Origin: a virus | Strand: one strand, 5' to 3' | Virus record (IMG/VR): IMGVR_UViG_3300032087_004763 | Location: 1 to 64,000 of that record | Length of the DNA: 64,000 nucleotides | Shown here: piece after piece, positions 1 to 64,000 of the stretch | Layout of the letters: each line of letters starts with the position of its first letter | How positions within the stretch are numbered: the stretch's first letter is position 1 | The notes under the pieces: generated by a model | Told to the model about the DNA's origin: nothing | The model's input: the letters and a program-made list of their open reading frames with translations, nothing else | Database searches by the model: none | Position numbers and translations under genes: made by a program

Positions 1-61
1 TACTCATCTGATGTTCAACAATCTCATCGGTATCGGTGTTTCGAAAAACATATGTTGGCAT
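1..61 (-). CDS. Partial small conserved phage protein (N-terminus only)
   Basis: The window opens inside this gene; only the first 20 codons are present, starting MPTYVFRNTDTDEIVEH. The ATG overlaps the TAA of the upstream 69-aa gene (TAATG), the usual coupling in this genome. The beginning resembles short FmdB-like proteins of marine T4-like phages that start MPTYxFRNTxTxE. No function is assigned, and the remainder lies outside the window. Confidence 0.6.
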   Translation of the reverse strand, partial: MPTYVFRNTDTDEIVEHQMS

Positions 62-270
62 TACTCTTCAATCTCCCATCGCGATTGATATTCTAGTGCG
101 TGACGACACGCGTGGATGTAATCCTTATCCTCATCTGATAAGACGGACCAGAATTTAGTAATAGTATATATGTGTTCATCAACTTCAAACTGTCTCTCTA
201 AGTGTTTGTTGGACTCCATCATCTCTTGTAACTGGTCCATTCGCACTTTGATCTTGTCTCTGACTCCCAT
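61..270 (-). CDS. Hypothetical 69-aa protein
   Basis: A small charged protein, probably helical. The N-terminal half is rich in Gln, Met and Glu (coiled-coil-like) and the middle carries FWSVLSDEDKDYI. The reading frame overlaps the tail of the upstream 208-aa frame by 86 nt, which is long for this genome (see findings). A start at the internal Met11 (position 240) would shorten but not remove the overlap. The downstream partial gene is coupled to it by TAATG. I do not recognise a function. Confidence 0.6.
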   Translation of the reverse strand: MGVRDKIKVRMDQLQEMMESNKHLERQFEVDEHIYTITKFWSVLSDEDKDYIHACRHALEYQSRWEIEE

Positions 271-811
271 TAAACCACTCCGGAATTGGTCGTTTTGTCC
301 AGTTCATACTGAACCTTTCTTGCTTTGTTTGATAGAACATCCTGTAGGATTTGACTGGATCCTCGGGAAACATACATTCAGGATTCGACGTCATTGCCAA
401 ACGGAATGGTGTCATTGGTCCTTCTTTAATATTCCGTGGGAGTTCCATTAGGTATGGTATCAACTCGGATGATTTGTGTACCTTGCCGTACCGATAGGTA
501 TACTCATCACAGAGTGCAACAAAGTGAACAAGATGCCAACCATAGTTTGTAGTCGACTCCATTGTCCACTGTGTGCACGGGTGACCCACGTGCACGGCTG
601 CATACAGATTCTCTTCGCGATCGCCAGTCAGACGCCAATACTTAACGTTTGTCTTACCTGACTTTGACGGTCGACGAATCTCAATACCATCGAGAACACG
701 ATGTGCAGTCGATAACATTTGAGCAGACTCAACAACCATCTTGACAACATGTTTGTCACATTGCTGTCGTGCAGCCGTATCTGGGTTTTGATCTAATATA
801 AACAAATTCAT
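185..811 (-). CDS. Conserved phage protein of unknown function (CDKHVVKM family)
   Basis: The 208-aa product opens MNLFILDQNPDTAARQQCDKHVVKMV and continues with QMLSTAHRVLDG, a combination widespread in marine phages and always annotated as hypothetical. The conserved Asp, Cys, Lys and His residues in the first 35 positions look like an active site or metal site, but this is inference. Homologues as I remember them end near PEWF. Here the frame runs on for about 30 poorly conserved-looking residues overlapping the next gene. It sits behind its own early-type promoter at 820-848. Confidence 0.75.
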   Translation of the reverse strand: MNLFILDQNPDTAARQQCDKHVVKMVVESAQMLSTAHRVLDGIEIRRPSKSGKTNVKYWRLTGDREENLYAAVHVGHPCTQWTMESTTNYGWHLVHFVALCDEYTYRYGKVHKSSELIPYLMELPRNIKEGPMTPFRLAMTSNPECMFPEDPVKSYRMFYQTKQERFSMNWTKRPIPEWFNGSQRQDQSANGPVTRDDGVQQTLRETV

Positions 812-819
812 AATATAAT

Positions 820-848
820 ATTATACCACATTTTAAGAACTAAGTAAA
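820..848 (-). promoter_or_regulatory. Early-type promoter upstream of the CDKHVVKM gene
   Basis: On the minus strand the -10 box TATAAT lies at 825-820 and the -35 box TTTACT at 848-843, with 17 bp between. The same architecture recurs about fourteen times in the window. It overlaps the 3' end of the upstream gene (833-1246). Confidence 0.6.
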
Positions 849-1246
849 CCAGGAAATGCCTCATTGACTAAAGCTTTTGTGAGGGGCTTAATCGTTTCTT
901 TGTTTATCATTGCTACAACGAGCTCTGCGTCACCTGGGTGAATGCCCTCGAGGATGCCGATAAAGATACTTTCTCTTTTATAAGCTGGCAATCTATCGCC
1001 CTCACCACCTTTAAACAGATATCTAAACTTGCGGTTCTCGCGAAGAATAGATGCGGCAGTAGATTCTGGCCGTGATGCAGTATATGGAGGTGATCCTGCA
1101 GGTAAATTCCATTTGACAATCGGATCCATAGATCCTTTAATAATATCTTTAAGAGCCCAAGATTCGTTGTCTTTTAAGATTTTAATCTTGTCTGCTTTCT
1201 TCTTTGTTTCTCTTAGTTTTTCAATCACTTCATGTGGTAGTAGCAT
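833..1246 (-). CDS. Conserved marine-phage protein, DUF6433-like
   Basis: A 137-aa soluble protein with the motifs RESTAAS-type (here PESTAAS) ILRENRKFRYLFKGG and RLPAYKRESIFIGILEGIHP, which I associate with a conserved T4-like marine phage family (DUF6433-type; family number from memory). A longer frame begins at 1267, but that stretch contains the Shine-Dalgarno GAGGAG. The ATG at 1246 overlaps the TAA of the RNase H gene (TAATG), so 1246 is chosen. Function unknown. Confidence 0.75.
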   Translation of the reverse strand: MLLPHEVIEKLRETKKKADKIKILKDNESWALKDIIKGSMDPIVKWNLPAGSPPYTASRPESTAASILRENRKFRYLFKGGEGDRLPAYKRESIFIGILEGIHPGDAELVVAMINKETIKPLTKALVNEAFPGLLSS

Positions 1247-2088
1247 TAGATAAACTCCTCTATGCATTCAATCAACATTTTGCACTGTTTATTTATTAGA
1301 TACGGAAGTACCTTACCTTTGTTGTGCCACGGATCTTGTTCACCATAGCTTTCTAAGATCTGATCCTTCAGGTGTTGTGGTGTACGTGTAAGATCGATCA
1401 ACATTTGATTACGCTGATAGTTCCTATACCATGGCTTCGAAGTATCGGCCGTTTCCACAGCATTAAGTATTTCGACCAGCTTCTTTTGAGTAACAGGAGT
1501 CTGACGTAGACCCTCGACAAATACGTTATCATCAGATAGTATATTAGGAACACCATCACCTGTATCACCTTTTACAATTTTTTCTACGAGCTTGAGTCGA
1601 GGGTGATCCTCTACCACAAACTTTTTAAGAAGCGGAGAGAACTGTTTGACGTTATCATATTGCTGTAACTGTTTGAAGTCACCATCAGCTGATATAATCA
1701 TGACACCTTCGTGCAAACCAAACTCTTGTGTCTGCTCTACAAGAGTACCGATTACATCATCAGCCTCACAACCTTCAATATGAACCACCTTATAAGGAAA
1801 GTTCTCTTTGATCTCCTCACGGACTTTATTAATAATCTCGAATGCCTTTGGCCAGTCGAATGTAGACTCTTCACGATTCTTGCGACGGTTTGCTTTGTAT
1901 TGTGGAAATGCACCACGACGCCAGTTGTTTGCACCATCTGCAGCAATAACAACCTCACCATAGTCATTGAACTTTGACTTATACATACGTATGGTATTGA
2001 GGATCATATGACGAATGAGATCTTCACTCAATGTCTTTTCGATAGCGACAGCGCTGACTGCAATACCATTATAGTCGATAATTAACAT
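1246..2088 (-). CDS. rnh: RNase H / 5'-3' flap exonuclease, T4 Rnh-like
   Basis: A 280-aa FEN-type nuclease that in T4 removes RNA primers from Okazaki fragments. Visible family marks are the N-terminal IDYNG (metal Asp), WRRGAFPQYKANR with REEST, the acidic motif EADDVIGTL, SADGDFKQLQ, and the helix-hairpin region ending KGDTGDGVPN. The frame is open to a GTG at 2151, but the ATG at 2088 has GGAG 5 nt upstream and gives the usual MLIIDYNG start, so it is preferred. Downstream gene coupled by TAATG. Confidence 0.9.
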   Translation of the reverse strand: MLIIDYNGIAVSAVAIEKTLSEDLIRHMILNTIRMYKSKFNDYGEVVIAADGANNWRRGAFPQYKANRRKNREESTFDWPKAFEIINKVREEIKENFPYKVVHIEGCEADDVIGTLVEQTQEFGLHEGVMIISADGDFKQLQQYDNVKQFSPLLKKFVVEDHPRLKLVEKIVKGDTGDGVPNILSDDNVFVEGLRQTPVTQKKLVEILNAVETADTSKPWYRNYQRNQMLIDLTRTPQHLKDQILESYGEQDPWHNKGKVLPYLINKQCKMLIECIEEFI

Positions 2089-2150
2089 GGGTACTCCATC
2101 TTCCCGGTGAATAACTCTACCATTATACACCGGTTTTCTGAATATGTACA

Positions 2151-2552
2151 CTACTTTTTTAGGTGTGACGCATGAATCTTACAACCAATGAATGCATTGT
2201 AATATTCGTCTGAGAGAAGAACATCATTCTCGAATTGAAGTTTTGCTTCATAGTAAGAGCATTCGCCCTTGGTCTTACAAAGCTTTAGGATTTCTCTTTT
2301 GTAATTGTCGTGCCCTTTGGACTCAACAAGTCTTTGGACTTCAACGTTCGAACCAAAGTAATCACGCCAATCGGACTCAATGCGAGTGCGGACTCGGCGT
2401 TTACGAGTTTTTGTAACCGGTAGTACTTTGGGACGCCAGAAGAATTTTTTACCGATGTATTTCTTGCCGGTATCGATTTCCGTGATTTGATACACGAAAC
2501 CTTGGTATTCGTCTGGCGTCTCCGTGAACGGTTTGTCCTCATATATCCACAT
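2151..2552 (-). CDS. GIY-YIG-like small protein
   Basis: The 133-aa product has GFVYQITEIDTGKKYIGKK, the two-strand GFVY...YIGK signature of the GIY-YIG nuclease fold, followed by an Arg/Lys-rich segment and SDWRDYFGS. Close relatives in marine T4-like phages start MWIY and are conserved at this position, so it is more likely a resident nuclease-like protein than a recent mobile element. A longer frame reaches 2675, but that extension lies over a real Zn-ribbon gene in another frame. The ATG at 2552 follows that gene's stop by 4 nt. Confidence 0.75.
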   Translation of the reverse strand: MWIYEDKPFTETPDEYQGFVYQITEIDTGKKYIGKKFFWRPKVLPVTKTRKRRVRTRIESDWRDYFGSNVEVQRLVESKGHDNYKREILKLCKTKGECSYYEAKLQFENDVLLSDEYYNAFIGCKIHASHLKK

Positions 2553-2556
2553 GCAT

Positions 2557-2697
2557 TTATATATCATCCCCTTCGGATAGATCCTCCGGTTCAATGCGAC
2601 GGCCACAAGCGGGGCAAAACTCGATGTCAGCATGTTCCTCAGTGACAACATGCGTCTCAGTATCGCAGTATTCACACATGATCCTGTATTGTTTCAT
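2557..2697 (-). CDS. Zinc-ribbon microprotein (46 aa)
   Basis: This small frame encodes MKQYRIMCEYCDTE...FCPACGRR and ends after an acidic tail. The CxxC...CxxC pairs (CEYC and CPAC, about 20 residues apart) make a classical zinc ribbon. The ATG overlaps the nrdB stop (ATGA), and the stop lies 4 nt before the GIY-YIG-like gene. Such ribbons often act as nucleic-acid or protein adaptors; the specific role is unknown. Confidence 0.75.
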   Translation of the reverse strand: MKQYRIMCEYCDTETHVVTEEHADIEFCPACGRRIEPEDLSEGDDI

Positions 2698-3653
2698 GCA
2701 ACTTTTTCCCAGCCCCACTCGCCTTCCATACCGACGACAGAATATTCAGTAACACGCTTCTCAAAGAAGTTATCATGTGACGCACCGTTCAATACCCAAT
2801 CAAGCCATGGAAGTGGGTTGTCTTTTGCTTTGAATTTTGGTTTAAGACCAAGTTGTAGTAGACGACGGTCTGCAATGTGACGAATGTACTGCTTAACATC
2901 GTCTTTTGTCAGACCTTGAATCTCGTGGCCGTTGTAAGCCAAGTCAATGAATCGATCCTCAAGCTTGACACCCTCGAGTGCCATCGTGTAGATCTTTGAC
3001 TTGAGCTCATCATTGACAATCCGTGGATGCTCGTCACAGAACTCACGGAATAGTTTTGCATTGCCTTGTACATGCATTGTCTCATCACGAATAGACCACT
3101 CAACAATAGTACCCATACCCTTCATCTTACCGAAGCGTTGGAAGTTTAGCAGCATAACGAATGATGCGAAGAGCGACATTCCTTCATTGAACACCGATTG
3201 GGCCAAAGCGAGGGCGAGACCGGTATGGGAACTAGTATCACCATGAGACATGAAATCAATCTTATCAGCCATTGCCTTATACTCAAGAAATGCATGGTAT
3301 TCCTCATCTGGTAATCCGAGTGTATCATTTAGTAGTGCGTATGCTCTCTGGTGCACGCCCTCACGGGTGGCAAAAGATGACAACATATTTCTAATCTCAT
3401 TGTTCTTGAACTTCGGAATCAAAAACTCGTGATAGTTCTCACCGACCTGTACATCAGATTGAGTAAACAATCTCAAGACCTGGGTGATAAACTCTTTCTC
3501 GGACTCGGATAGCTTTGTTCTCCAGTCCTGTACGTCTTCTGATAGTTCTGCTTCATCTTCGATCCAATGAATCTCTTCGTGCTTCTTCGTCATCTCGACG
3601 GCCCACGGATAGATGAATGGTTTGTATGTCTTAGAAATATTAAGTAATGACAT
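2694..3653 (-). CDS. nrdB: Ribonucleotide reductase class I small (beta) subunit
   Basis: The 319-aa subunit holds the metal/radical cofactor that, with NrdA, reduces ribonucleotides to deoxyribonucleotides. Ligand motifs are in place: Asp67, then E98xxH101 with the candidate radical Tyr105 (REGVHQRAY), and the second site EGMSLFASF...IRDETMH. The C-terminal tail that docks to NrdA is present. It is the last enzyme gene of the nrdA - unknown - nrdB run, overlaps the preceding gene by 14 nt, and is coupled to the zinc-ribbon gene. Confidence 0.95.
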   Translation of the reverse strand: MSLLNISKTYKPFIYPWAVEMTKKHEEIHWIEDEAELSEDVQDWRTKLSESEKEFITQVLRLFTQSDVQVGENYHEFLIPKFKNNEIRNMLSSFATREGVHQRAYALLNDTLGLPDEEYHAFLEYKAMADKIDFMSHGDTSSHTGLALALAQSVFNEGMSLFASFVMLLNFQRFGKMKGMGTIVEWSIRDETMHVQGNAKLFREFCDEHPRIVNDELKSKIYTMALEGVKLEDRFIDLAYNGHEIQGLTKDDVKQYIRHIADRRLLQLGLKPKFKAKDNPLPWLDWVLNGASHDNFFEKRVTEYSVVGMEGEWGWEKVA

Positions 3654-4296
3654 CTTTGTCCTCTCTGGTTTTCCAAAAATATTCGTCGGTATCTCCTAAT
3701 CGATAGGAGTACCCATTTTCAACTTGATAAAAGTCTGTGGATACTTTAAAGTCTGGCATCAGAGGTTCTTTCGGTGTTAGGCTATTATCGTACACACGCA
3801 TTCTATTATTAGGATACGCTGCATACTGACCGTTCTCTAATTCCAGTATGTTAAAGCTCTTATGTTCTTCTGGTATTTCTGATGTTGAATAGTCTATCTC
3901 ATCAGCTGCCGGATGATAGTTATCCAGAGTGAATAAGTATGTCGCTTTCAATATTTGGTGATCTCTTGTGAAGATCTCGAAATCCATCGATCCGATGAAT
4001 TGTTTATATATAGCAGTTACACCATAATCCATGCAATTCCAAAACTGCAAGTTATGTAATTCTAAGTCTGGTGTTGGTGTTTCTGGGTCAGTCACAAAAG
4101 CACTGATCGGTAACTTATCGTACAGTGCTCCATATTCTGGTAAGTATGTTTCAAAATAGAATGCCCTTCCTGGCATCGACTTTGCTGTTACCCAATGTCC
4201 TTCTACAAACTCACCATGACCCGACTGGTGATCCATCAAATATTCTTTTCTTACCCACACCTTGACGTTGGGTAGATTGCATAACAAATCTGACAT
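3640..4296 (-). CDS. Hypothetical protein between nrdA and nrdB
   Basis: A 218-aa protein rich in aromatic and acidic residues with no transmembrane segment or recognised motif. It overlaps nrdA by one base (TAATG-type junction) and nrdB by 14 nt, so it is almost certainly co-translated with the reductase subunits. Position alone hints at a role in nucleotide metabolism; no domain supports this directly. Confidence 0.7.
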   Translation of the reverse strand: MSDLLCNLPNVKVWVRKEYLMDHQSGHGEFVEGHWVTAKSMPGRAFYFETYLPEYGALYDKLPISAFVTDPETPTPDLELHNLQFWNCMDYGVTAIYKQFIGSMDFEIFTRDHQILKATYLFTLDNYHPAADEIDYSTSEIPEEHKSFNILELENGQYAAYPNNRMRVYDNSLTPKEPLMPDFKVSTDFYQVENGYSYRLGDTDEYFWKTREDKDVIT

Positions 4297-6302
4297 TATC
4301 CCTCACAAGCTCTACATTCATCTGTTTCAATAGGTGGCAATCCACATGTGACGCCTTCATTTGCAGTATTCAAATACTCCATCAGTTCATCGTATCCACC
4401 GACGTACTGACCTTCAATATATATTTGTGGAACTGTCTTGACCTTTCGGCCAGTTACTTCTGCGGCAGTCTTGCCGATCTCTTCAAGAGAGACGTACTCA
4501 TAATGTATACCACGGATATCTAGCTCATCTTTTGCTGCAGCACAGAAAGGACAATCTTTCTTTCCGTAAACAAGAGTTCGCATATCATCCTGTAGTGCTA
4601 CTCTTTCAACCTTTTCTGATACATTCTCTGCTCGAGACTTCGCTTCCGTTCTGAGATAATAAAGTCCTTTAAGTTTTTCTTTCCATGCTTTGAGATGGAC
4701 TTGATTAACATAAGCTTTCTCAGCGCCGGCTGGGAAGAATAGATTGACGGACTGGCCCTGACAAATATACTTCTGCCTGTCAGCTGCATGCTGGACCACC
4801 CAGCTTTGATCCAACTCCTGGGCCGTCTTGAAGATCGCCTTCTCACCCTCAGTAAGTTCTGGTAGATGTTGGACCGAACCTTTGTTAGTAATGATTGATG
4901 TCCAGGTAGTTTCATTATTTATACCGTGAGCTTCAAGCACCGGCTCCAAATATTTATTTTTTACAAGATGCGACCCCGCACGAGTGCGATGTGTGTAGGC
5001 ATTAGCTTTGAGAGGTTCGATTGATGGTGAAGTTCCAACGATGAGACCGGAGGATGCATTAGGAGCGATAGCCAATAGGTGAGCGAAACGTAAGCCGGTA
5101 CCAAGTCCATCTGGATATTCTCCTCTTTCTAGCGCTAGTCGTTCAGACTGCGCAACTGCTTTAGTCTTAATTGTATTAAATACGACTTTATTGATCTCTT
5201 GAGCCTTCTCAGATTCCCACGCCACACCGTGTTTGTGGAGTAGTGAGTGGAAGCCCATTGCTCCCAGACCAATCGATCTCTCTCTTTGTGCAGAATAGCG
5301 AGCTCGCTCAATTTCATCTGGTGCATTTTCAATAAAATATTCAAGTACGTTGTCCAGCATCGTGACGAGATCTTCAATAATTGTGGTATTCTTCCACTCA
5401 TCGTAGAACTCAAGATTGAGAGATGATAGGCAACATACTGCTGTACGATCAGCAGAGGTAGGTAGATGTATCTCGTTACATAGATTTGAGCCATGAATCT
5501 TTAACCCCGCATCTTTTAGCGATTGAGGCATCTTTCGATTCGCCTCGTCGATAAAATTCAAATAAGGTTCGCCTGTGCGGAATCGAACCTCTATGATCCT
5601 TTCCCAAAGTTTACGAGCACTTACTGTCTCTGCAACTTCACCTTTACCAGGATCAATCAGATCCCAGTCTTTATTATCTATCACTGCTTGCATGAACGCA
5701 TCAGTAATATTGATTGCATTGTGTAGATTTAGTGCTTTACGTTGTACATCACCAGTCGGAATCCTCATATTAAGGAACTCTACGATATCTGGATGCGATA
5801 TATCCATGTATGCAGCATACGAACCCTTTCTTGTCTTACCCTGACGATAGGCAATCATGTCTGCATCAACCGTATGCAAGAAAGGAATCGGTCCTGGTGC
5901 TTTATCTGATACAGTTCTTACGTCAGACCAATGGCCGCCGACGCCACCACCCAGGACTGATAACCACCGAAGCTCAGAACTATGACTAATAAGGCCATCA
6001 AGAGTATCAGGCACATAAGTGAGAAAACACGAAATGGGTAGTCCCTTATCTGATGCAACACCGTTTGGAGCATTAGACAAAACAGGGCTAGCAAACATAA
6101 ACCACTTGTTACTAACATAATCATAAAGGCGTTTAGCAAGATCTCCATCCATCTCTCCTTTATAAGTTGACCATGCTTTGGCTGCACGAGCGTAAGCTTC
6201 TTGTGGTGAAGTTTCATGTCCGCGCATATAAAAGTCTTTGAGCATACCTATCGCATAGCTAGTCAATAGGTCATCTCTGTTCTTATCAATTTTTATTGAC
6301 AT
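4296..6302 (-). CDS. nrdA: Ribonucleotide reductase alpha subunit with inserted glutaredoxin domain
   Basis: The catalytic subunit of class I reductase, 668 aa, without an N-terminal ATP cone. Active-site residues are visible: Cys92 (ISCFLTY), the radical site N273-C275-E277 (GSNLCNEI), Cys290/291 (AVCCLSS) and the tyrosine pair in LYYLRT. After about residue 570 comes a full glutaredoxin fold, CPFC at 584-587, TVPQIYI at about 622 and GGYDEL, and only then the usual reductase C-terminal cysteine tail (CRAC at 663-666). The redox partner is thus built into the chain between core and tail. The start ATG follows an early-type promoter at 6338-6366. Confidence 0.93.
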   Translation of the reverse strand: MSIKIDKNRDDLLTSYAIGMLKDFYMRGHETSPQEAYARAAKAWSTYKGEMDGDLAKRLYDYVSNKWFMFASPVLSNAPNGVASDKGLPISCFLTYVPDTLDGLISHSSELRWLSVLGGGVGGHWSDVRTVSDKAPGPIPFLHTVDADMIAYRQGKTRKGSYAAYMDISHPDIVEFLNMRIPTGDVQRKALNLHNAINITDAFMQAVIDNKDWDLIDPGKGEVAETVSARKLWERIIEVRFRTGEPYLNFIDEANRKMPQSLKDAGLKIHGSNLCNEIHLPTSADRTAVCCLSSLNLEFYDEWKNTTIIEDLVTMLDNVLEYFIENAPDEIERARYSAQRERSIGLGAMGFHSLLHKHGVAWESEKAQEINKVVFNTIKTKAVAQSERLALERGEYPDGLGTGLRFAHLLAIAPNASSGLIVGTSPSIEPLKANAYTHRTRAGSHLVKNKYLEPVLEAHGINNETTWTSIITNKGSVQHLPELTEGEKAIFKTAQELDQSWVVQHAADRQKYICQGQSVNLFFPAGAEKAYVNQVHLKAWKEKLKGLYYLRTEAKSRAENVSEKVERVALQDDMRTLVYGKKDCPFCAAAKDELDIRGIHYEYVSLEEIGKTAAEVTGRKVKTVPQIYIEGQYVGGYDELMEYLNTANEGVTCGLPPIETDECRACEG

Positions 6303-6337
6303 ACAATTGTGCCTGAGTTAAAATTTTTTAAAGGTCT

Positions 6338-6366
6338 ATTATATATCAGTACGCTATTCTTGTACA
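6338..6366 (-). promoter_or_regulatory. Early-type promoter for the nrd operon
   Basis: Minus-strand TATAAT at 6343-6338 and TGTACA at 6366-6361, 17-bp spacer, 36 nt upstream of the nrdA start. It overlaps the last codons of the o-spanin gene, marking the border between the late operon and the early nrd block. Confidence 0.7.
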
Positions 6367-6770
6367 CTACTTTCTGTAGGTATTTTATCTTGAGGCGCAA
6401 CGGCCTTCTCGTAATATATTATGATTTCTTTTTGCTGGTTTATGTAGCGTCTAATATCAGCGATGTTTAATGCGAGGTTTTCATAGTCTCGCATACTTAA
6501 GACAACAATAGCGACTTCGCCGTATTGTTCCTTAAATTCTTTGATGAATTGTTCGAGGTTCTGTTCATTGATGACACGCACACGGGTGTCAGACAGTTGA
6601 ACTGGCTTTGGTCTTGACATGATAGGAACTTCGGTCTTCTCAACCTTAGTTACTACTTTGATCTCCGGCTCCGGCCTCGGGATCAGGCTGCAACCAGTTA
6701 GGTAGAGGAGCATCCCCGCTACCACCAGTATCTTCCATGATTCCGCGCCAAAGTTTTGCACTTGCGCCAT
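6354..6770 (-). CDS. Outer-membrane spanin subunit (Rz1-like lipoprotein)
   Basis: The 138-aa product has a short charged N-terminus, a hydrophobic stretch and a lipobox LTGC at about residues 24-27, followed by a proline-rich segment (IPRPEPE), as in o-spanins. Its first 125 nt overlap the 3' end of the i-spanin gene in another frame, the classical embedded Rz/Rz1 arrangement. Lipidated at the outer membrane, it would join the i-spanin to fuse the membranes at lysis. The periplasmic domain is longer than in lambda Rz1. Met20 is an alternative start. Confidence 0.75.
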   Translation of the reverse strand: MAQVQNFGAESWKILVVAGMLLYLTGCSLIPRPEPEIKVVTKVEKTEVPIMSRPKPVQLSDTRVRVINEQNLEQFIKEFKEQYGEVAIVVLSMRDYENLALNIADIRRYINQQKEIIIYYEKAVAPQDKIPTESSVQE

Positions 6771-7095
6771 TCATCTTACCTTCGAGTTGTTGAGCATCTC
6801 TTAATGCTTCTTGAACTAAATTGATTCTACTTAATTTACCACGAAGCTCGTCACCATAGGCCTCTGCCTTCTGTAACTGAACTTGTAATTCTTGATTGAG
6901 TGCAGCGAACTTCTGCATGTCTTGTTGGAGAGACTCAATCGAGGCTTCACTTGTCTCGAGAGCTGTTTCTAGTTTGGCATTGTTTTCTTGGAGGGTAGCA
7001 AGTCGCTCTTGTGTATCTTTATAGTACCACATTGCCCCGTAACCTACAGAGCCTAATACGGCCAAAATTATGATGAGAGCGTAAATTTTAATCAT
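6646..7095 (-). CDS. Inner-membrane spanin subunit (Rz-like)
   Basis: A 149-aa type II membrane protein: transmembrane helix at about residues 4-26, then a long heptad-rich coiled coil (about 30-100) and a flexible acidic tail. This is the plan of i-spanins such as lambda Rz. The o-spanin gene is nested in its 3' end in another frame. Start coupled by ATGA to the upstream gene. The assignment rests on architecture, not sequence identity. Confidence 0.75.
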   Translation of the reverse strand: MIKIYALIIILAVLGSVGYGAMWYYKDTQERLATLQENNAKLETALETSEASIESLQQDMQKFAALNQELQVQLQKAEAYGDELRGKLSRINLVQEALRDAQQLEGKMNGASAKLWRGIMEDTGGSGDAPLPNWLQPDPEAGAGDQSSN

Positions 7096-7376
7096 TCTGT
7101 ATCTACGATGTACTTTCTAAATCGTTTCAATAGGACAGGAATCTGATCTTTCTTTCTACGTCGATCAGTGACGTTGATAGTTCTGAGGCGTGGGCCCATT
7201 GCTGTTTGTGCTGGATTCGGAATGTTTGCAGTAGAGGTTCCAGGTACTTCTTCATTCTGAGCTGAACGAATGGCTGCAGGAGTCGGTGCACCCTTCTCCC
7301 CTTTCTTTCTCATTCTTTCACCACGACGTCTCTTTGCGTGGATGTTGGCCCATAGGCCTTGTGACTTCTCGTTCAT
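7092..7376 (-). CDS. Conserved GLWANIHAKR-motif protein
   Basis: A 94-aa, strongly basic protein whose N-terminus carries GLWANIHAKRRRGERMRKKG and then GAPTPAA, a motif I recognise from short proteins and protein tails throughout marine T4-like phages. No enzymatic motif is apparent. It sits in the late operon between a virion-type protein and the spanins, coupled by ATGA on both sides. DNA or capsid binding through its basic surface is an inference. Confidence 0.7.
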   Translation of the reverse strand: MNEKSQGLWANIHAKRRRGERMRKKGEKGAPTPAAIRSAQNEEVPGTSTANIPNPAQTAMGPRLRTINVTDRRRKKDQIPVLLKRFRKYIVDTE

Positions 7377-7960
7377 TTGTAAATCTCGTTGACAGTGACA
7401 TAGACTTTCTGGCGAGTACGAATATGTTCAGCCTCGTATATATCTATACCGAAGACGTCTCCAACCGGATAACAATCGTCATGAATTCGCACTTGATCCT
7501 TTGTATTTACGATATCATCATATGTTCCATTTAGGACTTTATCTTCTGACAATCTGTATACGCCTGGTGATAACATACCGTCTTTTAATACAAACCACTC
7601 ACTTGATTCTAACATGATATCAAGTGGATCAATCCCGCACTCTTCTATAATTTTATTCAGTTGCTTATCGCTCAGATTATATTTTTCTTTGATTAGAAAG
7701 AGCGCTGCAGCAAAACTTCCAAGCTTAGTGGATCCACCTGGAATCTTGCCGAGCAGGCGTTTAATGTTAGCAGCGAGGCGAATAAAAGGAGTATAAGAGG
7801 ACTTTTTTTCATCATCATCTAACCTTACCGACTTATTTCTTTTACCATTTTCATCAATAACACCTGTTTTATACGCATCCCAGTCTTTCCAGTCCATGAC
7901 TAACATGCGTATAAACCTAAATGTATATGCTAAATCAGCAGCTCTTTTAACTATTCCCAT
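7373..7960 (-). CDS. Conserved T4-like marine phage protein (KIPGG family)
   Basis: The 195-aa product contains FIRLAANIKRLLGKIPGG and SFAAALFLIKEKY, the core of a family conserved in marine T4-like phages in this late region. It opens with a short helical segment MGIVKRAADLAYTFRF. No catalytic motif is seen. Co-conservation and operon position suggest a virion or assembly role. Confidence 0.7.
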   Translation of the reverse strand: MGIVKRAADLAYTFRFIRMLVMDWKDWDAYKTGVIDENGKRNKSVRLDDDEKKSSYTPFIRLAANIKRLLGKIPGGSTKLGSFAAALFLIKEKYNLSDKQLNKIIEECGIDPLDIMLESSEWFVLKDGMLSPGVYRLSEDKVLNGTYDDIVNTKDQVRIHDDCYPVGDVFGIDIYEAEHIRTRQKVYVTVNEIYK

Positions 7961-8327
7961 TTATCTTTCTCAATCTCTCTATAACCATTTTATCCATTTT
8001 TATTTCTACTAATTCATTATTATCGATATAATTTAAGAATATCAAAAACGGTTTAACGACTGGCCAGTGTCTTTCATCTAACTTTAGTTTGAGAATATTC
8101 AAACCAGCTTCAATACCAAATGAGTTAAACACCACGATTAAGTGATTCAGTATCAGTCTATCAGCTAGGTCGTTATGATCTAAGTATCGGTTAACAAGTC
8201 TTTTTATATACTTAAACCTTTTCAGATCTTCGTAGAAATCATCTACATCTGAAAAGGTTGGATTGTCATAATGTTTAGCCGCATACAGAAATAGATTTTC
8301 TTCAGTTAACTCATTTAAAACAAGCAT
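7947..8327 (-). CDS. Conserved hypothetical protein
   Basis: A 126-aa mostly helical protein opening with LTEENLFLYAAKHYDNP and carrying LKRFKYIKRLVNRY and RLILNHLIVVFN, motifs that recur in marine T4-like phages. It overlaps the next gene by 14 nt. Function unknown; late-operon context suggests a structural or assembly role. Confidence 0.7.
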   Translation of the reverse strand: MLVLNELTEENLFLYAAKHYDNPTFSDVDDFYEDLKRFKYIKRLVNRYLDHNDLADRLILNHLIVVFNSFGIEAGLNILKLKLDERHWPVVKPFLIFLNYIDNNELVEIKMDKMVIERLRKINGNS

Positions 8328-8363
8328 TATAATTCCATAAAAACGTTACTGAATTATATATGC

Positions 8364-8714
8364 TTATTTTGTGAAAAGACCCCACCGACCTTTTTTCTTT
8401 GGAGCTTCTTCGTGTGTATGCTCTTCTTCACCGCCATCATGATCGTGGACTGTACCATCGTCATGGTGGTGATGGTCCATGTCACCATCTTCGTGTGAAT
8501 GTTCCTCATCACCATGGGTGTGTACAAGAACATCTTCGAGCTCAACAACTTCTTCTACTGGCTCAAGAGCAGGAGCAACAGTTGGTTCTGCCGTTGCACC
8601 ATACCACTCATCAATCTGAGTCTGTGAGATCTTTGCAGCTTTAAGTAACTCACCACTTGTTTCGTGGCGCCATCCCTTTATAGTTGGGATAGCATTCTTT
8701 GGTCCTTTAATCAT
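8364..8714 (-). CDS. His/Asp/Glu-rich late protein
   Basis: A 116-aa protein with a conserved-looking N-terminal region (GPKNAIPTIKGWRHETSGELLKA) and then an acidic linker leading to a histidine-rich tract at about residues 65-105 (HTHGDEEHSHED, DHHHHDDG, HDHDGGEEEHTHEE). A lysine-rich tail follows. Repeated HxH and HxD units would bind divalent metals such as Zn, Ni or Cu. The N-terminal part resembles a short virion-associated family in marine phages. Metal binding is inferred from composition only. Confidence 0.65.
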   Translation of the reverse strand: MIKGPKNAIPTIKGWRHETSGELLKAAKISQTQIDEWYGATAEPTVAPALEPVEEVVELEDVLVHTHGDEEHSHEDGDMDHHHHDDGTVHDHDGGEEEHTHEEAPKKKGRWGLFTK

Positions 8715-8726
8715 ATTTGCTCTCCA

Positions 8727-9578
8727 CTATGAATTTTTCTTGGTTCCAGTATACCCATCTCTTACAGGTTTTTTGTCGTACATTGACTGGTATGCACTAG
8801 CAAGTGATCTTATAGTTTTTGAGAATGACTCCTTCATACCGGCTTTTTTAGTGATATCTTCCGGTGGATTAATAACCTTAGTATCACCTGGTGCATTTTT
8901 ATCAGTAGAATTCTTTGGTGATACCTTAGCTTTCTTCTCAGCCTTTGCATTATCATCAGTTGCCTTCTTAATGTCTGCTCCTACTTCTTTCGGAGTATTC
9001 AACATATCCATAGCACCTTTAGATGATTGTGACTTGTCATGCAAACCTTCAGGCTTAGTAGCACCTTTGACATGCTCACCTCTATTTTCAATTACGGAGA
9101 GCAACTTTTCTCTGATTGACATATCAGTAGACTCCTTTTTAATAACTTCTCTATCAACTGGGACCATGCGCACATGCGTTTTTCCATCTGATCCTACATA
9201 TTTTTCTGGCTTTTTATCAGCTGATCTTACATTTTCATTCTTTGGATTCATGACAGCTGTCTCACCATTCTCGCCCTGAGGATCGTCTTCACCTTTCTTT
9301 TTCTTCTTTGATTTTAAAATAACCTTATCATTATGCATCATTTCGTTTTCAACATCTTCTTTAACGTCGTCAGCAATAGCCGTAGCAGTATCCTTCTTCA
9401 TAGTGACAGGATATCTTTTACCGCCAAACATAAAGTGTGACTTACCATCTTTATGAGCTGCTGCTGCAGCGCCATGGAAAGCTGTACGCTCATTTGCTGG
9501 CACTTCTTCAGGAATGATGAACCTTCCTTCTTTGACCTCTTGGTAAGCGCGGGTCAACGCTTCTATTTCTTTCTTCAT
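8727..9578 (-). CDS. Low-complexity, charged late protein
   Basis: The 283-aa product has a short ordered N-terminal region (ALTRAYQEVKEGRF, a possible shell-binding helix), FMFGGKRYPVTMK, and then long Lys/Asp/Asn-rich disorder. Near the C-terminus SFSKTIRSLASAYQSMYD is similar in style to the N-terminal LTRAYQEV helix. Composition resembles head-internal proteins. It lies in the late operon with other virion-type proteins, ATGA-coupled to the upstream gene. Confidence 0.65.
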   Translation of the reverse strand: MKKEIEALTRAYQEVKEGRFIIPEEVPANERTAFHGAAAAAHKDGKSHFMFGGKRYPVTMKKDTATAIADDVKEDVENEMMHNDKVILKSKKKKKGEDDPQGENGETAVMNPKNENVRSADKKPEKYVGSDGKTHVRMVPVDREVIKKESTDMSIREKLLSVIENRGEHVKGATKPEGLHDKSQSSKGAMDMLNTPKEVGADIKKATDDNAKAEKKAKVSPKNSTDKNAPGDTKVINPPEDITKKAGMKESFSKTIRSLASAYQSMYDKKPVRDGYTGTKKNS

Positions 9579-9862
9579 GAGAAGACTCCTAATTGTGTTA
9601 TTATTGACCCGACAACGGCCACCGTTACTACCCAGAATAATTTATTTATTACACAGATTGTTCTATGATTATCATTACATATTTTTTCAATGTCATCTAA
9701 TTTTTCAGAATGCTTATTCATTCGCTCATGCATTTTATTATGGTCATCCTGAAGATTCGCAATCTTTTCCTCAGCTCTTGCCATGGCAACCATAGCATCG
9801 GTTAACTTATCTAGTTTTTCTTCTATGCGATCTAATCGTGACGCGTTCGACTCGTTAGCCAT
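9575..9862 (-). CDS. Coiled-coil protein with C-terminal membrane anchor
   Basis: A 95-aa protein: heptad-rich coiled coil over about residues 5-60 (RLDRIEEKLDKLTDAM), then a hydrophobic helix at about 72-92. The plan matches XhlA/haemolysin-like and DUF7201-type phage membrane proteins. In the late operon upstream of the spanins it could take part in lysis, but this is inference from architecture. Confidence 0.65.
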   Translation of the reverse strand: MANESNASRLDRIEEKLDKLTDAMVAMARAEEKIANLQDDHNKMHERMNKHSEKLDDIEKICNDNHRTICVINKLFWVVTVAVVGSIITQLGVFS

Positions 9863-9863
9863 T

Positions 9864-10178
9864 TTACCATTTTACCTTATCTGCCCAATAAGCAGCTGAC
9901 ATCTTGCCTTTAGCAATGTTTTTACCGTGGCGTGCTTTAAATGATGCACGCTTCTTCTTCATTCTCTCTGACTCACCCTTCTTGGGATCACCAGCAGTTT
10001 CAGCTCCTTGTTGACCGAACCGAATTGTTTTTACCTTATCACCCGACTTAGCAACCACGATGTGACTCTTTGTAGGATGACTAGGTGTACGCTTTGCTTT
10101 ATTAAAACCAGTTACACCGGCTCTTGCAAGACGTGGATCTTTTTCTTCGAAGAACTGCTTAAACTTAACCAAACTCAT
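9864..10178 (-). CDS. Basic virion-type protein with internal-protein-like N-terminus (DUF6321-like)
   Basis: The 104-aa product begins MSLVKFKQFFEEKD, which fits the FKxFxxE N-terminal motif shared by several genes here. It then has GVTGFNKAKRTPSHPTKSH, IRFGQQG and FKARHGKNIAKGKMSAAYW, a block I know from marine phages (DUF6321-type; number from memory). The track-style start at 10187 is a TTG; the ATG at 10178 with AAGGA upstream is preferred. Likely packaged or capsid-associated. Confidence 0.7.
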   Translation of the reverse strand: MSLVKFKQFFEEKDPRLARAGVTGFNKAKRTPSHPTKSHIVVAKSGDKVKTIRFGQQGAETAGDPKKGESERMKKKRASFKARHGKNIAKGKMSAAYWADKVKW

Positions 10179-10935
10179 GTCCAGCAATCCTTCTCATCTG
10201 TTTGTTGAACTCAGCTTGACCTGGTTTATTTTTGTACAACTTCTTAGTTAGACTACTGTTCTTCTTTCCTTTGATTCTCCAGTTGAATCCTTTCTTTTTA
10301 TGTTCTGGGTCAGTAGTTTTTACAAGTCTTCTCTTATACTGAGCTTCGTATGACTCTGGTCCTTTCGGTGCATCAGTACTACCACGAGTTCCTTCTGACA
10401 TACCTTTACTTTTGCAATAATCTCTTGCTGTATCAATATAATCCGTGGCCTTTGTGATCTTTGACTGAACCCACTCAGGCATATTTTCATCATCGTCAAG
10501 CATATCGTGTAATTCTTGTGCAGCATCGATCATAGTTCTTAACTTTGTCTTTGCCATCTCACCTTCTTGGTCATATTCATTAGGATCTTTATTTTCGTTT
10601 TGGCCTGGTGTCATCTTCTTTGCGTGCTTTCTCGCATCATCAGTTCCTTCATCAGGGAGATAGTTTTCAACAGCGAGATGCTTTGGCATCTGACCTTTCT
10701 TTATCATGTCGTTCAGTGTATCCACTAAAAGATTTCCATCTCTTGGTGAAAGACCCATCATCTTTACAACCTGTTGAACACCTTGTCTACCTTTGCCAGG
10801 ATTCTTCTTTCTCCAATCAAGGTACATGCGAACCATACTTTTTAGCTTTGGTTTCATAGCAATTTTATGAAGCCACTGTGGGATCATAGCTGATGATCCA
10901 GTCGTGGTTTCTGTAAAATCCTTGAATCTCTTCAT
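10165..10935 (-). CDS. Virion-type protein with internal-protein-like N-terminus
   Basis: A 256-aa protein beginning MKRFKDFTETTTG, matching the N-terminal motif found across this operon, with a possible FTE cleavage point. Further in it has a helical basic region and DMLDDDENMPEWVQSKITKA leading to YIDTARDYCKSKG, a segment that recurs in capsid-associated proteins of marine T4-like phages. The C-terminus is very basic. Likely packaged with DNA; function unknown. Confidence 0.65.
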   Translation of the reverse strand: MKRFKDFTETTTGSSAMIPQWLHKIAMKPKLKSMVRMYLDWRKKNPGKGRQGVQQVVKMMGLSPRDGNLLVDTLNDMIKKGQMPKHLAVENYLPDEGTDDARKHAKKMTPGQNENKDPNEYDQEGEMAKTKLRTMIDAAQELHDMLDDDENMPEWVQSKITKATDYIDTARDYCKSKGMSEGTRGSTDAPKGPESYEAQYKRRLVKTTDPEHKKKGFNWRIKGKKNSSLTKKLYKNKPGQAEFNKQMRRIAGHEFG

Positions 10936-12125
10936 TTTTTAGCCCTAGTAATACCAGCCATACGGTTTCTTTGCTTACGTCTATAATACTTCTCAGCATC
11001 TTTGGCACCCATTTCTCTTGCAATATCTGCAGAGAACTGTTGGTGACCGTAGTCAGACTTTGCTTTATCATGATAGCGTTGTTTCAAATCCTGTGAGATC
11101 TCACCTAGCTTCTTTGGACGACCCTTCATCATATGAAGTTTTCCGTGTCTATCACGATCAGCCTTCTCTTTGTCTTGACGTGCCTTCTGTAAAGGTGACA
11201 TCATTCTCTGTGCCTGGCTACCGTATGCAGCTTCTTTCTGCAGTTGTGGTAGTCCAAACTGACTATTTGGTACTGGCTCAGACTTAGGCTCTGAATGCTT
11301 CTTCATTGGTACAAGTTTTTTACCATCCTTACTAGGAACAACTGAGGCTTCGGTTCTGAGCGATGCACGAGCTACTGGATTACCCATATTACCTTTAGCA
11401 GCGTCTGGACCAAATCCCTTTAATTTCACTTTATTATCTTGCTTAGCAAGTCTTTTTCTCCGTGCAGCATTTCGAGCATCATCATCCTTATTAGGATTTC
11501 CGTGATAGGTCACAGCTTCGTCCATCTCACGGCCCTGAGCCTTATTACGGAAAGCTTTTCTTACTTCCATGTCAGTGTGTCTCTCGACACTCTTAATCAT
11601 AGAAGGCTGCTTAACAATCTTACGAAGCTTCGCCATAATCTCTGCAGTAGACTTGCCAGTCATAAACGTAGGTGGCAGTCCTTCGACATCAACTTTGTAC
11701 TGTACAGCTTCATTTGTTGGCTTTTCGTGAGTATATCCCATCTTAGCATATTTGTTATGATCCGCAGGAGTTTTTGCTGTCACTTCTTTGCCTGTCTTAG
11801 GATCATACATCATATGAGGATACTTTGCAGCTTCGGTAGCAGGCACTTTAGCTCTAGAGCCAGCACCCACTTTCTTATCAAGTTTTGCTCTGGCCATCTG
11901 CAGACCCTTTGCTCTCTTGTTTGCAGTCTTAGTCGCAGCCCGCTTAGCTTCTTTATCTCCACGAGCAAATGCATCAGCACTTGCCTTAGCAGCTTTCTCA
12001 AGAGATCCTGCAGCGCCTGATTTTTTTAGCTTACCTTTATTATCTACAGATAAGCCAATGTAATTAGTAAGCTTTTTAGCAGATACTTCATCTAATTTTG
12101 CTCTGAGCTCTTTTAGTTTTTTCAT
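10932..12125 (-). CDS. Lys/Arg/Ala-rich late protein
   Basis: The 397-aa product begins with LRAKLDEVSAKKLTNYIG, an N-terminal block common in marine T4-like virion proteins, and ends with ISQDLKQRYHDKAKSDYGHQ leading to KYYRRKQRNRMAGI. The body is strongly basic, low complexity and probably disordered, as expected for DNA-binding head-internal proteins. Flanked by similar genes with ATGA coupling. No enzymatic motif. Confidence 0.65.
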   Translation of the reverse strand: MKKLKELRAKLDEVSAKKLTNYIGLSVDNKGKLKKSGAAGSLEKAAKASADAFARGDKEAKRAATKTANKRAKGLQMARAKLDKKVGAGSRAKVPATEAAKYPHMMYDPKTGKEVTAKTPADHNKYAKMGYTHEKPTNEAVQYKVDVEGLPPTFMTGKSTAEIMAKLRKIVKQPSMIKSVERHTDMEVRKAFRNKAQGREMDEAVTYHGNPNKDDDARNAARRKRLAKQDNKVKLKGFGPDAAKGNMGNPVARASLRTEASVVPSKDGKKLVPMKKHSEPKSEPVPNSQFGLPQLQKEAAYGSQAQRMMSPLQKARQDKEKADRDRHGKLHMMKGRPKKLGEISQDLKQRYHDKAKSDYGHQQFSADIAREMGAKDAEKYYRRKQRNRMAGITRAKK

Positions 12126-13351
12126 CCTGGAAGCTTCCCATTTTTTCTTCTATTCTTAAGTGTAGTACTTACAGCATCTGCAGCGTCTCTAGGGCTCATA
12201 CCTCTTTTCGTTGCTGCATTATAAGCTCTACCTGGAACAAGAACACCTCGTCCATAGTTCTGCTTAACAGCCTTTGGATCTTGCTTAGCATGCGCAGCAT
12301 CCTTTTCAGCTGCGCGCTTCTTCATATAAGCTTGAACCGCAGGTGACTTTGATGTAGCAAACTTCAGATGATCTCTAAACTTTTGATCAAATGACTTTGC
12401 TTCGCCCATCAAGTCTTTGTCTTTCGCCATCGCTCGCTTGGCATCACGCTCAGCTTTCTTCTTTTCTTTATTGATCTTCTCACCGGCTTTTCTAATCATG
12501 GCAAGACGCTCTGGTGTGCCAGCTTCTTTTGTAAGTCTATCTGTAGCCCTTGCAATACCCTTCTGTCTCTTTACAGACTTCACATAATCTTTACCAGACT
12601 GGTCAGGATTACTCATTGCTTTCTGTGCTGCGCTGTATGCCAAGCCTGCAGCAGATTGTGCTGCTTTAGGAATATAGCTACCGATCGTACTCTTCTTGAG
12701 TTCATCAACTTGAACTGCTTCTTTAAATTCACCCTTCTTAACTTTGTCCATAACTTGCTTGGCAAGATTAGTTGCAGTTGCGTGATCGATTTTCATATTC
12801 TTCTTAAGTGCTTCAATACCATGATTCATACTTTTAGTAGGTTTCATGATTTCATAAGCCCTTTTTGCAATAATATTTTCGCCAAGGTTTGTACTTTTTT
12901 TAGCATAATCAGGTGCTCGTTTAACAGGGCCATATGATGGTGACTTTACTTTGGAAGCTCTTTCACGCTCCCTCGCGAGATCTTGTCTTTCACGCTCTCT
13001 CCGCTTTGCAATTAAGTCTGATTGCGCCTGAAACTTATCTGGAGTCATCTCATCAACAGGCTGTGCATCACGAGCCCTCTTTGCAAGAGTTGTCGCGCGA
13101 GACATCGGAGACTGTTTAGTTCCGTCACTGTTCTTCACATTCTTAATTGGTTTCGCTCCCTTACCAATTACTTTTTCAACGTCTTTTGTTGGAAGAAGTG
13201 CTTCTTGCACAGATTCGTTCTTTGCAGACATGTAAGCAGCAATCGCCATATCACGGCGTTTTTCAGCTGACTTGCCGTCGAATTTAGGATTGTCAGATTT
13301 TTTAAAATCATCAATCCAGGTTTTAATTCCGTCTTTTACTGATAATGGCAT
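12122..13351 (-). CDS. Lys/Ala-rich late protein
   Basis: The 409-aa product starts with SVKDGIKTWIDDFKKSDNP and EKRRDMAIAAYMSAK, a compact conserved N-terminal module. A long basic, helical, low-complexity body follows, containing KVMDKVKKGEFKEAVQVDEL-like degenerate units. The C-terminus has RGMSPRDAADAVSTTLKNRR. It lacks the FKxFLxE N-terminus of its neighbours. Likely a head or DNA-associated virion protein. Confidence 0.65.
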   Translation of the reverse strand: MPLSVKDGIKTWIDDFKKSDNPKFDGKSAEKRRDMAIAAYMSAKNESVQEALLPTKDVEKVIGKGAKPIKNVKNSDGTKQSPMSRATTLAKRARDAQPVDEMTPDKFQAQSDLIAKRRERERQDLARERERASKVKSPSYGPVKRAPDYAKKSTNLGENIIAKRAYEIMKPTKSMNHGIEALKKNMKIDHATATNLAKQVMDKVKKGEFKEAVQVDELKKSTIGSYIPKAAQSAAGLAYSAAQKAMSNPDQSGKDYVKSVKRQKGIARATDRLTKEAGTPERLAMIRKAGEKINKEKKKAERDAKRAMAKDKDLMGEAKSFDQKFRDHLKFATSKSPAVQAYMKKRAAEKDAAHAKQDPKAVKQNYGRGVLVPGRAYNAATKRGMSPRDAADAVSTTLKNRRKNGKLPG

Positions 13352-13590
13352 TATGCTAGATCCTTATCGTGATTGAGTCCACCTTTCTTTTTCTTCACAA
13401 TGAATGCATTGACTCTTGCATGTCCCCATTGTGATGGAGTTGTGCCAGGTCTGTGACCTGTTTTCCAAGCTGCAACACCGCGGTTGTAAACCTTACGAAG
13501 TGTTCCAACTGAGATTCCTGATTTCTTTGACTTATCGGCCAGAGACTTACCAGCCTTATCTTCTTCAATGTATTGTTGAAATTTAATCAT
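13351..13590 (-). CDS. DUF5824-like small virion-type protein
   Basis: A 79-aa protein: N-terminus MIKFQQYIEEDKAGKS fits the operon-wide motif (IEE as possible cleavage point). The rest, KKSGISVGTLRKVYNRGVAAW, HRPGTTPSQWGHARVNAFI and DKDLA, is the DUF5824-type phage family in my memory. DUF5824 proteins are of unknown function. ATGA/TAATG coupled on both sides. Confidence 0.75.
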   Translation of the reverse strand: MIKFQQYIEEDKAGKSLADKSKKSGISVGTLRKVYNRGVAAWKTGHRPGTTPSQWGHARVNAFIVKKKKGGLNHDKDLA

Positions 13591-14828
13591 GCGCTGGTAG
13601 TCCTTCTGTTAATCTTTCTAGTTCTAAGTGTTCTAGCTCTATCTAATATTGAATCATGACGCTTCTTATCTGCCGCATCTCTTCTTCTCTCAATTTCTTT
13701 TTCACGTGATATTGTAGCACGTGCTTGGTCAACTGTTTGTTCACCGTACATGTCTTTGAAAGCCTTAGTGTATTTACTTGGCTTTGTCTTAGCACCTTTA
13801 TCACCTGGTGCTGGCTTATAGGCTGATGGGTCATCATCACGCTTTTTACCGTGCTTCTTAAAATGAGCGTCTCGCTTTGTCTTAGTCGACTTAGCTAAGC
13901 CTCTATGATAAGCTGCAGGTTGAGATCCTTTACGATCTTTAATATCTGAATCTTGTGGAGTAGATTGCTCACTTAATGATTCCATTACAGAATATTCACG
14001 CTTATTAGGTTCTACTGGTTCGATCGCATCTAACCACTTACGATAAACATTTCCAGATCCTTCAACTATAATGTAGTTTGAACCAAGAGACTTAACTTTA
14101 GCTAGCTCACCGGTTTCCTTTATCGCGACTACATCACCGACATTAAACAACTTACCATTAACATATGACTCACGAATTTCTGATACAGGTTCTAGTTGAA
14201 CATGTTTTGCATATTCTTTTGTTTCTTTCAGTCCCATGCCTTTACGAACCATATTGTAAATGGCTTTTGTCTCTGCGTTCGACACATTCCGTGGAACACC
14301 TTGACTAAATTTTGTAAAGTCACCAGCTGAAGCGGCAGCTCTCATCTTCGAGGCTGACATACCTTCTACACCTTCGGCATCTGGATCTCGATCACCAGCA
14401 GACACGACATTGATTCTACTGAAGTTATAGAATCCGTGACGACCTTTCTGACCATTATACTTCTCGAGGAGTGTACTAAACTCTCTTACTCGATCTGATC
14501 CGACGACCATCACAAGAGTCTTATAGCCTTCTTTGTATAACTCAGATGCTGCATTCATTGCATTCTTTACGTTGTTATTCACCATCACGGATCTCGCATG
14601 CTTTGGAAACATCTTGCGGATAGCTTTGATTTTATCCTTGTATGCAAGAGGATTCTTCTTTGCGTCTTGTGATTGTGATACAAAAATTCTATATGGGTTT
14701 CTACCTGCCTTCGCAGCTAAAGCATTAAAGAGTTTTTCATGACCTGTAGTAGGAGGATTCATTCTACCAAATGTAAAGTAGACTGACTTTTCCTCTTCAA
14801 CAAGAAAGCTCTTAAACGAATTAATCAC
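13587..14828 (-). CDS. Nucleotidyltransferase (cytidylyltransferase-like) fused to a basic tail
   Basis: The 413-aa product has an internal-protein-like start (MINSFKSFLVEEE), then a cytidylyltransferase/NMNAT-type Rossmann domain over about residues 15-200. That domain has GRMNPPTTGH (HxGH-type nucleotide-binding motif), VVGSDRVREF and SASKMR (counterpart of the SxTxxR motif). A small beta domain (GDVVAIKETGELAKVKS, KOW-like) and a Lys/Arg-rich disordered tail follow. Such domains adenylylate or cytidylylate small phosphorylated substrates (NMN, FMN, phosphoethanolamine). The substrate is unknown. Sitting among virion-type genes suggests packaging. Confidence 0.75.
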   Translation of the reverse strand: MINSFKSFLVEEEKSVYFTFGRMNPPTTGHEKLFNALAAKAGRNPYRIFVSQSQDAKKNPLAYKDKIKAIRKMFPKHARSVMVNNNVKNAMNAASELYKEGYKTLVMVVGSDRVREFSTLLEKYNGQKGRHGFYNFSRINVVSAGDRDPDAEGVEGMSASKMRAAASAGDFTKFSQGVPRNVSNAETKAIYNMVRKGMGLKETKEYAKHVQLEPVSEIRESYVNGKLFNVGDVVAIKETGELAKVKSLGSNYIIVEGSGNVYRKWLDAIEPVEPNKREYSVMESLSEQSTPQDSDIKDRKGSQPAAYHRGLAKSTKTKRDAHFKKHGKKRDDDPSAYKPAPGDKGAKTKPSKYTKAFKDMYGEQTVDQARATISREKEIERRRDAADKKRHDSILDRARTLRTRKINRRTTSA

Positions 14829-15368
14829 TTACTTTCTTCCTCGTTTCTTCGCTAACTCAGCCTGACGAACTTTCGGGAAAGCTCTTCGAGCGAGCATATC
14901 AATTCTTTTCTTGATAGCAGGCTTCTCTAATCTCTTTTCTATCTCTTGACGACGAGCATACGTTAGTTCGCTCTTTGGAATGTCTTTCGTGAATTTTTTC
15001 ATAAAGGCTAAGCGAACTTGCCTTCTGGTTCTCTTCATTAATTTTTCTTTTGATGCAATTCTGCGCTTAGCTATCTCTCGACCACGTTTAATTTTAAACT
15101 TGATTTTTTTCATTTGGCGCTTGCGTTGCATACGCTGCTGGACGGTAAGAGCTTCTTCCATGTCGGTTGACTCTGAGTATGTTGCTGTATCGCTTCCAAC
15201 ATCGTGGACTTTACGTCTTCTATAGGCACGATAGTTAGTTAACTCATCTTCACCAGGGCGGTATTGAGTAACATGAAGATCATTGAATGAGAGCTTAGGG
15301 CGATCGAATGGATGAGGCTGGCCATCCATTTCGAGTATATCTTTAAAACGCAGTAACTTGTCTGCCAT
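14829..15368 (-). CDS. Very basic virion-type protein with internal-protein-like N-terminus
   Basis: A 179-aa protein starting MADKLLRFKDILEMDGQ, again RFKxIxE. The middle has ALTVQQRMQRKRQMKKIKFK and a long Arg/Lys helix. The C-terminal SRRQEIEKR-like block (ARRQEIEKRLEKPAIKKRID) and FPKVRQAELAKKRGRK are recurrent in marine T4-like phages. Net charge is extremely positive, so DNA binding in the head is likely. No catalytic motif. Confidence 0.7.
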   Translation of the reverse strand: MADKLLRFKDILEMDGQPHPFDRPKLSFNDLHVTQYRPGEDELTNYRAYRRRKVHDVGSDTATYSESTDMEEALTVQQRMQRKRQMKKIKFKIKRGREIAKRRIASKEKLMKRTRRQVRLAFMKKFTKDIPKSELTYARRQEIEKRLEKPAIKKRIDMLARRAFPKVRQAELAKKRGRK

Positions 15369-15397
15369 ATCTTCCTCTGGTTTTTCCCATCTATATA

Positions 15398-16624
15398 CTA
15401 CGAACGGCGTGACGTTTGCCAGCCTTTCAAAATATCGGGGCTAAAGTTGGCGTATGAAAATTCCATACGATCAACAATCTTAACCGCATCACCACCAAGT
15501 TGATCAATGGCTACAAAGCCTTCTGATCCTGTGGTCTTGTAACCGTTCTTTGTTTTTAGAAACGTTGATATTTTATTAAAACGGTCTAATATATTTATCA
15601 GTTTTAGTTTCGCCAGAATGATAACTTTTTGCAAATCGAATATTTTTTTCAAAGAAGCTTGATTCTTGGCTGAGAAGAAATCTAATATTTCTTTTAACGC
15701 TTTCTGCTGAGTAGCTTTCCCAGCTGGAGTCGTTCTCTTATCGATTTCTTTTTGGTATTTACCTTTGATCCAGGTAATGAGTTTTCTCGTGTGCGCTCGA
15801 GTGTCATTAACAACTGTGCCTGCTCGTACGTAGGTGTTGTTAAATTGCTCAATGTGTTGTGCAAGTTTTTGATTCGATTCGAGCTCCCTAAGAGTCGAAC
15901 CTGCGATTTGGTTAAATAGCACCCCAGCTTGTTTAAGATAGCCATTTACTTCCTCCGTGTCTTTTGAAGACATCGTATAGGAAGTCATGTCTCGTAACAT
16001 GGCGTCTTGTGACCATACATTTGTTGTTGTTTTAAATTTCGAGACATCTACTCCATACGATGCTTTGAGTGTTTCGAATGTCCTACCACTATAGGAGGTA
16101 TGCCATACAACTCCTATCTTGGCTTTTTTGATTTGTTTTGCCATTTCCGTATCTGCCGGTACCGCATAGACGATCGTGTTAGGATGGAAAGTAACATAGG
16201 ATTTTCCTTTGATTTTCTTAGTTTGTATATCGTCGCTTGAGAATAGAAAATCGCCTTGAACCACACCTCGTATGCCAAGAGCCGGCAAATAAGCCAAAGC
16301 TTGCTTAAGCTTTGCATTTAAATCTCCACTTGTGTCCGCATCAATGTCTGCGTCAGTTTTGTATACCTTCGGATTTTTGTTGAAGATACCTTTCTTCGCT
16401 ACAAAAAATTCGCCATCACGAGGATCGGTACCAGCAAAAATAGCAGGAGCTCCATCCCATTTAACAGATACTCTACCATCGTGTTCTCCTGCAAATGTAT
16501 CTCGAAGCGATCGTAATGCTAGAATCGCTTCACGTGTACCATTGACTCCACCATAGAGAACCTTATCCTCGATGTGGGTCATATGTGTATTCTTTTGTTC
16601 TGTTATATAATCTCTAAAATACAT
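15398..16624 (-). CDS. Ligase-like nucleotidyltransferase candidate (DUF6267-like)
   Basis: A 408-aa protein. The N-terminus MYFRDYITEQKNTHM matches the operon motif. Residues 54-60 read VKWDGAP, a KxDG motif I of covalent nucleotidyltransferases (RNA/DNA ligases, capping enzymes) with Lys55 as candidate nucleophile. QGDFLF at 122-127 could be motif III, EGFVAID at about 368 motif IV, and AVKIVDRMEF near 382 motif V. A helical insertion of about 200 residues separates III from IV. I associate the family with DUF6267, annotated as unknown. The ligase fold is my inference from motif order. Confidence 0.65.
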   Translation of the reverse strand: MYFRDYITEQKNTHMTHIEDKVLYGGVNGTREAILALRSLRDTFAGEHDGRVSVKWDGAPAIFAGTDPRDGEFFVAKKGIFNKNPKVYKTDADIDADTSGDLNAKLKQALAYLPALGIRGVVQGDFLFSSDDIQTKKIKGKSYVTFHPNTIVYAVPADTEMAKQIKKAKIGVVWHTSYSGRTFETLKASYGVDVSKFKTTTNVWSQDAMLRDMTSYTMSSKDTEEVNGYLKQAGVLFNQIAGSTLRELESNQKLAQHIEQFNNTYVRAGTVVNDTRAHTRKLITWIKGKYQKEIDKRTTPAGKATQQKALKEILDFFSAKNQASLKKIFDLQKVIILAKLKLINILDRFNKISTFLKTKNGYKTTGSEGFVAIDQLGGDAVKIVDRMEFSYANFSPDILKGWQTSRRS

Positions 16625-16640
16625 GAATCTGGTCTACCAT

Positions 16641-17393
16641 CTAGTTCTCGATTAATATTATGTCAAATGATGATGAAATTGTTGATCCGGTTGATGCAAT
16701 TGCTCTTATTTCTATATCTGTTTTCGGCGGAAGTTCAATTGGAACTTTATAATCTCGTGTATGAAAACCACCAGGAACATCCATAATATCTCTTGTTCTA
16801 AATGCTCCAAGAACGTTTTCAACTTGTCTCGTAAATAGTGTTGCAGTTGCTGAAGAGTTATAAGCGCTAACTCCAACATTCCATTGAGTTAAATATCCAG
16901 TGCAGTGAGCTGGAATAGTATAAAGACCTAACATTGTTTGACCTAGACCATAAGTCGTACCAATTCCAATTGTACCGATATCAGCTAAGACTGTGCCACC
17001 GCCACCGGCTGCTGTTGATATTATTACATTACCTTCATTTGTACCAGTTGAACCTGCAGATGCAACAAACGCACGAAAGACTCTCAAAAATTCAGCAGTA
17101 CCTACAAGATTATTAACCGGCTGAGTTACATTAATTTCATTGTAATTTGCATCCAATCCTATAATCGTTACCGTTCGTGCTCCATTTCCAGTTGGGTTAT
17201 CATCTCCATCATTACTTGAAACAAAAACAGTTGATGGCGAAGTAAGGTAGGTATAAAGACCACCTTGTTGCCATATCGTTTCAGGAGCACCACCTACACT
17301 TGGATTACGTCCAAACTTATGAATATACGAGTATTTGTGGATTAAACCTTGCCCGATGTTTAAGTAATCATCTGATTCGAAATATTTAGACAT
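16641..17393 (-). CDS. Virion structural protein candidate (IHKFGRNP family)
   Basis: The 250-aa product is Gly/Thr/Ser-rich and beta-strand-rich, with LIHKFGRNPSVG, IWQQGGLYTYLTSPS, GARTVTIIGLDANYNEI and YTIPAHCTGYLTQW. The same order of motifs occurs in a large family of marine phage proteins that I take to be capsid-surface or tail-associated. No processing motif is seen at the N-terminus. It lies inside the late operon, TAATG-coupled to the upstream gene. Confidence 0.7.
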   Translation of the reverse strand: MSKYFESDDYLNIGQGLIHKYSYIHKFGRNPSVGGAPETIWQQGGLYTYLTSPSTVFVSSNDGDDNPTGNGARTVTIIGLDANYNEINVTQPVNNLVGTAEFLRVFRAFVASAGSTGTNEGNVIISTAAGGGGTVLADIGTIGIGTTYGLGQTMLGLYTIPAHCTGYLTQWNVGVSAYNSSATATLFTRQVENVLGAFRTRDIMDVPGGFHTRDYKVPIELPPKTDIEIRAIASTGSTISSSFDIILIEN

Positions 17394-18775
17394 TATGCTG
17401 CACTCACTTTGACGTATACTGATGAATCATCGAGTTTTGATCCTGCATAGTTAACCATGTAGGACATAAAATCGTCTTGTTGTTTTTTCTTTGCTGTATG
17501 TAAAGCATGTGCAATTGTTGTCACACCAAGCTTTGCATGAATTCTGTCAATAGTAGCCGTTGCTAATCCTGACTCAAACTCTTCCTCTGTAATTGATGAA
17601 TCGATTGCTTTTGCCTTCCTAAATAAATCTGGTGCTTTCTTTGTACGTAAAATTGTTCTCGCTTCAGTTTTTAGCTGAGCATTTGTTGGTAGCTTTACAT
17701 TTAAGAAAGTACTTGCAGCATATTCAAGTTGAGAGTAACCGGCTCTACCGCCACGTGCACCTTTCAGAATAATCTCCATATTTAGTGCGCCCATAGAACT
17801 TGGTGCTCTAATATCAGCCTTTTTTGTTTTGTCAAAGAATACATCTCCGCCCTTACCTGACCAAAATGTGGATTTTGCTTGTTCAGCTTTAACTCTTACA
17901 CGAGTAAAGACATGTCGGTCAAGTTCTTTCTTTTCCATATTTAGAACTTCATGCTTAGCCTTAGCTTCAAGCTTGTTGATTTGCTTAAGCGAAATACCTA
18001 CGATATCTCTTGATACAAAATTCTTTGCAAGCGAAGCATTTAATGTTTCGATTGATGTAGAATCTAAAGCTCTCTTTACATCTATACCAGATCTCACTGC
18101 CCAGATATCACCTGGATTCCACTTATCATCTGTTAGAACTGGCTTACCTGAATTCTTGAATGCTGTTTTCTTCATGGCATAAATCGCTTTCATAGTAATA
18201 GATCCACGATGAAATTTGTGTTGCTTCGTAACAAATCCTTCTTCGATAAGATGCTTTGCAGTTACATAGGCCGAGTAGTGCCATTCAGCTGCAGCCTTCA
18301 TCATTTTCTCGTACGAAACATCTGTTTCGATATTGTTAGCGTGTCCTTTTAGAAGCTCTGGTGTAAAATGCGGAAACTCTTTATTCTTTCCTTCGGCAAG
18401 CATTGCTTGTAGATATAAACATTGTAGAGACTCACCATCTGCTGTGTTACCAGTTGCTCCCGCACCTGCACCTTTACCACCAAAGACCGGTGATTTACCA
18501 ACCTGATTAGATTGAATAATAGTCCCATCTTCCAATTCTAGTGGAAATGATTTTGTGGCATCATCGCTTTTAATGAAGGCTTTTACTGAATTTATGTTTT
18601 GAGCAATATTCTTTACTTTTAAGTCTTTACCCATAGTATCGGTTACGGGATTTGTAGGACTTTGAATCACATCAATAAGAATATTGAGACGCTTGTCTCC
18701 ATACTTGAACCACTCGGCTCGAGACATTGGCTTGAACACGGTCTTCTCCAGTAAGAATGCTTTAAATCTGAGCAT
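17393..18775 (-). CDS. Virion-type protein with internal-protein-like N-terminus; possible nuclease-like core
   Basis: The first gene of the late operon, 460 aa. The start MLRFKAFLLEKTVF is the best match to the shared packaging-type motif (FLLE as cleavage point). The body is soluble and contains NPGDIWAVRSGIDVKRAL and, about 40 residues on, IVGISLKQINKLEAK. This acidic...xK spacing is reminiscent of, but not diagnostic for, PD-(D/E)XK nucleases. A Gly-rich loop (GGKGAGAGATGNTADGE) lies at about 95-115. The TATAAATA late promoter is 34 nt upstream. Confidence 0.65.
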   Translation of the reverse strand: MLRFKAFLLEKTVFKPMSRAEWFKYGDKRLNILIDVIQSPTNPVTDTMGKDLKVKNIAQNINSVKAFIKSDDATKSFPLELEDGTIIQSNQVGKSPVFGGKGAGAGATGNTADGESLQCLYLQAMLAEGKNKEFPHFTPELLKGHANNIETDVSYEKMMKAAAEWHYSAYVTAKHLIEEGFVTKQHKFHRGSITMKAIYAMKKTAFKNSGKPVLTDDKWNPGDIWAVRSGIDVKRALDSTSIETLNASLAKNFVSRDIVGISLKQINKLEAKAKHEVLNMEKKELDRHVFTRVRVKAEQAKSTFWSGKGGDVFFDKTKKADIRAPSSMGALNMEIILKGARGGRAGYSQLEYAASTFLNVKLPTNAQLKTEARTILRTKKAPDLFRKAKAIDSSITEEEFESGLATATIDRIHAKLGVTTIAHALHTAKKKQQDDFMSYMVNYAGSKLDDSSVYVKVSAA

Positions 18776-18777
18776 AA

Positions 18778-18813
18778 AAATAGTACCACAATAAGTGTAT
18801 TATGGTACTATTT
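18778..18813 (-). terminator. Hairpin terminator after the 100-aa gene, overlapping the late promoter
   Basis: An 11-bp perfect inverted repeat (AAATAGTACCA / TGGTACTATTT) with a 14-nt loop lies just past the stop of the upstream early gene (18822), followed by a short T run on the minus strand. It can stop early transcripts. The late promoter box lies in its promoter-proximal arm. Confidence 0.6.
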
Positions 18814-18816
18814 ATA
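18809..18816 (-). promoter_or_regulatory. T4-type late promoter for the virion/spanin operon
   Basis: Exact TATAAATA on the minus strand, 34 nt upstream of the ATG at 18775. This is the T4 late consensus read by gp55-programmed RNA polymerase, and gp55 is encoded at 54739-55332. The next genes run head-to-tail to 6354 without another clear promoter. Confidence 0.7.
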
Positions 18817-18821
18817 CGTTT

Positions 18822-19124
18822 TTAACGCTCGTAAATGTAAGCGTCAACCTCAGAAGCATTCTCGAGACCACCGACGATGTTGCCGAAGTAGTCATAAGAG
18901 ACAGGATTGGGACTAGCGCCGAAAATCCAATGTGGCTTGGCAATCATTTTTTTGAATGGACGACGTCCACGAAGGACGAGGCGATAGCGAAGGTCTGAAC
19001 CAGCTTCTTTTTCATCAGCGTTCATACCTTTTACACGAAGGCGAAGTGACAGAATGTCACCATCGAAGTTTTTGTCAAGAGTCTTGAAAGTTCCGATGAA
19101 GCTTTCTGATACACGATTTTTCAT
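18822..19124 (-). CDS. Hypothetical early protein (100 aa)
   Basis: A single-gene unit: early-type promoter (19152-19179), leader with ATTGAGGAGA Shine-Dalgarno, 100-aa product, hairpin terminator. The protein has SLRLRVKGMNADEKEAGSDL-style strands, RYRLVLRGRRPF and HWIFGASPNP. No recognised family; a beta-rich, basic small protein expressed early could be a host-takeover factor, but nothing proves it. Confidence 0.65.
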   Translation of the reverse strand: MKNRVSESFIGTFKTLDKNFDGDILSLRLRVKGMNADEKEAGSDLRYRLVLRGRRPFKKMIAKPHWIFGASPNPVSYDYFGNIVGGLENASEVDAYIYER

Positions 19125-19151
19125 AATATATTCTCCTCAATTTGTAGGTCC

Positions 19152-19179
19152 ATTATACTATAATAGAGAGATTTGTACA
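19152..19179 (-). promoter_or_regulatory. Early-type promoter
   Basis: TATAAT at 19157-19152 and TGTACA at 19179-19174 on the minus strand, 16-bp spacer, in front of the 100-aa gene. The leader ends in ATTGAGGAGA, as in sister promoters at 21757, 30407 and 40835. Confidence 0.7.
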
Positions 19180-19186
19180 TTATACT

Positions 19187-19378
19187 TTAGTATAACTCGT
19201 ATCTCCCGTGTTTGACAATCTTTGTAACAAAGGTCTCACGATTCTCATCAATACAAGTTTCTGTTTCCTCTGTCTCGATTATGAAGTAATCATCAGGTAG
19301 CGAGCAGCTGCACTCAGCCGGACTGAACACATACCATATGACGCCACCAATGATGAGTACTTCAAAGAACCACTTCAT
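19187..19378 (-). CDS. Small single-pass membrane protein
   Basis: A 63-aa protein with a hydrophobic N-terminal helix (about residues 3-19) followed by AECSCS and an acidic exposed domain with one more Cys. ATGA-coupled to the LPP20-type lipoprotein gene, so probably made with it and located in the envelope. Function unknown. Confidence 0.6.
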   Translation of the reverse strand: MKWFFEVLIIGGVIWYVFSPAECSCSLPDDYFIIETEETETCIDENRETFVTKIVKHGRYELY

Positions 19379-19992
19379 AGACTATTCATAGACTCGCGAG
19401 CTTCGTCTTGAGCTTTTTGAATTACGTTCATATCAACAGGTGTTGTAGTATGATCCGCAGCCTTACGCTCTTCTTTATTAAGAATATCTAGACTCAGAAG
19501 AATAAATGCGCGAAACTTGTTACGCTCTTGATACACTGACTTGTTGATGATCTCGTATGACGATACATCGATGTCTTTGAAACCAGACTTTGATACGCGC
19601 TGAGTTTCCTCTACGGTAATACCATTACCAACAGATGAGTTGTCAGCCATATATGTTTTGATCTCAGCAGACACCTTTGTACTGATCTTATCACCTAAGA
19701 CAATCTTAGCTTGATGCATTGCTTTGTCCATCGAGAACTGAAGATCTGAAGAGAGGCCAGCGCCTGATCCGTAGATCTTTTCCTCTGTATCACGTGGAAG
19801 ATTAATATACCAATCTGGAATGTTATCAGGTAAATTATTTTTTACCTCTGGTACAGGTGGAGTATCGACAACTTCGACTACATCAGGAACTACCATAATA
19901 CCTGGATCGTCTTGTGCAACCTCTTGTGTCAACTGACAACCGCCTAAAACGGCGAGGCTGGTAATCAGCCCCGCAAACTTTAAATTATTCAT
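19375..19992 (-). CDS. LPP20-family lipoprotein
   Basis: The 205-aa product has a signal peptide with lipobox LGGC (Cys19), an acidic/Pro linker, and then PDWYINLPRDTEEKIYGSG and LQFSMDKAMHQAKI, the signature of LPP20-type lipoproteins. Bacterial members are envelope proteins of unclear role. Early expression of an envelope lipoprotein by a phage is a pattern seen in superinfection exclusion, which is only a hypothesis here. Co-transcribed with the DUF932-type gene from the promoter at 20981-21009. Confidence 0.75.
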   Translation of the reverse strand: MNNLKFAGLITSLAVLGGCQLTQEVAQDDPGIMVVPDVVEVVDTPPVPEVKNNLPDNIPDWYINLPRDTEEKIYGSGAGLSSDLQFSMDKAMHQAKIVLGDKISTKVSAEIKTYMADNSSVGNGITVEETQRVSKSGFKDIDVSSYEIINKSVYQERNKFRAFILLSLDILNKEERKAADHTTTPVDMNVIQKAQDEARESMNSL

Positions 19993-20945
19993 GCTGCCTC
20001 CGCAAATTCAACAGCAGTCTCGAGAGCATTGCGCTTACGAGTTTGATTAGTGCCAAACCAAGATGAATACAGACGATTGTCTGCGTTACGACCTTGGACA
20101 TGATCAGTGATAAAAGTCACTGAGTTATATGCCTGCCACCAAGATCCTTCTGCGAACTCTGCACCAGGCTGAGTTTCGAGAACCTCAAGGCATGCTTGCG
20201 CATTCCGTGACAACGTCTCAACAGACAATTTCTTGTCTTGTACACGCTTATCAGAAGTCCGTGGGAATACAGTGTTGTAGTACTCAATGAGTGAATCCAT
20301 CGAGAAGCGCTTACCGCCAAGATACTCTGCCATCTCACGATAGGTCTTGAGTTTCTCAGAAGCAATTCCAAGAGCTTGCTTGACTTCACCAGGATTGAAT
20401 TCAACACGGTGACCGACTTTAATCGAACGCTCAGATTCCATTCCGAGAGACAACGACAAAGTATTATTGCACACAACACGAATTGGTGTGAAGCGTACGT
20501 CAATTGACTTACCGTATTGATGGGGGTTAGAAAATAGAAGATAAGACTCGACCTCATCTCCACCGAAGAGATCAAAAGATTCTTTGACCTTTGCTAAGGC
20601 CCAAACCATTTGACCGTCACGAAGAGATCCAGCGGTGTGCATCTCCATGTTACCAGCGAGAACGTACTCACCGAAGAACTCGAATGCCTGCTCGTTCTGA
20701 ACAGGATTCCAATCTTTGCCGACGTTGGTCAATACACGACCGTCAGTAGAACGAACAAGTGCCTTCTGGCCAGTAGGAATGCGTTCGCCGTTGAAATCGA
20801 CGAAAGATTCACACTCCTGAACTGTCCAATCAACACCAGCCTTTTCCATCATCTGAACTGGAGTCAGATCGTTGGAAACCGAAACGCCAAGCCCATGCCA
20901 TGGAACTTCACCAGCGTAGGCCATTGTTTCAACTTGATGTGCCAT
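19989..20945 (-). CDS. DUF932 / phage-plasmid-like protein
   Basis: The 318-aa product has VPWHGLGVSVSNDLTPVQMMEKAGVDW near the N-terminus, YFSNPHxY-type (LLFSNPHQYGKSIDVRFTPIRVVCNNTL) in the middle and VTFITDHVQGRNAD..RLYSSWFGTN near the end. These are the hallmarks of DUF932 (TIGR03299, phage/plasmid-like). Members are common on plasmids and phages and their function is not established. First gene behind the 20981-21009 promoter. Confidence 0.85.
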   Translation of the reverse strand: MAHQVETMAYAGEVPWHGLGVSVSNDLTPVQMMEKAGVDWTVQECESFVDFNGERIPTGQKALVRSTDGRVLTNVGKDWNPVQNEQAFEFFGEYVLAGNMEMHTAGSLRDGQMVWALAKVKESFDLFGGDEVESYLLFSNPHQYGKSIDVRFTPIRVVCNNTLSLSLGMESERSIKVGHRVEFNPGEVKQALGIASEKLKTYREMAEYLGGKRFSMDSLIEYYNTVFPRTSDKRVQDKKLSVETLSRNAQACLEVLETQPGAEFAEGSWWQAYNSVTFITDHVQGRNADNRLYSSWFGTNQTRKRNALETAVEFAEAA

Positions 20946-20980
20946 AATATAATTCCTTTAATTTTTCAATCTAGATAAGT

Positions 20981-21009
20981 ATTATACTCTGTTTTGAGAG
21001 TAAAGTACA
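20981..21009 (-). promoter_or_regulatory. Early-type promoter for DUF932-lipoprotein operon
   Basis: Minus-strand TATAAT at 20986-20981, -35 TGTACT at 21009-21004, 17-bp spacer, with an A-tract just upstream of the -35. Confidence 0.65.
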
Positions 21010-21018
21010 CACTTTTTT

Positions 21019-21153
21019 TCAATTAATTTGATTTTTTTCTGCCTTTTCTGCGATCTCACGGATTTCTTGCATGCAACGTTGCATGTAACCAAAGCTACCA
21101 GATAAGATCACAATCATACCTAACAAAAAAAGCTCTATTACTGTCATCGTCAT
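21019..21153 (-). CDS. Small membrane protein (44 aa)
   Basis: A short frame encoding MTMTVIELFLLGMIVILSG... and a charged C-terminus (EIREIAEKAEKN). One transmembrane helix at about residues 5-23. It starts 4 nt after the stop of the upstream 67-aa gene with GAGGAA nearby, and a second Met at codon 3 is an alternative. Function unknown. Confidence 0.55.
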   Translation of the reverse strand: MTMTVIELFLLGMIVILSGSFGYMQRCMQEIREIAEKAEKNQIN

Positions 21154-21156
21154 ACT

Positions 21157-21360
21157 CTATTCCTCTTCAATAGTGATTTTGTATTTTTGACCGTAAACAT
21201 CTTCGACTGAGATAGTTTTGGTCGTTGATAAAAGATAACCTTCCTCATGGAGGTCATACTTGATAGGACCCACGGATTTGATTGCATTCTTAAAGTCACC
21301 TTCAATCCACTGACGGATTGCGCTACGGCATATCGATGCTATACCATCACAATATTTCAT
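21157..21360 (-). CDS. Hypothetical 67-aa protein
   Basis: Soluble small protein with the segment SVGPIKYDLHEEGYLLS and an acidic end. TAATG-coupled to the upstream membrane microprotein. Part of the early transcript from the 21757-21784 promoter. No family recognised. Confidence 0.6.
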   Translation of the reverse strand: MKYCDGIASICRSAIRQWIEGDFKNAIKSVGPIKYDLHEEGYLLSTTKTISVEDVYGQKYKITIEEE

Positions 21361-21479
21361 TATACATTCTCCTTCAAAAACACGACGAACGCGTCGACAT
21401 AATCAATTGCAGTTGATCCGAGTTCTGGTACAAAAGCTGTGACCAGAACCCCTACAACAAATCCAATAATAAAATTCAT
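21360..21479 (-). CDS. Small membrane protein (39 aa)
   Basis: Encodes MNFIIGFVVGVLVTAFVPELG... with one transmembrane helix (about 3-18) and a short amphipathic tail. Its TAA overlaps the ATG of the 67-aa gene. Similar MNFIxGFxxGxxxT microproteins occur in marine phages. Function unknown. Confidence 0.55.
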   Translation of the reverse strand: MNFIIGFVVGVLVTAFVPELGSTAIDYVDAFVVFLKENV

Positions 21480-21480
21480 T

Positions 21481-21726
21481 TTAAGCCCTCGCTAAAACTT
21501 CAGACGCATCGAAGACCGAGAAGAACCGTGGCTTTTTCTCACCAGTCTCTTCGTCTTCTTTGAACATAACAAGCTTAGCACAAGCCTTCAGACCTTTCAG
21601 TTTAGAACCAGGGATACCGAGTGACTTAACAGCCTGCTTGAAAGTTACAACAGAGTCAACGCCAGCCATCGCAAGCGTGGTTGCATTGACACCAGAATAC
21701 TCTTTTCCAGTTACATAGTTTTTCAT
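21481..21726 (-). CDS. Conserved small phage protein (81 aa)
   Basis: The product begins MKNYVTGKEYSGVNATTLAMAG and carries VTFKQAVKSLGIPGSKLKGLKACAKLV, a block I recognise from short marine T4-like proteins of unknown function. It is the first gene behind a strong early-type promoter with an ATTGAGGAGAG leader. Confidence 0.7.
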   Translation of the reverse strand: MKNYVTGKEYSGVNATTLAMAGVDSVVTFKQAVKSLGIPGSKLKGLKACAKLVMFKEDEETGEKKPRFFSVFDASEVLARA

Positions 21727-21756
21727 AATTCTCTCCTCAATTCAATTTATGGTACC

Positions 21757-21784
21757 ATTATACCATATAAGGAGAGAATGTACA
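21757..21784 (-). promoter_or_regulatory. Early-type promoter with GGTACC palindrome
   Basis: TATAAT at 21762-21757 and TGTACA at 21784-21779, 16-bp spacer. Immediately after the -10 comes the palindrome ATGGTACCAT. About 25 bp around it are identical to the promoter at 30407-30434. Confidence 0.7.
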
Positions 21785-21832
21785 TACTTTTTTGGAAAGT
21801 TTTTTTGATAGGAATATCAATAACTTAGAGGA

Positions 21833-22150
21833 TTATATTCCAGTTTTTGTCAGATCTAGAAATCCTTGACCACTTGCTACAATACATACCCAATTACGTG
21901 GCACATTCAACACGGTGAACGTCCAAGTCTGAGTGCTCGGATTCATCCATAACTGATGCATTAAATCTTCATCTAAGTGATTTACTGAATCTGATGCGAA
22001 TACGTTTGTTTCGCCATACCTTTCTTTCAATCCATTAAAAAAGTGCGTTGCCTCAAAGCACTGCATCGGAAGTGGTTGTTCTCTCATCTGAACTTCCGCA
22101 AAACTAGGAGCTGCCATCCATAACAACATGAGTATAATAAAATTTCTCAT
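21833..22150 (-). CDS. Small exported protein
   Basis: A 105-aa product with a clear signal peptide (MRNFIILMLLWMAAPSFA) and a mature domain with two Cys residues and Trp-rich strands. It would act in the periplasm. It lies directly downstream of the tmRNA locus and may share its transcript. No family recognised; the Trp/Cys pattern is common in phage-encoded periplasmic proteins. Confidence 0.65.
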   Translation of the reverse strand: MRNFIILMLLWMAAPSFAEVQMREQPLPMQCFEATHFFNGLKERYGETNVFASDSVNHLDEDLMHQLWMNPSTQTWTFTVLNVPRNWVCIVASGQGFLDLTKTGI

Positions 22151-22164
22151 CGTCGTATACCTTT

Positions 22165-22415
22165 TAGAGTGGCCCGTTGGATTACAAGGTGGGCCGAACC
22201 CCGTTTAGCCCTATGCGGCTAAAGCGTAAACGTCATCGTTTGCGTTTATTTTAGTTTTGGTTTTTGCGTCTTGCCTGACGATTCTCCACAAAGCCTTGAG
22301 CACCTGTCGAACCCAGGACATCCCCCCGAATACCACTCTTCCATGAATGATATTTGGTGGAGATGGAGGGAGTCGAACCCTCGTCCAGTTACCTATCTCT
22401 TTGCTTCAACGAATC
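22165..22415 (-). ncRNA. ssrA: Circularly permuted two-piece tmRNA
   Basis: Read on the minus strand, the acceptor piece comes first: a T arm GAGGG-TTCGACT-CCCTC, acceptor strand CATCTCC, A, and encoded CCA ending at 22355. A 29-nt spacer follows, then the coding piece starting GGGGATG at 22325, which pairs with CATCTCC over 7 bp (one G-U). TGGGTTCGAC follows as in tmRNA D-loops. The tag frame at 22243-22211 reads ANDDVYALAA and a TAG stop, with the stop inside a 7-bp hairpin (TTTAGCC/GGCTAAA). Outer ends are approximate. It would rescue stalled ribosomes with SmpB and tag products for proteolysis. Confidence 0.88.
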
Positions 22416-22640
22416 CTATAGATCTGTTAAATGTTCTAACCATTCACCTGCTTCACCTTTTTCCGTGAACCAACGAATGATCGTCATTCCCGTTTGTATG
22501 TTATAAGCGAACATCTGGATTTGTGTTCCATATGTCGATGTCTTAATAAACCAATCATTCAACAAAGCGGGTTCGTATGACTCGAACTCACATTCATCTC
22601 GTGATGACCACGTATAATTCTCAGGGTTTTTTCCGTTCAT
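22416..22640 (-). CDS. Hypothetical 74-aa protein
   Basis: A small protein with Trp/Tyr-rich strands (WFIKTSTYGTQIQMFAYN) and an acidic C-terminus. Its stop touches the presumed 5' edge of the tmRNA acceptor piece, so the RNA is probably processed from the same early transcript. Function unknown. Confidence 0.6.
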   Translation of the reverse strand: MNGKNPENYTWSSRDECEFESYEPALLNDWFIKTSTYGTQIQMFAYNIQTGMTIIRWFTEKGEAGEWLEHLTDL

Positions 22641-22650
22641 AATGTTATTT

Positions 22651-22679
22651 ATTATAACACGAAGCTAAACTTGTGTACA
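22651..22679 (-). promoter_or_regulatory. Early-type promoter for the 74-aa gene and tmRNA
   Basis: TATAAT at 22656-22651 and TGTACA at 22679-22674 on the minus strand, 17-bp spacer. It lies back-to-back with the rightward late promoter at 22686. Confidence 0.7.
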
Positions 22680-22685
22680 ATTTTT

Positions 22686-22693
22686 TATAAATA
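22686..22693 (+). promoter_or_regulatory. T4-type late promoter of the rightward block
   Basis: TATAAATA on the plus strand, 20 nt before the first ATG (22713) with AGAGAGGA as ribosome site. It marks the plus-strand genes as late. Confidence 0.7.
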
Positions 22694-22712
22694 GTCTCAG
22701 AGAGGACAAATC

Positions 22713-23150
22713 ATGATAGCAGAATTAGCGGCAGCGAATGCAGCTTTTGATGTCATCAAGCAGACCATTCATAATGGGCAGGAGATCTATGCTGCTGGTG
22801 AAGCGCTTGCTGAATATTTTGGTATAAAACAAGAGATTCAAAAGAAGGCTCACGAGCATGGGTACAAGTCCGATCTACAAGCTTTCATGGCTGCTGAGCA
22901 ACTCAAGCAGCAAGAAGAAGAATTAAAACAAATGATGATCTATCAGGGTCGTGCAGGAATGTGGACCGACTGGCTTCAGTTCCAGTCTGATATGAAACAC
23001 TCAAGAGAAGAAGCAAAAAAAGAAGAACAACGAGCAAAGTTAAAAAGAAAACAGGCGCTAGTAGATACATTTACTGTTGGAATCGCTATAGTATCAGGGG
23101 TTGTTGCAATAGGTCTTGGCGTATGGGTTTTAGTTCAATTAATCAATTAA
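22713..23150 (+). CDS. Conserved coiled-coil protein with C-terminal membrane helix
   Basis: A 145-aa protein: helical N-terminal region (AAANAAFDVIKQTIHNG), charged coiled coil, MMIYQGRAGMWTDWLQFQ (a conserved-looking motif known from marine T4-like phages), a KKEEQRAKLKRK patch, and a transmembrane helix at about 122-143. Likely a late virion or envelope-associated protein. First gene after the late promoter. Confidence 0.7.
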   Translation: MIAELAAANAAFDVIKQTIHNGQEIYAAGEALAEYFGIKQEIQKKAHEHGYKSDLQAFMAAEQLKQQEEELKQMMIYQGRAGMWTDWLQFQSDMKHSREEAKKEEQRAKLKRKQALVDTFTVGIAIVSGVVAIGLGVWVLVQLIN

Positions 23151-23159
23151 GGAATACAG

Positions 23160-23702
23160 ATGTTTAGAAGGTTAGTGATTGCTGCCTTTATGGCCTTTAC
23201 ATGTTCTGCCTATGCGGTAGACCCTATTGTAACTGAGTCAACGTCATCAAGCAATGTTACAACAACAGGTAAAACCGAGACTACGGTGAAGTCTCCTCCG
23301 TCATCTGCCATCTCACCGGCTATTAATTCAAGTAACTCTGACCTTTGTACTGTCGGAGTTTCTGGTGCAGTACAAACTCAGATTCTTGGTATCTCTGGTG
23401 GTTCTACTGTACGAGACATGAATTGTGAACGTCTCAAACTATCAAAGACTCTTTATGATATGGGAATGAAGGTTGCCGCAGTTTCTGTTATGTGTGGAGA
23501 TGGTCGAGTATTTCAAGCGATGGAGATGGCCGGAACGCCGTGTCCGTTTGAAGGAAAGATCGGTGCCGAAGCAAAGGAACTCTGGGATAAACATCCTGAG
23601 TTGAAACCCACTCAGATAGAGATCGAATATCGTGAGAACGAAGCACTGGAAGGGGCTGCTACTGGTTTTAGCCTCGCTGCTCTCCTTTGGCTCCTACTCT
23701 GA
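23160..23702 (+). CDS. Exported late protein (DLCTVGVSGAVQTQ family)
   Basis: The 180-aa product has a signal peptide (MFRRLVIAAFMAFTCSAYA), a Ser/Thr-rich segment, and then SDLCTVGVSGAVQTQILGISGG, DMNCERLKLSKTLYDMGMKVAAVSVMC, four Cys in all, and a hydrophobic C-terminus. It belongs to a marine T4-like family of unknown function. A periplasmic or virion-surface location is likely. Confidence 0.7.
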   Translation: MFRRLVIAAFMAFTCSAYAVDPIVTESTSSSNVTTTGKTETTVKSPPSSAISPAINSSNSDLCTVGVSGAVQTQILGISGGSTVRDMNCERLKLSKTLYDMGMKVAAVSVMCGDGRVFQAMEMAGTPCPFEGKIGAEAKELWDKHPELKPTQIEIEYRENEALEGAATGFSLAALLWLLL

Positions 23703-25005
23703 TTCCACAAGTAATATACTAGGATCGACTTGGTCTGGTAATTACGGTTCAGGATATTGGGGAGGCAACAGCGGAGGCGAGACACCGAATCTTGGTGGGA
23801 ATACATTCTACTGGGGATACGGTGGTGGAATCATCAGCCAAACAATTGCTATCAATCAAGCGTTGGCTCAAACAGGGATTCAGGTTGAGGGATTCCAGTA
23901 TCAATGGCATATAAAAAACGGTAACGCAAATCTATATCAACAACAAGGTGGTGCAGACGACTTTGCAATTACTGTAGACGTGTATAAGGCAAATGGAGAT
24001 CTGTATCGATCATACGAGTATGACTATGGTTACTCGCATGACTGGACCTATCATACCGGAACAGAAACTTTTCCAGATCAGTTCTTAGATCCTTCTTTCT
24101 TTGGAAATTTATCGGTTGAGGCTGAGGGAAATGACGTTGGGTATTGGGCAGGACATTATGGACCCGAGTTTAATGTAGCAAACTCGTATATTACATTAAC
24201 GTACTCGGCAAACCCATGCTATAATAATGCACTCTATGATCCACAATGTGATGGATACGCAGAGGCTTATGCACAATTTCTCTATGATCAGAGTTGTGCA
24301 GCTGATGCGTTATATGACACTGGATGTCCGGGATATGCAGCTGCATATTTCAATCAACAATGTACGATGAGTGGTCTATATGATACAACTTGTCCAAACT
24401 ATGCGGAGGCTGTAGCTGAAGAATATGTCTTCACGGAAGAGGATCATCACGAAGAGGAGGTTTCAACAACATCGACGGAGACAATGCTATTCCTTGATCC
24501 GGAAGAAATTGCAGAAGTCCCAATCACAGGAGACCCCGTCATCGACTCAGTCCTCGGAGACTTGACCGAGACAATAGAGCCTGAGCCAATTGCAATTGTT
24601 GAAGTTGTCGAAGAACCAGTCGAGGAAGTAGAGACCACGGAAACTGTTGAGATTGCACAAACAGAATCCGAGGATGATCCAGAACTAGTAGATGACGAAG
24701 AGCCAGACGCTAAGCAAAATATAAAGAAGGCTGCAGTCGAGAGAGCAAAGAACCTTGCAAAGAACTTAAGTGATGCAGCTTCACTCGAACAACAGAAAGC
24801 AAGTCAAGCACAGATACTTGCCTTAATTAATTACACACCTGGATTTAACGAATATCAGAAAGTTTTAAATGGAGGATATTTACCAGACGCTCAAGGATAC
24901 GCCGAGACTCGTGTGCCAGAATCTCGGAAAGGTTTAAGAAACGGTTTGGCACAACAATTACTGCACCAAAAAATGGTTGACATGCAGTATAGGAGAGAGA
25001 AATGA
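23632..25005 (+). CDS. Exported protein with Cys/Tyr repeats
   Basis: A 457-aa product with a GTG start and signal peptide, overlapping the previous gene by 71 nt. The N-terminal domain is Gly/Tyr-rich and beta-like. Residues about 195-265 hold three repeats of the form C-x-x-x-x-LYD-xx-C-xx-YA-x-AY, likely disulfide-bonded. An acidic Glu/Val/Pro-rich stalk and a helical C-terminus follow. Late, extracytoplasmic; could be a virion spike or an envelope-modifying factor. No family recognised with confidence. Confidence 0.65.
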   Translation: MRTKHWKGLLLVLASLLSFGSYSDSTSNILGSTWSGNYGSGYWGGNSGGETPNLGGNTFYWGYGGGIISQTIAINQALAQTGIQVEGFQYQWHIKNGNANLYQQQGGADDFAITVDVYKANGDLYRSYEYDYGYSHDWTYHTGTETFPDQFLDPSFFGNLSVEAEGNDVGYWAGHYGPEFNVANSYITLTYSANPCYNNALYDPQCDGYAEAYAQFLYDQSCAADALYDTGCPGYAAAYFNQQCTMSGLYDTTCPNYAEAVAEEYVFTEEDHHEEEVSTTSTETMLFLDPEEIAEVPITGDPVIDSVLGDLTETIEPEPIAIVEVVEEPVEEVETTETVEIAQTESEDDPELVDDEEPDAKQNIKKAAVERAKNLAKNLSDAASLEQQKASQAQILALINYTPGFNEYQKVLNGGYLPDAQGYAETRVPESRKGLRNGLAQQLLHQKMVDMQYRREK

Positions 25006-25433
25006 ACGAATATGACGCAAAGGTACTCAAAGTCGTAGACGGAGATACCGTAGATGTCGATATCGATCTTGGTTTTGGTATCGTATTAACTGATGAACGT
25101 GTACGAATTATGGGTATTGATACACCCGAGTCACGGACATCTGATAAAATTGAGAAGCTGTTTGGTCTTGCTGCAAAGGAAAGACTCAAGGAGTTACTCG
25201 GTGAAGAGACCGTTCTTATCACAAAGGATGATAAGCATGGTGAAGATATGAAGGGTAAATTTGGTCGAGTCCTTGGAGACTTCCGAGTCGGAGGCAAGAC
25301 CGTAACAGAGATATTGATTGAGGAAGGCCATGCAGTCGCATACGACGGCCAATCAAAAGATGAGATTCAAGATGCACATTTAGCAAATCGTAATCGTTTG
25401 ATTGCCGAAGGGAAAGTTTCACTGGGGGAGTAA
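25002..25433 (+). CDS. Thermonuclease (staphylococcal nuclease-like)
   Basis: A 143-aa OB-fold nuclease of the SNase family. Landmarks: VVDGDTVDVDIDLGFG (metal Asp), ERVRIMGIDTPESR (Arg, Asp-Thr and Glu catalytic set) and GKFGRVLGDF (second catalytic Arg), then TVTEILIEEGHAVAYDG. It hydrolyses DNA/RNA phosphodiesters with Ca2+. No signal peptide is evident, so it acts in the cytoplasm or in the virion. ATGA-coupled to the upstream gene. Confidence 0.88.
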   Translation: MNEYDAKVLKVVDGDTVDVDIDLGFGIVLTDERVRIMGIDTPESRTSDKIEKLFGLAAKERLKELLGEETVLITKDDKHGEDMKGKFGRVLGDFRVGGKTVTEILIEEGHAVAYDGQSKDEIQDAHLANRNRLIAEGKVSLGE

Positions 25434-25434
25434 A

Positions 25435-26016
25435 ATGGAATTCGTAGTAGATCAATTAGTAACTTGGTGGCAGTTCACTGTCGTAGGTGTCTTGATTCTG
25501 ATCGGATGGGTCGCCAATATGTTTGGTGTCGATCAGGAAGAAGAGCTAGTCGGCTTCTCATATAAAGAGATGCCACACATGCAGCCTATTAAGATTGGAA
25601 CTGCAGGCAAAGGTTTCTGGGGTGCAATCTGGATGTGGTTCATGGGTGTTCGTCAATGGGAAATAGGAAAGGACTTTGAGTACAAACTCAAAGGTGAGAC
25701 ATATGTAATCCCTGCTGGATTTCAGTTTGACGGAGCATCGGTTCCTAAGTTCCTTGCAGCATGGTTGTCACCAACAGGTGTCTTGTTGATGGGTGGACTC
25801 ATCCATGACTATGCTTATAAATATGAAACGTTGAAGAAGAAATCAGGTGGTACGATGGGTATTCTTACTCAAAAGCAAGCTGATATCATTTTCAGAGATA
25901 TTAATATTGAACAGAATGGATTTCATCTGTTGAACTACCTTGCTTACTGGGCATTGCGTATCGGTGGTTTTGTAGCTTGGAATGGACATAGGAAACGTAA
26001 CGCAAAGGTTGAGTGA
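25435..26016 (+). CDS. DUF1353 family membrane-anchored protein
   Basis: The ATG at 25435 follows GGGGGAG and gives 193 aa; an upstream in-frame ATG at 25402 would overlap the nuclease gene. There is a transmembrane helix at about 10-30, then VIPAGFQFDGASVPKF and GGLIHDYAYK, the core of DUF1353, a phage/bacterial family with a conserved HDY motif whose function is unknown. Late context. Confidence 0.8.
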   Translation: MEFVVDQLVTWWQFTVVGVLILIGWVANMFGVDQEEELVGFSYKEMPHMQPIKIGTAGKGFWGAIWMWFMGVRQWEIGKDFEYKLKGETYVIPAGFQFDGASVPKFLAAWLSPTGVLLMGGLIHDYAYKYETLKKKSGGTMGILTQKQADIIFRDINIEQNGFHLLNYLAYWALRIGGFVAWNGHRKRNAKVE

Positions 26017-26261
26017 TGACTTGGTATATACTTTTTATGATGGCTCAGGGTAATGGTGAGATTTATAGGGAATACTATCGGATGGATAATCCGTCATTTG
26101 AAAGTGAACAAGCATGTATTGAGTATGTTTCAGAACCGCAGTCTAATGCTGCGTTGAAGGATCATCTCAGAACTAAGTATCCTATTAGGCCAGTAGAAAG
26201 TGTTTGGTGTATACGAGAAGACATATGGAACAGCTTTATAAAGAACGCGAATGGTATTTGA
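26016..26261 (+). CDS. Small exported-like protein (81 aa)
   Basis: Begins MTWYILFMMAQGNGEIY with a short hydrophobic leader and has three Cys-flanked strands (EQACIEYVSE, VESVWCIRED). The ATG at 26016 overlaps the upstream TGA (TGATG); the GTG at 26013 is less likely. A similar pattern (short hydrophobic start, two spaced Cys, VWCIR) is common in phage microproteins of unknown function. Confidence 0.6.
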   Translation: MTWYILFMMAQGNGEIYREYYRMDNPSFESEQACIEYVSEPQSNAALKDHLRTKYPIRPVESVWCIREDIWNSFIKNANGI

Positions 26262-26338
26262 TATCAATCAATCCGTGGTTTATCAGATACCATAACCCAA
26301 AAACTAACGAAACTAAATCTATAAGAAGGGAAAAGTAA
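26225..26338 (+). CDS. Possible 37-aa basic microprotein
   Basis: Frame MEQLYKEREWYLISINPWFI... ending RREK, overlapping the end of the previous gene by 37 nt and ending exactly where the next ATG begins (TAA-ATG). It fills the gap between two real genes, but no Shine-Dalgarno is convincing. Confidence 0.35.
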   Translation: MEQLYKEREWYLISINPWFIRYHNPKTNETKSIRREK

Positions 26339-26884
26339 ATGGCAGAGTTTGAGTTTGCAGGAACCACATTCCGTGGTGGCAAGATGTTCGTTGTTCTGAC
26401 TGCACTCTCAACTCTGGGTGGGGGCGCATGGGCAGGCTTCGAGGTCTATAAAGATTATATGGACATGAAAGAGATCGTGCAGAATATTGACGTCGATGCG
26501 ATTGCAGCAGAGAATGCGTTAGTCATTCAGAAGATCGAGGAGTCAATGGTTCGTATTGAAGAAGCAATTGAATACACGCGTGATATCAAATCTGGTTTGA
26601 GAGACGATATTCTTAGCATCGAAAAACAAGTGGACCGGATGGAGGATAAAGTCCGTGACACTGAAGAAGATATCCGTGAGGCTATTGTGAATGCTGAAGA
26701 ACGGTTTGAAAATAAAAGAGATGCTCTACAAATCGATTATGATGAAAAGGCAGTTCGACTTGCAGAGCGAAACGATAGTCTCAGGACCGATCTTGAGAAC
26801 AAAGTTGAGCGAGATTTAACTGATCTGGAGACTCGTCTAAATAAGCGCCTCCAGCGTGCATTGGATAATCCATTAGCGAATTAA
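26339..26884 (+). CDS. Coiled-coil protein with N-terminal membrane segment
   Basis: A 181-aa protein: FRGGKMFVVLTALSTLGGG (hydrophobic, about residues 12-35), FEVYKDYMDMKEIVQNI, then a long heptad-rich coiled coil to the end. The N-terminal block is a marine T4-like family by memory. Good Shine-Dalgarno (AAGGG). It may be a tail/envelope-bridging or lysis-timing protein; unproven. Its last 104 nt lie antisense to the converging gene. Confidence 0.7.
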   Translation: MAEFEFAGTTFRGGKMFVVLTALSTLGGGAWAGFEVYKDYMDMKEIVQNIDVDAIAAENALVIQKIEESMVRIEEAIEYTRDIKSGLRDDILSIEKQVDRMEDKVRDTEEDIREAIVNAEERFENKRDALQIDYDEKAVRLAERNDSLRTDLENKVERDLTDLETRLNKRLQRALDNPLAN

Positions 26885-27152
26885 CTTTCTCGTCATGAAT
26901 ATAGAGCTGGATCAAGGCATAGTGGAGGACCTTTAGCAGGTCCTTCCTTGCATCTACACTTGACCCTTTCTTACCATAACGTTGTGCATACTTCATCACA
27001 TTGCCGATGCAAAATCCTGTTCCATGACCACCGTCAATGATAAACTCTGTAGCCTGAAATTTATCCTTTGAGTAATGCTCGCCATATGTATTATCAATGT
27101 ATGACATGAACTCAGCCATCAACTCATCTTCACGATACTTATAATCAATCAT
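26781..27152 (-). CDS. DUF3310-like protein (SaV family)
   Basis: A 123-aa protein with TEFIIDGGHGTGFCIGNVMKYAQRYGKKG and ARKDLLKVLHYALIQLYI, the GNxxKYxxR...KDLxKxxxY signature of DUF3310. Phage members are thought to be nucleotide-metabolism or kinase-associated. The C-terminal 34 residues are encoded antisense to the end of the plus-strand coiled-coil gene and look unconserved. Confidence 0.8.
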   Translation of the reverse strand: MIDYKYREDELMAEFMSYIDNTYGEHYSKDKFQATEFIIDGGHGTGFCIGNVMKYAQRYGKKGSSVDARKDLLKVLHYALIQLYIHDEKVNSLMDYPMHAGGAYLDESPDQLNLAQLCSQDRS

Positions 27153-27306
27153 CTTTTTTCCTATTAAAAAAATTATGTGGATCGACTTGATCTAGCCACA
27201 TGCTCTTCAAACCTTCAACATATGCATCATACGTTTTAACCATAAACTCGTCTTGTTTATCACCTGGGATAAAAACCTCTTGGAACTCATGAGGAGTAAT
27301 ATCCAT
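27145..27306 (-). CDS. Hypothetical 53-aa protein
   Basis: Frame starting MDITPHEFQEVFIPGDK, with YDAYVEGLKSMWLDQVDP and a basic end. It overlaps the DUF3310-type start by 8 nt and begins 2 nt after the previous stop, so spacing and coding appearance support it. Function unknown. Confidence 0.6.
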   Translation of the reverse strand: MDITPHEFQEVFIPGDKQDEFMVKTYDAYVEGLKSMWLDQVDPHNFFNRKKDD

Positions 27307-27307
27307 C

Positions 27308-27547
27308 TCAATCTTTATTTTCACTTTTTAAATCCTGTTCAACAATACACTGGCCAGAGAATGTATGTACTGATCCATCAGTAGGTTCAATCGACTGAAA
27401 CTTGAAACTGTAATCGTTCTCTATCACAGGCATACCCGCTAGTGTCTCGACAAAGTCAGCACAATCATCTAGTGTTTGATACTTTGTTTGTGAGACCTGT
27501 AGGGGCAGATCATTCATACTGAACATTAATAATATTGTGCCTATCAC
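27308..27547 (-). CDS. Small exported-like protein (79 aa)
   Basis: The GTG at 27547 overlaps the upstream stop (GTGA) and gives MIGTILLMFSMNDLPLQVSQ, a short signal-like start; an ATG at 27568 is the alternative. Two Cys residues (DDCADF and GQCIVE) could pair in the periplasm. Unknown function; similar YQTLDDCxxF microproteins recur in marine phages. Confidence 0.55.
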   Translation of the reverse strand: MIGTILLMFSMNDLPLQVSQTKYQTLDDCADFVETLAGMPVIENDYSFKFQSIEPTDGSVHTFSGQCIVEQDLKSENKD

Positions 27548-27840
27548 CCTTCTTTCTCCAGATCCCATTGCACCCTGTTTGGAGGTGATGGAGGACTATG
27601 CTTACGGACATTCGAGAAAACCTTCCATGTCACGAATATCATAAAGATTAGCACAATATGACCGATAATGCTATATCCAATAAACAACAGCTCAGCAGTA
27701 TAGATTCCAAATGCAACACACCAGAATGCAGCTAACACGCAACTAATCATGAACTTGTACTCAGGCGGAGCTGCCCTCAATCCATTTTTATTTGGATTCA
27801 AAATATCAAGTAGAATCATTTGTTCAACATCCTCATACAT
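27544..27840 (-). CDS. Two-helix membrane protein
   Basis: A 98-aa protein opening with ILNPNKNGLRAAPPEYKFM, then two transmembrane helices (about 29-49 and 53-73) and a short soluble tail. The combination is a conserved marine T4-like family. Size and topology would also suit a holin, but there is no direct support and the lysis genes are elsewhere. Confidence 0.65.
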   Translation of the reverse strand: MYEDVEQMILLDILNPNKNGLRAAPPEYKFMISCVLAAFWCVAFGIYTAELLFIGYSIIGHIVLIFMIFVTWKVFSNVRKHSPPSPPNRVQWDLEKEG

Positions 27841-27959
27841 GTTAAGAATGCATTTTCATCTAGGCAATCACTCCATACAAAGTGAGTATACCAAACCACT
27901 AAACCTACGATAATGGCAGCGCCAACAGCGTAGATTCCCACAGACATATAATCTTTCAT
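27816..27959 (-). CDS. Small membrane protein (47 aa)
   Basis: MKDYMSVGIYAVGAAIIVGL... with one transmembrane helix followed by WSDCLDENAFLTC and a short basic end. Overlaps the upstream gene end by 4 nt and the downstream start by 25 nt. Two Cys on the same side suggest a periplasmic face. Confidence 0.6.
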   Translation of the reverse strand: MKDYMSVGIYAVGAAIIVGLVVWYTHFVWSDCLDENAFLTCMRMLNK

Positions 27960-28105
27960 TTCCAAGTTACTCCACAAAAATATTCACCTCGAGGACACTG
28001 GCCATTATTAAAACCAATGTTACGATTCTCACCACCACCTAAAAAGGTAAGGACTCCACCGCTAGAACCTAGCACTAATACTAACCAAAATATTCCTTCC
28101 TTCAT
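27956..28105 (-). CDS. Small exported/membrane protein (49 aa)
   Basis: MKEGIFWLVLVLGSSGGV... hydrophobic leader, Gly-rich middle, then NGQCPRGEYFCGVTWK with two Cys. ATGA overlap with both neighbours. GQCPxGxYFCGV is a motif I recall in marine phage microproteins. Function unknown. Confidence 0.6.
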   Translation of the reverse strand: MKEGIFWLVLVLGSSGGVLTFLGGGENRNIGFNNGQCPRGEYFCGVTWK

Positions 28106-28392
28106 TGCTGACAATCGCTCCCAGGATATATGTAATCACCAGCCGTGGTAAATTTCAAGTCGCCCATCTTTTCTGCAGCTTCATCTTTAATCTTTTCTGG
28201 CCAAGTCTTCCATTTATATATCTGATCTTCTGGGAACCCAAAACTAGCAACCCATTTTACAGTATCAAAATCAGGATTGATCTGCAGATCAGCTCCTTTT
28301 CCCGTTACTGCTTCTTCTGGTAATGCTCGAGGGAATCCATATTTCCAACCGCCTGGCAACGGCTCAAACATTAATTCGTATTCATCCGCCAT
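28102..28392 (-). CDS. Hypothetical 96-aa protein
   Basis: Soluble protein with YELMFEPLPGGWKYGFPRALP, FPEDQIYKWKTWPE and DAEKMGDLKF-like charged tail. ATGA coupled to the following microprotein. No recognised domain. Confidence 0.6.
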   Translation of the reverse strand: MADEYELMFEPLPGGWKYGFPRALPEEAVTGKGADLQINPDFDTVKWVASFGFPEDQIYKWKTWPEKIKDEAAEKMGDLKFTTAGDYIYPGSDCQQ

Positions 28393-28709
28393 TTTCTTTC
28401 TGCCTCTTTGTCATACTCTTTACGGTCAAAGCCGATCGGAGTCACCTGTCTCATAATTACTTCATCTTCCCACGAAGCAAAGTATGGTTCTTCAGATCGA
28501 AACTGTTCTAGGATTTCATCCTTTGCAACTATCGTATAGTTTTCTACCGTTTCGCCCATGTGCCGTTGAGTAAATTCCAAGGTATCACCCGCAGATACCT
28601 GCTTCTCGACATGGTCAAGCAGATCCTTGTCTTCCACTTCATCCGGCACTTCAATACAGTACTTCATTTTAAACATTGAGACTGCATCAACCATTACATA
28701 CTTACTCAT
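28371..28709 (-). CDS. Hypothetical 112-aa protein
   Basis: The ATG at 28709 overlaps the upstream TGA and has GGAGGA 8 nt before it; the longer frame from 28733 is rejected. The product, MSKYVMVDAVSMFKMKYCIEV..., resembles a beta-rich marine phage family with FRMRYCIEVP-type starts. Function unknown. Confidence 0.6.
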   Translation of the reverse strand: MSKYVMVDAVSMFKMKYCIEVPDEVEDKDLLDHVEKQVSAGDTLEFTQRHMGETVENYTIVAKDEILEQFRSEEPYFASWEDEVIMRQVTPIGFDRKEYDKEAERKWRMNTN

Positions 28710-28891
28710 CCGATACTTCCTCCGACGGCCCATCCTATAAGAAAACTAAAGACCATTGAAACGGTATAACACCATCCAAAGATTCGAACAAACTCTTGTG
28801 ATTTCTTTCGGGCTGCAGCTCGATCATATCTCGGTAAACCAGTGCCCCTACGAGACATAGGGGGAAGCAATCCCCCATCGCCATATCTCAT
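28706..28891 (-). CDS. Small membrane protein (61 aa)
   Basis: Arg/Gly-rich cytoplasmic N-terminus (LLPPMSRRGTGLPRYDR) and a transmembrane helix at about 38-57 ending in GGSIG. ATGA-coupled on both sides. Positive-inside rule predicts N-in topology. Confidence 0.6.
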   Translation of the reverse strand: MRYGDGGLLPPMSRRGTGLPRYDRAAARKKSQEFVRIFGWCYTVSMVFSFLIGWAVGGSIG

Positions 28892-29043
28892 TCTGCTAGA
28901 AACTCAGGATCTGGTTCACGATCATTCCAGACCTGTTCGTAGAGATCTGCATTGATTGCACCGTACTTCTTGACAAACTCTTCCTTTGTCATGTTGATAG
29001 CATCTTCCTGCATATCAAAAAAGTCTTGACCCATTTTAGACAT
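28888..29043 (-). CDS. Hypothetical 51-aa acidic protein
   Basis: MSKMGQDFFDMQEDAINMTKEEFVKKYG... acidic and soluble, coupled by an 8-nt overlap to the upstream gene and by ATGA to the next. Recovered from an apparent gap. Function unknown. Confidence 0.6.
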   Translation of the reverse strand: MSKMGQDFFDMQEDAINMTKEEFVKKYGAINADLYEQVWNDREPDPEFLAE

Positions 29044-29278
29044 TACTAGCCTCCTTTAATTTACGTCTTTTAAGATATTCAGCATGATCCGCAGACGCAT
29101 CCAATTCATTCTGACGAATCCTCATTGCATGAAGTAGATAGTTAAGATCACCTTTGGCACCTTCGATAGTGGCTTCTTCACGAGGTGTAATTTCATCACC
29201 AAGTTCTTTCTTAATTCGTTTTAGATCCAACATCATACGATCTACAACACTGTCTAATTCTCTACGGACGTTACTCAT
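29036..29278 (-). CDS. Hypothetical helical protein (80 aa)
   Basis: The ATG at 29278 has AGGAG nearby and overlaps the upstream TGA; the TTG at 29281 is rejected. Sequence MSNVRRELDSVVDRMMLDLKR... suggests paired helices. Its start is similar in style to the 54-aa product at 29498 (VVHKMMLDLDRM / VVDRMMLDLKRI), hinting that the two are ancient duplicates. Confidence 0.6.
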   Translation of the reverse strand: MSNVRRELDSVVDRMMLDLKRIKKELGDEITPREEATIEGAKGDLNYLLHAMRIRQNELDASADHAEYLKRRKLKEASNV

Positions 29279-29505
29279 CAAAACTCTCCTACTGTTCCGT
29301 GTTTAGCATAATAAGCAGCTGCGCTGCGCTCATATGAAGTAGAAGCACGAAGCTTCCGAATCTTCTCAAAGAAATAATCATCACGAACCGCTTCGTATAT
29401 CGCGAGATTTGCCTTGACCCAACCTTTGTTCACCCAGAACGTGTTCATCAACTCGTCCTGCTTAGCAAAGATCTCCTTTGCACCTGGGATATCGATGTTA
29501 CGCAT
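29278..29505 (-). CDS. Hypothetical 75-aa protein
   Basis: ATG at 29505 has GGAGG upstream; a longer frame from 29574 overlays a real small gene. Product MRNIDIPGAKEIFAKQDELM..., with WVNKGWVKANLAIY and a C-terminal AAAYYAKHGTVGEF. Function unknown. Confidence 0.6.
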   Translation of the reverse strand: MRNIDIPGAKEIFAKQDELMNTFWVNKGWVKANLAIYEAVRDDYFFEKIRKLRASTSYERSAAAYYAKHGTVGEF

Positions 29506-29662
29506 CTTCGTCAACCTCCGGATTAGCAATCTCACCACGCAAGCCAATGAAAGCAGCCATAGCTTTACGCGCATAATCTTTTTCTGCGTTAGTCATTTCA
29601 CCGTACATACGGTCCAGGTCCAACATCATCTTGTGAACCACTGCATCCATTTCATTTTTCAT
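29498..29662 (-). CDS. Hypothetical 54-aa protein, first gene of an early operon
   Basis: MKNEMDAVVHKMMLDLDRMYGE... with RKAMAAFIGLRGEI and an acidic end. GAGGAG Shine-Dalgarno and an early-type promoter 30 nt upstream. It leads the run of microproteins down to 27145. Confidence 0.65.
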   Translation of the reverse strand: MKNEMDAVVHKMMLDLDRMYGEMTNAEKDYARKAMAAFIGLRGEIANPEVDEDA

Positions 29663-29688
29663 AGTGTATCTCCTCATTTCTTAAGACC

Positions 29689-29716
29689 ATTATACCAAGT
29701 CTGAAGCAAATGTACA
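29689..29716 (-). promoter_or_regulatory. Early-type promoter of the microprotein operon
   Basis: TATAAT at 29694-29689 and TGTACA at 29716-29711 on the minus strand with a 16-bp spacer. An A-tract lies upstream of the -35, shared with sister promoters. Confidence 0.7.
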
Positions 29717-29756
29717 CACTTTTTTTCACAAAAGTTTCTATAAGATTATCAAACAC

Positions 29757-30101
29757 TTACGCAGCCATCTTCAAATGTTTGCAACGTCCGTGGAATTTAT
29801 ATCCCTTGCACGTGCACGTGTTCTTTACTGTATTCACGTGGTGTATGTAACCACTCTCGGACTTGATCTCAACGATAGAATCGTCATGCAGCTCTGGAAC
29901 TGTACCAACCAGATCGAACTTACGTCCACGCATATCAAATGACAGTGGTTTAGAATATTTATCTAAGCCGCGACTGTAATCACCGACTTGAAACCATACG
30001 AGTTTCTCTTTCTCATTCACATAATATAAATGAGGCTGGTAGGTGAAGCCATCCACCGTACCAGTCGTTTCACGAAGTATACGAATCAAAACTTTCTCCA
30101 T
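29757..30101 (-). CDS. SWIM zinc-finger protein
   Basis: The 114-aa product ends CTCKGYKFHGRCKHLK, the CxCx(n)CxH SWIM zinc-binding signature. The first 90 residues form strands typical of a small DNA/protein-binding module. SWIM fingers bind DNA or proteins, for example in transposases and chromatin factors. Its target is unknown. It overlaps a membrane microprotein by 16 nt. Confidence 0.75.
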   Translation of the reverse strand: MEKVLIRILRETTGTVDGFTYQPHLYYVNEKEKLVWFQVGDYSRGLDKYSKPLSFDMRGRKFDLVGTVPELHDDSIVEIKSESGYIHHVNTVKNTCTCKGYKFHGRCKHLKMAA

Positions 30102-30193
30102 TCACCAGAGATAAGCAGCCATGAGATCACAGCACCGGTGATGCCAAGAACAATCATGACATCAAGATAGTTTTGAGTATATGCCCAAGCCAT
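30086..30193 (-). CDS. Small membrane protein (35 aa)
   Basis: MAWAYTQNYLDVMIVLGITGA... with one transmembrane helix and a basic end. TAATG coupling to the upstream gene and a 16-nt overlap with the SWIM gene. Function unknown. Confidence 0.55.
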   Translation of the reverse strand: MAWAYTQNYLDVMIVLGITGAVISWLLISGEWRKF

Positions 30194-30378
30194 TACGAAT
30201 ACCTCACGATGTCAAGAACGTAGTCAACCGCTTCGCTAGTACTCATGCTATCGAATTCTTCGATCTCGTCAATGTCAGCAACGCTGATGTACGCAATCGC
30301 TTTTGAAGCAAGAGTAGGCTTAAGCATAGAATTTGCAACCATAACATTAAGCTCTTTTACCATATCAAGTGTAATCAT
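30193..30378 (-). CDS. Hypothetical 61-aa early protein
   Basis: ATG at 30378 lies 6 nt from GAGGAG; the ATG at 30384 abuts it. The product is helical and acidic (VADIDEIEEFDSMSTSEAVD). First gene behind the promoter at 30407-30434. Confidence 0.6.
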   Translation of the reverse strand: MITLDMVKELNVMVANSMLKPTLASKAIAYISVADIDEIEEFDSMSTSEAVDYVLDIVRYS

Positions 30379-30406
30379 AATCATCTCCTCATCAATTTAT
30401 GGTACC

Positions 30407-30434
30407 ATTATACCATAATATCCGAAGATGTACA
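30407..30434 (-). promoter_or_regulatory. Early-type promoter with GGTACC palindrome
   Basis: TATAAT at 30412-30407 and TGTACA at 30434-30429, 16-bp spacer. Followed by ATGGTACCAT and a leader ending ATTGAGGAGA. Near-identical to 21757-21784. Confidence 0.7.
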
Positions 30435-30456
30435 TACTTTTTTTCAAATAAAAATG

Positions 30457-30660
30457 CTAATCAGATGAATCAGTTAGGTCACTTAGTTCATTTAGATTGT
30501 AAGTATGTATCGTACCGTCTGAGTCTTCGTACGTTATTATCACTGGTTCATCATCTAACATAAGCTCTGACAATAGCATATGGAGTTCATTCGCTATTTG
30601 TCTCTCGGCTTCTTCTTCTTTCTTCTTTCTATACTCGTCTAGGCTTACTATGTTGCTCAT
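30457..30660 (-). CDS. Hypothetical acidic protein (67 aa)
   Basis: ATG at 30660 is preceded by AAGGAG at good distance; the longer frame from 30723 overlays another gene. Product MSNIVSLDEYRKKKEEEAER..., then an acidic C-terminus. The MSNIVSLDEYRKKK start is common in short bacterial and phage proteins. Function unknown. Confidence 0.65.
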   Translation of the reverse strand: MSNIVSLDEYRKKKEEEAERQIANELHMLLSELMLDDEPVIITYEDSDGTIHTYNLNELSDLTDSSD

Positions 30661-30829
30661 ACCGATACTCCTTAGATTGCCCCCACCTATCATAGAGGGT
30701 GAGGACCTGGATATTATCACCAACTTGTTCTACCTTCTTAGTCTCTACTTGAGGCATACGTTCTAACTTAGTAAACGGCGACCAGAGATCAATATGATTC
30801 TGATAGATCGGTGGGAAACTAAAGCTCAC
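30629..30829 (-). CDS. Hypothetical 66-aa protein with GTG start
   Basis: GTG at 30829 has AAGGAG 7 nt upstream, inside the end of gcvH. Product MSFSFPPIYQNHIDLWSPFTKL..., with VLTLYDRWGQSKEYRY. The in-frame extension upstream (to 30928) only shadows gcvH. Overlaps the next gene by 32 nt. Confidence 0.6.
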   Translation of the reverse strand: MSFSFPPIYQNHIDLWSPFTKLERMPQVETKKVEQVGDNIQVLTLYDRWGQSKEYRYEQHSKPRRV

Positions 30830-31190
30830 TGATGAACTCCTTATATTGTTCAAGCGACATATATTCATCCGCTTCGCTAATGTTAGATGCTTTGATCTTA
30901 AACATCCACGCTGCTCCTTCTGGATCATTATTGATCAGCTCTGGTTCATCACTAAGACTCTCGTTAATCTCAGTGATCTCACCAGAGAGAGGAGTATAAA
31001 CATCTGATGCAGCCTTTACGGATTCTACAACACAGACATCGCCTTCGACTTCTACCTCAGATCCAACCTCTGGTAAGTCGATATAGACGATATCGCCTAA
31101 AGCTTCTTGGGCATAATCCGTGATACCGACTGTTGCAATATCACCATCAATGTCTAGCCATTCATGTTCTTTTGTGTATAGTCTACTCAC
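30819..31190 (-). CDS. gcvH: Glycine cleavage system H protein
   Basis: A 123-aa, full-length H protein: YTKEHEWLDIDGDIATVGITDYAQEALGD at the N-terminus, ESVKAASDVYTPLSGEI with lipoyl Lys59, and the NDPEGAAWMFKI block. H protein shuttles the aminomethyl group on its lipoyl arm between the P, T and L proteins of glycine cleavage, which yields 5,10-methylene-tetrahydrofolate. The phage encodes only H here, so host P/T/L and lipoylation enzymes are needed. It overlaps thyX by 8 nt, and ThyX consumes methylene-tetrahydrofolate. Confidence 0.93.
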   Translation of the reverse strand: MSRLYTKEHEWLDIDGDIATVGITDYAQEALGDIVYIDLPEVGSEVEVEGDVCVVESVKAASDVYTPLSGEITEINESLSDEPELINNDPEGAAWMFKIKASNISEADEYMSLEQYKEFISEL

Positions 31191-31845
31191 TGATGAATTC
31201 CTCGATCATAGGAAATATCGGATGTAAAGCACAGGCACATTCTCTTGCAATCTGCATATGTTCTTTCTGTGTACCATGACCTGATCGCAACTGAATGTAA
31301 TGAATCCAAGAGCGAATAGTTCCATTCATATAAAGACGTGACTTAGTCAAACCTTCAGGCAGCAAAGCTCTTGCTTGTTCTTTTGCTACACCCATCTTAA
31401 TCGCATTACGATATTCTCTTGAACACATCCACTCGACACGCCTTTGCAATCTATCCCACTCATATCCGTCATCAGCTACGGTGATTGAGTTTTGCCGGTT
31501 CTTTGGATCCTGCTCTCGGCGTTCTCTTCTCTGAAACATGTCATCAAACTCGGCATCCGGATTTGCGTACCGTTGACTGAACTCTTGGAATGAGAATGAT
31601 CGATGCCTTAATATTTGACGAGCGATGTCACGAGTTGTTTCAATCTCAAGACACGCCGACGCCATTTCAAAGGGAGACCAATGTTCGTGTTTGATGAGAT
31701 ACCGTAGTAGTTTTTCATTTGTCTCAGTATTATTTTGATTAGAGGGATTTGATACTCTTGCGCAGTATGCAATGGTTTCACATAGATCCTCATGTTCCGA
31801 TTCATAATTCATTGCCTTACTATAACTGATTAAACGTGCTGTCAT
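31183..31845 (-). CDS. thyX: Flavin-dependent thymidylate synthase ThyX
   Basis: The 220-aa enzyme makes dTMP from dUMP with methylene-tetrahydrofolate, FAD and NADPH. The ThyX motif RHRSFSFQEFSQRY (RHRxxSxxExSxRY) lies at 80-93. The C-terminal arginine-rich dUMP region has RALLPEGLTKSRLYMNGTI and FxQLR-type IQLRSGHGTQ. Overlaps gcvH (downstream) by 8 nt and the MazG-like gene (upstream) by 4 nt, so the three are one translational unit. Confidence 0.95.
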   Translation of the reverse strand: MTARLISYSKAMNYESEHEDLCETIAYCARVSNPSNQNNTETNEKLLRYLIKHEHWSPFEMASACLEIETTRDIARQILRHRSFSFQEFSQRYANPDAEFDDMFQRRERREQDPKNRQNSITVADDGYEWDRLQRRVEWMCSREYRNAIKMGVAKEQARALLPEGLTKSRLYMNGTIRSWIHYIQLRSGHGTQKEHMQIARECACALHPIFPMIEEFISE

Positions 31846-32081
31846 AACTCTAAGTTACTCCATACTTTCAATTTATCACGTTTCGCTTTCGACCCCTGTA
31901 CAAGGTCAGTGTACGTGAGCATTTGCTTTTCAATCATGATCTCTATCATGCAATATAGATCACCAAGTTCCTTCTTTAGCATCTCGGTTGATTGCTCACC
32001 TGGAAATCTTATTACCTTTGAGCAAGCTTGGATCACCTCACCACATTCTTCCATGGTGATAGTCATTAGTTCATCTTTCAT
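31842..32081 (-). CDS. MazG-like nucleotide pyrophosphohydrolase
   Basis: A 79-aa all-alpha NTP-PPase-type protein: MEECGEVIQACSKVIRF supplies the ExxE helix and MLKKELGDLYCMIEIM the second ExxD metal helix. Members hydrolyse (d)NTPs to monophosphates, often dUTP or non-canonical nucleotides. Start at 32081 gives ATGA overlap with the helicase stop; ATG at 32090 is an alternative. Next to thyX this suits dUMP supply, which is inference. Confidence 0.8.
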   Translation of the reverse strand: MKDELMTITMEECGEVIQACSKVIRFPGEQSTEMLKKELGDLYCMIEIMIEKQMLTYTDLVQGSKAKRDKLKVWSNLEL

Positions 32082-33463
32082 AGTTTCCATCCGGATGTAT
32101 CAGGTTTCTCATTATTACCAAATGTATTTAGCGGTCTATCAGGTATAGGATCATCATTCATTAGATCCTGTTGTGACTCTTCAATATCATATAAGCGCAT
32201 CTTAGAACGGTCAATACCAATCAAGAACCGCTTGTAGTTAGTCGGGTCATTATATCTATTCTTCAGTTGCTTGACCATAATCTGACCGGCTTGCTCAAGC
32301 TCCTCTGTTGATATCAGTGCAAACATAAGATCTGCTGTCGCTGGTAAGCCAAACGATTCTGATGTATCTTCAAGACCAACATCTGAGTTTGAATAGCCAG
32401 ACCTTGTAGTCTGTGTAGCCGATACAATAGGAACATCAAACTCAACCGCAAGGCCACGGATCTCTTCCGCAATCGCTTTAATATAGTTATACGAGTTTAT
32501 AGCACCGCCCATTCCCTTCATTCTTGAGCTAGAACAAATATTTAGGTAATCAATAAAGATGATGTCAGGGATAAACTCCTTCTTCAGCTTAAGCTCATTG
32601 AGCAGACCACGGAAGTGACCACTATGTGCTTGACCGGTCGGATATTCTTTGATGATCAATTTACCAGTCGTCTTACGTGATATATCAGCGACCTTTGTTG
32701 TGAACATATCCTTTGATAACTTGTCTAACTGATCGATAGCAACGTTCAACAAGTTAGCATCGATACGTTCTGCAATCCGTTCTTCTGCCATCTCCATCGT
32801 GATATACAGAACATTTGATCCTTGTGTTAGAGAAGCAGCAGCCATATGGCACATGAACAGAGACTTACCAACACCAGTGCCTGCAAGAGCGATGTTAAGC
32901 GTCTTAGTCGGCAAACCTCCTTTCGTAATTCGGTTGAAGTATTCAAGGTCGAAAGATAGGCGTTCTTCCTCAGTGTGATAAAATTCGTATCTTTGCTCTG
33001 CATTTTCCGTATAGTCATGACCTACGTTATTATCAAATCCTACACCAAGTGCTTTGCTCAATAGATCTGGCAATGCACCTTTTGTCAATGACTCATGCTT
33101 TCCATCAATGATGGAGATAGACTCCATGATCGCATTATGGATTGCACGGTCCTGACACCATTTCTCAGTTGTATCACTTAACCAGACCTCATCTACATTC
33201 TCGTTTGAAAACAAATGTGGAAGAATCTCTGATGCCATACGATACTGTTCATCAGATAATCTGTCAGCCTGGTCGATCTCAATCTGAAATGCTTCGGCAG
33301 TCGGTAGCTTATTATACTTTGCTACAAACTTACCTGCCTCTTTAAAAAGGATACGATAGATACCTTCAAAATAGTCAGGCTTAATAAAAGGTAAGACCTT
33401 ACGCATGAACTTCTCATCTGTAAGAAGATTACGTAAGATCGTTTGTTCAAGATTCGCTTGCAT
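32078..33463 (-). CDS. 41: Replicative DNA helicase (T4 gp41-like)
   Basis: The 461-aa DnaB-family hexameric helicase has Walker A AGTGVGKS at 194-201, VLYITMEMAEERIAERIDAN (H1a-type), Walker B IIFIDYLNI and VPIVSATQTTRSGYS. It unwinds the lagging strand template with the primase. It lies two genes after uvsX, as in T4 (uvsX-40-41). Confidence 0.93.
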   Translation of the reverse strand: MQANLEQTILRNLLTDEKFMRKVLPFIKPDYFEGIYRILFKEAGKFVAKYNKLPTAEAFQIEIDQADRLSDEQYRMASEILPHLFSNENVDEVWLSDTTEKWCQDRAIHNAIMESISIIDGKHESLTKGALPDLLSKALGVGFDNNVGHDYTENAEQRYEFYHTEEERLSFDLEYFNRITKGGLPTKTLNIALAGTGVGKSLFMCHMAAASLTQGSNVLYITMEMAEERIAERIDANLLNVAIDQLDKLSKDMFTTKVADISRKTTGKLIIKEYPTGQAHSGHFRGLLNELKLKKEFIPDIIFIDYLNICSSSRMKGMGGAINSYNYIKAIAEEIRGLAVEFDVPIVSATQTTRSGYSNSDVGLEDTSESFGLPATADLMFALISTEELEQAGQIMVKQLKNRYNDPTNYKRFLIGIDRSKMRLYDIEESQQDLMNDDPIPDRPLNTFGNNEKPDTSGWKL

Positions 33464-33722
33464 CTTTTTCCATTGATTCTGTGATTATTACATATAATAT
33501 ATCTGAGACAACCTTTTGTAGCTCTTCGTTATCTACAGTTAGATTCTCATCAGGAGATGAAACAATATCAAAGTTAAATGATATATTTTCTGTTTCTTCT
33601 ATCAACTGGAGAACACCAAATTTTACAACTGTCTCAATAAAGTCACCTTTAAGGAATCGAATACCCCAAGTATCCAGGTCTTCCTCAATGGGAACTAACT
33701 CGTAGTCTTCATTCTCCTTCAT
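33447..33722 (-). CDS. Hypothetical protein in the gene 40 position
   Basis: ATG at 33722 has GAGG upstream; the GTG at 33734 is rejected. The 91-aa acidic product (MKENEDYELVPIEEDLDTWG) has WGIRFLKGDFIETVVKFG, a marine T4-like family. It occupies the slot of T4 gene 40 but shows no resemblance I can claim. Overlaps uvsX by 14 nt and the helicase by 17 nt. Confidence 0.65.
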   Translation of the reverse strand: MKENEDYELVPIEEDLDTWGIRFLKGDFIETVVKFGVLQLIEETENISFNFDIVSSPDENLTVDNEELQKVVSDILYVIITESMEKDASES

Positions 33723-34740
33723 TGATAGCCTCACTTACGATTGAGTATTTTCTTTTGATGAAGTCTGCGAAATCTGTTTCTGCCAGGATGGGTTCCCAGA
33801 AGTCAGCAGTGAGCGTATCCCGTTCTCTCGACTTTGGATCCATAAGCTCCCCAGAGCTCCGGTCGACACGACAATACCAACCGTTAGAAGGCTTAGCAAC
33901 GTAGCCCCCATCCAGAGCAACATCAAGCAGGCCGCTCCAACGCTGAACGCCACCTTCCCAAGAAACTGATATAGGTAATTTAGATTTTTCTTTAACAAAC
34001 CTTGATTTCTCCACATTGATCACAAAGTGATAACCCTTGACCTCTGTTCCTTGCTTGTCCTGTTGACGTCCAATAATCCAGATATTATCTGCTGAATAGT
34101 AAACGCCTGTACCACCTGATACAATATCTTTCGGGAACAGTCCTTGTTCTTTATATGTATGATTAACAGCAACACACGGAATATCTTTCATTGTAAGATA
34201 CGGTGTAGTCATTCTGAACAATGACTTCAGCTGCTTTGCGCGTGACATATCAGCCACGGACTTTTCATTCATTGCATCTTCTAATTCTTTCTTCGAAGCA
34301 ATATTACCGATAGAATCGATAATCACAATGACCTTATCCTTCTTGTCAATGTTCTCAAGCTGATTGATTAGATCGAACTTAAGCTCTTCAATGTTCATGA
34401 CAGGAGTGTGAAGGACTCGACCTGTGTCGATACCATACGTTGTAAAATATGATTGAGGTGAGCCAAACTCTGAATCATAAAAGAGTAAGACTGCATCTTC
34501 ATATTTCTCTAGGTATGCCGAAGCCATGATGAGTGCAAAAGAAGTTTTAAAATGTTTTGACGGACCTGCAAGGACGGTAAGTCCTGGTGTCAGCCCCCCA
34601 TCAATTGATCCAGACAGAGCCACATTAATCATCGGCACTGGCGTAGGGATCATGTCCTTTTCGGTAAAGAACTTTGAATCAGCAAGAACAGAAGACTCTT
34701 TGATCTTCGAATTCTTTTTTAGTTTATCCATTATAGACAT
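33709..34740 (-). CDS. uvsX: RecA-like recombinase UvsX
   Basis: The 343-aa strand-exchange protein has the UvsX-type Walker A GPSKHFKTS (59-67), VLLFYDSEFGSP, VIVIIDSIGN (Walker B) and SRAKQLKSLFR. In T4 it forms filaments with UvsY help for recombination-dependent replication; uvsY and uvsW are at 57333-57779 and 55864-57393. TAATG-coupled to the 54-aa gene. Confidence 0.95.
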   Translation of the reverse strand: MSIMDKLKKNSKIKESSVLADSKFFTEKDMIPTPVPMINVALSGSIDGGLTPGLTVLAGPSKHFKTSFALIMASAYLEKYEDAVLLFYDSEFGSPQSYFTTYGIDTGRVLHTPVMNIEELKFDLINQLENIDKKDKVIVIIDSIGNIASKKELEDAMNEKSVADMSRAKQLKSLFRMTTPYLTMKDIPCVAVNHTYKEQGLFPKDIVSGGTGVYYSADNIWIIGRQQDKQGTEVKGYHFVINVEKSRFVKEKSKLPISVSWEGGVQRWSGLLDVALDGGYVAKPSNGWYCRVDRSSGELMDPKSRERDTLTADFWEPILAETDFADFIKRKYSIVSEAINEGE

Positions 34741-34904
34741 TAATTATTCACCCTTGTAATTACGACCCGATCGCTTTGAGTGATTCTTTTATCTTCAATA
34801 CGTCGGTCGAGAGCTTCCTTAGAATACACGGTATAGTGTTTTCCATTTTCTTTAAATACGCAATACGCTGTATCTGACCTTAAAGGCACGTTTCTTTTAG
34901 GCAT
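34740..34904 (-). CDS. Hypothetical basic protein preceding uvsX (54 aa)
   Basis: MPKRNVPLRSDTAYCVFKENGKHY..., ending VVITRVNN. AAGGAG is 6 nt from this ATG; the in-frame ATG two codons earlier abuts it. It is the first gene behind the 34928-34956 promoter. Function unknown. Confidence 0.65.
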   Translation of the reverse strand: MPKRNVPLRSDTAYCVFKENGKHYTVYSKEALDRRIEDKRITQSDRVVITRVNN

Positions 34905-34927
34905 AGACATCTCCTTGTGGTTTGTCT

Positions 34928-34956
34928 ATTATACCATAAATTCATCCAAGAGTACA
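34928..34956 (-). promoter_or_regulatory. Early-type promoter for uvsX-41-thyX-gcvH
   Basis: TATAAT at 34933-34928 and TGTACT at 34956-34951, 17-bp spacer. It lies inside the last codons of the upstream gene (34929-35969). Confidence 0.7.
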
Positions 34957-35969
34957 CCGTTATTTGTTGGTTCACCTTGACGTTGTTCCCATCCGGATAC
35001 CCAACCAGAATTATTCGTAATCGTCGATGGTACGTGGTCGAATGTATCATCAGACCGTGGTACATAATTCTGACCAAACCGAACAAAGTCACACATCACG
35101 TCCTCATTATCTCTTGGTGCTCCACCCATGCGTTCACATAGAATATCCATGAACTCGTCAGTGGTATAACCACTTGATAGTATCTTCATACACCGGACTG
35201 CGTTGTTACCAAAATATCCATGAGACATATCATCAACTAGATCCTTGTGATAGTCTCCTAGATCATACGAAAATGCAGCATAGACAAAGTTAAATCGTTT
35301 GTGACCTTGTTCTATATTGTACTCATTCAAATAATCTACGACTTCTTTGTGAGTCTTTTTCTGACCTGTGTGTAGCCAATCAATCAGACGATCAAGTAGA
35401 CTCGGTAACTCCTCGGTCAGATAATCGATGACACTGACTCCCTTACGTGGTGAAGGTGGTTGGTTACCAATCGACGTGAACGTAGCGATCTTATTTTCTT
35501 TACGGTACTTGAGATCTGCAATCATTTGATCGATAGAATCCATAATACCCCATCGATAAACACAATTGTTTCGATATCCGTGATCGCGTGTGAAAGAAGC
35601 GCCAGAGCCTGTGGCTCGGTGTGACATATAAGCAAACAACCAGGTCTTGAGATCCCATTTATCTGTGATGTAACTATCTACTAGATCAACATGTTTTTGA
35701 CCAAGAGAGATATTCTTCAGTTGATGGTGTCTCTTTGGTGTGTCGCTTCGGTACTTGAGGTCTTGCAATACGTTCGAGAATCCTGCTGCATTTCTTGTAT
35801 AGCAATCATATATATCAATGTACTGCATCAAATCGTCATTTATTTGTCGATTAGATTCTTCTCCGACGTAAGGAATTTTACCCCAGTTACAATTTAGCTG
35901 CAGCCATTTTGCTCTGGGGTAATAGTAGTTTGTCAGAATGTCAATTGCTTCTTCGTTGATCCACTTCAT
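34929..35969 (-). CDS. Putative alpha-glutamyl/putrescinyl-thymine pyrophosphorylase-like protein
   Basis: A 346-aa protein. The motif FAYMSHRATGSGASFTRDHGY and WGIMDSIDQMI recall the AGPT-pyrophosphorylase family, DNA-glycosylase-related enzymes proposed for phage DNA hypermodification (family from memory). No Fe-S cluster cysteines are apparent. It heads a coupled set with an aldolase, a PLP-type enzyme and a dCMP hydroxymethylase, which supports a role in base modification. An HhH glycosylase-like repair enzyme is the main alternative. Confidence 0.6.
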   Translation of the reverse strand: MKWINEEAIDILTNYYYPRAKWLQLNCNWGKIPYVGEESNRQINDDLMQYIDIYDCYTRNAAGFSNVLQDLKYRSDTPKRHHQLKNISLGQKHVDLVDSYITDKWDLKTWLFAYMSHRATGSGASFTRDHGYRNNCVYRWGIMDSIDQMIADLKYRKENKIATFTSIGNQPPSPRKGVSVIDYLTEELPSLLDRLIDWLHTGQKKTHKEVVDYLNEYNIEQGHKRFNFVYAAFSYDLGDYHKDLVDDMSHGYFGNNAVRCMKILSSGYTTDEFMDILCERMGGAPRDNEDVMCDFVRFGQNYVPRSDDTFDHVPSTITNNSGWVSGWEQRQGEPTNNGVLLDEFMV

Positions 35970-36568
35970 GATACCAATACAATTTTACAAATGTGCTCTA
36001 GTCGTTCAATGTGTTCATATGCCCTCCACGGAGTTTCATCAATAGCAACGACTCCATGACCCTTAATACCTACAATATCAAACTGAATTTTCCCTTTCGA
36101 ATCTAATTTAAGATTCTCGTGACAGGCATTACCAAGTTCGTTACTTGTAGGTGGAACATCAGGCGTGCTCTCGGCAACTCGAGTATACCTACCTAGCTCA
36201 GGAAAATAGTTGACGAGGTGGTGAAGATCTAATCCACGATGCATTGCAGCAACCGTATATGTCGGATGTAGATGTACTACAACACGCGTCTCTATATTGT
36301 GCGGTAGAGTCTTTTGTAATCCGAAATGTAATGGCAACTCGCCGCTCGGATAAAGGTTCGTGCTTATCTCCGTATACTCTAGTGCTTTACCTGTCTTACT
36401 ATCAATCTTCTTCCACATATTTGGCTGCAGATCAGGTTTGCGAATACCGCTAGGTGTAATCCAAAAATGACCTCGGTCATGATGAGCGATACTAATATTA
36501 CCATCACGAACAGTGATGAAGTTTGCATCGTAGGCACGACGCATTAGGTCTGAACAAGTCTCTAACAT
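35966..36568 (-). CDS. Class II aldolase/adducin family protein
   Basis: The 200-aa product has the full zinc site: HLH at 99-101 and GHG with His171. The catalytic Glu is at 77 in PSGELPLH, with GNIS early on. Relatives cleave or isomerise sugar phosphates (fuculose-1-phosphate aldolase, ribulose-phosphate epimerase, MtnB dehydratase). In the modification cluster it could make or condense an aldehyde building block. ATGA overlap with its neighbours. Confidence 0.85.
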   Translation of the reverse strand: MLETCSDLMRRAYDANFITVRDGNISIAHHDRGHFWITPSGIRKPDLQPNMWKKIDSKTGKALEYTEISTNLYPSGELPLHFGLQKTLPHNIETRVVVHLHPTYTVAAMHRGLDLHHLVNYFPELGRYTRVAESTPDVPPTSNELGNACHENLKLDSKGKIQFDIVGIKGHGVVAIDETPWRAYEHIERLEHICKIVLVS

Positions 36569-37449
36569 TTCTTTTTCCAGTCTCTGTATGAGTCTATCTC
36601 GTCGTAGATAGATTCGTTAATTAACTCTGGTTCCTTTCCGACGTTCCAGAACAAAATATCTCTTCCTGAGTTCTTAGGTATATACTTCCACACCTTACCG
36701 TCATACGTGTCGATGTTTGGAAATGGTGGGAGGTTATCTGTTTTCTCTGACGCAGTGAATGCAAGTGGTTCTGATATTGGGGTTGCGATACCAAGCTCAC
36801 CCGCTTTCATATTCCGTGACACACAAACAGATGTAAACTTAGCGTTTGGCCAAGCAATCTGAAGCGCCCGTGTGAGCACGCCCGTGGACGTGGCAGTATA
36901 TACTTCGTTAGGCTCAGTTATAGTTGATGCAGTTTTCACAATACCTGCAGTCACCTTCTCATGCTTTAAACCAAGCGGAACGAAGAAAGCATTTGGCCTC
37001 TCGTCGGCCCACTTCTTTGCAAGTAGATTCAGATTCGGCATTGCAGCAATACGGTGGAATGAATAGTCACACCCTCGTTCAATACAGCAAGCCTGATGAT
37101 GTGATATCCTTCTTGACGAAGGCATGAACAGCATTACCTTCTTGTTATGTCGCTTTGCTACGTCAAGGAGCGAAACGCCAGCAAGACCAGTACGAGGCTG
37201 AACATAAACAATGGTATCGATACTATCAGGGAGCGAGGAAATGAGGCAGTCACCCCCGCGTACCTTAGACCCCACCAAGTAATCATCCCGGACAACCCTA
37301 ATGCCATCATGAGTGGTAACAACAGGTTCACCATAAGGGTCGGTCCAATCTCGAGCAAGACTAAAGTAGTAATCTCTTGCATCATCTGTTGTGTATAAGG
37401 GTCCGATGTCTTTGTTGATTCCGTCAATAACATGATTATTATGCGCCAA
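36562..37449 (-). CDS. Putative PLP-dependent enzyme (fold type II-like)
   Basis: A 295-aa protein with LVGSKVRGGDCL, in which Lys62 matches the SxKxR PLP-lysine context of the tryptophan synthase beta / D-cysteine desulfhydrase group. VYTATSTGVLTRAL lies where the Gly-rich phosphate loop is expected. Cys-rich QACCIERGCDYSF is in the middle. The fold call is moderate. PLP enzymes occur in known phage amino-acid-decorated bases, which fits its neighbours. Confidence 0.6.
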   Translation of the reverse strand: MAHNNHVIDGINKDIGPLYTTDDARDYYFSLARDWTDPYGEPVVTTHDGIRVVRDDYLVGSKVRGGDCLISSLPDSIDTIVYVQPRTGLAGVSLLDVAKRHNKKVMLFMPSSRRISHHQACCIERGCDYSFHRIAAMPNLNLLAKKWADERPNAFFVPLGLKHEKVTAGIVKTASTITEPNEVYTATSTGVLTRALQIAWPNAKFTSVCVSRNMKAGELGIATPISEPLAFTASEKTDNLPPFPNIDTYDGKVWKYIPKNSGRDILFWNVGKEPELINESIYDEIDSYRDWKKKC

Positions 37450-38401
37450 GTGGTGATACTCCCCAATCGTTTCTGCGATAGAACGGAGGAGCTATGTGAA
37501 AACTAGATCCAAATTCCATGTATGTCTTAGCGTATTTCTCGCCGTCCATAGTGTACCATTCTTTCGGAGGTTGAATAACTTTATCAGTACGTTTATATAG
37601 CTCATTGATAAACATGTCCGTGAGCTCACGCCTTTCCGTGAATGTACCATAGAATGGAGTACCTTTATAGAAGCCAGACTTTGGTATCTTGCGATCTTCA
37701 TATTCAACTGGAACAGGTGCACAATACCATACATCCTCTGCTAAATCATTTCCTTGTTCTACATACTTTGCCACAAGGTCTTCAATGCCAGGATTATCTC
37801 GTCGTAGTAAATGATGCCTAATGTCAATAGAACCAAAGCATAGACTGACTCGACCTTTCGGAGTAGTTCCTCTGAGGAAGGATCCAAGTCCTGCTTTGAT
37901 TGCTCCAAAGAGAGTTTTACCATCGTTACGATACACCCGATCAGTGCTGCTACTAAAAGCGATGGTATGAGAATCTCCCACCATGATATCGTCATAATTT
38001 AAATCCTGCTGTTTTAGTGATGAAATGTGTTTACACCTTTGAGATACCTGATCACACCATTGTTCAGTTATCCCTTCATAAGTTGTCTTTGCCCCAATCC
38101 TCTTCTTGAGCATTGCGCCATAGTCTGGCATGTCCCAGTCTAACGATACAACATGCGAGTGAGAACAGATTAGATTAATTCTATCGTAAATCTCTTTCGT
38201 AGCACCACCAAATAGATTCAGTGTACCACCAAAGTTTGCACCATGATCGATATAGACTATTCCTGATCTAAGAATATTCGGATCGCATTTGCTGTCAATT
38301 GATGCGTCTAACTGACGACACCACGTTTTAGCCCAACCTAAAACATGAGATTTTGGATTGACAGGAATATTTGATATAGGGTTAGTTACAACGCTCAACA
38401 T
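37439..38401 (-). CDS. GDSH-motif protein, SGNH-like candidate
   Basis: The 320-aa product has an N-terminal IDHGANFGGTLNLFGG, a central MVGDSHTIAF (GDSx block I as in SGNH hydrolases), and SLCFGSIDIRHHLLR with a downstream Asp/His pair. SGNH enzymes are esterases or acyl transferases. Placement in the cluster suggests a transferase acting on a modified nucleotide or sugar, but only the motif is seen. Confidence 0.55.
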   Translation of the reverse strand: MLSVVTNPISNIPVNPKSHVLGWAKTWCRQLDASIDSKCDPNILRSGIVYIDHGANFGGTLNLFGGATKEIYDRINLICSHSHVVSLDWDMPDYGAMLKKRIGAKTTYEGITEQWCDQVSQRCKHISSLKQQDLNYDDIMVGDSHTIAFSSSTDRVYRNDGKTLFGAIKAGLGSFLRGTTPKGRVSLCFGSIDIRHHLLRRDNPGIEDLVAKYVEQGNDLAEDVWYCAPVPVEYEDRKIPKSGFYKGTPFYGTFTERRELTDMFINELYKRTDKVIQPPKEWYTMDGEKYAKTYMEFGSSFHIAPPFYRRNDWGVSPLGA

Positions 38402-38759
38402 AATCTTTCAACTCGCTTAGCATCTGTCTCTCATACTCTGAATCATTGAGTTGCCGGTTCAGAGGAGAAGGATGCGGCATTTTAAAACTATTAAATCCAA
38501 GTCTCTTCAATGTGTTATACACCTGAGATCCAAGTGCTACTATTATATCACGATCTGATAGCATTTGTACAATCATTTTTTTATCAATAGATTTATACTT
38601 GAAGTCCCATTCAGGATCATCTGATAGATTCATGAATGAGAAGATCGGAAGGTTAATCTGTTCAGCCCAGGAGTATAACCTACGAAGTGCGGGACCTTGT
38701 TTGGTCCCGCTTACTTTCGAAGGATTTAATCCTACTATGACAATGTTTTTTCGCTCCAT
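38382..38759 (-). CDS. Uracil-DNA-glycosylase-superfamily-like protein
   Basis: A 125-aa protein with VGLNPSK near the N-terminus, GPALRRLYSWAE, SFMNLSDDP, VALGSQVYN and MPHPSPLNR. The NPS and HPSPxN motifs and strand order match the UDG fold. Loss of the catalytic Asp context makes base excision doubtful, so it may be a base-binding or modification protein. Overlaps its neighbours by about 20 nt. Confidence 0.6.
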   Translation of the reverse strand: MERKNIVIVGLNPSKVSGTKQGPALRRLYSWAEQINLPIFSFMNLSDDPEWDFKYKSIDKKMIVQMLSDRDIIVALGSQVYNTLKRLGFNSFKMPHPSPLNRQLNDSEYERQMLSELKDYVERCN

Positions 38760-38911
38760 GCGTGGTTCACTTCTAATTGTTTCACTCTTTCAGTTAGTTG
38801 GTCTATCTGCATCACTAAGTCCTCAATTGATGTTTGGGATTGTTTTTGTTTTTCTCCTTTTTTAAAGATCGTGTCTAATACCGACGAATTCGAACTGTAT
38901 ACTAGCTTCAT
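38735..38911 (-). CDS. Hypothetical coiled-coil protein (58 aa)
   Basis: ATG at 38911 is preceded by CAGGAG; the longer frame from 38965 is rejected. Product MKLVYSSNSSVLDTIFKKG..., then a heptad-rich helix. Overlaps the dCMP deaminase by 50 nt. Function unknown. Confidence 0.55.
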   Translation of the reverse strand: MKLVYSSNSSVLDTIFKKGEKQKQSQTSIEDLVMQIDQLTERVKQLEVNHAWSEKTLS

Positions 38912-39335
38912 TGAACATCTCCTGAGTTTTACGCCATGAGTCTTGCCACGAGTCTGGTATCTCAATGTCTTTCATTACAACTCTTCTGACACCGACTTGA
39001 ATAATACCCTTTGCGCATTCTGAACATACCGGTAATCCCGTCACATACATCGTTGCACCATCAAGAGATACACCGTTGTATGTTGCATTGAATATAACAT
39101 TCATTTCGGCGTGGACTACCAGCTCATATTTCCTCTGACGATTGTAGTATCTGCTGTGAGAATCATCAATCCCACGAGGAAATCCGTTGTAGCCTTGGGC
39201 CAGAACCTGGCCTTTGGCTCCGATCGCCACGGCACCAACTTTCCGTGACGGGTCTTTCGACCAGCTAGCTACTTCTTCTGCTAGCTTTAAAAATCTTTGA
39301 TCCCACTTATACGACAAGGTGGAAATGCCTCTCAT
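38862..39335 (-). CDS. cd: Deoxycytidylate (dCMP) deaminase
   Basis: A 157-aa zinc deaminase: HAEMNVIFNA (His and catalytic Glu) and PVCSECAKGII (two Cys ligands), DPSRKVGAVAIG and GYNGFPRGI. It turns dCMP into dUMP, the ThyX substrate. The frame is open to 39464 inside the hydroxymethylase gene. The ATG at 39335 is used, and a TTG at 39317 with GAGAGG upstream (MSYKWDQRFLKL) is equally plausible. Its substrate is shared with the adjacent hydroxymethylase, giving a branch point. Confidence 0.9.
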   Translation of the reverse strand: MRGISTLSYKWDQRFLKLAEEVASWSKDPSRKVGAVAIGAKGQVLAQGYNGFPRGIDDSHSRYYNRQRKYELVVHAEMNVIFNATYNGVSLDGATMYVTGLPVCSECAKGIIQVGVRRVVMKDIEIPDSWQDSWRKTQEMFNEASIQFEFVGIRHDL

Positions 39336-39981
39336 AAACATGGAGGTTTTGTACCTGCCATATAATATTACCTGGACGAAGATCCTGACAAGTTGATGCA
39401 TTGACATCAGTTGTAAGTCTATCTTGCACAAATCGTTGCCAAGCATAATCGTTCTTATAGCCAAAGACTACGTCATTAGAACGCATTTGTACTACGGCAT
39501 GGAGATAATCGTCTCGGATGTAATAAGTGACGGAGTTTGTGCAGATAAAATCATTCTTACCATTTTCTGAGTATTCGATCCAGATGGATGGCCGAGTGTA
39601 GATCATAGAAGCTCTTCGGCCATCAGAACTATTTATCAATTCTTGTAACACCATCTCGTACTGTCCATGATATAATGGATCAAAAATAAGATGACCATAG
39701 TTAGAGTTGATATTACCCCACTCGTCTGAACAATATTGCCATGCTTGTGGAGGTTCACGTGTACCACCATAGATGTCATGGATATTTGTAGATCCGCTCA
39801 GGTACCACTCAATCTCTGCATTCACATACTCTTGATTCACTTCACCAAAGATAGCAGGTTCGTCAGCTTGAAATGATGCACCGATCATCTCAATTGTTTT
39901 CTGACCGGTCCTATCAATAGTAAACTCTTCTGCAGCCAACTTATCAATAAAGTCGGCACGGATATCATTGACCTTCAGCAT
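39307..39981 (-). CDS. 42: dCMP hydroxymethylase (T4 gp42-like)
   Basis: The 224-aa thymidylate-synthase-fold enzyme matches T4 gp42 closely: TIEMIGASFQADEPAIFG, INSNYG, RRASMIYTRPS, catalytic Cys147 in FICTNSV, and MRSNDVVFGYKNDYAW. Asp178 in that last block is the residue (D179 in T4) that selects cytosine over uracil. It makes 5-hydroxymethyl-dCMP from dCMP and methylene-tetrahydrofolate. So phage DNA probably contains hydroxymethylcytosine or a derivative. ATG at 39981 (GTG at 39984 rejected). Confidence 0.93.
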   Translation of the reverse strand: MLKVNDIRADFIDKLAAEEFTIDRTGQKTIEMIGASFQADEPAIFGEVNQEYVNAEIEWYLSGSTNIHDIYGGTREPPQAWQYCSDEWGNINSNYGHLIFDPLYHGQYEMVLQELINSSDGRRASMIYTRPSIWIEYSENGKNDFICTNSVTYYIRDDYLHAVVQMRSNDVVFGYKNDYAWQRFVQDRLTTDVNASTCQDLRPGNIIWQVQNLHVYERHFHLVV

Positions 39982-40333
39982 CACGGATCTCTTTCACAGT
40001 TGATGGTTTTTTACGATTGAGGAAGTCACGATCTGGATCTTGGCCGTCGATCTTACCACGAGAGTAGGCGACAGCAAACGAGGAATAGTTGATCAGATCT
40101 TTGAGTGAATCCTCGATTGATTCAAAGTTTGGTTTGTAGCTTGGATCATTCTCCATAGCTTCAAGTACTGACCACAGACGGATTGTCTTAGTATTGATCA
40201 GTTCCATAATTGACAAAATGCCACGCGGATAGTAATCTGCTTGGCGGATACGAGAGTTTTCATTCTGATAGTCTCGAGACTTTTTGTCTTGGATCTCTGC
40301 ACATTCTTGCAGGACTTTAATTGATTCACGCAT
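39965..40333 (-). CDS. DUF1599-like nucleotide-modification-associated protein
   Basis: ATG at 40333 follows the GIY-YIG-like stop; the longer frame from 40387 is rejected. The 122-aa product has VLQECAEIQDKKSRDYQN, YYPRGILSIMELINTKTIR and SIEDSLKDLINYSSFAVAY, the DUF1599 (nucleotide modification associated domain 1) pattern by memory. Directly upstream of the hydroxymethylase gene with 17-nt overlap, which fits the name. Confidence 0.7.
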   Translation of the reverse strand: MRESIKVLQECAEIQDKKSRDYQNENSRIRQADYYPRGILSIMELINTKTIRLWSVLEAMENDPSYKPNFESIEDSLKDLINYSSFAVAYSRGKIDGQDPDRDFLNRKKPSTVKEIRDAEGQ

Positions 40334-40337
40334 ATAA

Positions 40338-40808
40338 TTATCCAATTTGATTACAGAAAGGAAGTTCATTATTAACACATTCAGCAAGATACTGGTGTGT
40401 TAATCGTTTTTCGGTATTTTGATGAGTTGTCACTTCTTCAGTGATTTCATTACCTGTTAAAGGACATTTGAATTTAATAATTTCTCTAGGACAGCAAACT
40501 GCATATACATCGATCTTAGATTCATCAATTAAATCCATTACGTCCATAATACGTTTATTAGTCATATCTCCATAAGGACCACGACCTTGTTGATATGTAT
40601 TAATACGACCAGCAAATCCTAATTTACCGCCGGCTTTGCCAATTTTCATAAGTTTATTATCAACGTACATAAAATAAACAATATCACCAAGAGCAATAAT
40701 GTCTTTACGACGTAGATTTTCTTTACGGACAAAAGGCATTTGATCTCCGTCGATTTTAAAATATCCTAGATACTGTGATTTTTCACTAATCATTTGTTCA
40801 ATGTTCAT
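40338..40808 (-). CDS. GIY-YIG-like endonuclease-type protein
   Basis: A 156-aa protein with VYFMYVDNKLMKIGKAGG and FAGRINTYQQG, the fold signature of T5orf172/GIY-YIG nucleases, then a Cys pair (CCPRE, FKCPLTG). Driven by its own early-type promoter (40835-40862). Could be a homing-type nuclease or resident enzyme; catalytic Arg and Glu positions cannot be confirmed by eye. Confidence 0.65.
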   Translation of the reverse strand: MNIEQMISEKSQYLGYFKIDGDQMPFVRKENLRRKDIIALGDIVYFMYVDNKLMKIGKAGGKLGFAGRINTYQQGRGPYGDMTNKRIMDVMDLIDESKIDVYAVCCPREIIKFKCPLTGNEITEEVTTHQNTEKRLTHQYLAECVNNELPFCNQIG

Positions 40809-40834
40809 AATATGTTCTCCTCAATCTTTGTACC

Positions 40835-40862
40835 ATTATACCAAGATTTCTGGAAATGTACA
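40835..40862 (-). promoter_or_regulatory. Early-type promoter for the modification cluster
   Basis: TATAAT at 40840-40835 and TGTACA at 40862-40857 on the minus strand, 16-bp spacer; leader ends in ATTGAGGAGA. Everything down to 34929 can be read from here. Confidence 0.7.
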
Positions 40863-40869
40863 TCTTTTT

Positions 40870-41814
40870 TTACATATTTTTGTAAACAAATTCAAGTGCA
40901 CGATCTGCTTCTTTATCAAGTGGGCGGTTAGAGTACCAGTTACCGGTCTCGGCATCAAGCTGCTTACACATCTGTGAGATCTCTGCAGCAGTGATAGGGT
41001 ATTGCTTTCTTACGGCGTTTGCAGCCACAGAAACCATAATTCGATACATTGTATGATACCAGCCAGTACCAGTAATCGAACGATATTCCGCTTCAAGGTG
41101 TTTCGGAAAGAACGGACAGTCATGATATGAGTTCCAACTATAGTTAGTATTGTCTAGCTTAGACTTACGATGTTCAATGATTTGCTTTTGAACTTCTTCA
41201 GGCAGCCGATCAAAGAAGTTGTTTCCATCACGTTTCTCAGTATACGGAAACTCTTTGATCAGGGCATCAGGGTCAATAGGTGATATGCCACCACCATTAA
41301 AAATAAAATTGTCAGCACCAGCGTACCGACCAGGGACATAATACATTCTTGAAAGATCGCGTGTTTGTCGATCTGCGATGTGATCCAATTTTGTGTTAAG
41401 AGCATACCAGAAGGCTTTGATTTCATCTTTTCCCACTCTTCGCTCAAGTGGAAAGACAAGCCTAAACTTAGGACTATCCGGTGTGCTGCTTGCAGTACTA
41501 TAGCAAAGATAGTACCAATCACCAACCAACTCATCAAGCTCACTCTTTAGATCTCCTTTAAATTCGTGGTCATCAACATCGACTGCACACCAACGTCCCC
41601 AGTCGACAACATTATCATTTGCTCTTGTTTTATTTATAACATAGGTCGCCGGCGAAATGAGTTGTGCATCTTTCTTCGACGCACGATCCACCTTCGCCAG
41701 GTCATATAGTAGCTTTTCAAATTCGGCGAAGGATTTGAAATCCATCCGCTTGTGCGTTTTGTTATCAAAGATACTTTTGAATAAAGTGAGGGAAGTACCC
41801 GTGGTTTCCGTCAT
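40870..41814 (-). CDS. Archaeo-eukaryotic-type primase-like protein
   Basis: ATG at 41814 with AAGG upstream gives 314 aa; the frame to 41958 overlays the MazG-like gene. CAVDVDDHEFKGD supplies the DxD-type metal motif, CYSTASSTPDSPKFRLVFPL the S/H-x-R strand, and RDLSRMYYVPGRY the RDxSRxxxxPG motif of plasmid/phage AEP primases. A helical PriCT-like C-terminus follows (TAAEISQMCKQLD). It likely primes replication with gp41, replacing or adding to a DnaG-type gp61. Primase activity is inferred. Confidence 0.65.
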   Translation of the reverse strand: MTETTGTSLTLFKSIFDNKTHKRMDFKSFAEFEKLLYDLAKVDRASKKDAQLISPATYVINKTRANDNVVDWGRWCAVDVDDHEFKGDLKSELDELVGDWYYLCYSTASSTPDSPKFRLVFPLERRVGKDEIKAFWYALNTKLDHIADRQTRDLSRMYYVPGRYAGADNFIFNGGGISPIDPDALIKEFPYTEKRDGNNFFDRLPEEVQKQIIEHRKSKLDNTNYSWNSYHDCPFFPKHLEAEYRSITGTGWYHTMYRIMVSVAANAVRKQYPITAAEISQMCKQLDAETGNWYSNRPLDKEADRALEFVYKNM

Positions 41815-42199
41815 GGCTCGGTGCCTTCCATTCGAGTGGTTTGATGAGGTCTGGTAATCCGAGTGGATTTGGTCGTTCGGGCTTGACGCCAACTTTTTTC
41901 GCCATGTTTGCATTATGTACTTCATCCCAAGCTTTATGAGAGTTGATACCGAAGGCATCCAATGTGCCTAGGGCAACGACGATAATATCGATCAGACCGT
42001 CAACCACCTCTTCTGGGTCTTGGTCGTGATAGATCGCCTTCAATGTTTCTTTATATTCTTCGTTGATAAAATCCATACGAAAGTTAAGAAACGATTTCAA
42101 TGCTTCTTTATCGCCTTCTTCAATTTTAGTTCTTACCCATTCATGTACGCCATACTTTGCATGCATGTCATGAATATCTTTTACCATGTCATTTGACAT
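41765..42199 (-). CDS. MazG-like pyrophosphohydrolase (PRA-PH type)
   Basis: A 144-aa all-alpha NTP-PPase: FRMDFINEEYKETLKA (ExxxE) and VDGLIDIIVVALGTLDAFG (DxxxD), HKAWDEVHNANMAKK, and a C-terminal RPNPLGLPDLIKPLEWKAPSH extension common to the phage family. It cleaves nucleotide triphosphates to monophosphates. First gene after the promoter at 42223-42251; overlaps the primase-like gene by 50 nt. Confidence 0.85.
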   Translation of the reverse strand: MSNDMVKDIHDMHAKYGVHEWVRTKIEEGDKEALKSFLNFRMDFINEEYKETLKAIYHDQDPEEVVDGLIDIIVVALGTLDAFGINSHKAWDEVHNANMAKKVGVKPERPNPLGLPDLIKPLEWKAPSHDGNHGYFPHFIQKYL

Positions 42200-42222
42200 T
42201 TACTTTCTCCGTTTAGATGGAT

Positions 42223-42251
42223 ATTATACATTGATTCTCTGGGAATGTACA
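42223..42251 (-). promoter_or_regulatory. Early-type promoter for MazG-like and primase-like genes
   Basis: TATAAT at 42228-42223 and TGTACA at 42251-42246, 17-bp spacer, right after the end of the DNA polymerase gene. Confidence 0.7.
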
Positions 42252-42254
42252 CAG

Positions 42255-44696
42255 TTAAATAAAAAATTCTTCAAGGGTAGCCTGCTTCTCCGCTTCCCAA
42301 CCGATTGCATTCAGAATAAAATTCAACGGCTCGATGAACGTCTTCTCGAACTGCTTGTCGTAGTCTACATATTTATGCAGCTGAAGTTCTGGAGGTAAGT
42401 AGTCCGGGAACGTGATGACATTCTCACGGATGTGGTTAGGCATCTTCAGATAGCAGAATTTGGCTTTATCCCCAGCTTGAATAAGTTCATATTTCTTCTG
42501 AAGGGACTTGTCCTTGATATAATGATTGTAGAGTAACGCACCGCGCACATGTATCGGCGTACCCTTCGTGTAGATTGATTTTCGATCTGACCATTTGACA
42601 ACCTCCGAGACACCACGTGGGAAGGATACCTCTTCTGGAGAAAGCGAGTTAAATCTTGATTTGAATTCAGCAATCGCCTGTTGCGTTTCCTCCTCAGTGG
42701 ACGAGACAATAACCTTAAAGAGTTTCTTGAGCGCATCCCTGCAAACAGCCGGGGTAGACGATTTGATGGCTTCGATCCCCATGATCTTGAGTTTGGGTTC
42801 CGCATACTGAACTCCTTCCGAGTTGTGTACGTTAAGTATGTATCTTTTCTTTGCCGTCCAGATACCACGATCGGCAATGACTTCGCGTGACATCTCCATA
42901 CGTTTCTTGTAGCAGTTCATGTTGTGGAAGAGTTCGTCGTACGCTTTCTCAAGGACTTTCTCGAAGTGGGTTTTGCACGCCTCGTCGAGGAACTTGACCG
43001 GGTCAGGCGGATTGAAATGCTGAACAAAGCTGCCAAAATCAACGTAAAGAGAATCAGTGTCAATTGCGATAACATAGTCTTTGTCCGTCTTCAGTAGTTT
43101 GTTCATCTCAGCATTGATTGCTGTCTCGGCCCACTGGATCACACGTTGACCCGTGAGTGTCACACCCTCTGCTAAGCGGAGATCAAAATATTTAAAGTAT
43201 ACGTTGCCAAGAGCACCATAGAGAGAGTTAAGAAGAATTTTGAGGGCCATCTGCCTGTTCTCAAGCTGATTAATCTCCTTCTCAAGAGCATATGTTTTTT
43301 CCTTTTCGTATTCTTGTTGAGCCGCAAGCATCATCTTTTTGATGCTCGTCCTTTCATCATAGTAGTCAATAATGATATTCGGAATCACACCTTCACGGTC
43401 TTTACGATAGAATGAACCATTTGCTGCACAGGTTGCGTCTTCTGATTGTCTATCAATCAATGTCTCGGTTGACATATTCCACTGTACAATGATGTTCGGG
43501 TACAGTGAATTTAAGTCAAACGATACTACCCAATCATGCAGTCCGACCTGAGGTTCTTTCACAAAGCCACCGGCAAAAGATTGCTTCTGTGCTGGTATGA
43601 CTTCGAGTGGTGGCACCTTCCTGAGTGACTGCAGCTTACGATAGATAATCGATTCCCATATTGCAGTCGTACCAAACGTGTCATTGTAATTGACACCACC
43701 TTTGTATGCCACTGTCATGGCAAGAGTAATCAGACCCATCTTGTCTTCAAGACGTTCGACCAACTGAACATCCTTCATGTTATAGTCGATGTATCTCTGA
43801 TAGTCATCCTTGTACAGATTACGAAGAGAACCAGATTCTTCGAAGCTGAGTTTCTTTTCACCAAGAACTACGGATGCAATGTGATCTAGCTTATAGGATT
43901 CCTGTGCACCGTACGAGTAACCAAACTTCTGGAACAGTTCTAGGTAGTCTAGCTGACTGATACCCTTGATATCGTATGTGTCTTCCTTGCGTTGACGACG
44001 TGTGACCTCACGATAATCGATCAGTCCCCACGGTGAATATTTATTCACGGCTTCTAGCCCAACGACCTTTGCCGTGCGATTAATTAGATACGGAACATCG
44101 AAGAATCGAATATTCCAGCCAGTGATTACATCAGGACTGTGAATCGGATTGTTCCAGTATTCCAGGAACTTTACTAGCAGGTCAAACTCGTTATCACATT
44201 TAATGAAGTGAACTGGTTGGATCAGGGCTTTCTCTGTATCAAAGTCGCCATAGCCCCAGACACGGTAGTAGTCGTTCTTGTTTGACTTGACCGTGATCGA
44301 TAGGACTTCTTGGTCTGCCTTTGATGGTTCAGGGAATCCATCCTCGTAGGCAGTTTCGATATCGATTGTCAGGACGTTGATTGTATCCCGGTCAAATGTG
44401 ATATCACGTGGAAATTTCTCTGTGATATATTGATGGATATAATTCTTTGCCCCATAGATTTTGTAGCCAGCCACATCACGATACATCTCGACGTGGTTCT
44501 TGGCATCTTTCATGGAGTCAAATTGGATTGAGTCTACGTCTGCTCCATCAATAGAAGTCCATCCCGTAGGTTTACGGGATGTGACATAGAGAGTTGGTTT
44601 GAATTTTTCTTTACGTTGGACACGCTCACCATTGTCGGCGTATCCTCGGTAAAGTATTGAGTTTGCATAACGATTAACTGATGTATAAAAGGGCAT
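42255..44696 (-). CDS. 43: DNA polymerase, family B (T4 gp43-like)
   Basis: The 813-aa polymerase has Exo I DIETA, an intact proofreading domain, motif [16 protein letters not shown], motif [14 protein letters not shown] and motif [11 protein letters not shown], ending with LEEFFI-type residues that in T4 bind the gp45 clamp. No intein or intron interrupts it. It lies behind its own promoter (44720-44748) and away from the regA-62-44-45 cluster, unlike T4. Confidence 0.96.
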
Positions 44697-44719
44697 AGAT
44701 TCTCCATGATGAATAGGGT

Positions 44720-44748
44720 ATTATACACCGGATTTGAGTAAAAGTAAA
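44720..44748 (-). promoter_or_regulatory. Early-type promoter for DNA polymerase
   Basis: TATAAT at 44725-44720 and TTTACT (TGTTTACT) at 44748-44743, 17-bp spacer, 24 nt before the gp43 ATG. The TTTAC -35 is the T4 early form. Confidence 0.65.
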
Positions 44749-44751
44749 CAG

Positions 44752-44889
44752 TTAAAGTGGTCCCCAGAACAATTCAGTAAGAAACATGGCTATTGCAGCA
44801 ATGCCTAAAAAATACGGGAAGACTAAAAGCGTTCTCGAAAACCAGCCAGAATTCTTAAACTCTTCCCACCACGTATCATTCCTTAACAT
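44752..44889 (-). CDS. Small membrane protein (45 aa)
   Basis: MLRNDTWWEEFKNSGWFSRTL... with a transmembrane helix at about 20-41. Overlaps the upstream gene by 14 nt. The frame is open, has a charged N-terminus suitable for insertion, and fills a gap. Function unknown. Confidence 0.5.
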   Translation of the reverse strand: MLRNDTWWEEFKNSGWFSRTLLVFPYFLGIAAIAMFLTELFWGPL

Positions 44890-45094
44890 CTTCGATACTT
44901 ACGATAGACGATTTCGAAATATCCTCGTAAGCTTCTTCTTCATGATTATAGAACACAATCCTATGATTAGTAGGATTCATATTTAAGTGAGGAACTTCGG
45001 AGAGAATCTTTGTAATCTTTTCTCCTGTTCTATAATGTTTAAACGTTATCTTCTTCACATTGTCCACAACAATCTGGTGTGCCGCATTTATCAT
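44876..45094 (-). CDS. Hypothetical 72-aa protein
   Basis: Small beta-like protein (ITFKHYRTGEKITKIL, RIVFYNHEEEAYEDI) with an acidic tail. Overlaps neighbours on both sides in different frames. No family recognised. Confidence 0.55.
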   Translation of the reverse strand: MINAAHQIVVDNVKKITFKHYRTGEKITKILSEVPHLNMNPTNHRIVFYNHEEEAYEDISKSSIVSIEDVKE

Positions 45095-45188
45095 GTACTA
45101 CTCCATCACCCTCGAGAGGATTATCTAACCATACATGGCCATCGGAGTCTGCCTCCGGGCCTTTCCATTTATCAACCGTAGACGACAT
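45039..45188 (-). CDS. Cys-rich microprotein (49 aa)
   Basis: MSSTVDKWKGPEADSDGHVW... ending with CGTPDCCGQCEED. Four clustered Cys could bind zinc or an Fe-S unit. AAGG lies 4 nt before the ATG. It overlaps the peroxiredoxin end by 17 nt and the 72-aa gene by 56 nt, so one of the two starts may be wrong. Confidence 0.45.
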   Translation of the reverse strand: MSSTVDKWKGPEADSDGHVWLDNPLEGDGVVHDKCGTPDCCGQCEEDNV

Positions 45189-45720
45189 CAGCCTTCAACA
45201 TATTAAAATAGTCTAGCACTGCTTCTGGTGATGATTCACCATATGGGTCTGGATCATCTTCAGTAGCATCTGGTTCCACAAACATTTTCTCGATCACGCC
45301 GTTATCAACGATCATTGCATAGCGACGACTACGCTTACCGAAACAGACGTCTGTCATATCAACTAACATGCCCATCTTTTCAGTAAACTCTCCGTTGCCG
45401 TCTGGAATGAAATCGATCTTACCAAATGCATCTTGATCAAGCATCCACTTACGCATTACAAAAGAATCATTTACCGACAAAACGTAGATCTCGTCGATCC
45501 CATTTGCTTTGATAGCCTCTCGTTGCTCTACAAAACCCGGCACTTGATAAGTGGAACAGGTGGGTGTAAATGCACCTGGTAGGGAGAATACTAGAACTCG
45601 CTGTGCTAGAAATATGTCCTTTGTTGTTTGATCTACCCATTTAAATGGATTGTCTCCTCCAATAGACTCGTCTCTTACTCTCTTCTTGAAAGTGACGTTT
45701 GGTACTGGTTGTCCTTCCAT
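45172..45720 (-). CDS. Peroxiredoxin (Prx5-like, AhpC/TSA family)
   Basis: A 182-aa thiol peroxidase with the peroxidatic Cys55 in LPGAFTPTCS, upstream RVLVFSL, and YVLSVNDSFVMRKW, then RYAMIVDNGVIEKMFVE. Prx5-type enzymes reduce peroxides with glutaredoxin or thioredoxin. The glutaredoxin domain of the phage NrdA could be a partner, but this is speculative. Antioxidant genes are typical auxiliary genes of marine phages. Confidence 0.88.
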   Translation of the reverse strand: MEGQPVPNVTFKKRVRDESIGGDNPFKWVDQTTKDIFLAQRVLVFSLPGAFTPTCSTYQVPGFVEQREAIKANGIDEIYVLSVNDSFVMRKWMLDQDAFGKIDFIPDGNGEFTEKMGMLVDMTDVCFGKRSRRYAMIVDNGVIEKMFVEPDATEDDPDPYGESSPEAVLDYFNMLKADVVYG

Positions 45721-45863
45721 TACCCTTGTCCTCTGTATGTCTTGTGTGATCGCCTCTTCGTTTTGTTCATCGAAGAAGTTTTAATTGTACCTCTACCGAT
45801 AGAGGTTCCTTTTTTAAAAGATTCAGGGCGCCATGCGACACCCAACGAACTCTTGCTTGCCAT
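45720..45863 (-). CDS. Conserved basic microprotein (YRGQG motif, 47 aa)
   Basis: MASKSSLGVAWRPESFKKGTS..., then IGRG, NKTKRRSHKTYRGQG. The TSIGRxxx...KRRSxKxYRGQG pattern is a conserved marine T4-like microprotein. TAATG coupling at both ends. Probably RNA or DNA binding because it is very basic. Confidence 0.65.
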   Translation of the reverse strand: MASKSSLGVAWRPESFKKGTSIGRGTIKTSSMNKTKRRSHKTYRGQG

Positions 45864-45964
45864 TAGTCTTTTAATCTCTTTACAAAATCAATAATGCCAT
45901 CTAGCTTCCATCTTACGATCCACCCTAAAGCGAATCCAAGTATAAATCCTAATGTCATAAACAT
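45863..45964 (-). CDS. Small membrane protein (33 aa)
   Basis: MFMTLGFILGFALGWIVRWKL... one transmembrane helix with Gly zipper, then a basic tail. TAATG coupled to the endolysin gene and to the YRGQG microprotein. In this spot it might influence lysis (antiholin-like), which is a guess. Confidence 0.55.
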   Translation of the reverse strand: MFMTLGFILGFALGWIVRWKLDGIIDFVKRLKD

Positions 45965-46428
45965 TATGCGTTAATCCCTTCGCTATATTGTGTCTTACCA
46001 TCTACGCGTGATGCAGTTAGAATGGACTTTCTGTTATCCCCATCAGCTTTGTAGCTAACATGTACCCAACCAGAATCAGGGATACCGGGAGTATAGAACT
46101 CGAGAATAAGCTGATCAAAATCCAGGTTGTCTCGGATCCATTCTGCCAACTCTGCATTAGGAACGCCCGGCACTTCGATGTCAGCTGCTTCACCTTTGCA
46201 ATGCTGGCTCTTACTAGATCCACCAACAGCAGCATTAAGGTCAGGGGAACGATAACCGCTATTAAGCACAGTAGGACCAAAATGGTCTCGTACAGGTTGT
46301 ACAACATTTTCGAAAAGAGCGATCGCTGCATCCATGTGATCTCCCTGTGGAGTGTTGTCGATCCCCTTACGCTCAGCAGTCTGTGACTTTGTAAATTCTG
46401 CTAGGGAAAAGTTCTTAGATAGTTTCAT
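45964..46428 (-). CDS. Endolysin candidate, M15 peptidase
   Basis: ATG at 46428 has CAGGAG upstream; the longer frame from 46560 is rejected. The 154-aa product is a peptidase M15A-type carboxypeptidase: LNSGYRSPDLNAAVGG, zinc ligands His76 and Asp83 (SQHCKGEAADIE), and WVHVSY (His123). It cleaves peptidoglycan peptides. No signal peptide, so it needs a holin. Spanins are at 6354-7095. Confidence 0.85.
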   Translation of the reverse strand: MKLSKNFSLAEFTKSQTAERKGIDNTPQGDHMDAAIALFENVVQPVRDHFGPTVLNSGYRSPDLNAAVGGSSKSQHCKGEAADIEVPGVPNAELAEWIRDNLDFDQLILEFYTPGIPDSGWVHVSYKADGDNRKSILTASRVDGKTQYSEGINA

Positions 46429-46471
46429 TTTATCTCCTGTAGAAAGGAGCCCCGTAGGACTCCTTCTAACT

Positions 46472-46708
46472 TTAGTCTTTCTTTGTGACGAACTTATAAA
46501 GCTCTTCAGCCTTAGACATGATCTCTTGAGGCTGGTACATTTTTGGTGTGTACTTCTCAAAGATTTCTTTTACGTCTTGTGAGTTTTTCTCAGCCTGATT
46601 GACCATGGTCCAGTATTGTTGATTAGCAATCTCATACTGTTGGTCCATCAGATCCTTAGCCATTTTCAATACATCGAAGCGAAGTTCGAATGGTGATTTG
46701 TTTGACAT
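46472..46708 (-). CDS. Hypothetical 78-aa helical protein
   Basis: Starts MSNKSPFELRFDVLKMAKDLMD and continues as an amphipathic helix with YWTMVNQAEKNS. The start motif SPFExRxDVLKMAKEML recurs in marine T4-like phages. Function unknown. Confidence 0.65.
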   Translation of the reverse strand: MSNKSPFELRFDVLKMAKDLMDQQYEIANQQYWTMVNQAEKNSQDVKEIFEKYTPKMYQPQEIMSKAEELYKFVTKKD

Positions 46709-46803
46709 ATCTGTGTCCTCTGTGTGTGTATATTGGCCTTCGGCCGAACATTAGAGTAACCCAAGCTAGCTAGTAATATCATACCAGCAACGATCAGATT
46801 GAA

Positions 46804-47055
46804 TTACTCTTTTCCTTTAGTCGTGTCGTCCAGGATAAACTGAACAACTTCATGATACGTCATATCTTTGAAGTCCTTGTTATGTGTCTTCAAGTGATGT
46901 GCTGTATCAAATGCCGCTTGTAAACGGCGGGCTTCAATGAACGCCTCAAAGATGCGAACAAAGAAGTTACCTACGGCCAGTGCCAGCAACATTACTGGTG
47001 CTACTGCCCTCTTCCAAGAGTAACTCAGACTCTCTTGATGTGTTGTGGTTGTCAT
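46804..47055 (-). CDS. Small membrane protein (83 aa)
   Basis: ATG at 47055 lies after GAGGAGTCACAC; the frame from 47088 is rejected. Product has a transmembrane helix at about 17-36 (VAPVMLLALAVGNFFVRIF) followed by a soluble helix. Overlaps the Hsp20 gene by 89 nt. Confidence 0.55.
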   Translation of the reverse strand: MTTTTHQESLSYSWKRAVAPVMLLALAVGNFFVRIFEAFIEARRLQAAFDTAHHLKTHNKDFKDMTYHEVVQFILDDTTKGKE

Positions 47056-47488
47056 GTGTGACTCCTCGTGAATTTGAACTAATTTCAATTTGACGAGGAC
47101 GCATCTCTTCTGGGACGACTACTTCCAAACCAATGGCAAGTATGCCATCCGTAAGATCTGCTCCATTTACCTGAACATACTCAGACAAACGAAATGTTTT
47201 TTCGAATTTCTTGGTCGAGATATTCTTGTGAATGTATTCTCTACCTCGATTTTCATGCTTACCCCTGACCTTCAGCGATCTATCCTTTACCTCGATATCT
47301 AACTCATTGCGAGCGAAACCAGCAACTGCCAGTTCGATAAGATACTTGGTATCGTCGACCTTGACGATATTGTGTGGGGGATAGTTATCGTTCGCATGCC
47401 TTGCGACACGGTCGAGCTCATCAAACAAATGATCGAACCCTACAAACGCCGAACGTGGGAAAAGTGAATGTACACCTTGTACTGTCAT
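46967..47488 (-). CDS. Small heat-shock protein (Hsp20)
   Basis: A 173-aa alpha-crystallin-type chaperone: YPPHNIVKVDDTKYLIELAVAGF, DIEVKDRSLKVRGKHE, FEKTFRLSEYVQVNGADLTDGIL and the IxI anchor RQIEI near residue 137. The remaining ~35 residues overlap the next gene in another frame and look unconserved. Hsp20 is common in marine T4-like phages and may protect scaffold or host proteins. No early-type promoter seen; TATATATAG is at about 47541-47549. Confidence 0.9.
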   Translation of the reverse strand: MTVQGVHSLFPRSAFVGFDHLFDELDRVARHANDNYPPHNIVKVDDTKYLIELAVAGFARNELDIEVKDRSLKVRGKHENRGREYIHKNISTKKFEKTFRLSEYVQVNGADLTDGILAIGLEVVVPEEMRPRQIEISSNSRGVTHDNHNTSRESELLLEEGSSTSNVAGTGRR

Positions 47489-47549
47489 GATTGACCTCCT
47501 AATTAAGCAAGGTTATGTTACTCGGACCGGACCTATTCCGCATCCGTTA

Positions 47550-47678
47550 CTATATATACAGGAACCTATAAAGTTCTAGCATATATTTAAACTTTTTTGG
47601 TTGATGAATTGGATCAGGAAGCTTTCCGAAAAGCTCCAACATTTTCTCTAAATGTTTTTCTACTTCCTTTGAATTCAT
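47550..47678 (-). CDS. Conserved microprotein (42 aa)
   Basis: MNSKEVEKHLEKMLELFGKL, then PDPIHQPKKFKYML. PNxxHxPKxFxY-type short proteins recur in marine T4-like phages. It overlaps the zinc-ribbon gene by 65 nt in another frame with no convincing Shine-Dalgarno. Confidence 0.5.
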   Translation of the reverse strand: MNSKEVEKHLEKMLELFGKLPDPIHQPKKFKYMLELYRFLYI

Positions 47679-47775
47679 TTTCGCATTTATCACTACAAAA
47701 ATTTACCCAATCTGCATCAATCATTTTACGAAATTCTTTTTGACAGTTAGGGCATTCGATTTTTTTATAGTTCAT
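47614..47775 (-). CDS. Zinc-ribbon microprotein (53 aa)
   Basis: MNYKKIECPNCQKEFRKM..., then FCSDKCENEFKG. The CPNC...FCSxxC pairs make a treble-clef/zinc-ribbon like MYND-type phage zinc fingers (homing endonuclease ZF style). ATGA-coupled to regA, so it is co-translated with it. Confidence 0.65.
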   Translation of the reverse strand: MNYKKIECPNCQKEFRKMIDADWVNFCSDKCENEFKGSRKTFRENVGAFRKAS

Positions 47776-48182
47776 TTGTTTCCTATATTGTACTTAGGAC
47801 AAAGCTCCCATTGATCCTTATCTTTGAAAGAGATAATTTTAATTTGTCTGAGAGGAGCAAGGGGTTTTGCCGACTCACCATTCTCGATAGTGATAAGACC
47901 CCAATCAGACATGAGTGTAGCGATAGTATTTCGGCGGGCTACGTCGTTCTCTTCTAGATTAGATTTTTTTCCATCTAGGAGAAAGAGTTCTTTGAAGTGT
48001 ACTATGAAATACCTACCCTGTTTATGTAGGATATGGCACGATTGAAATAGTTTCTTGTCTTTCCGTGATGCGACTCCGATGCGAGTCAGCGTTTCTCTTA
48101 CTTTCAAAAAGTCATCCGGTTCATTGAGTGTTACCTCGAGCATCTTACTCGGGTTCCATTCTACGAGATTATTTTCTTCCAC
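47772..48182 (-). CDS. regA: Translational repressor RegA
   Basis: A 136-aa RNA-binding repressor. Match to T4 RegA is strong: LNEPDDFLKVRETLTRIGVAS, QSCHILHKQGRYFIVHFKE, SDWGLITIENG and the end WELCPKYNIGNK. In T4 it shuts off early mRNAs by covering start sites. Overlaps gene 62 by 14 nt, as part of the regA-62-44-45 cluster. Confidence 0.95.
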   Translation of the reverse strand: MEENNLVEWNPSKMLEVTLNEPDDFLKVRETLTRIGVASRKDKKLFQSCHILHKQGRYFIVHFKELFLLDGKKSNLEENDVARRNTIATLMSDWGLITIENGESAKPLAPLRQIKIISFKDKDQWELCPKYNIGNK

Positions 48183-48546
48183 CTTTATTCACCTTCTTAT
48201 ATAATTCATGAATTTGGTCAGTGGAAAGGATCTCGAGTACTTGTAAGGCTTTCTCTTCGTTATAGCCATAATATTCTTTGATAACTTCCACGTCACTGTC
48301 GATTTTTTTCTTATCCCATTTTGAAAAGCGTTTCCGCTTACGTATTATATTTATCAAAAAATCGAATTGTAGACGTGAGTCTAGATGATGATTCAGATTC
48401 ATCTCATTGGCTGCAAGAACAGTATCAGGGAAATAGGATAAAGACCGATTCACCATGAAGCTGTTGTATTCTTTTTCTACGATATCATCAACCATGATAT
48501 CTTTCTTTGTGTAATTAATTGAGTTTAAAAATTCAAAAGGATTCAT
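48169..48546 (-). CDS. 62: Clamp-loader small subunit (T4 gp62-like)
   Basis: The 125-aa protein carries FEFLNSINYTKKDIM, VEKEYNSFMVNRSLSYFPDTV and FDFLINIIRKRKRFSKW, the marks of gp62. With gp44 it loads the gp45 clamp. Shorter than T4 gp62 (187 aa), as in marine relatives. ATGA overlap with the membrane microprotein before it. Confidence 0.9.
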   Translation of the reverse strand: MNPFEFLNSINYTKKDIMVDDIVEKEYNSFMVNRSLSYFPDTVLAANEMNLNHHLDSRLQFDFLINIIRKRKRFSKWDKKKIDSDVEVIKEYYGYNEEKALQVLEILSTDQIHELYKKVNKGGRK

Positions 48547-48710
48547 ATTATATGTGTCATTAAAAAGTTAGCAATGATTGATAAGCAAGTAACAATATGT
48601 AGTATTACCCAAGAGGTTCTGATGATGGCCACACGATTATCATATGGTCTTGTGGTCTCATCATCAAATGAACCAATTGCGTATTTCCATGCATTCCAGA
48701 TTCTAGACAA
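48543..48710 (-). CDS. Small membrane protein between genes 44 and 62, TTG start (55 aa)
   Basis: No ATG opens this frame, but TTG at 48710 gives MSRIWNAWKYAIGSFDDETTR..., YDNRVAIIRTSW and a transmembrane helix. It resembles marine phage microproteins with WKYALGSFSDE...PYDN. The stop overlaps the gp62 ATG (ATGA), and the start lies inside the last codons of gp44. It fills the whole gap, which supports it. Confidence 0.65.
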   Translation of the reverse strand: MSRIWNAWKYAIGSFDDETTRPYDNRVAIIRTSWVILHIVTCLSIIANFLMTHII

Positions 48711-49635
48711 AATCGACGTTCGCCATAATCTCTGTCATACAAGCCACGGTATTCAGTTCATGGTCTGCGACGAATGCATTTTTATATGAATAGTCCGCCA
48801 GGATCAAGACGAGCTGAGGGATTGACTCGGGCTTAATCTTCTCATTCATTTGATCATAGATCGCACGAAAGATAGCTGTGGCGTCAGCATCAACATTTTG
48901 CGCTACCCATGAGCGCATCTTTTTAAAGTCTTTTGATTTTAAATAATCAAAGAGAGAACTATAGGATAGAACGTTACTATCGCCCCTGTCGCTATCAATC
49001 CCCACCATAGAATGTCGCTGAAGTTCATTTAATATCCTCCTCCAGTCTGGAGCATGTTTCATAATTAAGTTAGCCAATGATTTATCATCAATGCGACTAA
49101 CGCCTTCTGCATCTAATATAGATGTTGCGCGTTTCATAAATTGGGCTGCGAGGCCTGCGAGTTCTTTTTTAGTGGTGTTAAACTCGTAAACACCGCACCG
49201 AGAGTGTAGCGGCTCGATGATCCGATTCTTAAAGTTGCATGTCAGAATGAACCGACAGTTGTTTGCAAACTCCTCGATGAATCCACGAAGAGCTGGTTGA
49301 GTTGACTGGGCGTTTAAGTAATCTGCTTCATCGAGTATGACGACTTTGTATCCACCTTGTAGTGATACAGTAGAAGCGAATTGCTTAATTTTTGTTCGAA
49401 GTGTGTCGATGTTACCAGACTCGGATGCATTGATGATGATCCAGTCTAGATCTAGTTCGTTGCACAATGCTTTAGCGACGGTAGTCTTGCCAAGACCAGC
49501 GGTACCGCTAAACATCATGTTTGGTAATTCACCACCATCTACTATCTTTTGAAAGGTGGCTTTGAGTGTATCCGGTAGGACACAATCAGAAATGGTTTGT
49601 GGACGGTATTTCTCAACCCACAAAAAATCTTGCAT
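48703..49635 (-). CDS. 44: Clamp-loader ATPase subunit (T4 gp44-like)
   Basis: The 310-aa AAA+ ATPase has Walker A GTAGLGKT (44-51), VVILDEADYLNAQSTQPALRGFIEE (Walker B and Sensor 1 context), CNFKNRIIEPLHSRC (SRC box) and a C-terminal collar. Start ATG 49635 has GAGAG upstream; a TTG at 49650 is rejected. Works with gp62 to place gp45 on primer ends. Confidence 0.95.
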   Translation of the reverse strand: MQDFLWVEKYRPQTISDCVLPDTLKATFQKIVDGGELPNMMFSGTAGLGKTTVAKALCNELDLDWIIINASESGNIDTLRTKIKQFASTVSLQGGYKVVILDEADYLNAQSTQPALRGFIEEFANNCRFILTCNFKNRIIEPLHSRCGVYEFNTTKKELAGLAAQFMKRATSILDAEGVSRIDDKSLANLIMKHAPDWRRILNELQRHSMVGIDSDRGDSNVLSYSSLFDYLKSKDFKKMRSWVAQNVDADATAIFRAIYDQMNEKIKPESIPQLVLILADYSYKNAFVADHELNTVACMTEIMANVDFV

Positions 49636-49656
49636 AATATAATCTCTCAAAGGGGT

Positions 49657-49670
49657 GGGGCCGAAGCCCC
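49657..49670 (-). other. GC-rich UUCG hairpin between the 69-aa gene and gene 44
   Basis: Minus-strand GGGGC-TTCG-GCCCC, a 5-bp stem with the very stable UUCG loop, 22 nt upstream of gene 44. No long T run follows, so it is more likely a stabiliser or partial attenuator that separates clamp from loader levels. Confidence 0.6.
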
Positions 49671-49674
49671 GTTA

Positions 49675-49884
49675 TCATTCGTCGTCGTCTACGTTGAGTG
49701 CATCTTCTTGTTGAATAGATTCAATCAAAGAAACTGCTTGCACACATTGGTCACGTAGCTGACCGATTGTGGATAGTTCTTCACCTTTAAAACCACCACG
49801 TTGTGTTACTGCATCTACGACAGCAATTGTACTGCGCGAGATGCGATTAGCCAGCTCTGTGAGCTGTTCAGTCTGTTCAGACAT
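49675..49884 (-). CDS. Conserved small acidic protein (69 aa)
   Basis: Carries LTELANRISRSTIAVVDAVTQRG, FKGEELSTIGQLRDQCVQ and an acidic tail, a marine T4-like microprotein family of unknown function. Sits between gene 45 and gene 44; position suggests a replication-related role. Confidence 0.7.
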   Translation of the reverse strand: MSEQTEQLTELANRISRSTIAVVDAVTQRGGFKGEELSTIGQLRDQCVQAVSLIESIQQEDALNVDDDE

Positions 49885-49893
49885 AAGGACTCC

Positions 49894-50568
49894 TTAAGTA
49901 TTAAATGTCGACGTTTTTTCAAGAGCAATCCAGTAGTTGATGTCAAGCTCTTTGTGTGAGAATTTCGAAATGAGTTTCGAAGAGATACTTACATCATAAT
50001 CACCTGGAAGAATCTTAAGATTCGAGATGTTCAGGACGAAGTTAAACGTGGCATCACCAAAGTCACCATCAATATCGATCGAGAATGCATTTGATGTTGA
50101 GTTTTGGCTATCAACCACCGAGAGACTTAAGACTCCATCCTTGCCGGAGATAGAGACTTCATTATGGCCAAGGGCTGCAGCCGCACGCTTGAGTTTGTTG
50201 AGAGTATCGTTGTCAAGCGTGAAGGATACGTTTGCCTCAGGCATATTGATATCTTTCGCTGGGGTTGTCAATGTTTCTTCAGGTGAAAAGAAATACTTGA
50301 CCTTCGAACGACCAGATGAGTCACTGACTGTGACATACTCGTCGCTGAATTTGAGACGTGGAGTATCGACAAGGCCAAGTACTCCAATGAATTCGTTGAG
50401 ATCGTAGATACCAAAATCTTGTGGGAACTCAACGTCAACCACTGCTGTGGATAATACGTTACGTGCCTCTGAGATGGTCTTAACAGTCTTGCCGCTTCGG
50501 ATCATCAGATTCTGATTGATGTTTGAAAAGTTCTTGAGAACCTGTAGGGTATTTTCACTTAGTTCCAT
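49894..50568 (-). CDS. 45: Sliding clamp (T4 gp45-like)
   Basis: The 224-aa trimeric clamp fold: ENTLQVLKNFSNINQNLMI at the start, FPQDFGIYDLNEFIGVLGL, RSKVKYFFSPEE and the C-terminal KFSHKELDINYWIALE. It gives processivity to gp43 and, in T4, activates gp55-dependent late transcription. ATG 50568 gives better spacing from GGAG than 50571. Behind its own promoter at 50597-50625. Confidence 0.93.
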   Translation of the reverse strand: MELSENTLQVLKNFSNINQNLMIRSGKTVKTISEARNVLSTAVVDVEFPQDFGIYDLNEFIGVLGLVDTPRLKFSDEYVTVSDSSGRSKVKYFFSPEETLTTPAKDINMPEANVSFTLDNDTLNKLKRAAAALGHNEVSISGKDGVLSLSVVDSQNSTSNAFSIDIDGDFGDATFNFVLNISNLKILPGDYDVSISSKLISKFSHKELDINYWIALEKTSTFNT

Positions 50569-50596
50569 CATGTACTCCGTGTGTGATATGTTTCAT

Positions 50597-50625
50597 ATTA
50601 TACACTATATCTGATCGCATGTACA
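50597..50625 (-). promoter_or_regulatory. Early-type promoter for gene 45
   Basis: TATAAT at 50602-50597 and TGTACA at 50625-50620, 17-bp spacer, just past the gene 46 stop. Confidence 0.7.
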
Positions 50626-50630
50626 ATACT

Positions 50631-52328
50631 TTATGCGACCATCTTACTAAAGTTTTTGTCCTTGACAAATTCAATCTTCGATCTGAACTTGCCGTCGAGG
50701 ATATCACCTTTATGTGATATTACAAAAACGTTTGTATCATTTAAGTGTGATAGGATCTTCTGTAGATTCTCCACACCGTCTACGTCAAGAGAAGAATCAA
50801 AGGTCTCGTCAAGAATCAGTAGATTCGTTGAGATAGAATTCTTCATCTTTGCTATCTGCCTCCATGTAAACAGGAGACTTAAATCAATACGTTGCTTCTC
50901 ACCTTCCGAGAATGAGTCATACGTAAACTCATCTCTATGACGTGACCGAATCGTTTCTTGGAAAGACTCATCAAGATCAAAGTGCACAAAGAAGTCAAGG
51001 ATCTGCAGATACTGATTGACCAATTTATTTATCACCGGAAGATATTGTTTTATGATTTTTGTCTTGATGCCTGTATCCTTTAGCATCTCACCGATCACTT
51101 CATTATAGTTGCGCTGCTCTGCAATCTCAAGTTTTCGTTCCATGAGCGAACTCTTTTCAGTGGTGAGAACATTGAGTTCATCAACCGCCTCTCCAAGATC
51201 TGTTCCTCCCTGTTCAATTTTCGAGAGATCTGTTCGCTTATTGTTAAGTGCGGCGTTAGTCCGTGATAGCGCTTTATTATTAGACACCAGGCTTTGCTGT
51301 GCTGTTCGAAGCTTCTCTTGAACTTGAAGTGCGACCTCCATATCTGATTCCACTTGAGCCGTGTCTGTATCGACATTTTGTAGTGTGCTATTGATATTCT
51401 TGGCCGTCGCTGTAGCAGCTTCGATCTTTTCGTCTCTAAGTTCCTGACTAATATCTTGGGAACATGTAGGGCAGACATCATTGTTCTGAAAGAACTTGGT
51501 CTCTTTGACCAGCTGTTTGATTTGAGCTTTGAGATCATGTTCATGCTCCTTGAGTTGTGTTTGCTTGGTGTTAAGCTTAGTAAGCGTCTCCGATACCTTC
51601 TCGCTATTGGATTCAATGAACGACCCGAGCTCAACGTTCTCATCCGTGAGTCGAGACTGTTCGGTCTCAAGCTCAGTAATTTCTTCTTTAATCTTATCCG
51701 CATATTCTTTGTTGAGCGCTTTAACATCGCTGATGTACTTCCTCTGTGTCTCAATCTTTGAGTTAACCATATTGAATGAGTACTCAATCTCGGTAGAAGA
51801 ATCCTTGAGTGATGCGTTCTTCTCACGTAGTAATTGATTCATCTTTGAGAATACATTGATATCAAGTAGATCCTCAATCACCTCGCGGCGGTGGCCTGCA
51901 GGTAACTGCATGAATGGAATGAAGCTACTGCTACCAAGTACCACGACCTGATGAAACGTCTTGTGGTTGAGTTTCAAGATATTCTGTTCAAGTAAACGTT
52001 GGTACTCTTTTGCGTGAGATTCTTGATTCAACATGCTGCCGTTATGATAGATCTCAAAGAGACTTGGCTTGATACCACGGACAATCTTGTAGTGGTTATT
52101 ACCCACCTCAAACTCTACCTCAACCACGCACTGTTTTTGATTTACAGAGTTAACGAGCTGAGGTTTATTGATATTACGATGAGGTTTACCAAACAAGCCA
52201 AAGGAGATGGCATCTAGCATTGTAGATTTACCAGCTCCGTTCTGACCTACGATAAGGGTTGATTGTGTTCTATCTAAAAGAATTTCGGTAAATTTGTTGC
52301 CGGTACTTAGAAAGTTTTTGTACCGCAC
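50631..52328 (-). CDS. 46: Recombination endonuclease subunit (T4 gp46-like)
   Basis: The 565-aa SbcC/Rad50-type ATPase: Walker A VGQNGAGKST near the N-terminus, long coiled coils with the zinc hook CPTC in the middle, signature FSEGEKQRIDLS, Walker B LLILDETF. With gp47 it resects DNA ends. The first usable start is GTG 52328, which drops residues present in homologues (see the AUC start finding; 52346 may be the true start). Confidence 0.93.
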   Translation of the reverse strand: MRYKNFLSTGNKFTEILLDRTQSTLIVGQNGAGKSTMLDAISFGLFGKPHRNINKPQLVNSVNQKQCVVEVEFEVGNNHYKIVRGIKPSLFEIYHNGSMLNQESHAKEYQRLLEQNILKLNHKTFHQVVVLGSSSFIPFMQLPAGHRREVIEDLLDINVFSKMNQLLREKNASLKDSSTEIEYSFNMVNSKIETQRKYISDVKALNKEYADKIKEEITELETEQSRLTDENVELGSFIESNSEKVSETLTKLNTKQTQLKEHEHDLKAQIKQLVKETKFFQNNDVCPTCSQDISQELRDEKIEAATATAKNINSTLQNVDTDTAQVESDMEVALQVQEKLRTAQQSLVSNNKALSRTNAALNNKRTDLSKIEQGGTDLGEAVDELNVLTTEKSSLMERKLEIAEQRNYNEVIGEMLKDTGIKTKIIKQYLPVINKLVNQYLQILDFFVHFDLDESFQETIRSRHRDEFTYDSFSEGEKQRIDLSLLFTWRQIAKMKNSISTNLLILDETFDSSLDVDGVENLQKILSHLNDTNVFVISHKGDILDGKFRSKIEFVKDKNFSKMVA

Positions 52329-52339
52329 ACATTTAAAGA

Positions 52340-52507
52340 TTATGATTTTTTCACCCTCCGCCTACTAAATATTTTTATAGCAAGCTCTTCAACGTCTTGA
52401 TTTTCAATATAACCATTATACAACAAAAATTTAGCTTTGGACATAAAAATTTGTTGTTCTTCTTGATTTAACTCTCTAAATAATTCCGTATCAGATTTTC
52501 TTTCCAC
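52340..52507 (-). CDS. Small protein preceding gene 46, GTG start (55 aa)
   Basis: GTG at 52507 gives MERKSDTELFRELNQEEQQ, then IFMSKAKFLLYNGYIENQDVEE. It overlaps the HNH gene end by 40 nt and ends 12 nt before the gp46 GTG. The KAKFLLYNGYI block resembles marine phage microproteins found near genes 46/47. An internal ATG at 52444 is the alternative start. The HNH gene may have displaced its original start. Confidence 0.5.
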   Translation of the reverse strand: MERKSDTELFRELNQEEQQIFMSKAKFLLYNGYIENQDVEELAIKIFSRRRVKKS

Positions 52508-53055
52508 GGGAGCATCCTCAAATTATCTTTATCAGCCAATACCTCAGGAGGTATATCATTTTCAAATCCAAATTTAATTGGAATAATATGATCTAACTGA
52601 TAACCATCTTCAACCCCGCACAATGTACGTGGTAAGTTATCTGGATTGATTTCGTCTTTATATTGTTCATAAATTTTCTGAGTTAATCTATGAACTTTAC
52701 CAGCATATTTTTTATATGCCGGAGTTGTTTCTTTTAATTTAGCACCTTTACCAGTGTTACAATATGCACCACAGGAAAGCGAACAATATTTTTTTCTTTC
52801 AGATGGACAACATTCAAATTCGTTATTGCAATCAGGTTTAGCACATTTGCGAGTTTCTCTTTTTCTTAAATGAGATCGATCATAACTAATTCCTTTCTTG
52901 CAACCCATCGGTGTTTTTACGCCTAACTTAGATCTCCATCGAGAAATTGACGCTAATCCACAATCTAAAGCTTCTGCTATTTGAGTCGCTGATAAATTAG
53001 TATCTCTTAATAAATCTAATTGTGCTTCTGTTAAAGATTGAAATGTTCTTTTCAT
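52468..53055 (-). CDS. HNH homing-type endonuclease
   Basis: A 195-aa protein: N-terminal HTH (LSATQIAEALDCGLASISRW), a Cys4 zinc site (CAKPDCNNEF...KKYCSLSC) and HNH core YQLDHIIPIKFGFEN with NLRMLPW. It sits between genes 47 and 46 behind its own late promoter (53074-53081). Codon use looks AT-rich compared with flanking genes. Probably a freestanding homing endonuclease. Confidence 0.85.
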   Translation of the reverse strand: MKRTFQSLTEAQLDLLRDTNLSATQIAEALDCGLASISRWRSKLGVKTPMGCKKGISYDRSHLRKRETRKCAKPDCNNEFECCPSERKKYCSLSCGAYCNTGKGAKLKETTPAYKKYAGKVHRLTQKIYEQYKDEINPDNLPRTLCGVEDGYQLDHIIPIKFGFENDIPPEVLADKDNLRMLPWKENLIRNYLES

Positions 53056-53073
53056 ATAAACTCCTTATATGAT

Positions 53074-53081
53074 TATTTATA
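53074..53081 (-). promoter_or_regulatory. T4-type late promoter for the HNH gene
   Basis: Exact TATAAATA on the minus strand, 18 nt upstream of the ATG at 53055, with AAGGAG between. Homing endonuclease genes in T4 commonly have their own late promoters. Confidence 0.65.
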
Positions 53082-53106
53082 CATTTCATTTTTTTAACTA
53101 ACACAT

Positions 53107-54168
53107 TTAAACTATATCTAAAGCCTGTGCTTCATTCATGAGGTCTGACATCTCGGATTTGATCCTTGCTTTGTCCAAGTCTGTTTCAACATTATCTATA
53201 TACGTCGATAGCAATTCTGTAGTTTCTTCTACATTAATTCCATCGTCATCGACGTTCTCACCAAGAAACTCCTGGAAGTTCTCGGCAATCTTGAGTTCAT
53301 AGATATCTTGAGCTTGGATTCTATCGAGAAACCTCTCAAACATAAATTGATCGTTCTTTGTTTGTACAACAACTTTGACAAACTTACGAGAACAATCTGG
53401 CGTATCAATACTATTATAATCTATATGGCCGTCATTGTACAATATTTTTTTGAATAATATGTGCTTATTTCTTACGGGCGTGAGCTCACGGGTCTCAGTG
53501 TCAAGCACGTGGAAGTACTTAGGATCACCTGCATCAGACCACGTCAGTTCCATCTGATTACCGAGATAGTGAATATTATCTCTCTGAGATTTTGTATGGA
53601 AGTGACCAGACAACACCATTTCAAATCGTTTAAATATTGCAGCATCCATTCCGGTCGTTGACTTAATACCACGCATCATATCGAATCCATTGAGTTCCAG
53701 ATGTGCACAGATGATCGGTGCAGTCGTTTCCTGTAACCACTTGATTGTCGAATGATAGTTCTCATTATTGATCCACGGTACAAGGCCAATACTCAATCCA
53801 TCGTATTCATAGACTGATGGTTCCATGACAATCGAGATGTTGTTCATGTAATGACCAAGTAGTTCTTTCAATGTGCAGATATTGTTTGTATTCTTATAGT
53901 AGACGTCATGGTTACCCGGGATGATATCCATCTGCATGTTGTTGTCACGCAACACGTCTAAAAATATTCTCCTGTTATGGTTAATAGCTTTCACTGAGAT
54001 TTGTTTACGGTTGTCGTAATAGTCTCCGAGGTGAAGTACTTGCTTAATATCGTTCTCGATACAATATGGAAAGAAGGTGTCCGTATAGAATCGAGTCTGG
54101 TTTTCTAGAAAGATATCCGATGAGTTACGAACATCGCAGTGTGTGTCGTTTAAAATAGCAATACGCAT
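53107..54168 (-). CDS. 47: Recombination nuclease subunit (T4 gp47-like)
   Basis: The 353-aa SbcD/Mre11-type phosphoesterase: ILNDTHCDVR, HLGDYYDNR, IIPGNHDVYY, AHLELNGFD and SGHFHTKS, the five metal motifs. Partner of gp46 for end resection. Its start touches the stop of the NUMOD3-type gene. Confidence 0.95.
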   Translation of the reverse strand: MRIAILNDTHCDVRNSSDIFLENQTRFYTDTFFPYCIENDIKQVLHLGDYYDNRKQISVKAINHNRRIFLDVLRDNNMQMDIIPGNHDVYYKNTNNICTLKELLGHYMNNISIVMEPSVYEYDGLSIGLVPWINNENYHSTIKWLQETTAPIICAHLELNGFDMMRGIKSTTGMDAAIFKRFEMVLSGHFHTKSQRDNIHYLGNQMELTWSDAGDPKYFHVLDTETRELTPVRNKHILFKKILYNDGHIDYNSIDTPDCSRKFVKVVVQTKNDQFMFERFLDRIQAQDIYELKIAENFQEFLGENVDDDGINVEETTELLSTYIDNVETDLDKARIKSEMSDLMNEAQALDIV

Positions 54169-54659
54169 TATTTAGCCTTACAATTATCAAAATGCCATTG
54201 TTTCATTTGAGGTGCACCACCAGTTTTACCACAATATGGACACTCTAATTTAGGTTTAGGTTTACCTTTGTTGGCACCACCTATTTTTCTTTTGTGCTCG
54301 TCAGAGTGAGCACCTATTTTCTTTCCTTTATTCCAAGGATCTCTGCCAATATTGGCTAATCCCATATTTTTAGCAATTTCTACAGAATCTGGTCTAGACA
54401 TACCTTTCCATGGAACATCTTTTTCAAGCCAATGTTTAGCATGATTTTTTGATATACGAGATCTTGTTTCAACATCATGTTTATAGTTGGTTGGATTACC
54501 GTAATTACCATTTTTTTCTCCATAAAAAATATTTGGATTTTTTATGAATTCATTTAAAACCATGTTTTCCCATTCTTCTTGAGAAAATTGATTAGCCGCT
54601 CGTGGTGGGTTATTAATTAAATCTAAACGCCATTGTTCGACGCCTTTATAAATAGACAT
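54168..54659 (-). CDS. NUMOD3/zinc-finger homing-endonuclease-related protein
   Basis: ATG 54659 after AAGGAG gives 163 aa; the frame to 54701 is rejected. It has FYGEKNGNYGN and WNKGKKIGAHSDEHKRKIGGANKG (NUMOD3 repeats) and a C-terminal finger CPYCGKTGGAP...WHFDNC. These are DNA-binding modules of homing endonucleases. No HNH or GIY-YIG catalytic motif is seen, so it may be a remnant or use an unrecognised one. Own late promoter at 54718. Confidence 0.75.
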   Translation of the reverse strand: MSIYKGVEQWRLDLINNPPRAANQFSQEEWENMVLNEFIKNPNIFYGEKNGNYGNPTNYKHDVETRSRISKNHAKHWLEKDVPWKGMSRPDSVEIAKNMGLANIGRDPWNKGKKIGAHSDEHKRKIGGANKGKPKPKLECPYCGKTGGAPQMKQWHFDNCKAK

Positions 54660-54717
54660 GCTGATACTCCTTAACAGTATTAGAATGGATGGAGGCTGCA
54701 ACCTCGCGATCCATATC

Positions 54718-54725
54718 TATTTATA
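54718..54725 (-). promoter_or_regulatory. T4-type late promoter for the NUMOD3-type gene
   Basis: TATAAATA on the minus strand, with a small GAGG/CCTC hairpin in the leader. It lies a few bases past the gene 55 stop. Confidence 0.6.
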
Positions 54726-54738
54726 CATATTGCTATCT

Positions 54739-55332
54739 TCACTCAAGGAACTCCGTTAAATCTGAGTCAGCATACACCGTACGCTTTTTCTTCTGCTTCT
54801 TCTCTTCCTTTGCAAACTCTTTGACCTTCTGATCCTGATCCTTTACCTTATCGATGCGTTCTCTCAGGACGTCAACATACGCTAAGATCTCTTGAGCTCC
54901 TTCGGCTGATGCATCAAAGCCATCAACAAAATCTTCGATAGAAGCTCTGCTCAGGTACTTCATCTTAATGTCTTGCTGTTTCTTTTCTTTTGATATTCGT
55001 CGCAGGAAAGCATACCATGTAATCTGTGTAAAATATGCAAAAGCATTTGGTTTACCAGTTCTCGTAGCGGTCTCGATATTATAATTGTATATTGCTTTTA
55101 AACAATTCTCAACCGCATCCATTACCATCTCTTCGCGATATGTGTAGCGAATAAAATTATGCTTGTGCGACAAGCCTTCAGCGATACGTAAGAAACATTG
55201 TGCAATATAGTCTGGGACTATCGGGTGTGGTTTACCTTTATCTCTTGCTTTGTTTACTTTAGTTACATAGTCGACGACTGCCTGCGAAAAATCTGCATTA
55301 TTAACGTAATGCACACTTTGTTTTTTTGACAT
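54739..55332 (-). CDS. 55: Late transcription sigma factor (T4 gp55-like)
   Basis: The 197-aa factor has IAEGLSHKHNFIRYTYREEMVMDAVENCLKAIYNYN (region 2-like) and FAYFTQITWYAFLRRISKE. It directs host RNA polymerase to TATAAATA late promoters, six of which are visible in this window. ATG 55332 follows GGAGATTGAC; the ATG at 55344 overlaps that site. A Lys-rich segment precedes the C-terminal DLTEFLE, which likely binds gp45 as in T4. Confidence 0.93.
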   Translation of the reverse strand: MSKKQSVHYVNNADFSQAVVDYVTKVNKARDKGKPHPIVPDYIAQCFLRIAEGLSHKHNFIRYTYREEMVMDAVENCLKAIYNYNIETATRTGKPNAFAYFTQITWYAFLRRISKEKKQQDIKMKYLSRASIEDFVDGFDASAEGAQEILAYVDVLRERIDKVKDQDQKVKEFAKEEKKQKKKRTVYADSDLTEFLE

Positions 55333-55358
55333 GTCAATCTCCATTTCATAACAGGTAT

Positions 55359-55387
55359 ATTATACAACGATGTACGAAAAAAGTACA
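55359..55387 (-). promoter_or_regulatory. Early-type promoter for gene 55
   Basis: TATAAT at 55364-55359 and TGTACT at 55387-55382, 17-bp spacer. Confidence 0.65.
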
Positions 55388-55422
55388 TACAGGTTTTTTT
55401 ATCTCGAAGGGAAAAATAGTTG

Positions 55423-55451
55423 TGTACAAATCGCAAAAATCATGTTAAAAT
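55423..55451 (+). promoter_or_regulatory. Possible rightward early-type promoter in the 55/LSm intergenic gap
   Basis: On the plus strand TGTACA at 55423-55428, 17-bp spacer, TAAAAT at 55446-55451. It would read antisense into 55487-57393. The 154-nt gap (55333-55486) holds no other gene; it has a leftward promoter and an AAGGAG followed by only a 16-codon frame. Confidence 0.4.
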
Positions 55452-55486
55452 AAGTGTACACGGCTGGGGGAAAGGAGTATACCGGT

Positions 55487-55867
55487 TTAATGTACTGTTC
55501 CATCATCATTTATCATTTCACCAATAGCTCTAGCATCTGAATCGTTACTAAATGCTTCATACTCAAAGGGTTCATCTTTCATATCTTTCAGTACATCATA
55601 GTAGTGTTCAACTGCAACCTTTGCTGGTTTAGACTCTGATATGATGTGATATGAATTTAATACTTGCATACTATCCGGATCATTATTCATGAGCATCCAT
55701 GGTTTAAATGTATAGTATCTCATACTAGCAGATGTATCATCAATAGCAATAATCCGGAGCGCGCGACGAACAACCATTGCATCATTGTCTTCATCATTCC
55801 ATGAAACAACTTCGCATATAATCTCTTCATCGTTTGTTAACTTAAATTGTCGGATGTCTATTGTCAT
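55487..55867 (-). CDS. LSm-like conserved phage protein
   Basis: A 126-aa protein with FKLTNDEEIICEVVSWNDE, MVVRRALRII and YYTFKPWMLM, a beta-barrel pattern typical of a marine T4-like family resembling Sm/LSm folds. Could bind RNA; unproven. ATGA-coupled to uvsW. Confidence 0.7.
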   Translation of the reverse strand: MTIDIRQFKLTNDEEIICEVVSWNDEDNDAMVVRRALRIIAIDDTSASMRYYTFKPWMLMNNDPDSMQVLNSYHIISESKPAKVAVEHYYDVLKDMKDEPFEYEAFSNDSDARAIGEMINDDGTVH

Positions 55868-57393
55868 ATCTCTACCTCGTATGTTTTATATATGAAGTTC
55901 TCTGCCTTGTACATCTTCAATCTTTCATACGAGTGCAGTAGAGCAAAATTTTGTCGCGATCCGCTTGAAATGTCGTCCGAGATATCATACAGCTGAGTTG
56001 TTCTCCCGTCATCTGATTTTCGAAGACCCCTTCCGATTGATTGTAAGACGCGGATCTGTGACTTACTTGGAGAAGCAAATATAATATTGTGCAGATTACG
56101 AATATTGATACCAGTACTAAAAGTCCCCAGGCTAGCGACGATAATGGCGTCTGACTGTTTTTCAGTAATTTTCCGGATAGCCTCTCGATCTGATGTGTCA
56201 GTTGCTCCACTAACAAAGAAAACTTTTCGATCATCATCTGCCTTGTCCTCAATTAAATCAAATAATATTTTACCATGTTTTTCTACATATTGAAACAGTA
56301 CAAGCGTATTGCCTTTCTGTTCTAGTGCAAGATTTCGTATAAAATTATTTCGTCTTTCGTGTCTTACGATATAATCAATTTCATCCTGGTATGAGCGTTT
56401 TCCGAAATCTTCCCGATCTTTGTGTTTGAGTACAAGTCGTTTGATTTCCAGCTTTGCCAGTGTGTCATTATCTTGGAGAGTTCTGGTGGTAGTGACCTTA
56501 AATACTCTGCCGAATAATCCTTGTAGTACGAGTTCATGAGTCTGTGTCCCATCTAGTGTACCTGTTGTACCAAATCGGTATGCTGCCTCTGTGCATTTGT
56601 TCATGATTGTGGTCAGTGACTTTGACTTAAATCCGTGACACTCGTCACCGATCACCATACCAAACTGTTCAAACCACGGAGCTCCTAATTTATATATGCT
56701 TTGCCACGTGGATATACATATCGCTGTATCAAAGTCTTTATCCTTGCCAGAGTAAATGCGATGCATCCCGCGCTCGCCTTGGCCATAAGATTTAAAGTCA
56801 TCATACATCTGCTCAACTAAGCTTGTTGTCGGCACGATAACCAATACTCGTCCACCCTTCGGATAACTTGCTCCGTGTGTCAATAGCTGTAACCAGTACT
56901 TAGCTAACACATATATAATGAGTGACTTTCCTGATCCTGTAGGTGAGAGTAGTACTGCCCTTCTACGTTCTAACCCTTTACATACAGCGTCAAACTGATA
57001 GTCACGTATTTCGTGCGGGAGACTAAGACTATGGATGAAGTCAATTACTTGTTTTGGATCTACAGCGAAGTTATTAGCAGTATTGTCAGGGTATCCATAT
57101 TTAGTCTTTTCGGTGTCTACGGTATATCCTCGCTGGCCTGCAAACTTCTCGAGGTGGTCGATGAGTCCAGCAGGTAGAGTATTAGATCTGATATTGAATA
57201 ACCGAATCTTACCGTCCCACAGTTTATTACGAAACGCCGGCATAAATTTATATCCAGGAACATAGAAAGAGAAAAACTCATTCAGCTCCTGTGCCGTACC
57301 AAAATCGCAGTCTACTTGTAGTTCGCTATGACTCAGCTTCCAGACTCGAATTGTCTCCAAGCAATCATGTTCCTTATGGTTTGATGTCGCCAT
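55864..57393 (-). CDS. uvsW: DNA/RNA helicase UvsW
   Basis: The 509-aa SF2 helicase has LLSPTGSGKS (motif I), VIGDECHGFK (II), FGTTGTLDG (III), LVLFQYVEKHG (IV) and QSIGRGLRK (VI). In T4 it unwinds R-loops and branched DNA, ending origin replication. T4 homology (METIRVWKLSHSELQVDCD aligning with the T4 start) suggests the TTG at 57360 could be the real start; the ATG at 57393 is kept here. Overlaps uvsY by 61 nt. Confidence 0.93.
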   Translation of the reverse strand: MATSNHKEHDCLETIRVWKLSHSELQVDCDFGTAQELNEFFSFYVPGYKFMPAFRNKLWDGKIRLFNIRSNTLPAGLIDHLEKFAGQRGYTVDTEKTKYGYPDNTANNFAVDPKQVIDFIHSLSLPHEIRDYQFDAVCKGLERRRAVLLSPTGSGKSLIIYVLAKYWLQLLTHGASYPKGGRVLVIVPTTSLVEQMYDDFKSYGQGERGMHRIYSGKDKDFDTAICISTWQSIYKLGAPWFEQFGMVIGDECHGFKSKSLTTIMNKCTEAAYRFGTTGTLDGTQTHELVLQGLFGRVFKVTTTRTLQDNDTLAKLEIKRLVLKHKDREDFGKRSYQDEIDYIVRHERRNNFIRNLALEQKGNTLVLFQYVEKHGKILFDLIEDKADDDRKVFFVSGATDTSDREAIRKITEKQSDAIIVASLGTFSTGINIRNLHNIIFASPSKSQIRVLQSIGRGLRKSDDGRTTQLYDISDDISSGSRQNFALLHSYERLKMYKAENFIYKTYEVEI

Positions 57394-57779
57394 TTAATAT
57401 TATCTATTATATCAGTAAGTGTGTCACGTGTAGTCTTCCAATACTCAATCAGCTCCTCCGACTTTTGAATCTCAGGATCTGAATCATAGTAGTGGTCCAT
57501 TTCACCTTTCATAACTTTCAATCCGTTAAACGGATCCGGATCCCAACCTTTTTCTTCAAGCTCATCTTGAGACATCTTACCATTATAGTATAACCACTTG
57601 TCTTTCAACAAGGACTTCTGTTTAAGCTCAGCTCTCTTCAGCTGCAGCTTGACTTCGGTAAGATATCTTAAATATTTTGCATGTAGGTTAGGTGTATCAC
57701 GGGATGTATCATCTAATTTCATACTATTAATTTTGCAATCATTCTCCCACATAGAGAGAATCTCATTCAATTCAATCAT
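57333..57779 (-). CDS. uvsY: Recombination mediator UvsY
   Basis: A 148-aa helical protein with LHAKYLRYLTEVKLQLKRAE, SLLKDKWLYYNGKMSQDEL and IKWRHQTIRNMIAWRQF, diagnostic of UvsY. It loads UvsX on ssDNA coated by gp32. Located with uvsW as in T4. Confidence 0.9.
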   Translation of the reverse strand: MIELNEILSMWENDCKINSMKLDDTSRDTPNLHAKYLRYLTEVKLQLKRAELKQKSLLKDKWLYYNGKMSQDELEEKGWDPDPFNGLKVMKGEMDHYYDSDPEIQKSEELIEYWKTTRDTLTDIIDNIKWRHQTIRNMIAWRQFESGS

Positions 57780-57791
57780 AATATTCCTTGC

Positions 57792-58349
57792 TTATAATGT
57801 AGTAGTAACAGTAAATGAATCTGTTATTGATCCTGTTGTAGAACTTACGTTCTTTAATTCAAAATAGCTAAATCTAAAAGATGCGCTGAATGTAATATAT
57901 GTATCACCTGAAGAAGTTGACTCAAATTGTATATCACCTAGAGATGTCGGAACACAGTCTAAGTATTTAATCTGTTTAGTTAAATTATTTGTGCTATTTA
58001 GGATATGTAAGGTAATGTCAGCAAAGTGAGGAGGATTTGTTCTGCTTCTTAAAGTTGGAGCCTGCATATCTGTGTCAAGTAGTCTCCTCATCCAATTATA
58101 CATTTCGGCATAACCTTGCATCTCTTCATCTACTATGATGTTAGCAGATAGTTCATTGAAGGTTAACTTATCACCTGGGAATGGAATTGCTTGGATTTTA
58201 CGAAACGGTACCTCAGCCGCAGACATTAACATTCCAGGATGAGTCACTGTTTGACAGAAAAACTCAAGGTTTGGATAGTTAGTACGGTCAAGCACCAGCT
58301 TAAATGACGTGGGCTGTAGGTAGTTAAAATTTTCTGTTAAATTTGCCAT
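57792..58349 (-). CDS. 19: Tail tube protein (T4 gp19-like)
   Basis: A 185-aa beta-barrel protein: TSFKLVLDRTNYPNLEFFCQ, VPFRKIQAIPFPGDKL, LTFNELSANIIVDEEM and ITFSASFRFSYFEL, the tube family pattern (gp19/gp54). It stacks into the inner tube of the contractile tail. gp54 (tube initiator) is the alternative, but abundance and length favour gp19. Directly after a NUMOD-type gene. Confidence 0.8.
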   Translation of the reverse strand: MANLTENFNYLQPTSFKLVLDRTNYPNLEFFCQTVTHPGMLMSAAEVPFRKIQAIPFPGDKLTFNELSANIIVDEEMQGYAEMYNWMRRLLDTDMQAPTLRSRTNPPHFADITLHILNSTNNLTKQIKYLDCVPTSLGDIQFESTSSGDTYITFSASFRFSYFELKNVSSTTGSITDSFTVTTTL

Positions 58350-58750
58350 TAGATATATCTATAGTTACTAAATTTAGGATTAGAGCTTTTACAACGATGT
58401 GATATAGTTGTTCTATGAATATTTGTAGCTTCAGATGCTAGCTTTAATGTATCATATATTATACCATCAATTTCTACTGATTGAGCTCTAGGATTATCAG
58501 CACCATTTAAAATTGCAGGTGTTGTTTTATACCATTTTGGTACACCGGTAAACATTTCTTTAGCTTTTTTACCCACAGCTTTTTTTTGTTTATCTGACTG
58601 AGTTTTACCATACATTCCATTTTTTTCGCCACACCATCCATGAATATAACATGGTGTAGCCCCTTCTAAAATTTTTTCTTTAGATGGTGGAATATAATCG
58701 TCCCAACGTAGTCCGGCGATTTGTTGTTTATTTGGTATAAATTCATTCAT
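58349..58750 (-). CDS. NUMOD1/NUMOD3 protein, homing endonuclease remnant
   Basis: The 133-aa product has GEKNGMYGKTQSDKQKKAVGKKAKEMF (NUMOD3) and VEIDGIIYDTLKLASEATN followed by HRTTISHRC (NUMOD1 helix). No catalytic domain is visible, so it may be a degenerate or DNA-binding-only element. TAATG-type overlap with the tube gene, sitting between the tube gene and its late promoter. Confidence 0.75.
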   Translation of the reverse strand: MNEFIPNKQQIAGLRWDDYIPPSKEKILEGATPCYIHGWCGEKNGMYGKTQSDKQKKAVGKKAKEMFTGVPKWYKTTPAILNGADNPRAQSVEIDGIIYDTLKLASEATNIHRTTISHRCKSSNPKFSNYRYI

Positions 58751-58755
58751 ATTAC

Positions 58756-58763
58756 TATTTATA
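58756..58763 (-). promoter_or_regulatory. T4-type late promoter for the NUMOD gene / tube gene
   Basis: TATAAATA on the minus strand only 6 nt upstream of the ATG at 58750, which implies an almost leaderless mRNA for the NUMOD gene. The promoter probably belonged to gene 19. Confidence 0.65.
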
Positions 58764-58790
58764 CCAAATAAAACTGCTAATACAAAAAAG

Positions 58791-58812
58791 AAGGGCTTCC
58801 GAAGAAGCCCTC
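58791..58812 (-). terminator. Terminator of the major capsid gene
   Basis: Minus-strand AGGGCTTC/GAAGCCCT (8-bp stem) with TTCG loop and CTTCTTTTTTG downstream. It lies about 47 nt after the gp23 stop. Confidence 0.8.
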
Positions 58813-58858
58813 AATTATCAAAGGAGAAACATTATTATTATAATGGTATCTATCAGAC

Positions 58859-60238
58859 TTACGCGAGGATGTTATCCACTCTGAAAATGCGATAGTACTG
58901 GTTAGTCTTGACTGCAGCAAGACCGTCGGCTGGAGTAGTCCCGACGAATGGGTTTGAAGCCATACCGTAACGAGTCTTGAAGCCGATCTTAGGCTGGAAT
59001 GTATCTTCTCCAACCGCACGTACCATTGTTAATGGAACGTATGGGCAGTAGAACAGACCAGAGTCATACGGGTTAGTACCCTTATAACCAACTGTGACAT
59101 AGTCTGTAGTTGAGAACGGATCAATGTACACACGTGTACGTCCATTCAGAACACCAGCGAATGTGTTACCAGTGTCGTCAACGTTCAAGTTAGTTGACAT
59201 AGCTGGTGAGTAGTCGAGCATGCCAGAAGCAGCGAGTGCACTTGCAACGTCTGATGAACAGATGATGAAGTTACCCTTACCTCTACGAGTCTCTTTAGCG
59301 ATTGTGTTAGCTTCTCTTTCGATCTGCACAATCAGACCCTTGAACTTCTCAACTGACCAACGGCCATCAGCGTCGAGTGACAAGTTAAAGATACCCTTGG
59401 TATCAATACCGTCTTGACGAGCACCGAACTTAGCCTGTGAGTTAATCGTACGAATAACTTCACGGTTGATCTCAGCAAGAATCTCTGTAGACAGAATGTT
59501 TGCAAGCTCTGTCTCAGCGTCAAGACCATGAATCGCTTTCAAGTCTTGAGCCAATTCTAAGCTGTATTCTGCCTTCAAAGCACGCGAGCGAGCTGTTACT
59601 GTAGCTTTCTCAATCGTGAAGCCCATCTCAGCAAATGCTTGAGAAGAACCACCAGATCCGAGAGCTTCAGCAGTAGCTGTCGACATACCGGCACTTGCAG
59701 GAGGCGTACCCAATCCACCAGGTACATAAGTTGATTCTGAGTCAAGCAATGAAGAGTCATTGTCTGTATCAGAAACACCAGTTAAGCCAGAAGGACCAGC
59801 TGAACCTTGACCTGTGCCTGAGTCTCCAGAGTACTGAACCAGTGCTTCGTCGAACAGAGCTTCTGTATCTTCAGTTCTTGAACCACCACGTGCAGCACCA
59901 CCAGTAGAAGTCTGATAACGAGACTTCATAGCAAAGATGAGGCCAGTAGGACCAGTCATTGGCTGAACACCACAAACGTCATAAGCCATGAGGTTAGGCA
60001 TAGCACGACGAACGAGTGCAATCAATACTGGGTTCCAGTTAGCAGCATTGCCTGTTGCGTTAGAAGGTGTCTCCGTGAGGTGTTGCTGTTGTGCAGCTTC
60101 CTCATTGAACGCACGCTCTTGGTTTTCTAATACCGCAGCTGTTACAGCTTTACGGTGGCTATCTGTGATCGATCCAGCTGTCTCGTTGTCGAGAACCGGT
60201 GACCACTTTTCGATCAAACGATCGTATGATTCCATCAT
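58859..60238 (-). CDS. 23: Major capsid protein (T4 gp23-like)
   Basis: The 459-aa shell protein: WNPVLIALVRRAMPNLMAYDVCGVQPMTGPTGLIF, EMGFTIEKATVTARSRALKAEYSLELAQD, and a C-terminal NPFVGT segment. The N-terminal propeptide has LTE at 54-56 followed by TPSNATG, the L-x-E site for the gp21 protease and the position expected from T4. Strong Shine-Dalgarno; followed by a terminator. Confidence 0.96.
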   Translation of the reverse strand: MMESYDRLIEKWSPVLDNETAGSITDSHRKAVTAAVLENQERAFNEEAAQQQHLTETPSNATGNAANWNPVLIALVRRAMPNLMAYDVCGVQPMTGPTGLIFAMKSRYQTSTGGAARGGSRTEDTEALFDEALVQYSGDSGTGQGSAGPSGLTGVSDTDNDSSLLDSESTYVPGGLGTPPASAGMSTATAEALGSGGSSQAFAEMGFTIEKATVTARSRALKAEYSLELAQDLKAIHGLDAETELANILSTEILAEINREVIRTINSQAKFGARQDGIDTKGIFNLSLDADGRWSVEKFKGLIVQIEREANTIAKETRRGKGNFIICSSDVASALAASGMLDYSPAMSTNLNVDDTGNTFAGVLNGRTRVYIDPFSTTDYVTVGYKGTNPYDSGLFYCPYVPLTMVRAVGEDTFQPKIGFKTRYGMASNPFVGTTPADGLAAVKTNQYYRIFRVDNILA

Positions 60239-60256
60239 TTCTAGGAACTCCTATTT

Positions 60257-61330
60257 TTATTTTGCTGTCTTTTCGAGAGCTGAAAGATATGATGCCATTG
60301 AACCAGAAGCTTGGACTGGAGAATCTCCGCCTTGCTCATCCTGGAACTCAGCTTCAGCTGACTCTTTGACTTCTTTATTGAAGTATGACTCTTTGACGGT
60401 CTCTACTTTCGCAGCGAAAGTTTCTTCGTCTTCAAAGTCAATATCTTCGACGAGTGATTTTAGCTTCTCAACTTGAGTCTCAGCAAGACCACGCGCAGAT
60501 TCACGAATGATTGCATCCCGCTTATAATGCTCAAGTTCTTCAGCCATAGTAATAGCTTGTGCAGTTGTATCGTTGAGTCTGTCTTCCAACTCTTCAACGG
60601 TATCTGCCAAGTCATCAACTAGGTCGACCTTAGACTCTGGTACGTCGATGTAGCTTTCTTCGAACAGGCCTTTCAGTCCTGTCATGAAGTCTTCTGCAAT
60701 CTCGGCACGTAAGCCTGACTGGATAGCGACTTGATTGTCTTCCATCCACTGTTCAACTACGTAGTTGAGGTATGAATCGACTTTTTCGACCATGTCAGCT
60801 TTTGTAGACTCAAGCTCTTCTGAGAGCTCTTCCTCATACTTTGCCTCAAGACGATCGATCTCCTCAGACAGCTTATGCTTGATAGCTGCTTCGAAGATTG
60901 TTCCGGCCTTAGTTCTGAACTCTTCTGACAAAGTGGCTTCGTCATTGATCAGAGCATTTAGGTCGTCGGAAAAGTCTGGCTGATACTGAAGTTCAGCTTC
61001 TTCTGCAGATTGATCCTCGAATGACTCACTCATGCCACCGTGATACGATGCATAAAGTTTAGCCATTTCTGACTTAGGCATACCGTTCATCTTAGTAAAC
61101 ATAGCATTAATCATGCCAGCCTTAGTCTTAGGCATTGGATCTTGTTTAGTGTTGTCACCTTTACGCTTTGGAGCGCTTCCAGTTGCATCACCAGCTTTAT
61201 CTACAGAGGCTACTGACTGTGCTTCAGCATTCTTCGGATCATGACCGTGAGCTGCTTCCACGATTTCGTCTTCGTTCTCAACGTCATCGTGGAGCTCAAT
61301 TTCTTGATCTTCAGTATATTGATCAGTCAT
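60257..61330 (-). CDS. 22: Prohead scaffold/core protein (T4 gp22-like)
   Basis: A 357-aa acidic, helical protein with SKTKAGMINAMFTKMNGM-like and KLSEEIDRLEAKYEEELSEELES coiled coil and YLNYVVEQWMEDNQVAI, known from gp22. Internal LxE sites are present, as expected for cleavage by gp21. The upstream acid segment (residues 1-60) is longer than in T4. Confidence 0.9.
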   Translation of the reverse strand: MTDQYTEDQEIELHDDVENEDEIVEAAHGHDPKNAEAQSVASVDKAGDATGSAPKRKGDNTKQDPMPKTKAGMINAMFTKMNGMPKSEMAKLYASYHGGMSESFEDQSAEEAELQYQPDFSDDLNALINDEATLSEEFRTKAGTIFEAAIKHKLSEEIDRLEAKYEEELSEELESTKADMVEKVDSYLNYVVEQWMEDNQVAIQSGLRAEIAEDFMTGLKGLFEESYIDVPESKVDLVDDLADTVEELEDRLNDTTAQAITMAEELEHYKRDAIIRESARGLAETQVEKLKSLVEDIDFEDEETFAAKVETVKESYFNKEVKESAEAEFQDEQGGDSPVQASGSMASYLSALEKTAK

Positions 61331-61342
61331 AATTGACTCCTA

Positions 61343-61996
61343 TTATTTTGATTTGAGTAACGAGAGGAAATTTTTAAACTCACGAATCTGTACCTCATAG
61401 AGATCTTTTCGTGGAGCTTTCTTAATTTCAGTCTCCATTTGTTCAATACGTCTTGCTTCGATGATACCGTTATTCCAAACCCAATCAACACCTTCCATAA
61501 CTCCATTAACAAAAGCATTTGGTGCAGATGGATCTTGAACGATATCGACAGCGTTGAGCATGAAGTCTTTACCGACCATCATGGCATCGCCACCTCTTTG
61601 CAGACTTCCCATACCACGAGTTGAAACGCCAACCCTAACCCCGCCATCGAGAAGACCTTCAACGATCTTACCCATAGGAGTTGCCAGTATTGTCGCTTTT
61701 CCAACAACATCGTTCCCCTTCCAATTAAGAGAATCGATCTTGTGAGAAACTTTATCTAGGTTGATCGTTGGTCCCTCAGGATGATTGAGTTCACCAACAG
61801 CTCTACCTTTTGAAACTTGTTCGTCAATATATTTGTTAACCGCAGACTCCATGACTTCTTTTGGATAGATTCTGCCGTTCCGGTTCTTTTGCTCTGCTGA
61901 AGCAAAAATACCTTCAATAGCATAACTCTTCTTACCGTCTTTCGCTTCGACGATACATTCGATGTCTTGGTCGGTATATTCTGCGATCAGTTTCAT
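61343..61996 (-). CDS. 21: Prohead maturation protease (T4 gp21-like)
   Basis: A 217-aa serine protease (S77/U9 type): IFASAEQKNRNGRIYP, His72 in GELNHPEG, and Ser125 in RVGVSTRGMGSL. It cleaves scaffold, capsid and internal proteins after L/I-x-E. It overlaps the next upstream gene by one base. This enzyme is the expected processor of the FKxFLxE leaders in the 9864-18775 operon. Confidence 0.95.
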   Translation of the reverse strand: MKLIAEYTDQDIECIVEAKDGKKSYAIEGIFASAEQKNRNGRIYPKEVMESAVNKYIDEQVSKGRAVGELNHPEGPTINLDKVSHKIDSLNWKGNDVVGKATILATPMGKIVEGLLDGGVRVGVSTRGMGSLQRGGDAMMVGKDFMLNAVDIVQDPSAPNAFVNGVMEGVDWVWNNGIIEARRIEQMETEIKKAPRKDLYEVQIREFKNFLSLLKSK

Positions 61997-62202
61997 TACA
62001 TTTTTCCAAACTGTTTTACAAATTGGGCGGCAGCTTTCTCCGCCTCTTTTTGTGTTCTATAAGCATCAAGTCTATCACCATCGACATAGGCGATAAACTT
62101 GCCCTTATCTTTATGAATCATTACCGATATCTTGCCTACTTTAAAATCCCGGACATGTTCTCCAGGTGGCATTCTTTTTCTTAGCTCAGTAAATAGTTTC
62201 AT
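61996..62202 (-). CDS. Small protein in the gene 68 position
   Basis: The 68-aa product, MKLFTELRKRMPPGEHVRDFKVG..., is conserved in marine T4-like phages. Gene order (67-68-21-22-23 in T4) places it at gene 68, a prohead core protein, but sequence identity is not evident. TELRKRMPPGEH may itself act as a packaging helix. Late promoter at 62222-62229. Confidence 0.7.
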   Translation of the reverse strand: MKLFTELRKRMPPGEHVRDFKVGKISVMIHKDKGKFIAYVDGDRLDAYRTQKEAEKAAAQFVKQFGKM

Positions 62203-62221
62203 ATTACTTTCCGTACTTAAT

Positions 62222-62229
62222 TATTTATA
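62222..62229 (-). promoter_or_regulatory. T4-type late promoter for the 21-22-23 genes
   Basis: TATAAATA on the minus strand, 20 nt before the ATG at 62202. Confidence 0.65.
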
Positions 62230-62234
62230 TGATT

Positions 62235-62564
62235 TTAGTTTTCCACTTCATCATCTTCGTCGTATTCTTCATCATCCAAGTCGACCTCTTCATCTTCATC
62301 GACTTCTAGATCTTCGTCATCGATATCAAGATCAAGTTCTTCGTCCTCAGGCACGACATAATCATCATCTTCTGGTCCACCTTCAGCACTATGACCAGCA
62401 TAGATCCGAGATGCAATACCCATCTTCTCTTGCTCTAATGCAGACTGCATCTTAAGACCAATCTGATCATTAAAGATCTCAGTCGCCGCTGTATAATTTT
62501 GATCTAGTGTTGCTTGAATCAAATCCTCGATTGGATTTGTTGCAACTTCTGTTTCTTCACTCAT
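62235..62564 (-). CDS. 67: Prohead core protein (T4 gp67-like)
   Basis: A 109-aa protein: N-terminal helix IEDLIQATLDQNYTAATEIFN, IASRIYAG, then a C-terminal run of Asp/Glu (about 35 of the last 45 residues). This matches T4 gp67, a small acidic core protein that is cleaved and affects head shape. Confidence 0.8.
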   Translation of the reverse strand: MSEETEVATNPIEDLIQATLDQNYTAATEIFNDQIGLKMQSALEQEKMGIASRIYAGHSAEGGPEDDDYVVPEDEELDLDIDDEDLEVDEDEEVDLDDEEYDEDDEVEN

Positions 62565-62601
62565 AATTTACTCCTATGTAATATTTAATGTAAAGCGGAC
62601 A

Positions 62602-62964
62602 TTACTCAATCACCCACCGCAAGTTATCTTCGTCCCAGTATATAGCTTGTGTAGCTGGATCAAATGTGGGGGCTGGTGACGGAGCTTCCCATTGACAAGT
62701 GGTTTCGTTAAGCACCCACGATCTAAAAGGCTTCCGCGGAATAAAAGCATCGAGCTCGGCATTGTACATATAGCCACGACTCGCAAAATTTTTCCTAAAA
62801 GTGCCGTTATAACTAGTCTGTACCCAATCTCCGCCAAGTGACTTAGCAAGATACTGTTTACCCAAATCTTCATTTTCAACGCCATCTTTTGTAATTATTT
62901 CGTTAGCTAATGGTATGACATCAATTACGAATCCGTCAGATGCTATCTTTGCAAAGTGAGCCAT
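62602..62964 (-). CDS. Tail-fibre-associated protein candidate
   Basis: A 120-aa protein of a common marine phage family: MAHFAKIASDGFVIDV, LGGDWVQTSYNGTFRKNFAS, GYMYNAELDAFIPRKPF and SWVLNETTCQWEAP, ending in IYWDEDNLRWV. Often found beside receptor-binding genes, as here. Function unproven (structural or fibre adaptor). Confidence 0.75.
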   Translation of the reverse strand: MAHFAKIASDGFVIDVIPLANEIITKDGVENEDLGKQYLAKSLGGDWVQTSYNGTFRKNFASRGYMYNAELDAFIPRKPFRSWVLNETTCQWEAPSPAPTFDPATQAIYWDEDNLRWVIE

Positions 62965-63932
62965 TATGAAAGCGTCCCTGATCCAGTGAAAAGAACTACA
63001 GTGTAAGTCCCGTAAGTGCTTGTACTATATGATCCAGTTAGTGTTAGTTCACTAAGACTAGTATTGTTGAATCTAAAAATGACAGCCCCAGACCCACCAT
63101 TTCCACCGCGATTCCCCGCGCCCGTCTGGTACCAACCACCTCCACCGCCACCACCGGTGTTCGCCGTACCGTCAACCGGCCCAGTCGGATAGTATCCTCC
63201 GCGACCACCACCGCCAGCACCCCCTACCCCTGCAGCGTTAATGTTATTGGTATCCGAAGATCCTCCTCCTCCGCCTGCAAAGTATCCGCTATCACCAATA
63301 CCCGTTCCAAATAATGAGGATAAATTAACACCATCACCTCCATCGTTGGTAGAGTTCACCGCACTATAAGTTCCTCCACCTCCACCGCCGCCAACTCCAT
63401 CTGAGCCGCCGGACCCGTACACGGCCCCACCGTCATTACCTTGATTGCCATGAACTGCAGACCCTGCAGCGTAAGCACTGGGGTAATGTGAAGCGCCACC
63501 ACCAGAAGCACCGTCAGCACCATCCGTCTTAGATCCGCCTCCCCCGCCACCGTAAGCAATGCCTCCTAAATTCGTACTATCAGAACTTTTGGTGACGTAA
63601 GTATTCCCGCCATTTGAAGCGACAGTATACGATACGCCTGGTGTTCCTGCACCACCGGCGCCAACAGTGATCGTATAAGTTTCACCAGCCGCCCCCGAAT
63701 GGTTTGTAACCTGAACGACTCCTCCGCCGCCACCACCGCCTCCGCGATAGCCACCACCGCCGCCTCCTCCTCCTATAAGGACCATGTCAAAAGCAGGCAA
63801 TGATTCCACAAAATTTGGAAATCCGTTCCCTCGCTCGGCCAATTCAACATCACGAAGTGAGAAAATTCCGGGAGCAGACGACGAGGTAACAGTATTTACA
63901 ACTCCTAATTTACGACCATTGCCGCGATACAT
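62964..63932 (-). CDS. Polyglycine fibre-tip/adhesin-like protein
   Basis: The 322-aa product has a short N-terminal anchor (VNTVTSSSAPGIFSLRDVELAERG) and then about ten Gly runs (GGGGGGGGYRGGGGGGGG and similar) separated by Ser/Asn/Tyr loops. It ends with a beta strand segment (AVIFRFNNTSL). Polyglycine-helix tips of this kind are known from T-even gp38-type adhesins, where inter-run loops bind receptors. Late, overlapping the next upstream gene by one base. Confidence 0.75.
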   Translation of the reverse strand: MYRGNGRKLGVVNTVTSSSAPGIFSLRDVELAERGNGFPNFVESLPAFDMVLIGGGGGGGGYRGGGGGGGGVVQVTNHSGAAGETYTITVGAGGAGTPGVSYTVASNGGNTYVTKSSDSTNLGGIAYGGGGGGSKTDGADGASGGGASHYPSAYAAGSAVHGNQGNDGGAVYGSGGSDGVGGGGGGGTYSAVNSTNDGGDGVNLSSLFGTGIGDSGYFAGGGGGSSDTNNINAAGVGGAGGGGRGGYYPTGPVDGTANTGGGGGGGWYQTGAGNRGGNGGSGAVIFRFNNTSLSELTLTGSYSTSTYGTYTVVLFTGSGTLS

Positions 63933-64000
63933 CAGCTTATCTCCTCATAAGAACAAACTGCTTCAATATCTCCGTTTGCGCTCGCGGTAAGCTTTAGCGA
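63932..64000 (-). CDS. Partial virion protein, C-terminus only
   Basis: The last 22 codons, SLKLTASANGDIEAVCSYEEIS, are present; the rest lies beyond the window. The TGA overlaps the next ATG (TGATG). The ending is typical of fibre/virion proteins found next to the polyglycine gene in marine phages. Confidence 0.6.
   Translation of the reverse strand, partial: SLKLTASANGDIEAVCSYEEIS

Follow-up and report, generated by a model that had tools for sequence, protein, structure and literature searches.

The window analysed comprises the first 64,000 nt of IMG/VR record IMGVR_UViG_3300032087_004763, a 142-kb contig of a T4-like phage of aquatic origin, for which a direct nucleotide similarity search against known phages gave no match. 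Eight overlapping minus-strand genes (designated A to H) were found to lie between uvsX and gene 43, filling the stretch that holds beta-gt and gene 42 in T4 (order 41-uvsX-[beta-gt, 42]-43). All of the genes listed in a first-pass annotation of this DNA were present at the place it gave, on the minus strand and with short overlaps between neighbours, and their family assignments were checked. The features are as follows:

33709..34740, minus strand: uvsX, flank (context); end of the island in most T4-like loci
34929..35969, minus strand: A, AADT-like, amino acid:DNA transferase (AADT)/HMUDK-helical superfamily; 346 aa; AlphaFold2 model
35966..36568, minus strand: B, class II aldolase family enzyme, optional tailoring gene; 200 aa; PF00596, 4.1e-25
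36562..37449, minus strand: C, PLP enzyme of the M6 gp52 family; 295 aa; phrog_7093, 1.8e-32
37439..38401, minus strand: D, SGNH-like, putative hydroxymethyl-activating enzyme; 320 aa; phrog_13881, 8.6e-92
38382..38759, minus strand: E, UDG-superfamily protein, optional; 125 aa; PF03167, 1e-6
38862..39371, minus strand: F, dCMP deaminase; PF00383, 6e-22; phrog_174, 8e-45
39307..39984, minus strand: G, dCMP hydroxymethylase, T4 gp42 orthologue; 51% identity to T4 gp42
39965..40333, minus strand: H, DUF1599-like/MazG-like nucleotide hydrolase; phrog_18404, 3.6e-12
41765..42199, minus strand: K, MazG-like pyrophosphohydrolase, candidate dCTPase; phrog_671, 6e-22; phrog_18404, 5e-12
42255..44696, minus strand: gene 43 DNA polymerase, flank (context); T4 gene-order comparison

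Probable hydroxymethylcytosine synthesis and the nucleotide pool

The identity of G to T4 gp42 was found to extend across the length of gp42, with an additional match to the thymidylate synthase superfamily (PF00303, 2e-14). The Asp of dCMP-type hydroxymethylases is present in G (GYKNDYAW) as in T4 gp42 (GFRNDYAW), unlike the dUMP-type enzyme of M6 (GAYGANAVH) that represents the thymidine systems, and it was retained in 71 of 71 copies of G linked to D. The cytosine specificity proposed for this hydroxymethylase by the first-pass annotation is thus supported by sequence comparison, with the modified base very probably being hydroxymethylcytosine (hmC) by all sequence criteria.

No match to the T4 gp56 dCTPase was obtained in the 142-kb record, in which the MazG-like products K and H are present; in compact cassettes of non-T4 type, such as locus L185, K immediately precedes H and G. 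H, which was identified in 28 of the 44 fully flanked D loci described below, had been considered a DUF1599-type protein, but its Pfam match is weak (0.045) and the firmer assignment is to a hydrolase family (PHROG 18404, 4e-12). SHMT, a supplier of methylene-THF and glycine, is encoded within the cassette in loci L153 and L040, close by in L007, and also in phages 44RR and UP87. Together, F, K and H would remodel the nucleotide pool by converting dCMP to dUMP and removing dCTP, and G would yield 5-hydroxymethyl-dCMP, which would then be built into DNA as hmC.

Gene products D, A and C

Gene product D was found to consist of an N-terminal Rossmann-like domain and a second, SGNH-like domain bearing the motif GDSH. 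Its structural model (pLDDT 81) gave PDB matches confined to the C-terminal domain that were consistently GDSL proteins, mainly esterases, together with the acyltransferase SsfX3 (probability up to 1.0, E of at least 3e-3). Residues G142, D143, S144, H145, D193, R195, H197, R200 and H302 are conserved in at least 97% of 103 distinct sequences, and these include the Block I GDS serine and the C-terminal His (H302) of SGNH/GDSL proteins. An SGNH-like fold is assigned to D with moderate confidence from the model. Kinship of D, as a glycosyltransferase, with a 358-aa GT-like protein of phage 25 was also considered and received no support from profile comparison. No copies of D were found in plasmids; three contigs from bacterial assemblies carry it, at least two of them with phage neighbours, and these contigs are probably phage sequence.

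Searches with the sequence of A against Pfam, PHROG, NCBIfam, PDB sequences and AADT sequence models returned nothing significant, and no match was found among phage proteins. The AlphaFold2 model of A is all-helical (pLDDT 86), and comparison with BFVD identified A0A6J5L8T5, described as 'Amino acid:DNA transferase domain' (E 5e-14, TM 0.78), with further matches to 5-hmdU DNA kinase/Pplase1 (probability 0.98-0.99). A fold search of the PDB with the same model gave nothing significant, with weak DNA-glycosylase-like matches only. Profile comparisons pairing A with M6 gp51 or the 44RR C-terminal domain stayed at noise level, and that with the kinase-helical family was weak (P 0.0014), but with co-linear motifs. 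The product earlier described as 'pyrophosphorylase-like' is without a sequence family, but its model agrees with amino acid:DNA transferases. Structure comparison of the predicted model indicates that A is a fold relative of the amino acid:DNA transferases, within whose superfamily it would form a separate, unregistered clade.

Both C and M6 gp52 (2e-159) were assigned to phrog_7093, and C aligns with the M6 gp52 family over its full length and co-linearly, including the S-K-[VI]-R-G lysine site, so that sequence comparison establishes the family of C. The likeness to phage thymine hypermodification that had been noted for this island is upheld by the AADT-like A in combination with this M6-type PLP enzyme.

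A tblastn search of the whole 142-kb record with the T4 alpha- and beta-glucosyltransferases gave no match better than E 0.4, in agreement with the first-pass observation that no T4-type glucosyltransferase is visible. Homologues of gp1, of the M6-type DNA kinase and of M6 gp53 (radical-SAM) were also not found in this record, its Walker-A ORFs were replication or packaging genes only, and PF18723 (5-hmdU kinase helical domain) gave no match in a search whose control gave none either.

Distribution of the cassette among viral loci

A survey for D identified 85 distinct viral loci, 44 of which had ample flanks and were used for co-occurrence counts. With part of this co-occurrence reflecting common descent, A was found in 44, G in 42 and C in 41 of the 44 loci, and D was present in 50 of 50 well-flanked A loci. 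D is the marker of a portable cassette, and D and A are its invariant pair, which bears out the earlier placing of the SGNH-like gene in the pathway. T4-type neighbours were missing in 11 of the 44 fully flanked loci. The gene order G-F-D-C-A is repeated in dozens of independent contigs, indicating that the island is not due to chance.

The check for co-occurrence in related genomes that had been suggested thus linked D, A, G and C, with the aldolase and UDG-like genes mostly absent. The class II aldolase, previously counted as part of the pathway, adjoins A in only two other loci (L002 and L034) and lies elsewhere in the locus in two more (L031 and L039); it was rejected as a core member for being too rare. 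The UDG-like E is indeed present here but optional to the cassette, occurring in 11 of the 85 D loci.

The M6-type kinase was absent from all 85 D loci, and no kinase-like gene was found in the 44 with ample flanks; among M6-type loci, the kinase was identified in 60 of 90 and D or A in none of 90. A P-loop kinase situated between uvsX and gp41 in 13 loci (L008-type) was set aside, as the window lacks it and it is no general feature.

According to Petrov et al. 2010 (PMC2993671), genes 42, 56, alc and denB are present and glucosyltransferases absent in the Aeromonas phages 44RR, 31 and 25, and it was left undecided there whether T4 relatives of this kind bear another hmC modification. These phages and their kin were found among the carriers of D, with gene 42 present and glucosyltransferases absent; D is ORF233c in 44RR and ORF225c in phage 25. 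The set of full-length Aeromonas-type records with D coincides with the 40 that have gene 42 (lists compared by eye). The D proteins of Aeromonas phages UP87 and 44RR carry a fused domain resembling the 5-hmdU kinase helical domain (PF18723, 2e-4 to 1e-3). In phage 25, D is present with A, C and a detectable kinase-helical domain absent, and it adjoins a UDP-galactopyranose mutase and a GT-like gene, which suggests that D may have another role.

A putative pathway of cytosine hypermodification

Hypermodification with amino acids has been described for hydroxymethyluracil; for cytosine, the recent carboxymethyl route is the only one known. The functions assigned here to the M6 enzymes (kinase, AADT, rSAM and PLP) follow Lee et al. 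and PMC9476957, with 5-aminoethyl-dU as the reported product and the PLP enzyme said to perform a decarboxylation. The M6 pathway consists of a hydroxymethylase, aGPT-Pplase1, a nucleotide kinase, rSAM, a PLP enzyme and aGPT-Pplase2 (PMC9476957). The island resembles it in its clustered genes, hydroxymethylation of a pyrimidine via a thymidylate-synthase homologue, a probable AADT-superfamily protein and a phrog_7093 PLP enzyme. It differs in that its base is cytosine rather than uracil, in being without a P-loop 5-hmdU DNA kinase, an M6-type kinase-helical protein and an M6-type rSAM, in the constant presence of the SGNH-like D in the cassette, and in the clade of A. With the glucosyl-hmC system of T4 it shares the gp42 orthologue, dCMP deaminase, MazG-like pyrophosphohydrolases and the uvsX–43 position, but D, C and A occupy the place of beta-gt, and searches for homologues of alpha-gt, beta-gt and gp1 gave none.

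In the 5-carbamoyloxymethylcytosine pathway (MetaGPA, PMC8670742), a dCMP hydroxymethylase is likewise clustered with a dCMP deaminase, a pyrophosphohydrolase and one hmC-modifying enzyme, a TobZ-like carbamoyltransferase, for which family searches gave no match among the island proteins. In 5-carboxymethylcytosine-glycine (CmoA/CmoX/CmoY, PMC12783734), the handle is provided by a DNA methyltransferase homologue and carboxy-SAM, together with an ATP-dependent ligase; the island would share with it an amino acid on a cytosine handle in phage DNA, but none of those pathway genes was seen.

It is very probable that hmC is made and then decorated in the phage DNA with a group other than the glucose of T4, apparently an amino-acid-derived group attached via a new type of activating enzyme. 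We lean towards a cytosine hypermodification pathway of amino-acid type, with the hydroxymethyl group acted on by D rather than by a DNA kinase. D would act on the 5-hydroxymethyl group of finished DNA, most likely by serine-based acyl transfer that creates a leaving group, and would thereby do the work that a P-loop DNA kinase does in thymidine systems. A would bind the DNA, present the base and swap the activated group for an amino acid, C would then reshape the attached amino acid in the manner of M6 gp52, and further trimming of the substituent may fall to B or, in relatives, to other genes. We infer the activating role of D, this order of steps, the amino acid as substituent and protection from nucleases. 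More tentatively, this can be put as a kinase-independent route of aquatic phages, in which the SGNH protein O-acylates hmC, a new AADT clade puts an amino acid in place of the acyl group and a PLP enzyme reshapes this amino acid, probably with a D-dependent modified cytosine in 44RR, 31 and 25.

A sugar-based decoration, with D as a carbohydrate-linked transferase or acyltransferase on glycosylated hmC and with A and C serving other steps, would accommodate the aldolase of this island, the UDP-glucose dehydrogenase, epimerase and KdsA/KdsB-like genes found close to the cassette in loci of L008 type, and the neighbours of D in phage 25. This is considered unlikely, as A and C, which are not sugar enzymes, are nearly constant, in contrast to the variable sugar genes and aldolase, the mutase/GT-like pair was found without D in Erwinia phages FBB1 and C48C1, and no glycosyltransferase gene is common to the D cassettes. 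SGNH proteins are mostly esterases, as are the PDB matches of D, and D could accordingly be an esterase or an editor for the removal or trimming of an acyl or aminoacyl group, with A acting alone, either directly on hmC or after its activation by a host kinase. This is held to be improbable given that D accompanies A in every well-flanked A locus and stays while C and B come and go, and the kinase-helical-like domain fused to D in 44RR and UP87 better suits a partner acting on the substrate than an optional editor. That the phage contains plain hmC, with a cassette that is inactive or modifies RNA, protein or free nucleotides, is very doubtful: UDG-like and dCMP deaminase proteins do have ordinary roles as well, but the D-A-C-G linkage spans unrelated phages with intact reading frames, and A and C come from groups known in DNA hypermodification.

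For the amino-acid-type pathway, D provides a concrete candidate gene for the modification question raised for 44RR, 31 and 25 in PMC2993671, and as these three phages are cultured and all carry D, the idea is open to laboratory testing now. If true, such a route, which starts from hmC and uses a new class of enzyme acting on the hydroxymethyl group, would bring a further chemistry to DNA and provide a tool for hmC labelling.

Genomic setting of the island and its nucleotide-pool genes

The complete record (G000; 142,381 bases, of which the window constitutes bases 1-64000), like other IMG/VR contigs an assembly, was found to possess a T4-like gene order (gp41, uvsX, island, gp43, regA, gp62, gp44, gp45, gp46, gp47, gp55, major head protein), with the nearest relatives of its major head protein being in phage C48C1 and the Methylophilales phages Melnitz. 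The island occupies the uvsX-43 interval, which in T4 instead holds segA, beta-gt, 42 and imm. Every gene that the first-pass annotation had listed for a hypermodification island built on hydroxymethylcytosine (hmC) was found among the gene calls of the window, with short overlaps. Other features of the window were:

22164-22445, minus strand: permuted tmRNA, betaproteobacterial type (Rfam RF01850, E 5e-36; RF04321, E 5e-24)
30819-31190, minus strand: glycine-cleavage H-protein-like gene adjoining ThyX
45172-45720 and 46967-47488, minus strand: genes for peroxiredoxin and Hsp20, inside the replication region

The tmRNA is in keeping with a host among the betaproteobacteria and with the head protein's closeness to Methylophilales phages.

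Gene G was identified as a gp42 orthologue that shares 51% identity with its T4 counterpart and has the dCMP-specific Asp, bearing out the cytosine-type hydroxymethylase initially proposed; this base-specificity residue was Asp in 71/71 cases when 85 distinct loci of gene D were surveyed. Mosigvirus-type gp42-related genes, reported to lead to 5-hydroxycytosine instead (PMC13390438), are distant from G (about 24%). Gene F encodes a dCMP deaminase, E a UDG-superfamily protein, and H and K MazG/DUF1599-like hydrolases with phrog_18404 common to both. The H-protein-like gene beside ThyX, along with the SHMT of related loci, may hint at one-carbon supply for hydroxymethylation.

Conservation of the cassette among other viruses

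Searching with D and A yielded well over 100 loci, with at least 578 relatives from the D scan. There were 85 distinct D loci, 44 of them with more than 3.5 kb of flank on either side. The co-occurrence in related genomes proposed as a check in the first-pass annotation was observed at these well-flanked loci, with A present in 44/44, G in 42/44, and C and F each in 41/44; D was found at 50/50 A loci with enough flank. T4-type neighbours were absent at 11 of the 44, such as L185, where K-H-G-F-D-C-A lies between genes that, on our own reading of the sequence, we take to be terminase-like and portal-like, indicating that the cassette moves as a unit.

Variation in content was also identified. 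C is missing from L171, L174 and L163, L034 has the arrangement D-B-A with C absent, L026 and L029 possess only D-A, and an SHMT is inserted within the cassette at L040 and L153. A second A-like protein (profile match to A, E 2.6e-36) adjoins D at some loci, with this paralogue immediately before D at about a dozen (L157:4991-5992, L173:991-1989, L176:2074-3045 and others), a pairing that recalls the two aGPT-Pplase proteins of Pseudomonas phage M6. One group of T4-like phages from aquatic sources (L010:6065-8836 and L008-type loci) has the cassette surrounded by epimerase genes and by genes resembling KdsA/KdsB and UDP-glucose dehydrogenase. A PEP carboxykinase-like gene adjoins a SAM synthetase-like gene in a phage contig (L022:2194-4510). 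Furthermore, C-related PLP proteins of Erythrobacter and Microcystis phages are fused to, or lie beside, ParB- and N4/N6-methylase-like domains (L048:6783-9212, L047:7971-8693), possibly another DNA-modification context.

Proteins A to D and the kinase question

Protein C belongs to phrog_7093, as does gp52, the PLP enzyme of the M6 thymidine hypermodification system, and the co-linear alignment of the two takes in the S-K-[VI]-R-G lysine site as well as the FWN[IV]G motif at the C-terminal end. No family was found for A by sequence. Its model (pLDDT 86) resembles BFVD entries that carry an amino acid:DNA transferase (AADT) annotation (E 5e-14, TM 0.78), and lower-ranked matches include 5-hmdU DNA kinase and aGPT-Pplase1 proteins. 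Profile comparison of A with 85 kinase-helical proteins aligned 150 columns (P 0.0014), the A motifs GYFGNNAVRCMK and EDVMCDF facing NAGPGAIRGLNRL and IEHTLCEF. The proposed roles of A and C are supported by fold and family. B is a class II aldolase. The D model comprises a Rossmann-like N-terminal domain followed by a C-terminal one that is similar to SGNH esterases and acyltransferases; this fold evidence is consistent, though its scores are moderate. GDSH, D193, R195, H197, R200 and H302 are near-invariant.

The M6 kinase, aGPT-Pplase1 and AADT (functions in PMC9476957 and, reportedly, Lee et al. 2022) had no match at E 1e-4 in the 85 D loci, and a small kinase-like Walker-A ORF was found at 0/44 well-flanked loci. 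Chance hits aside, the Walker-A ORFs of G000 are gp41, gp44, gp46 and the terminase only. Conversely, 60 of 90 M6-type loci possess the kinase and none of the 90 has D or A. The D proteins of two Aeromonas phages, 44RR and UP87, carry a fused domain similar to the 5-hmdU DNA kinase helical domain (PF18723, sub-threshold at E 2e-4 to 1e-3). Together, these observations suggest that D may stand in for the DNA kinase.

Cultured relatives and the proposed pathway

D was identified in 40 INPHARED records (38 Aeromonas, 2 Stenotrophomonas). An Aeromonas-type gp42 (79% or above relative to 44RR) occurs in 49 records, nine being fragments below 7.3 kb and the other 40 having, with lists compared by eye, the same accessions as the D records. 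As D is not adjacent to gene 42 in these phages, this co-occurrence is not a neighbourhood effect; common ancestry adds to it. Phages 44RR, 31 and 25 were described as without glucosyltransferases, with other hmC modification left undecided (Petrov et al. 2010; PMC2993671). UP87 and 44RR both encode an SHMT (PMC1524935).

Phage 25 is a caution for the role proposed for D: it possesses D with a UDP-galactopyranose mutase and glycosyltransferase (GT)-like gene alongside, while A and C were not found in it. Erwinia phage FBB1 and C48C1 have this pair too, but not D, so the pair looks like a separate module, perhaps of galactofuranose and possibly for DNA decoration. The GT-like protein of phages 25 and FBB1 has 358 aa (phrog_14998); C48C1 has the same gene next to a mutase-like protein, with an oxygenase-like 472-aa gene beside them and gene 42 absent.

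L045:5776-7957; L301:2937-5062; L300:6001-8033: mutase/GT-like modules in 25, FBB1 and C48C1

In the most likely pathway, F, H and K would clear dCTP and supply dUMP, G would make hm-dCMP, and replication with hmC would follow. D would then act on the hydroxymethyl group, A would attach an amino acid, C would reshape it and B, where present, would trim it further. The predicted steps as far as hmC are well supported by homology; the reaction of D and the final product are inferred. By analogy with known thymidine adducts, candidate products would be aminoalkyl- or aminoacyl-methyl-dC.
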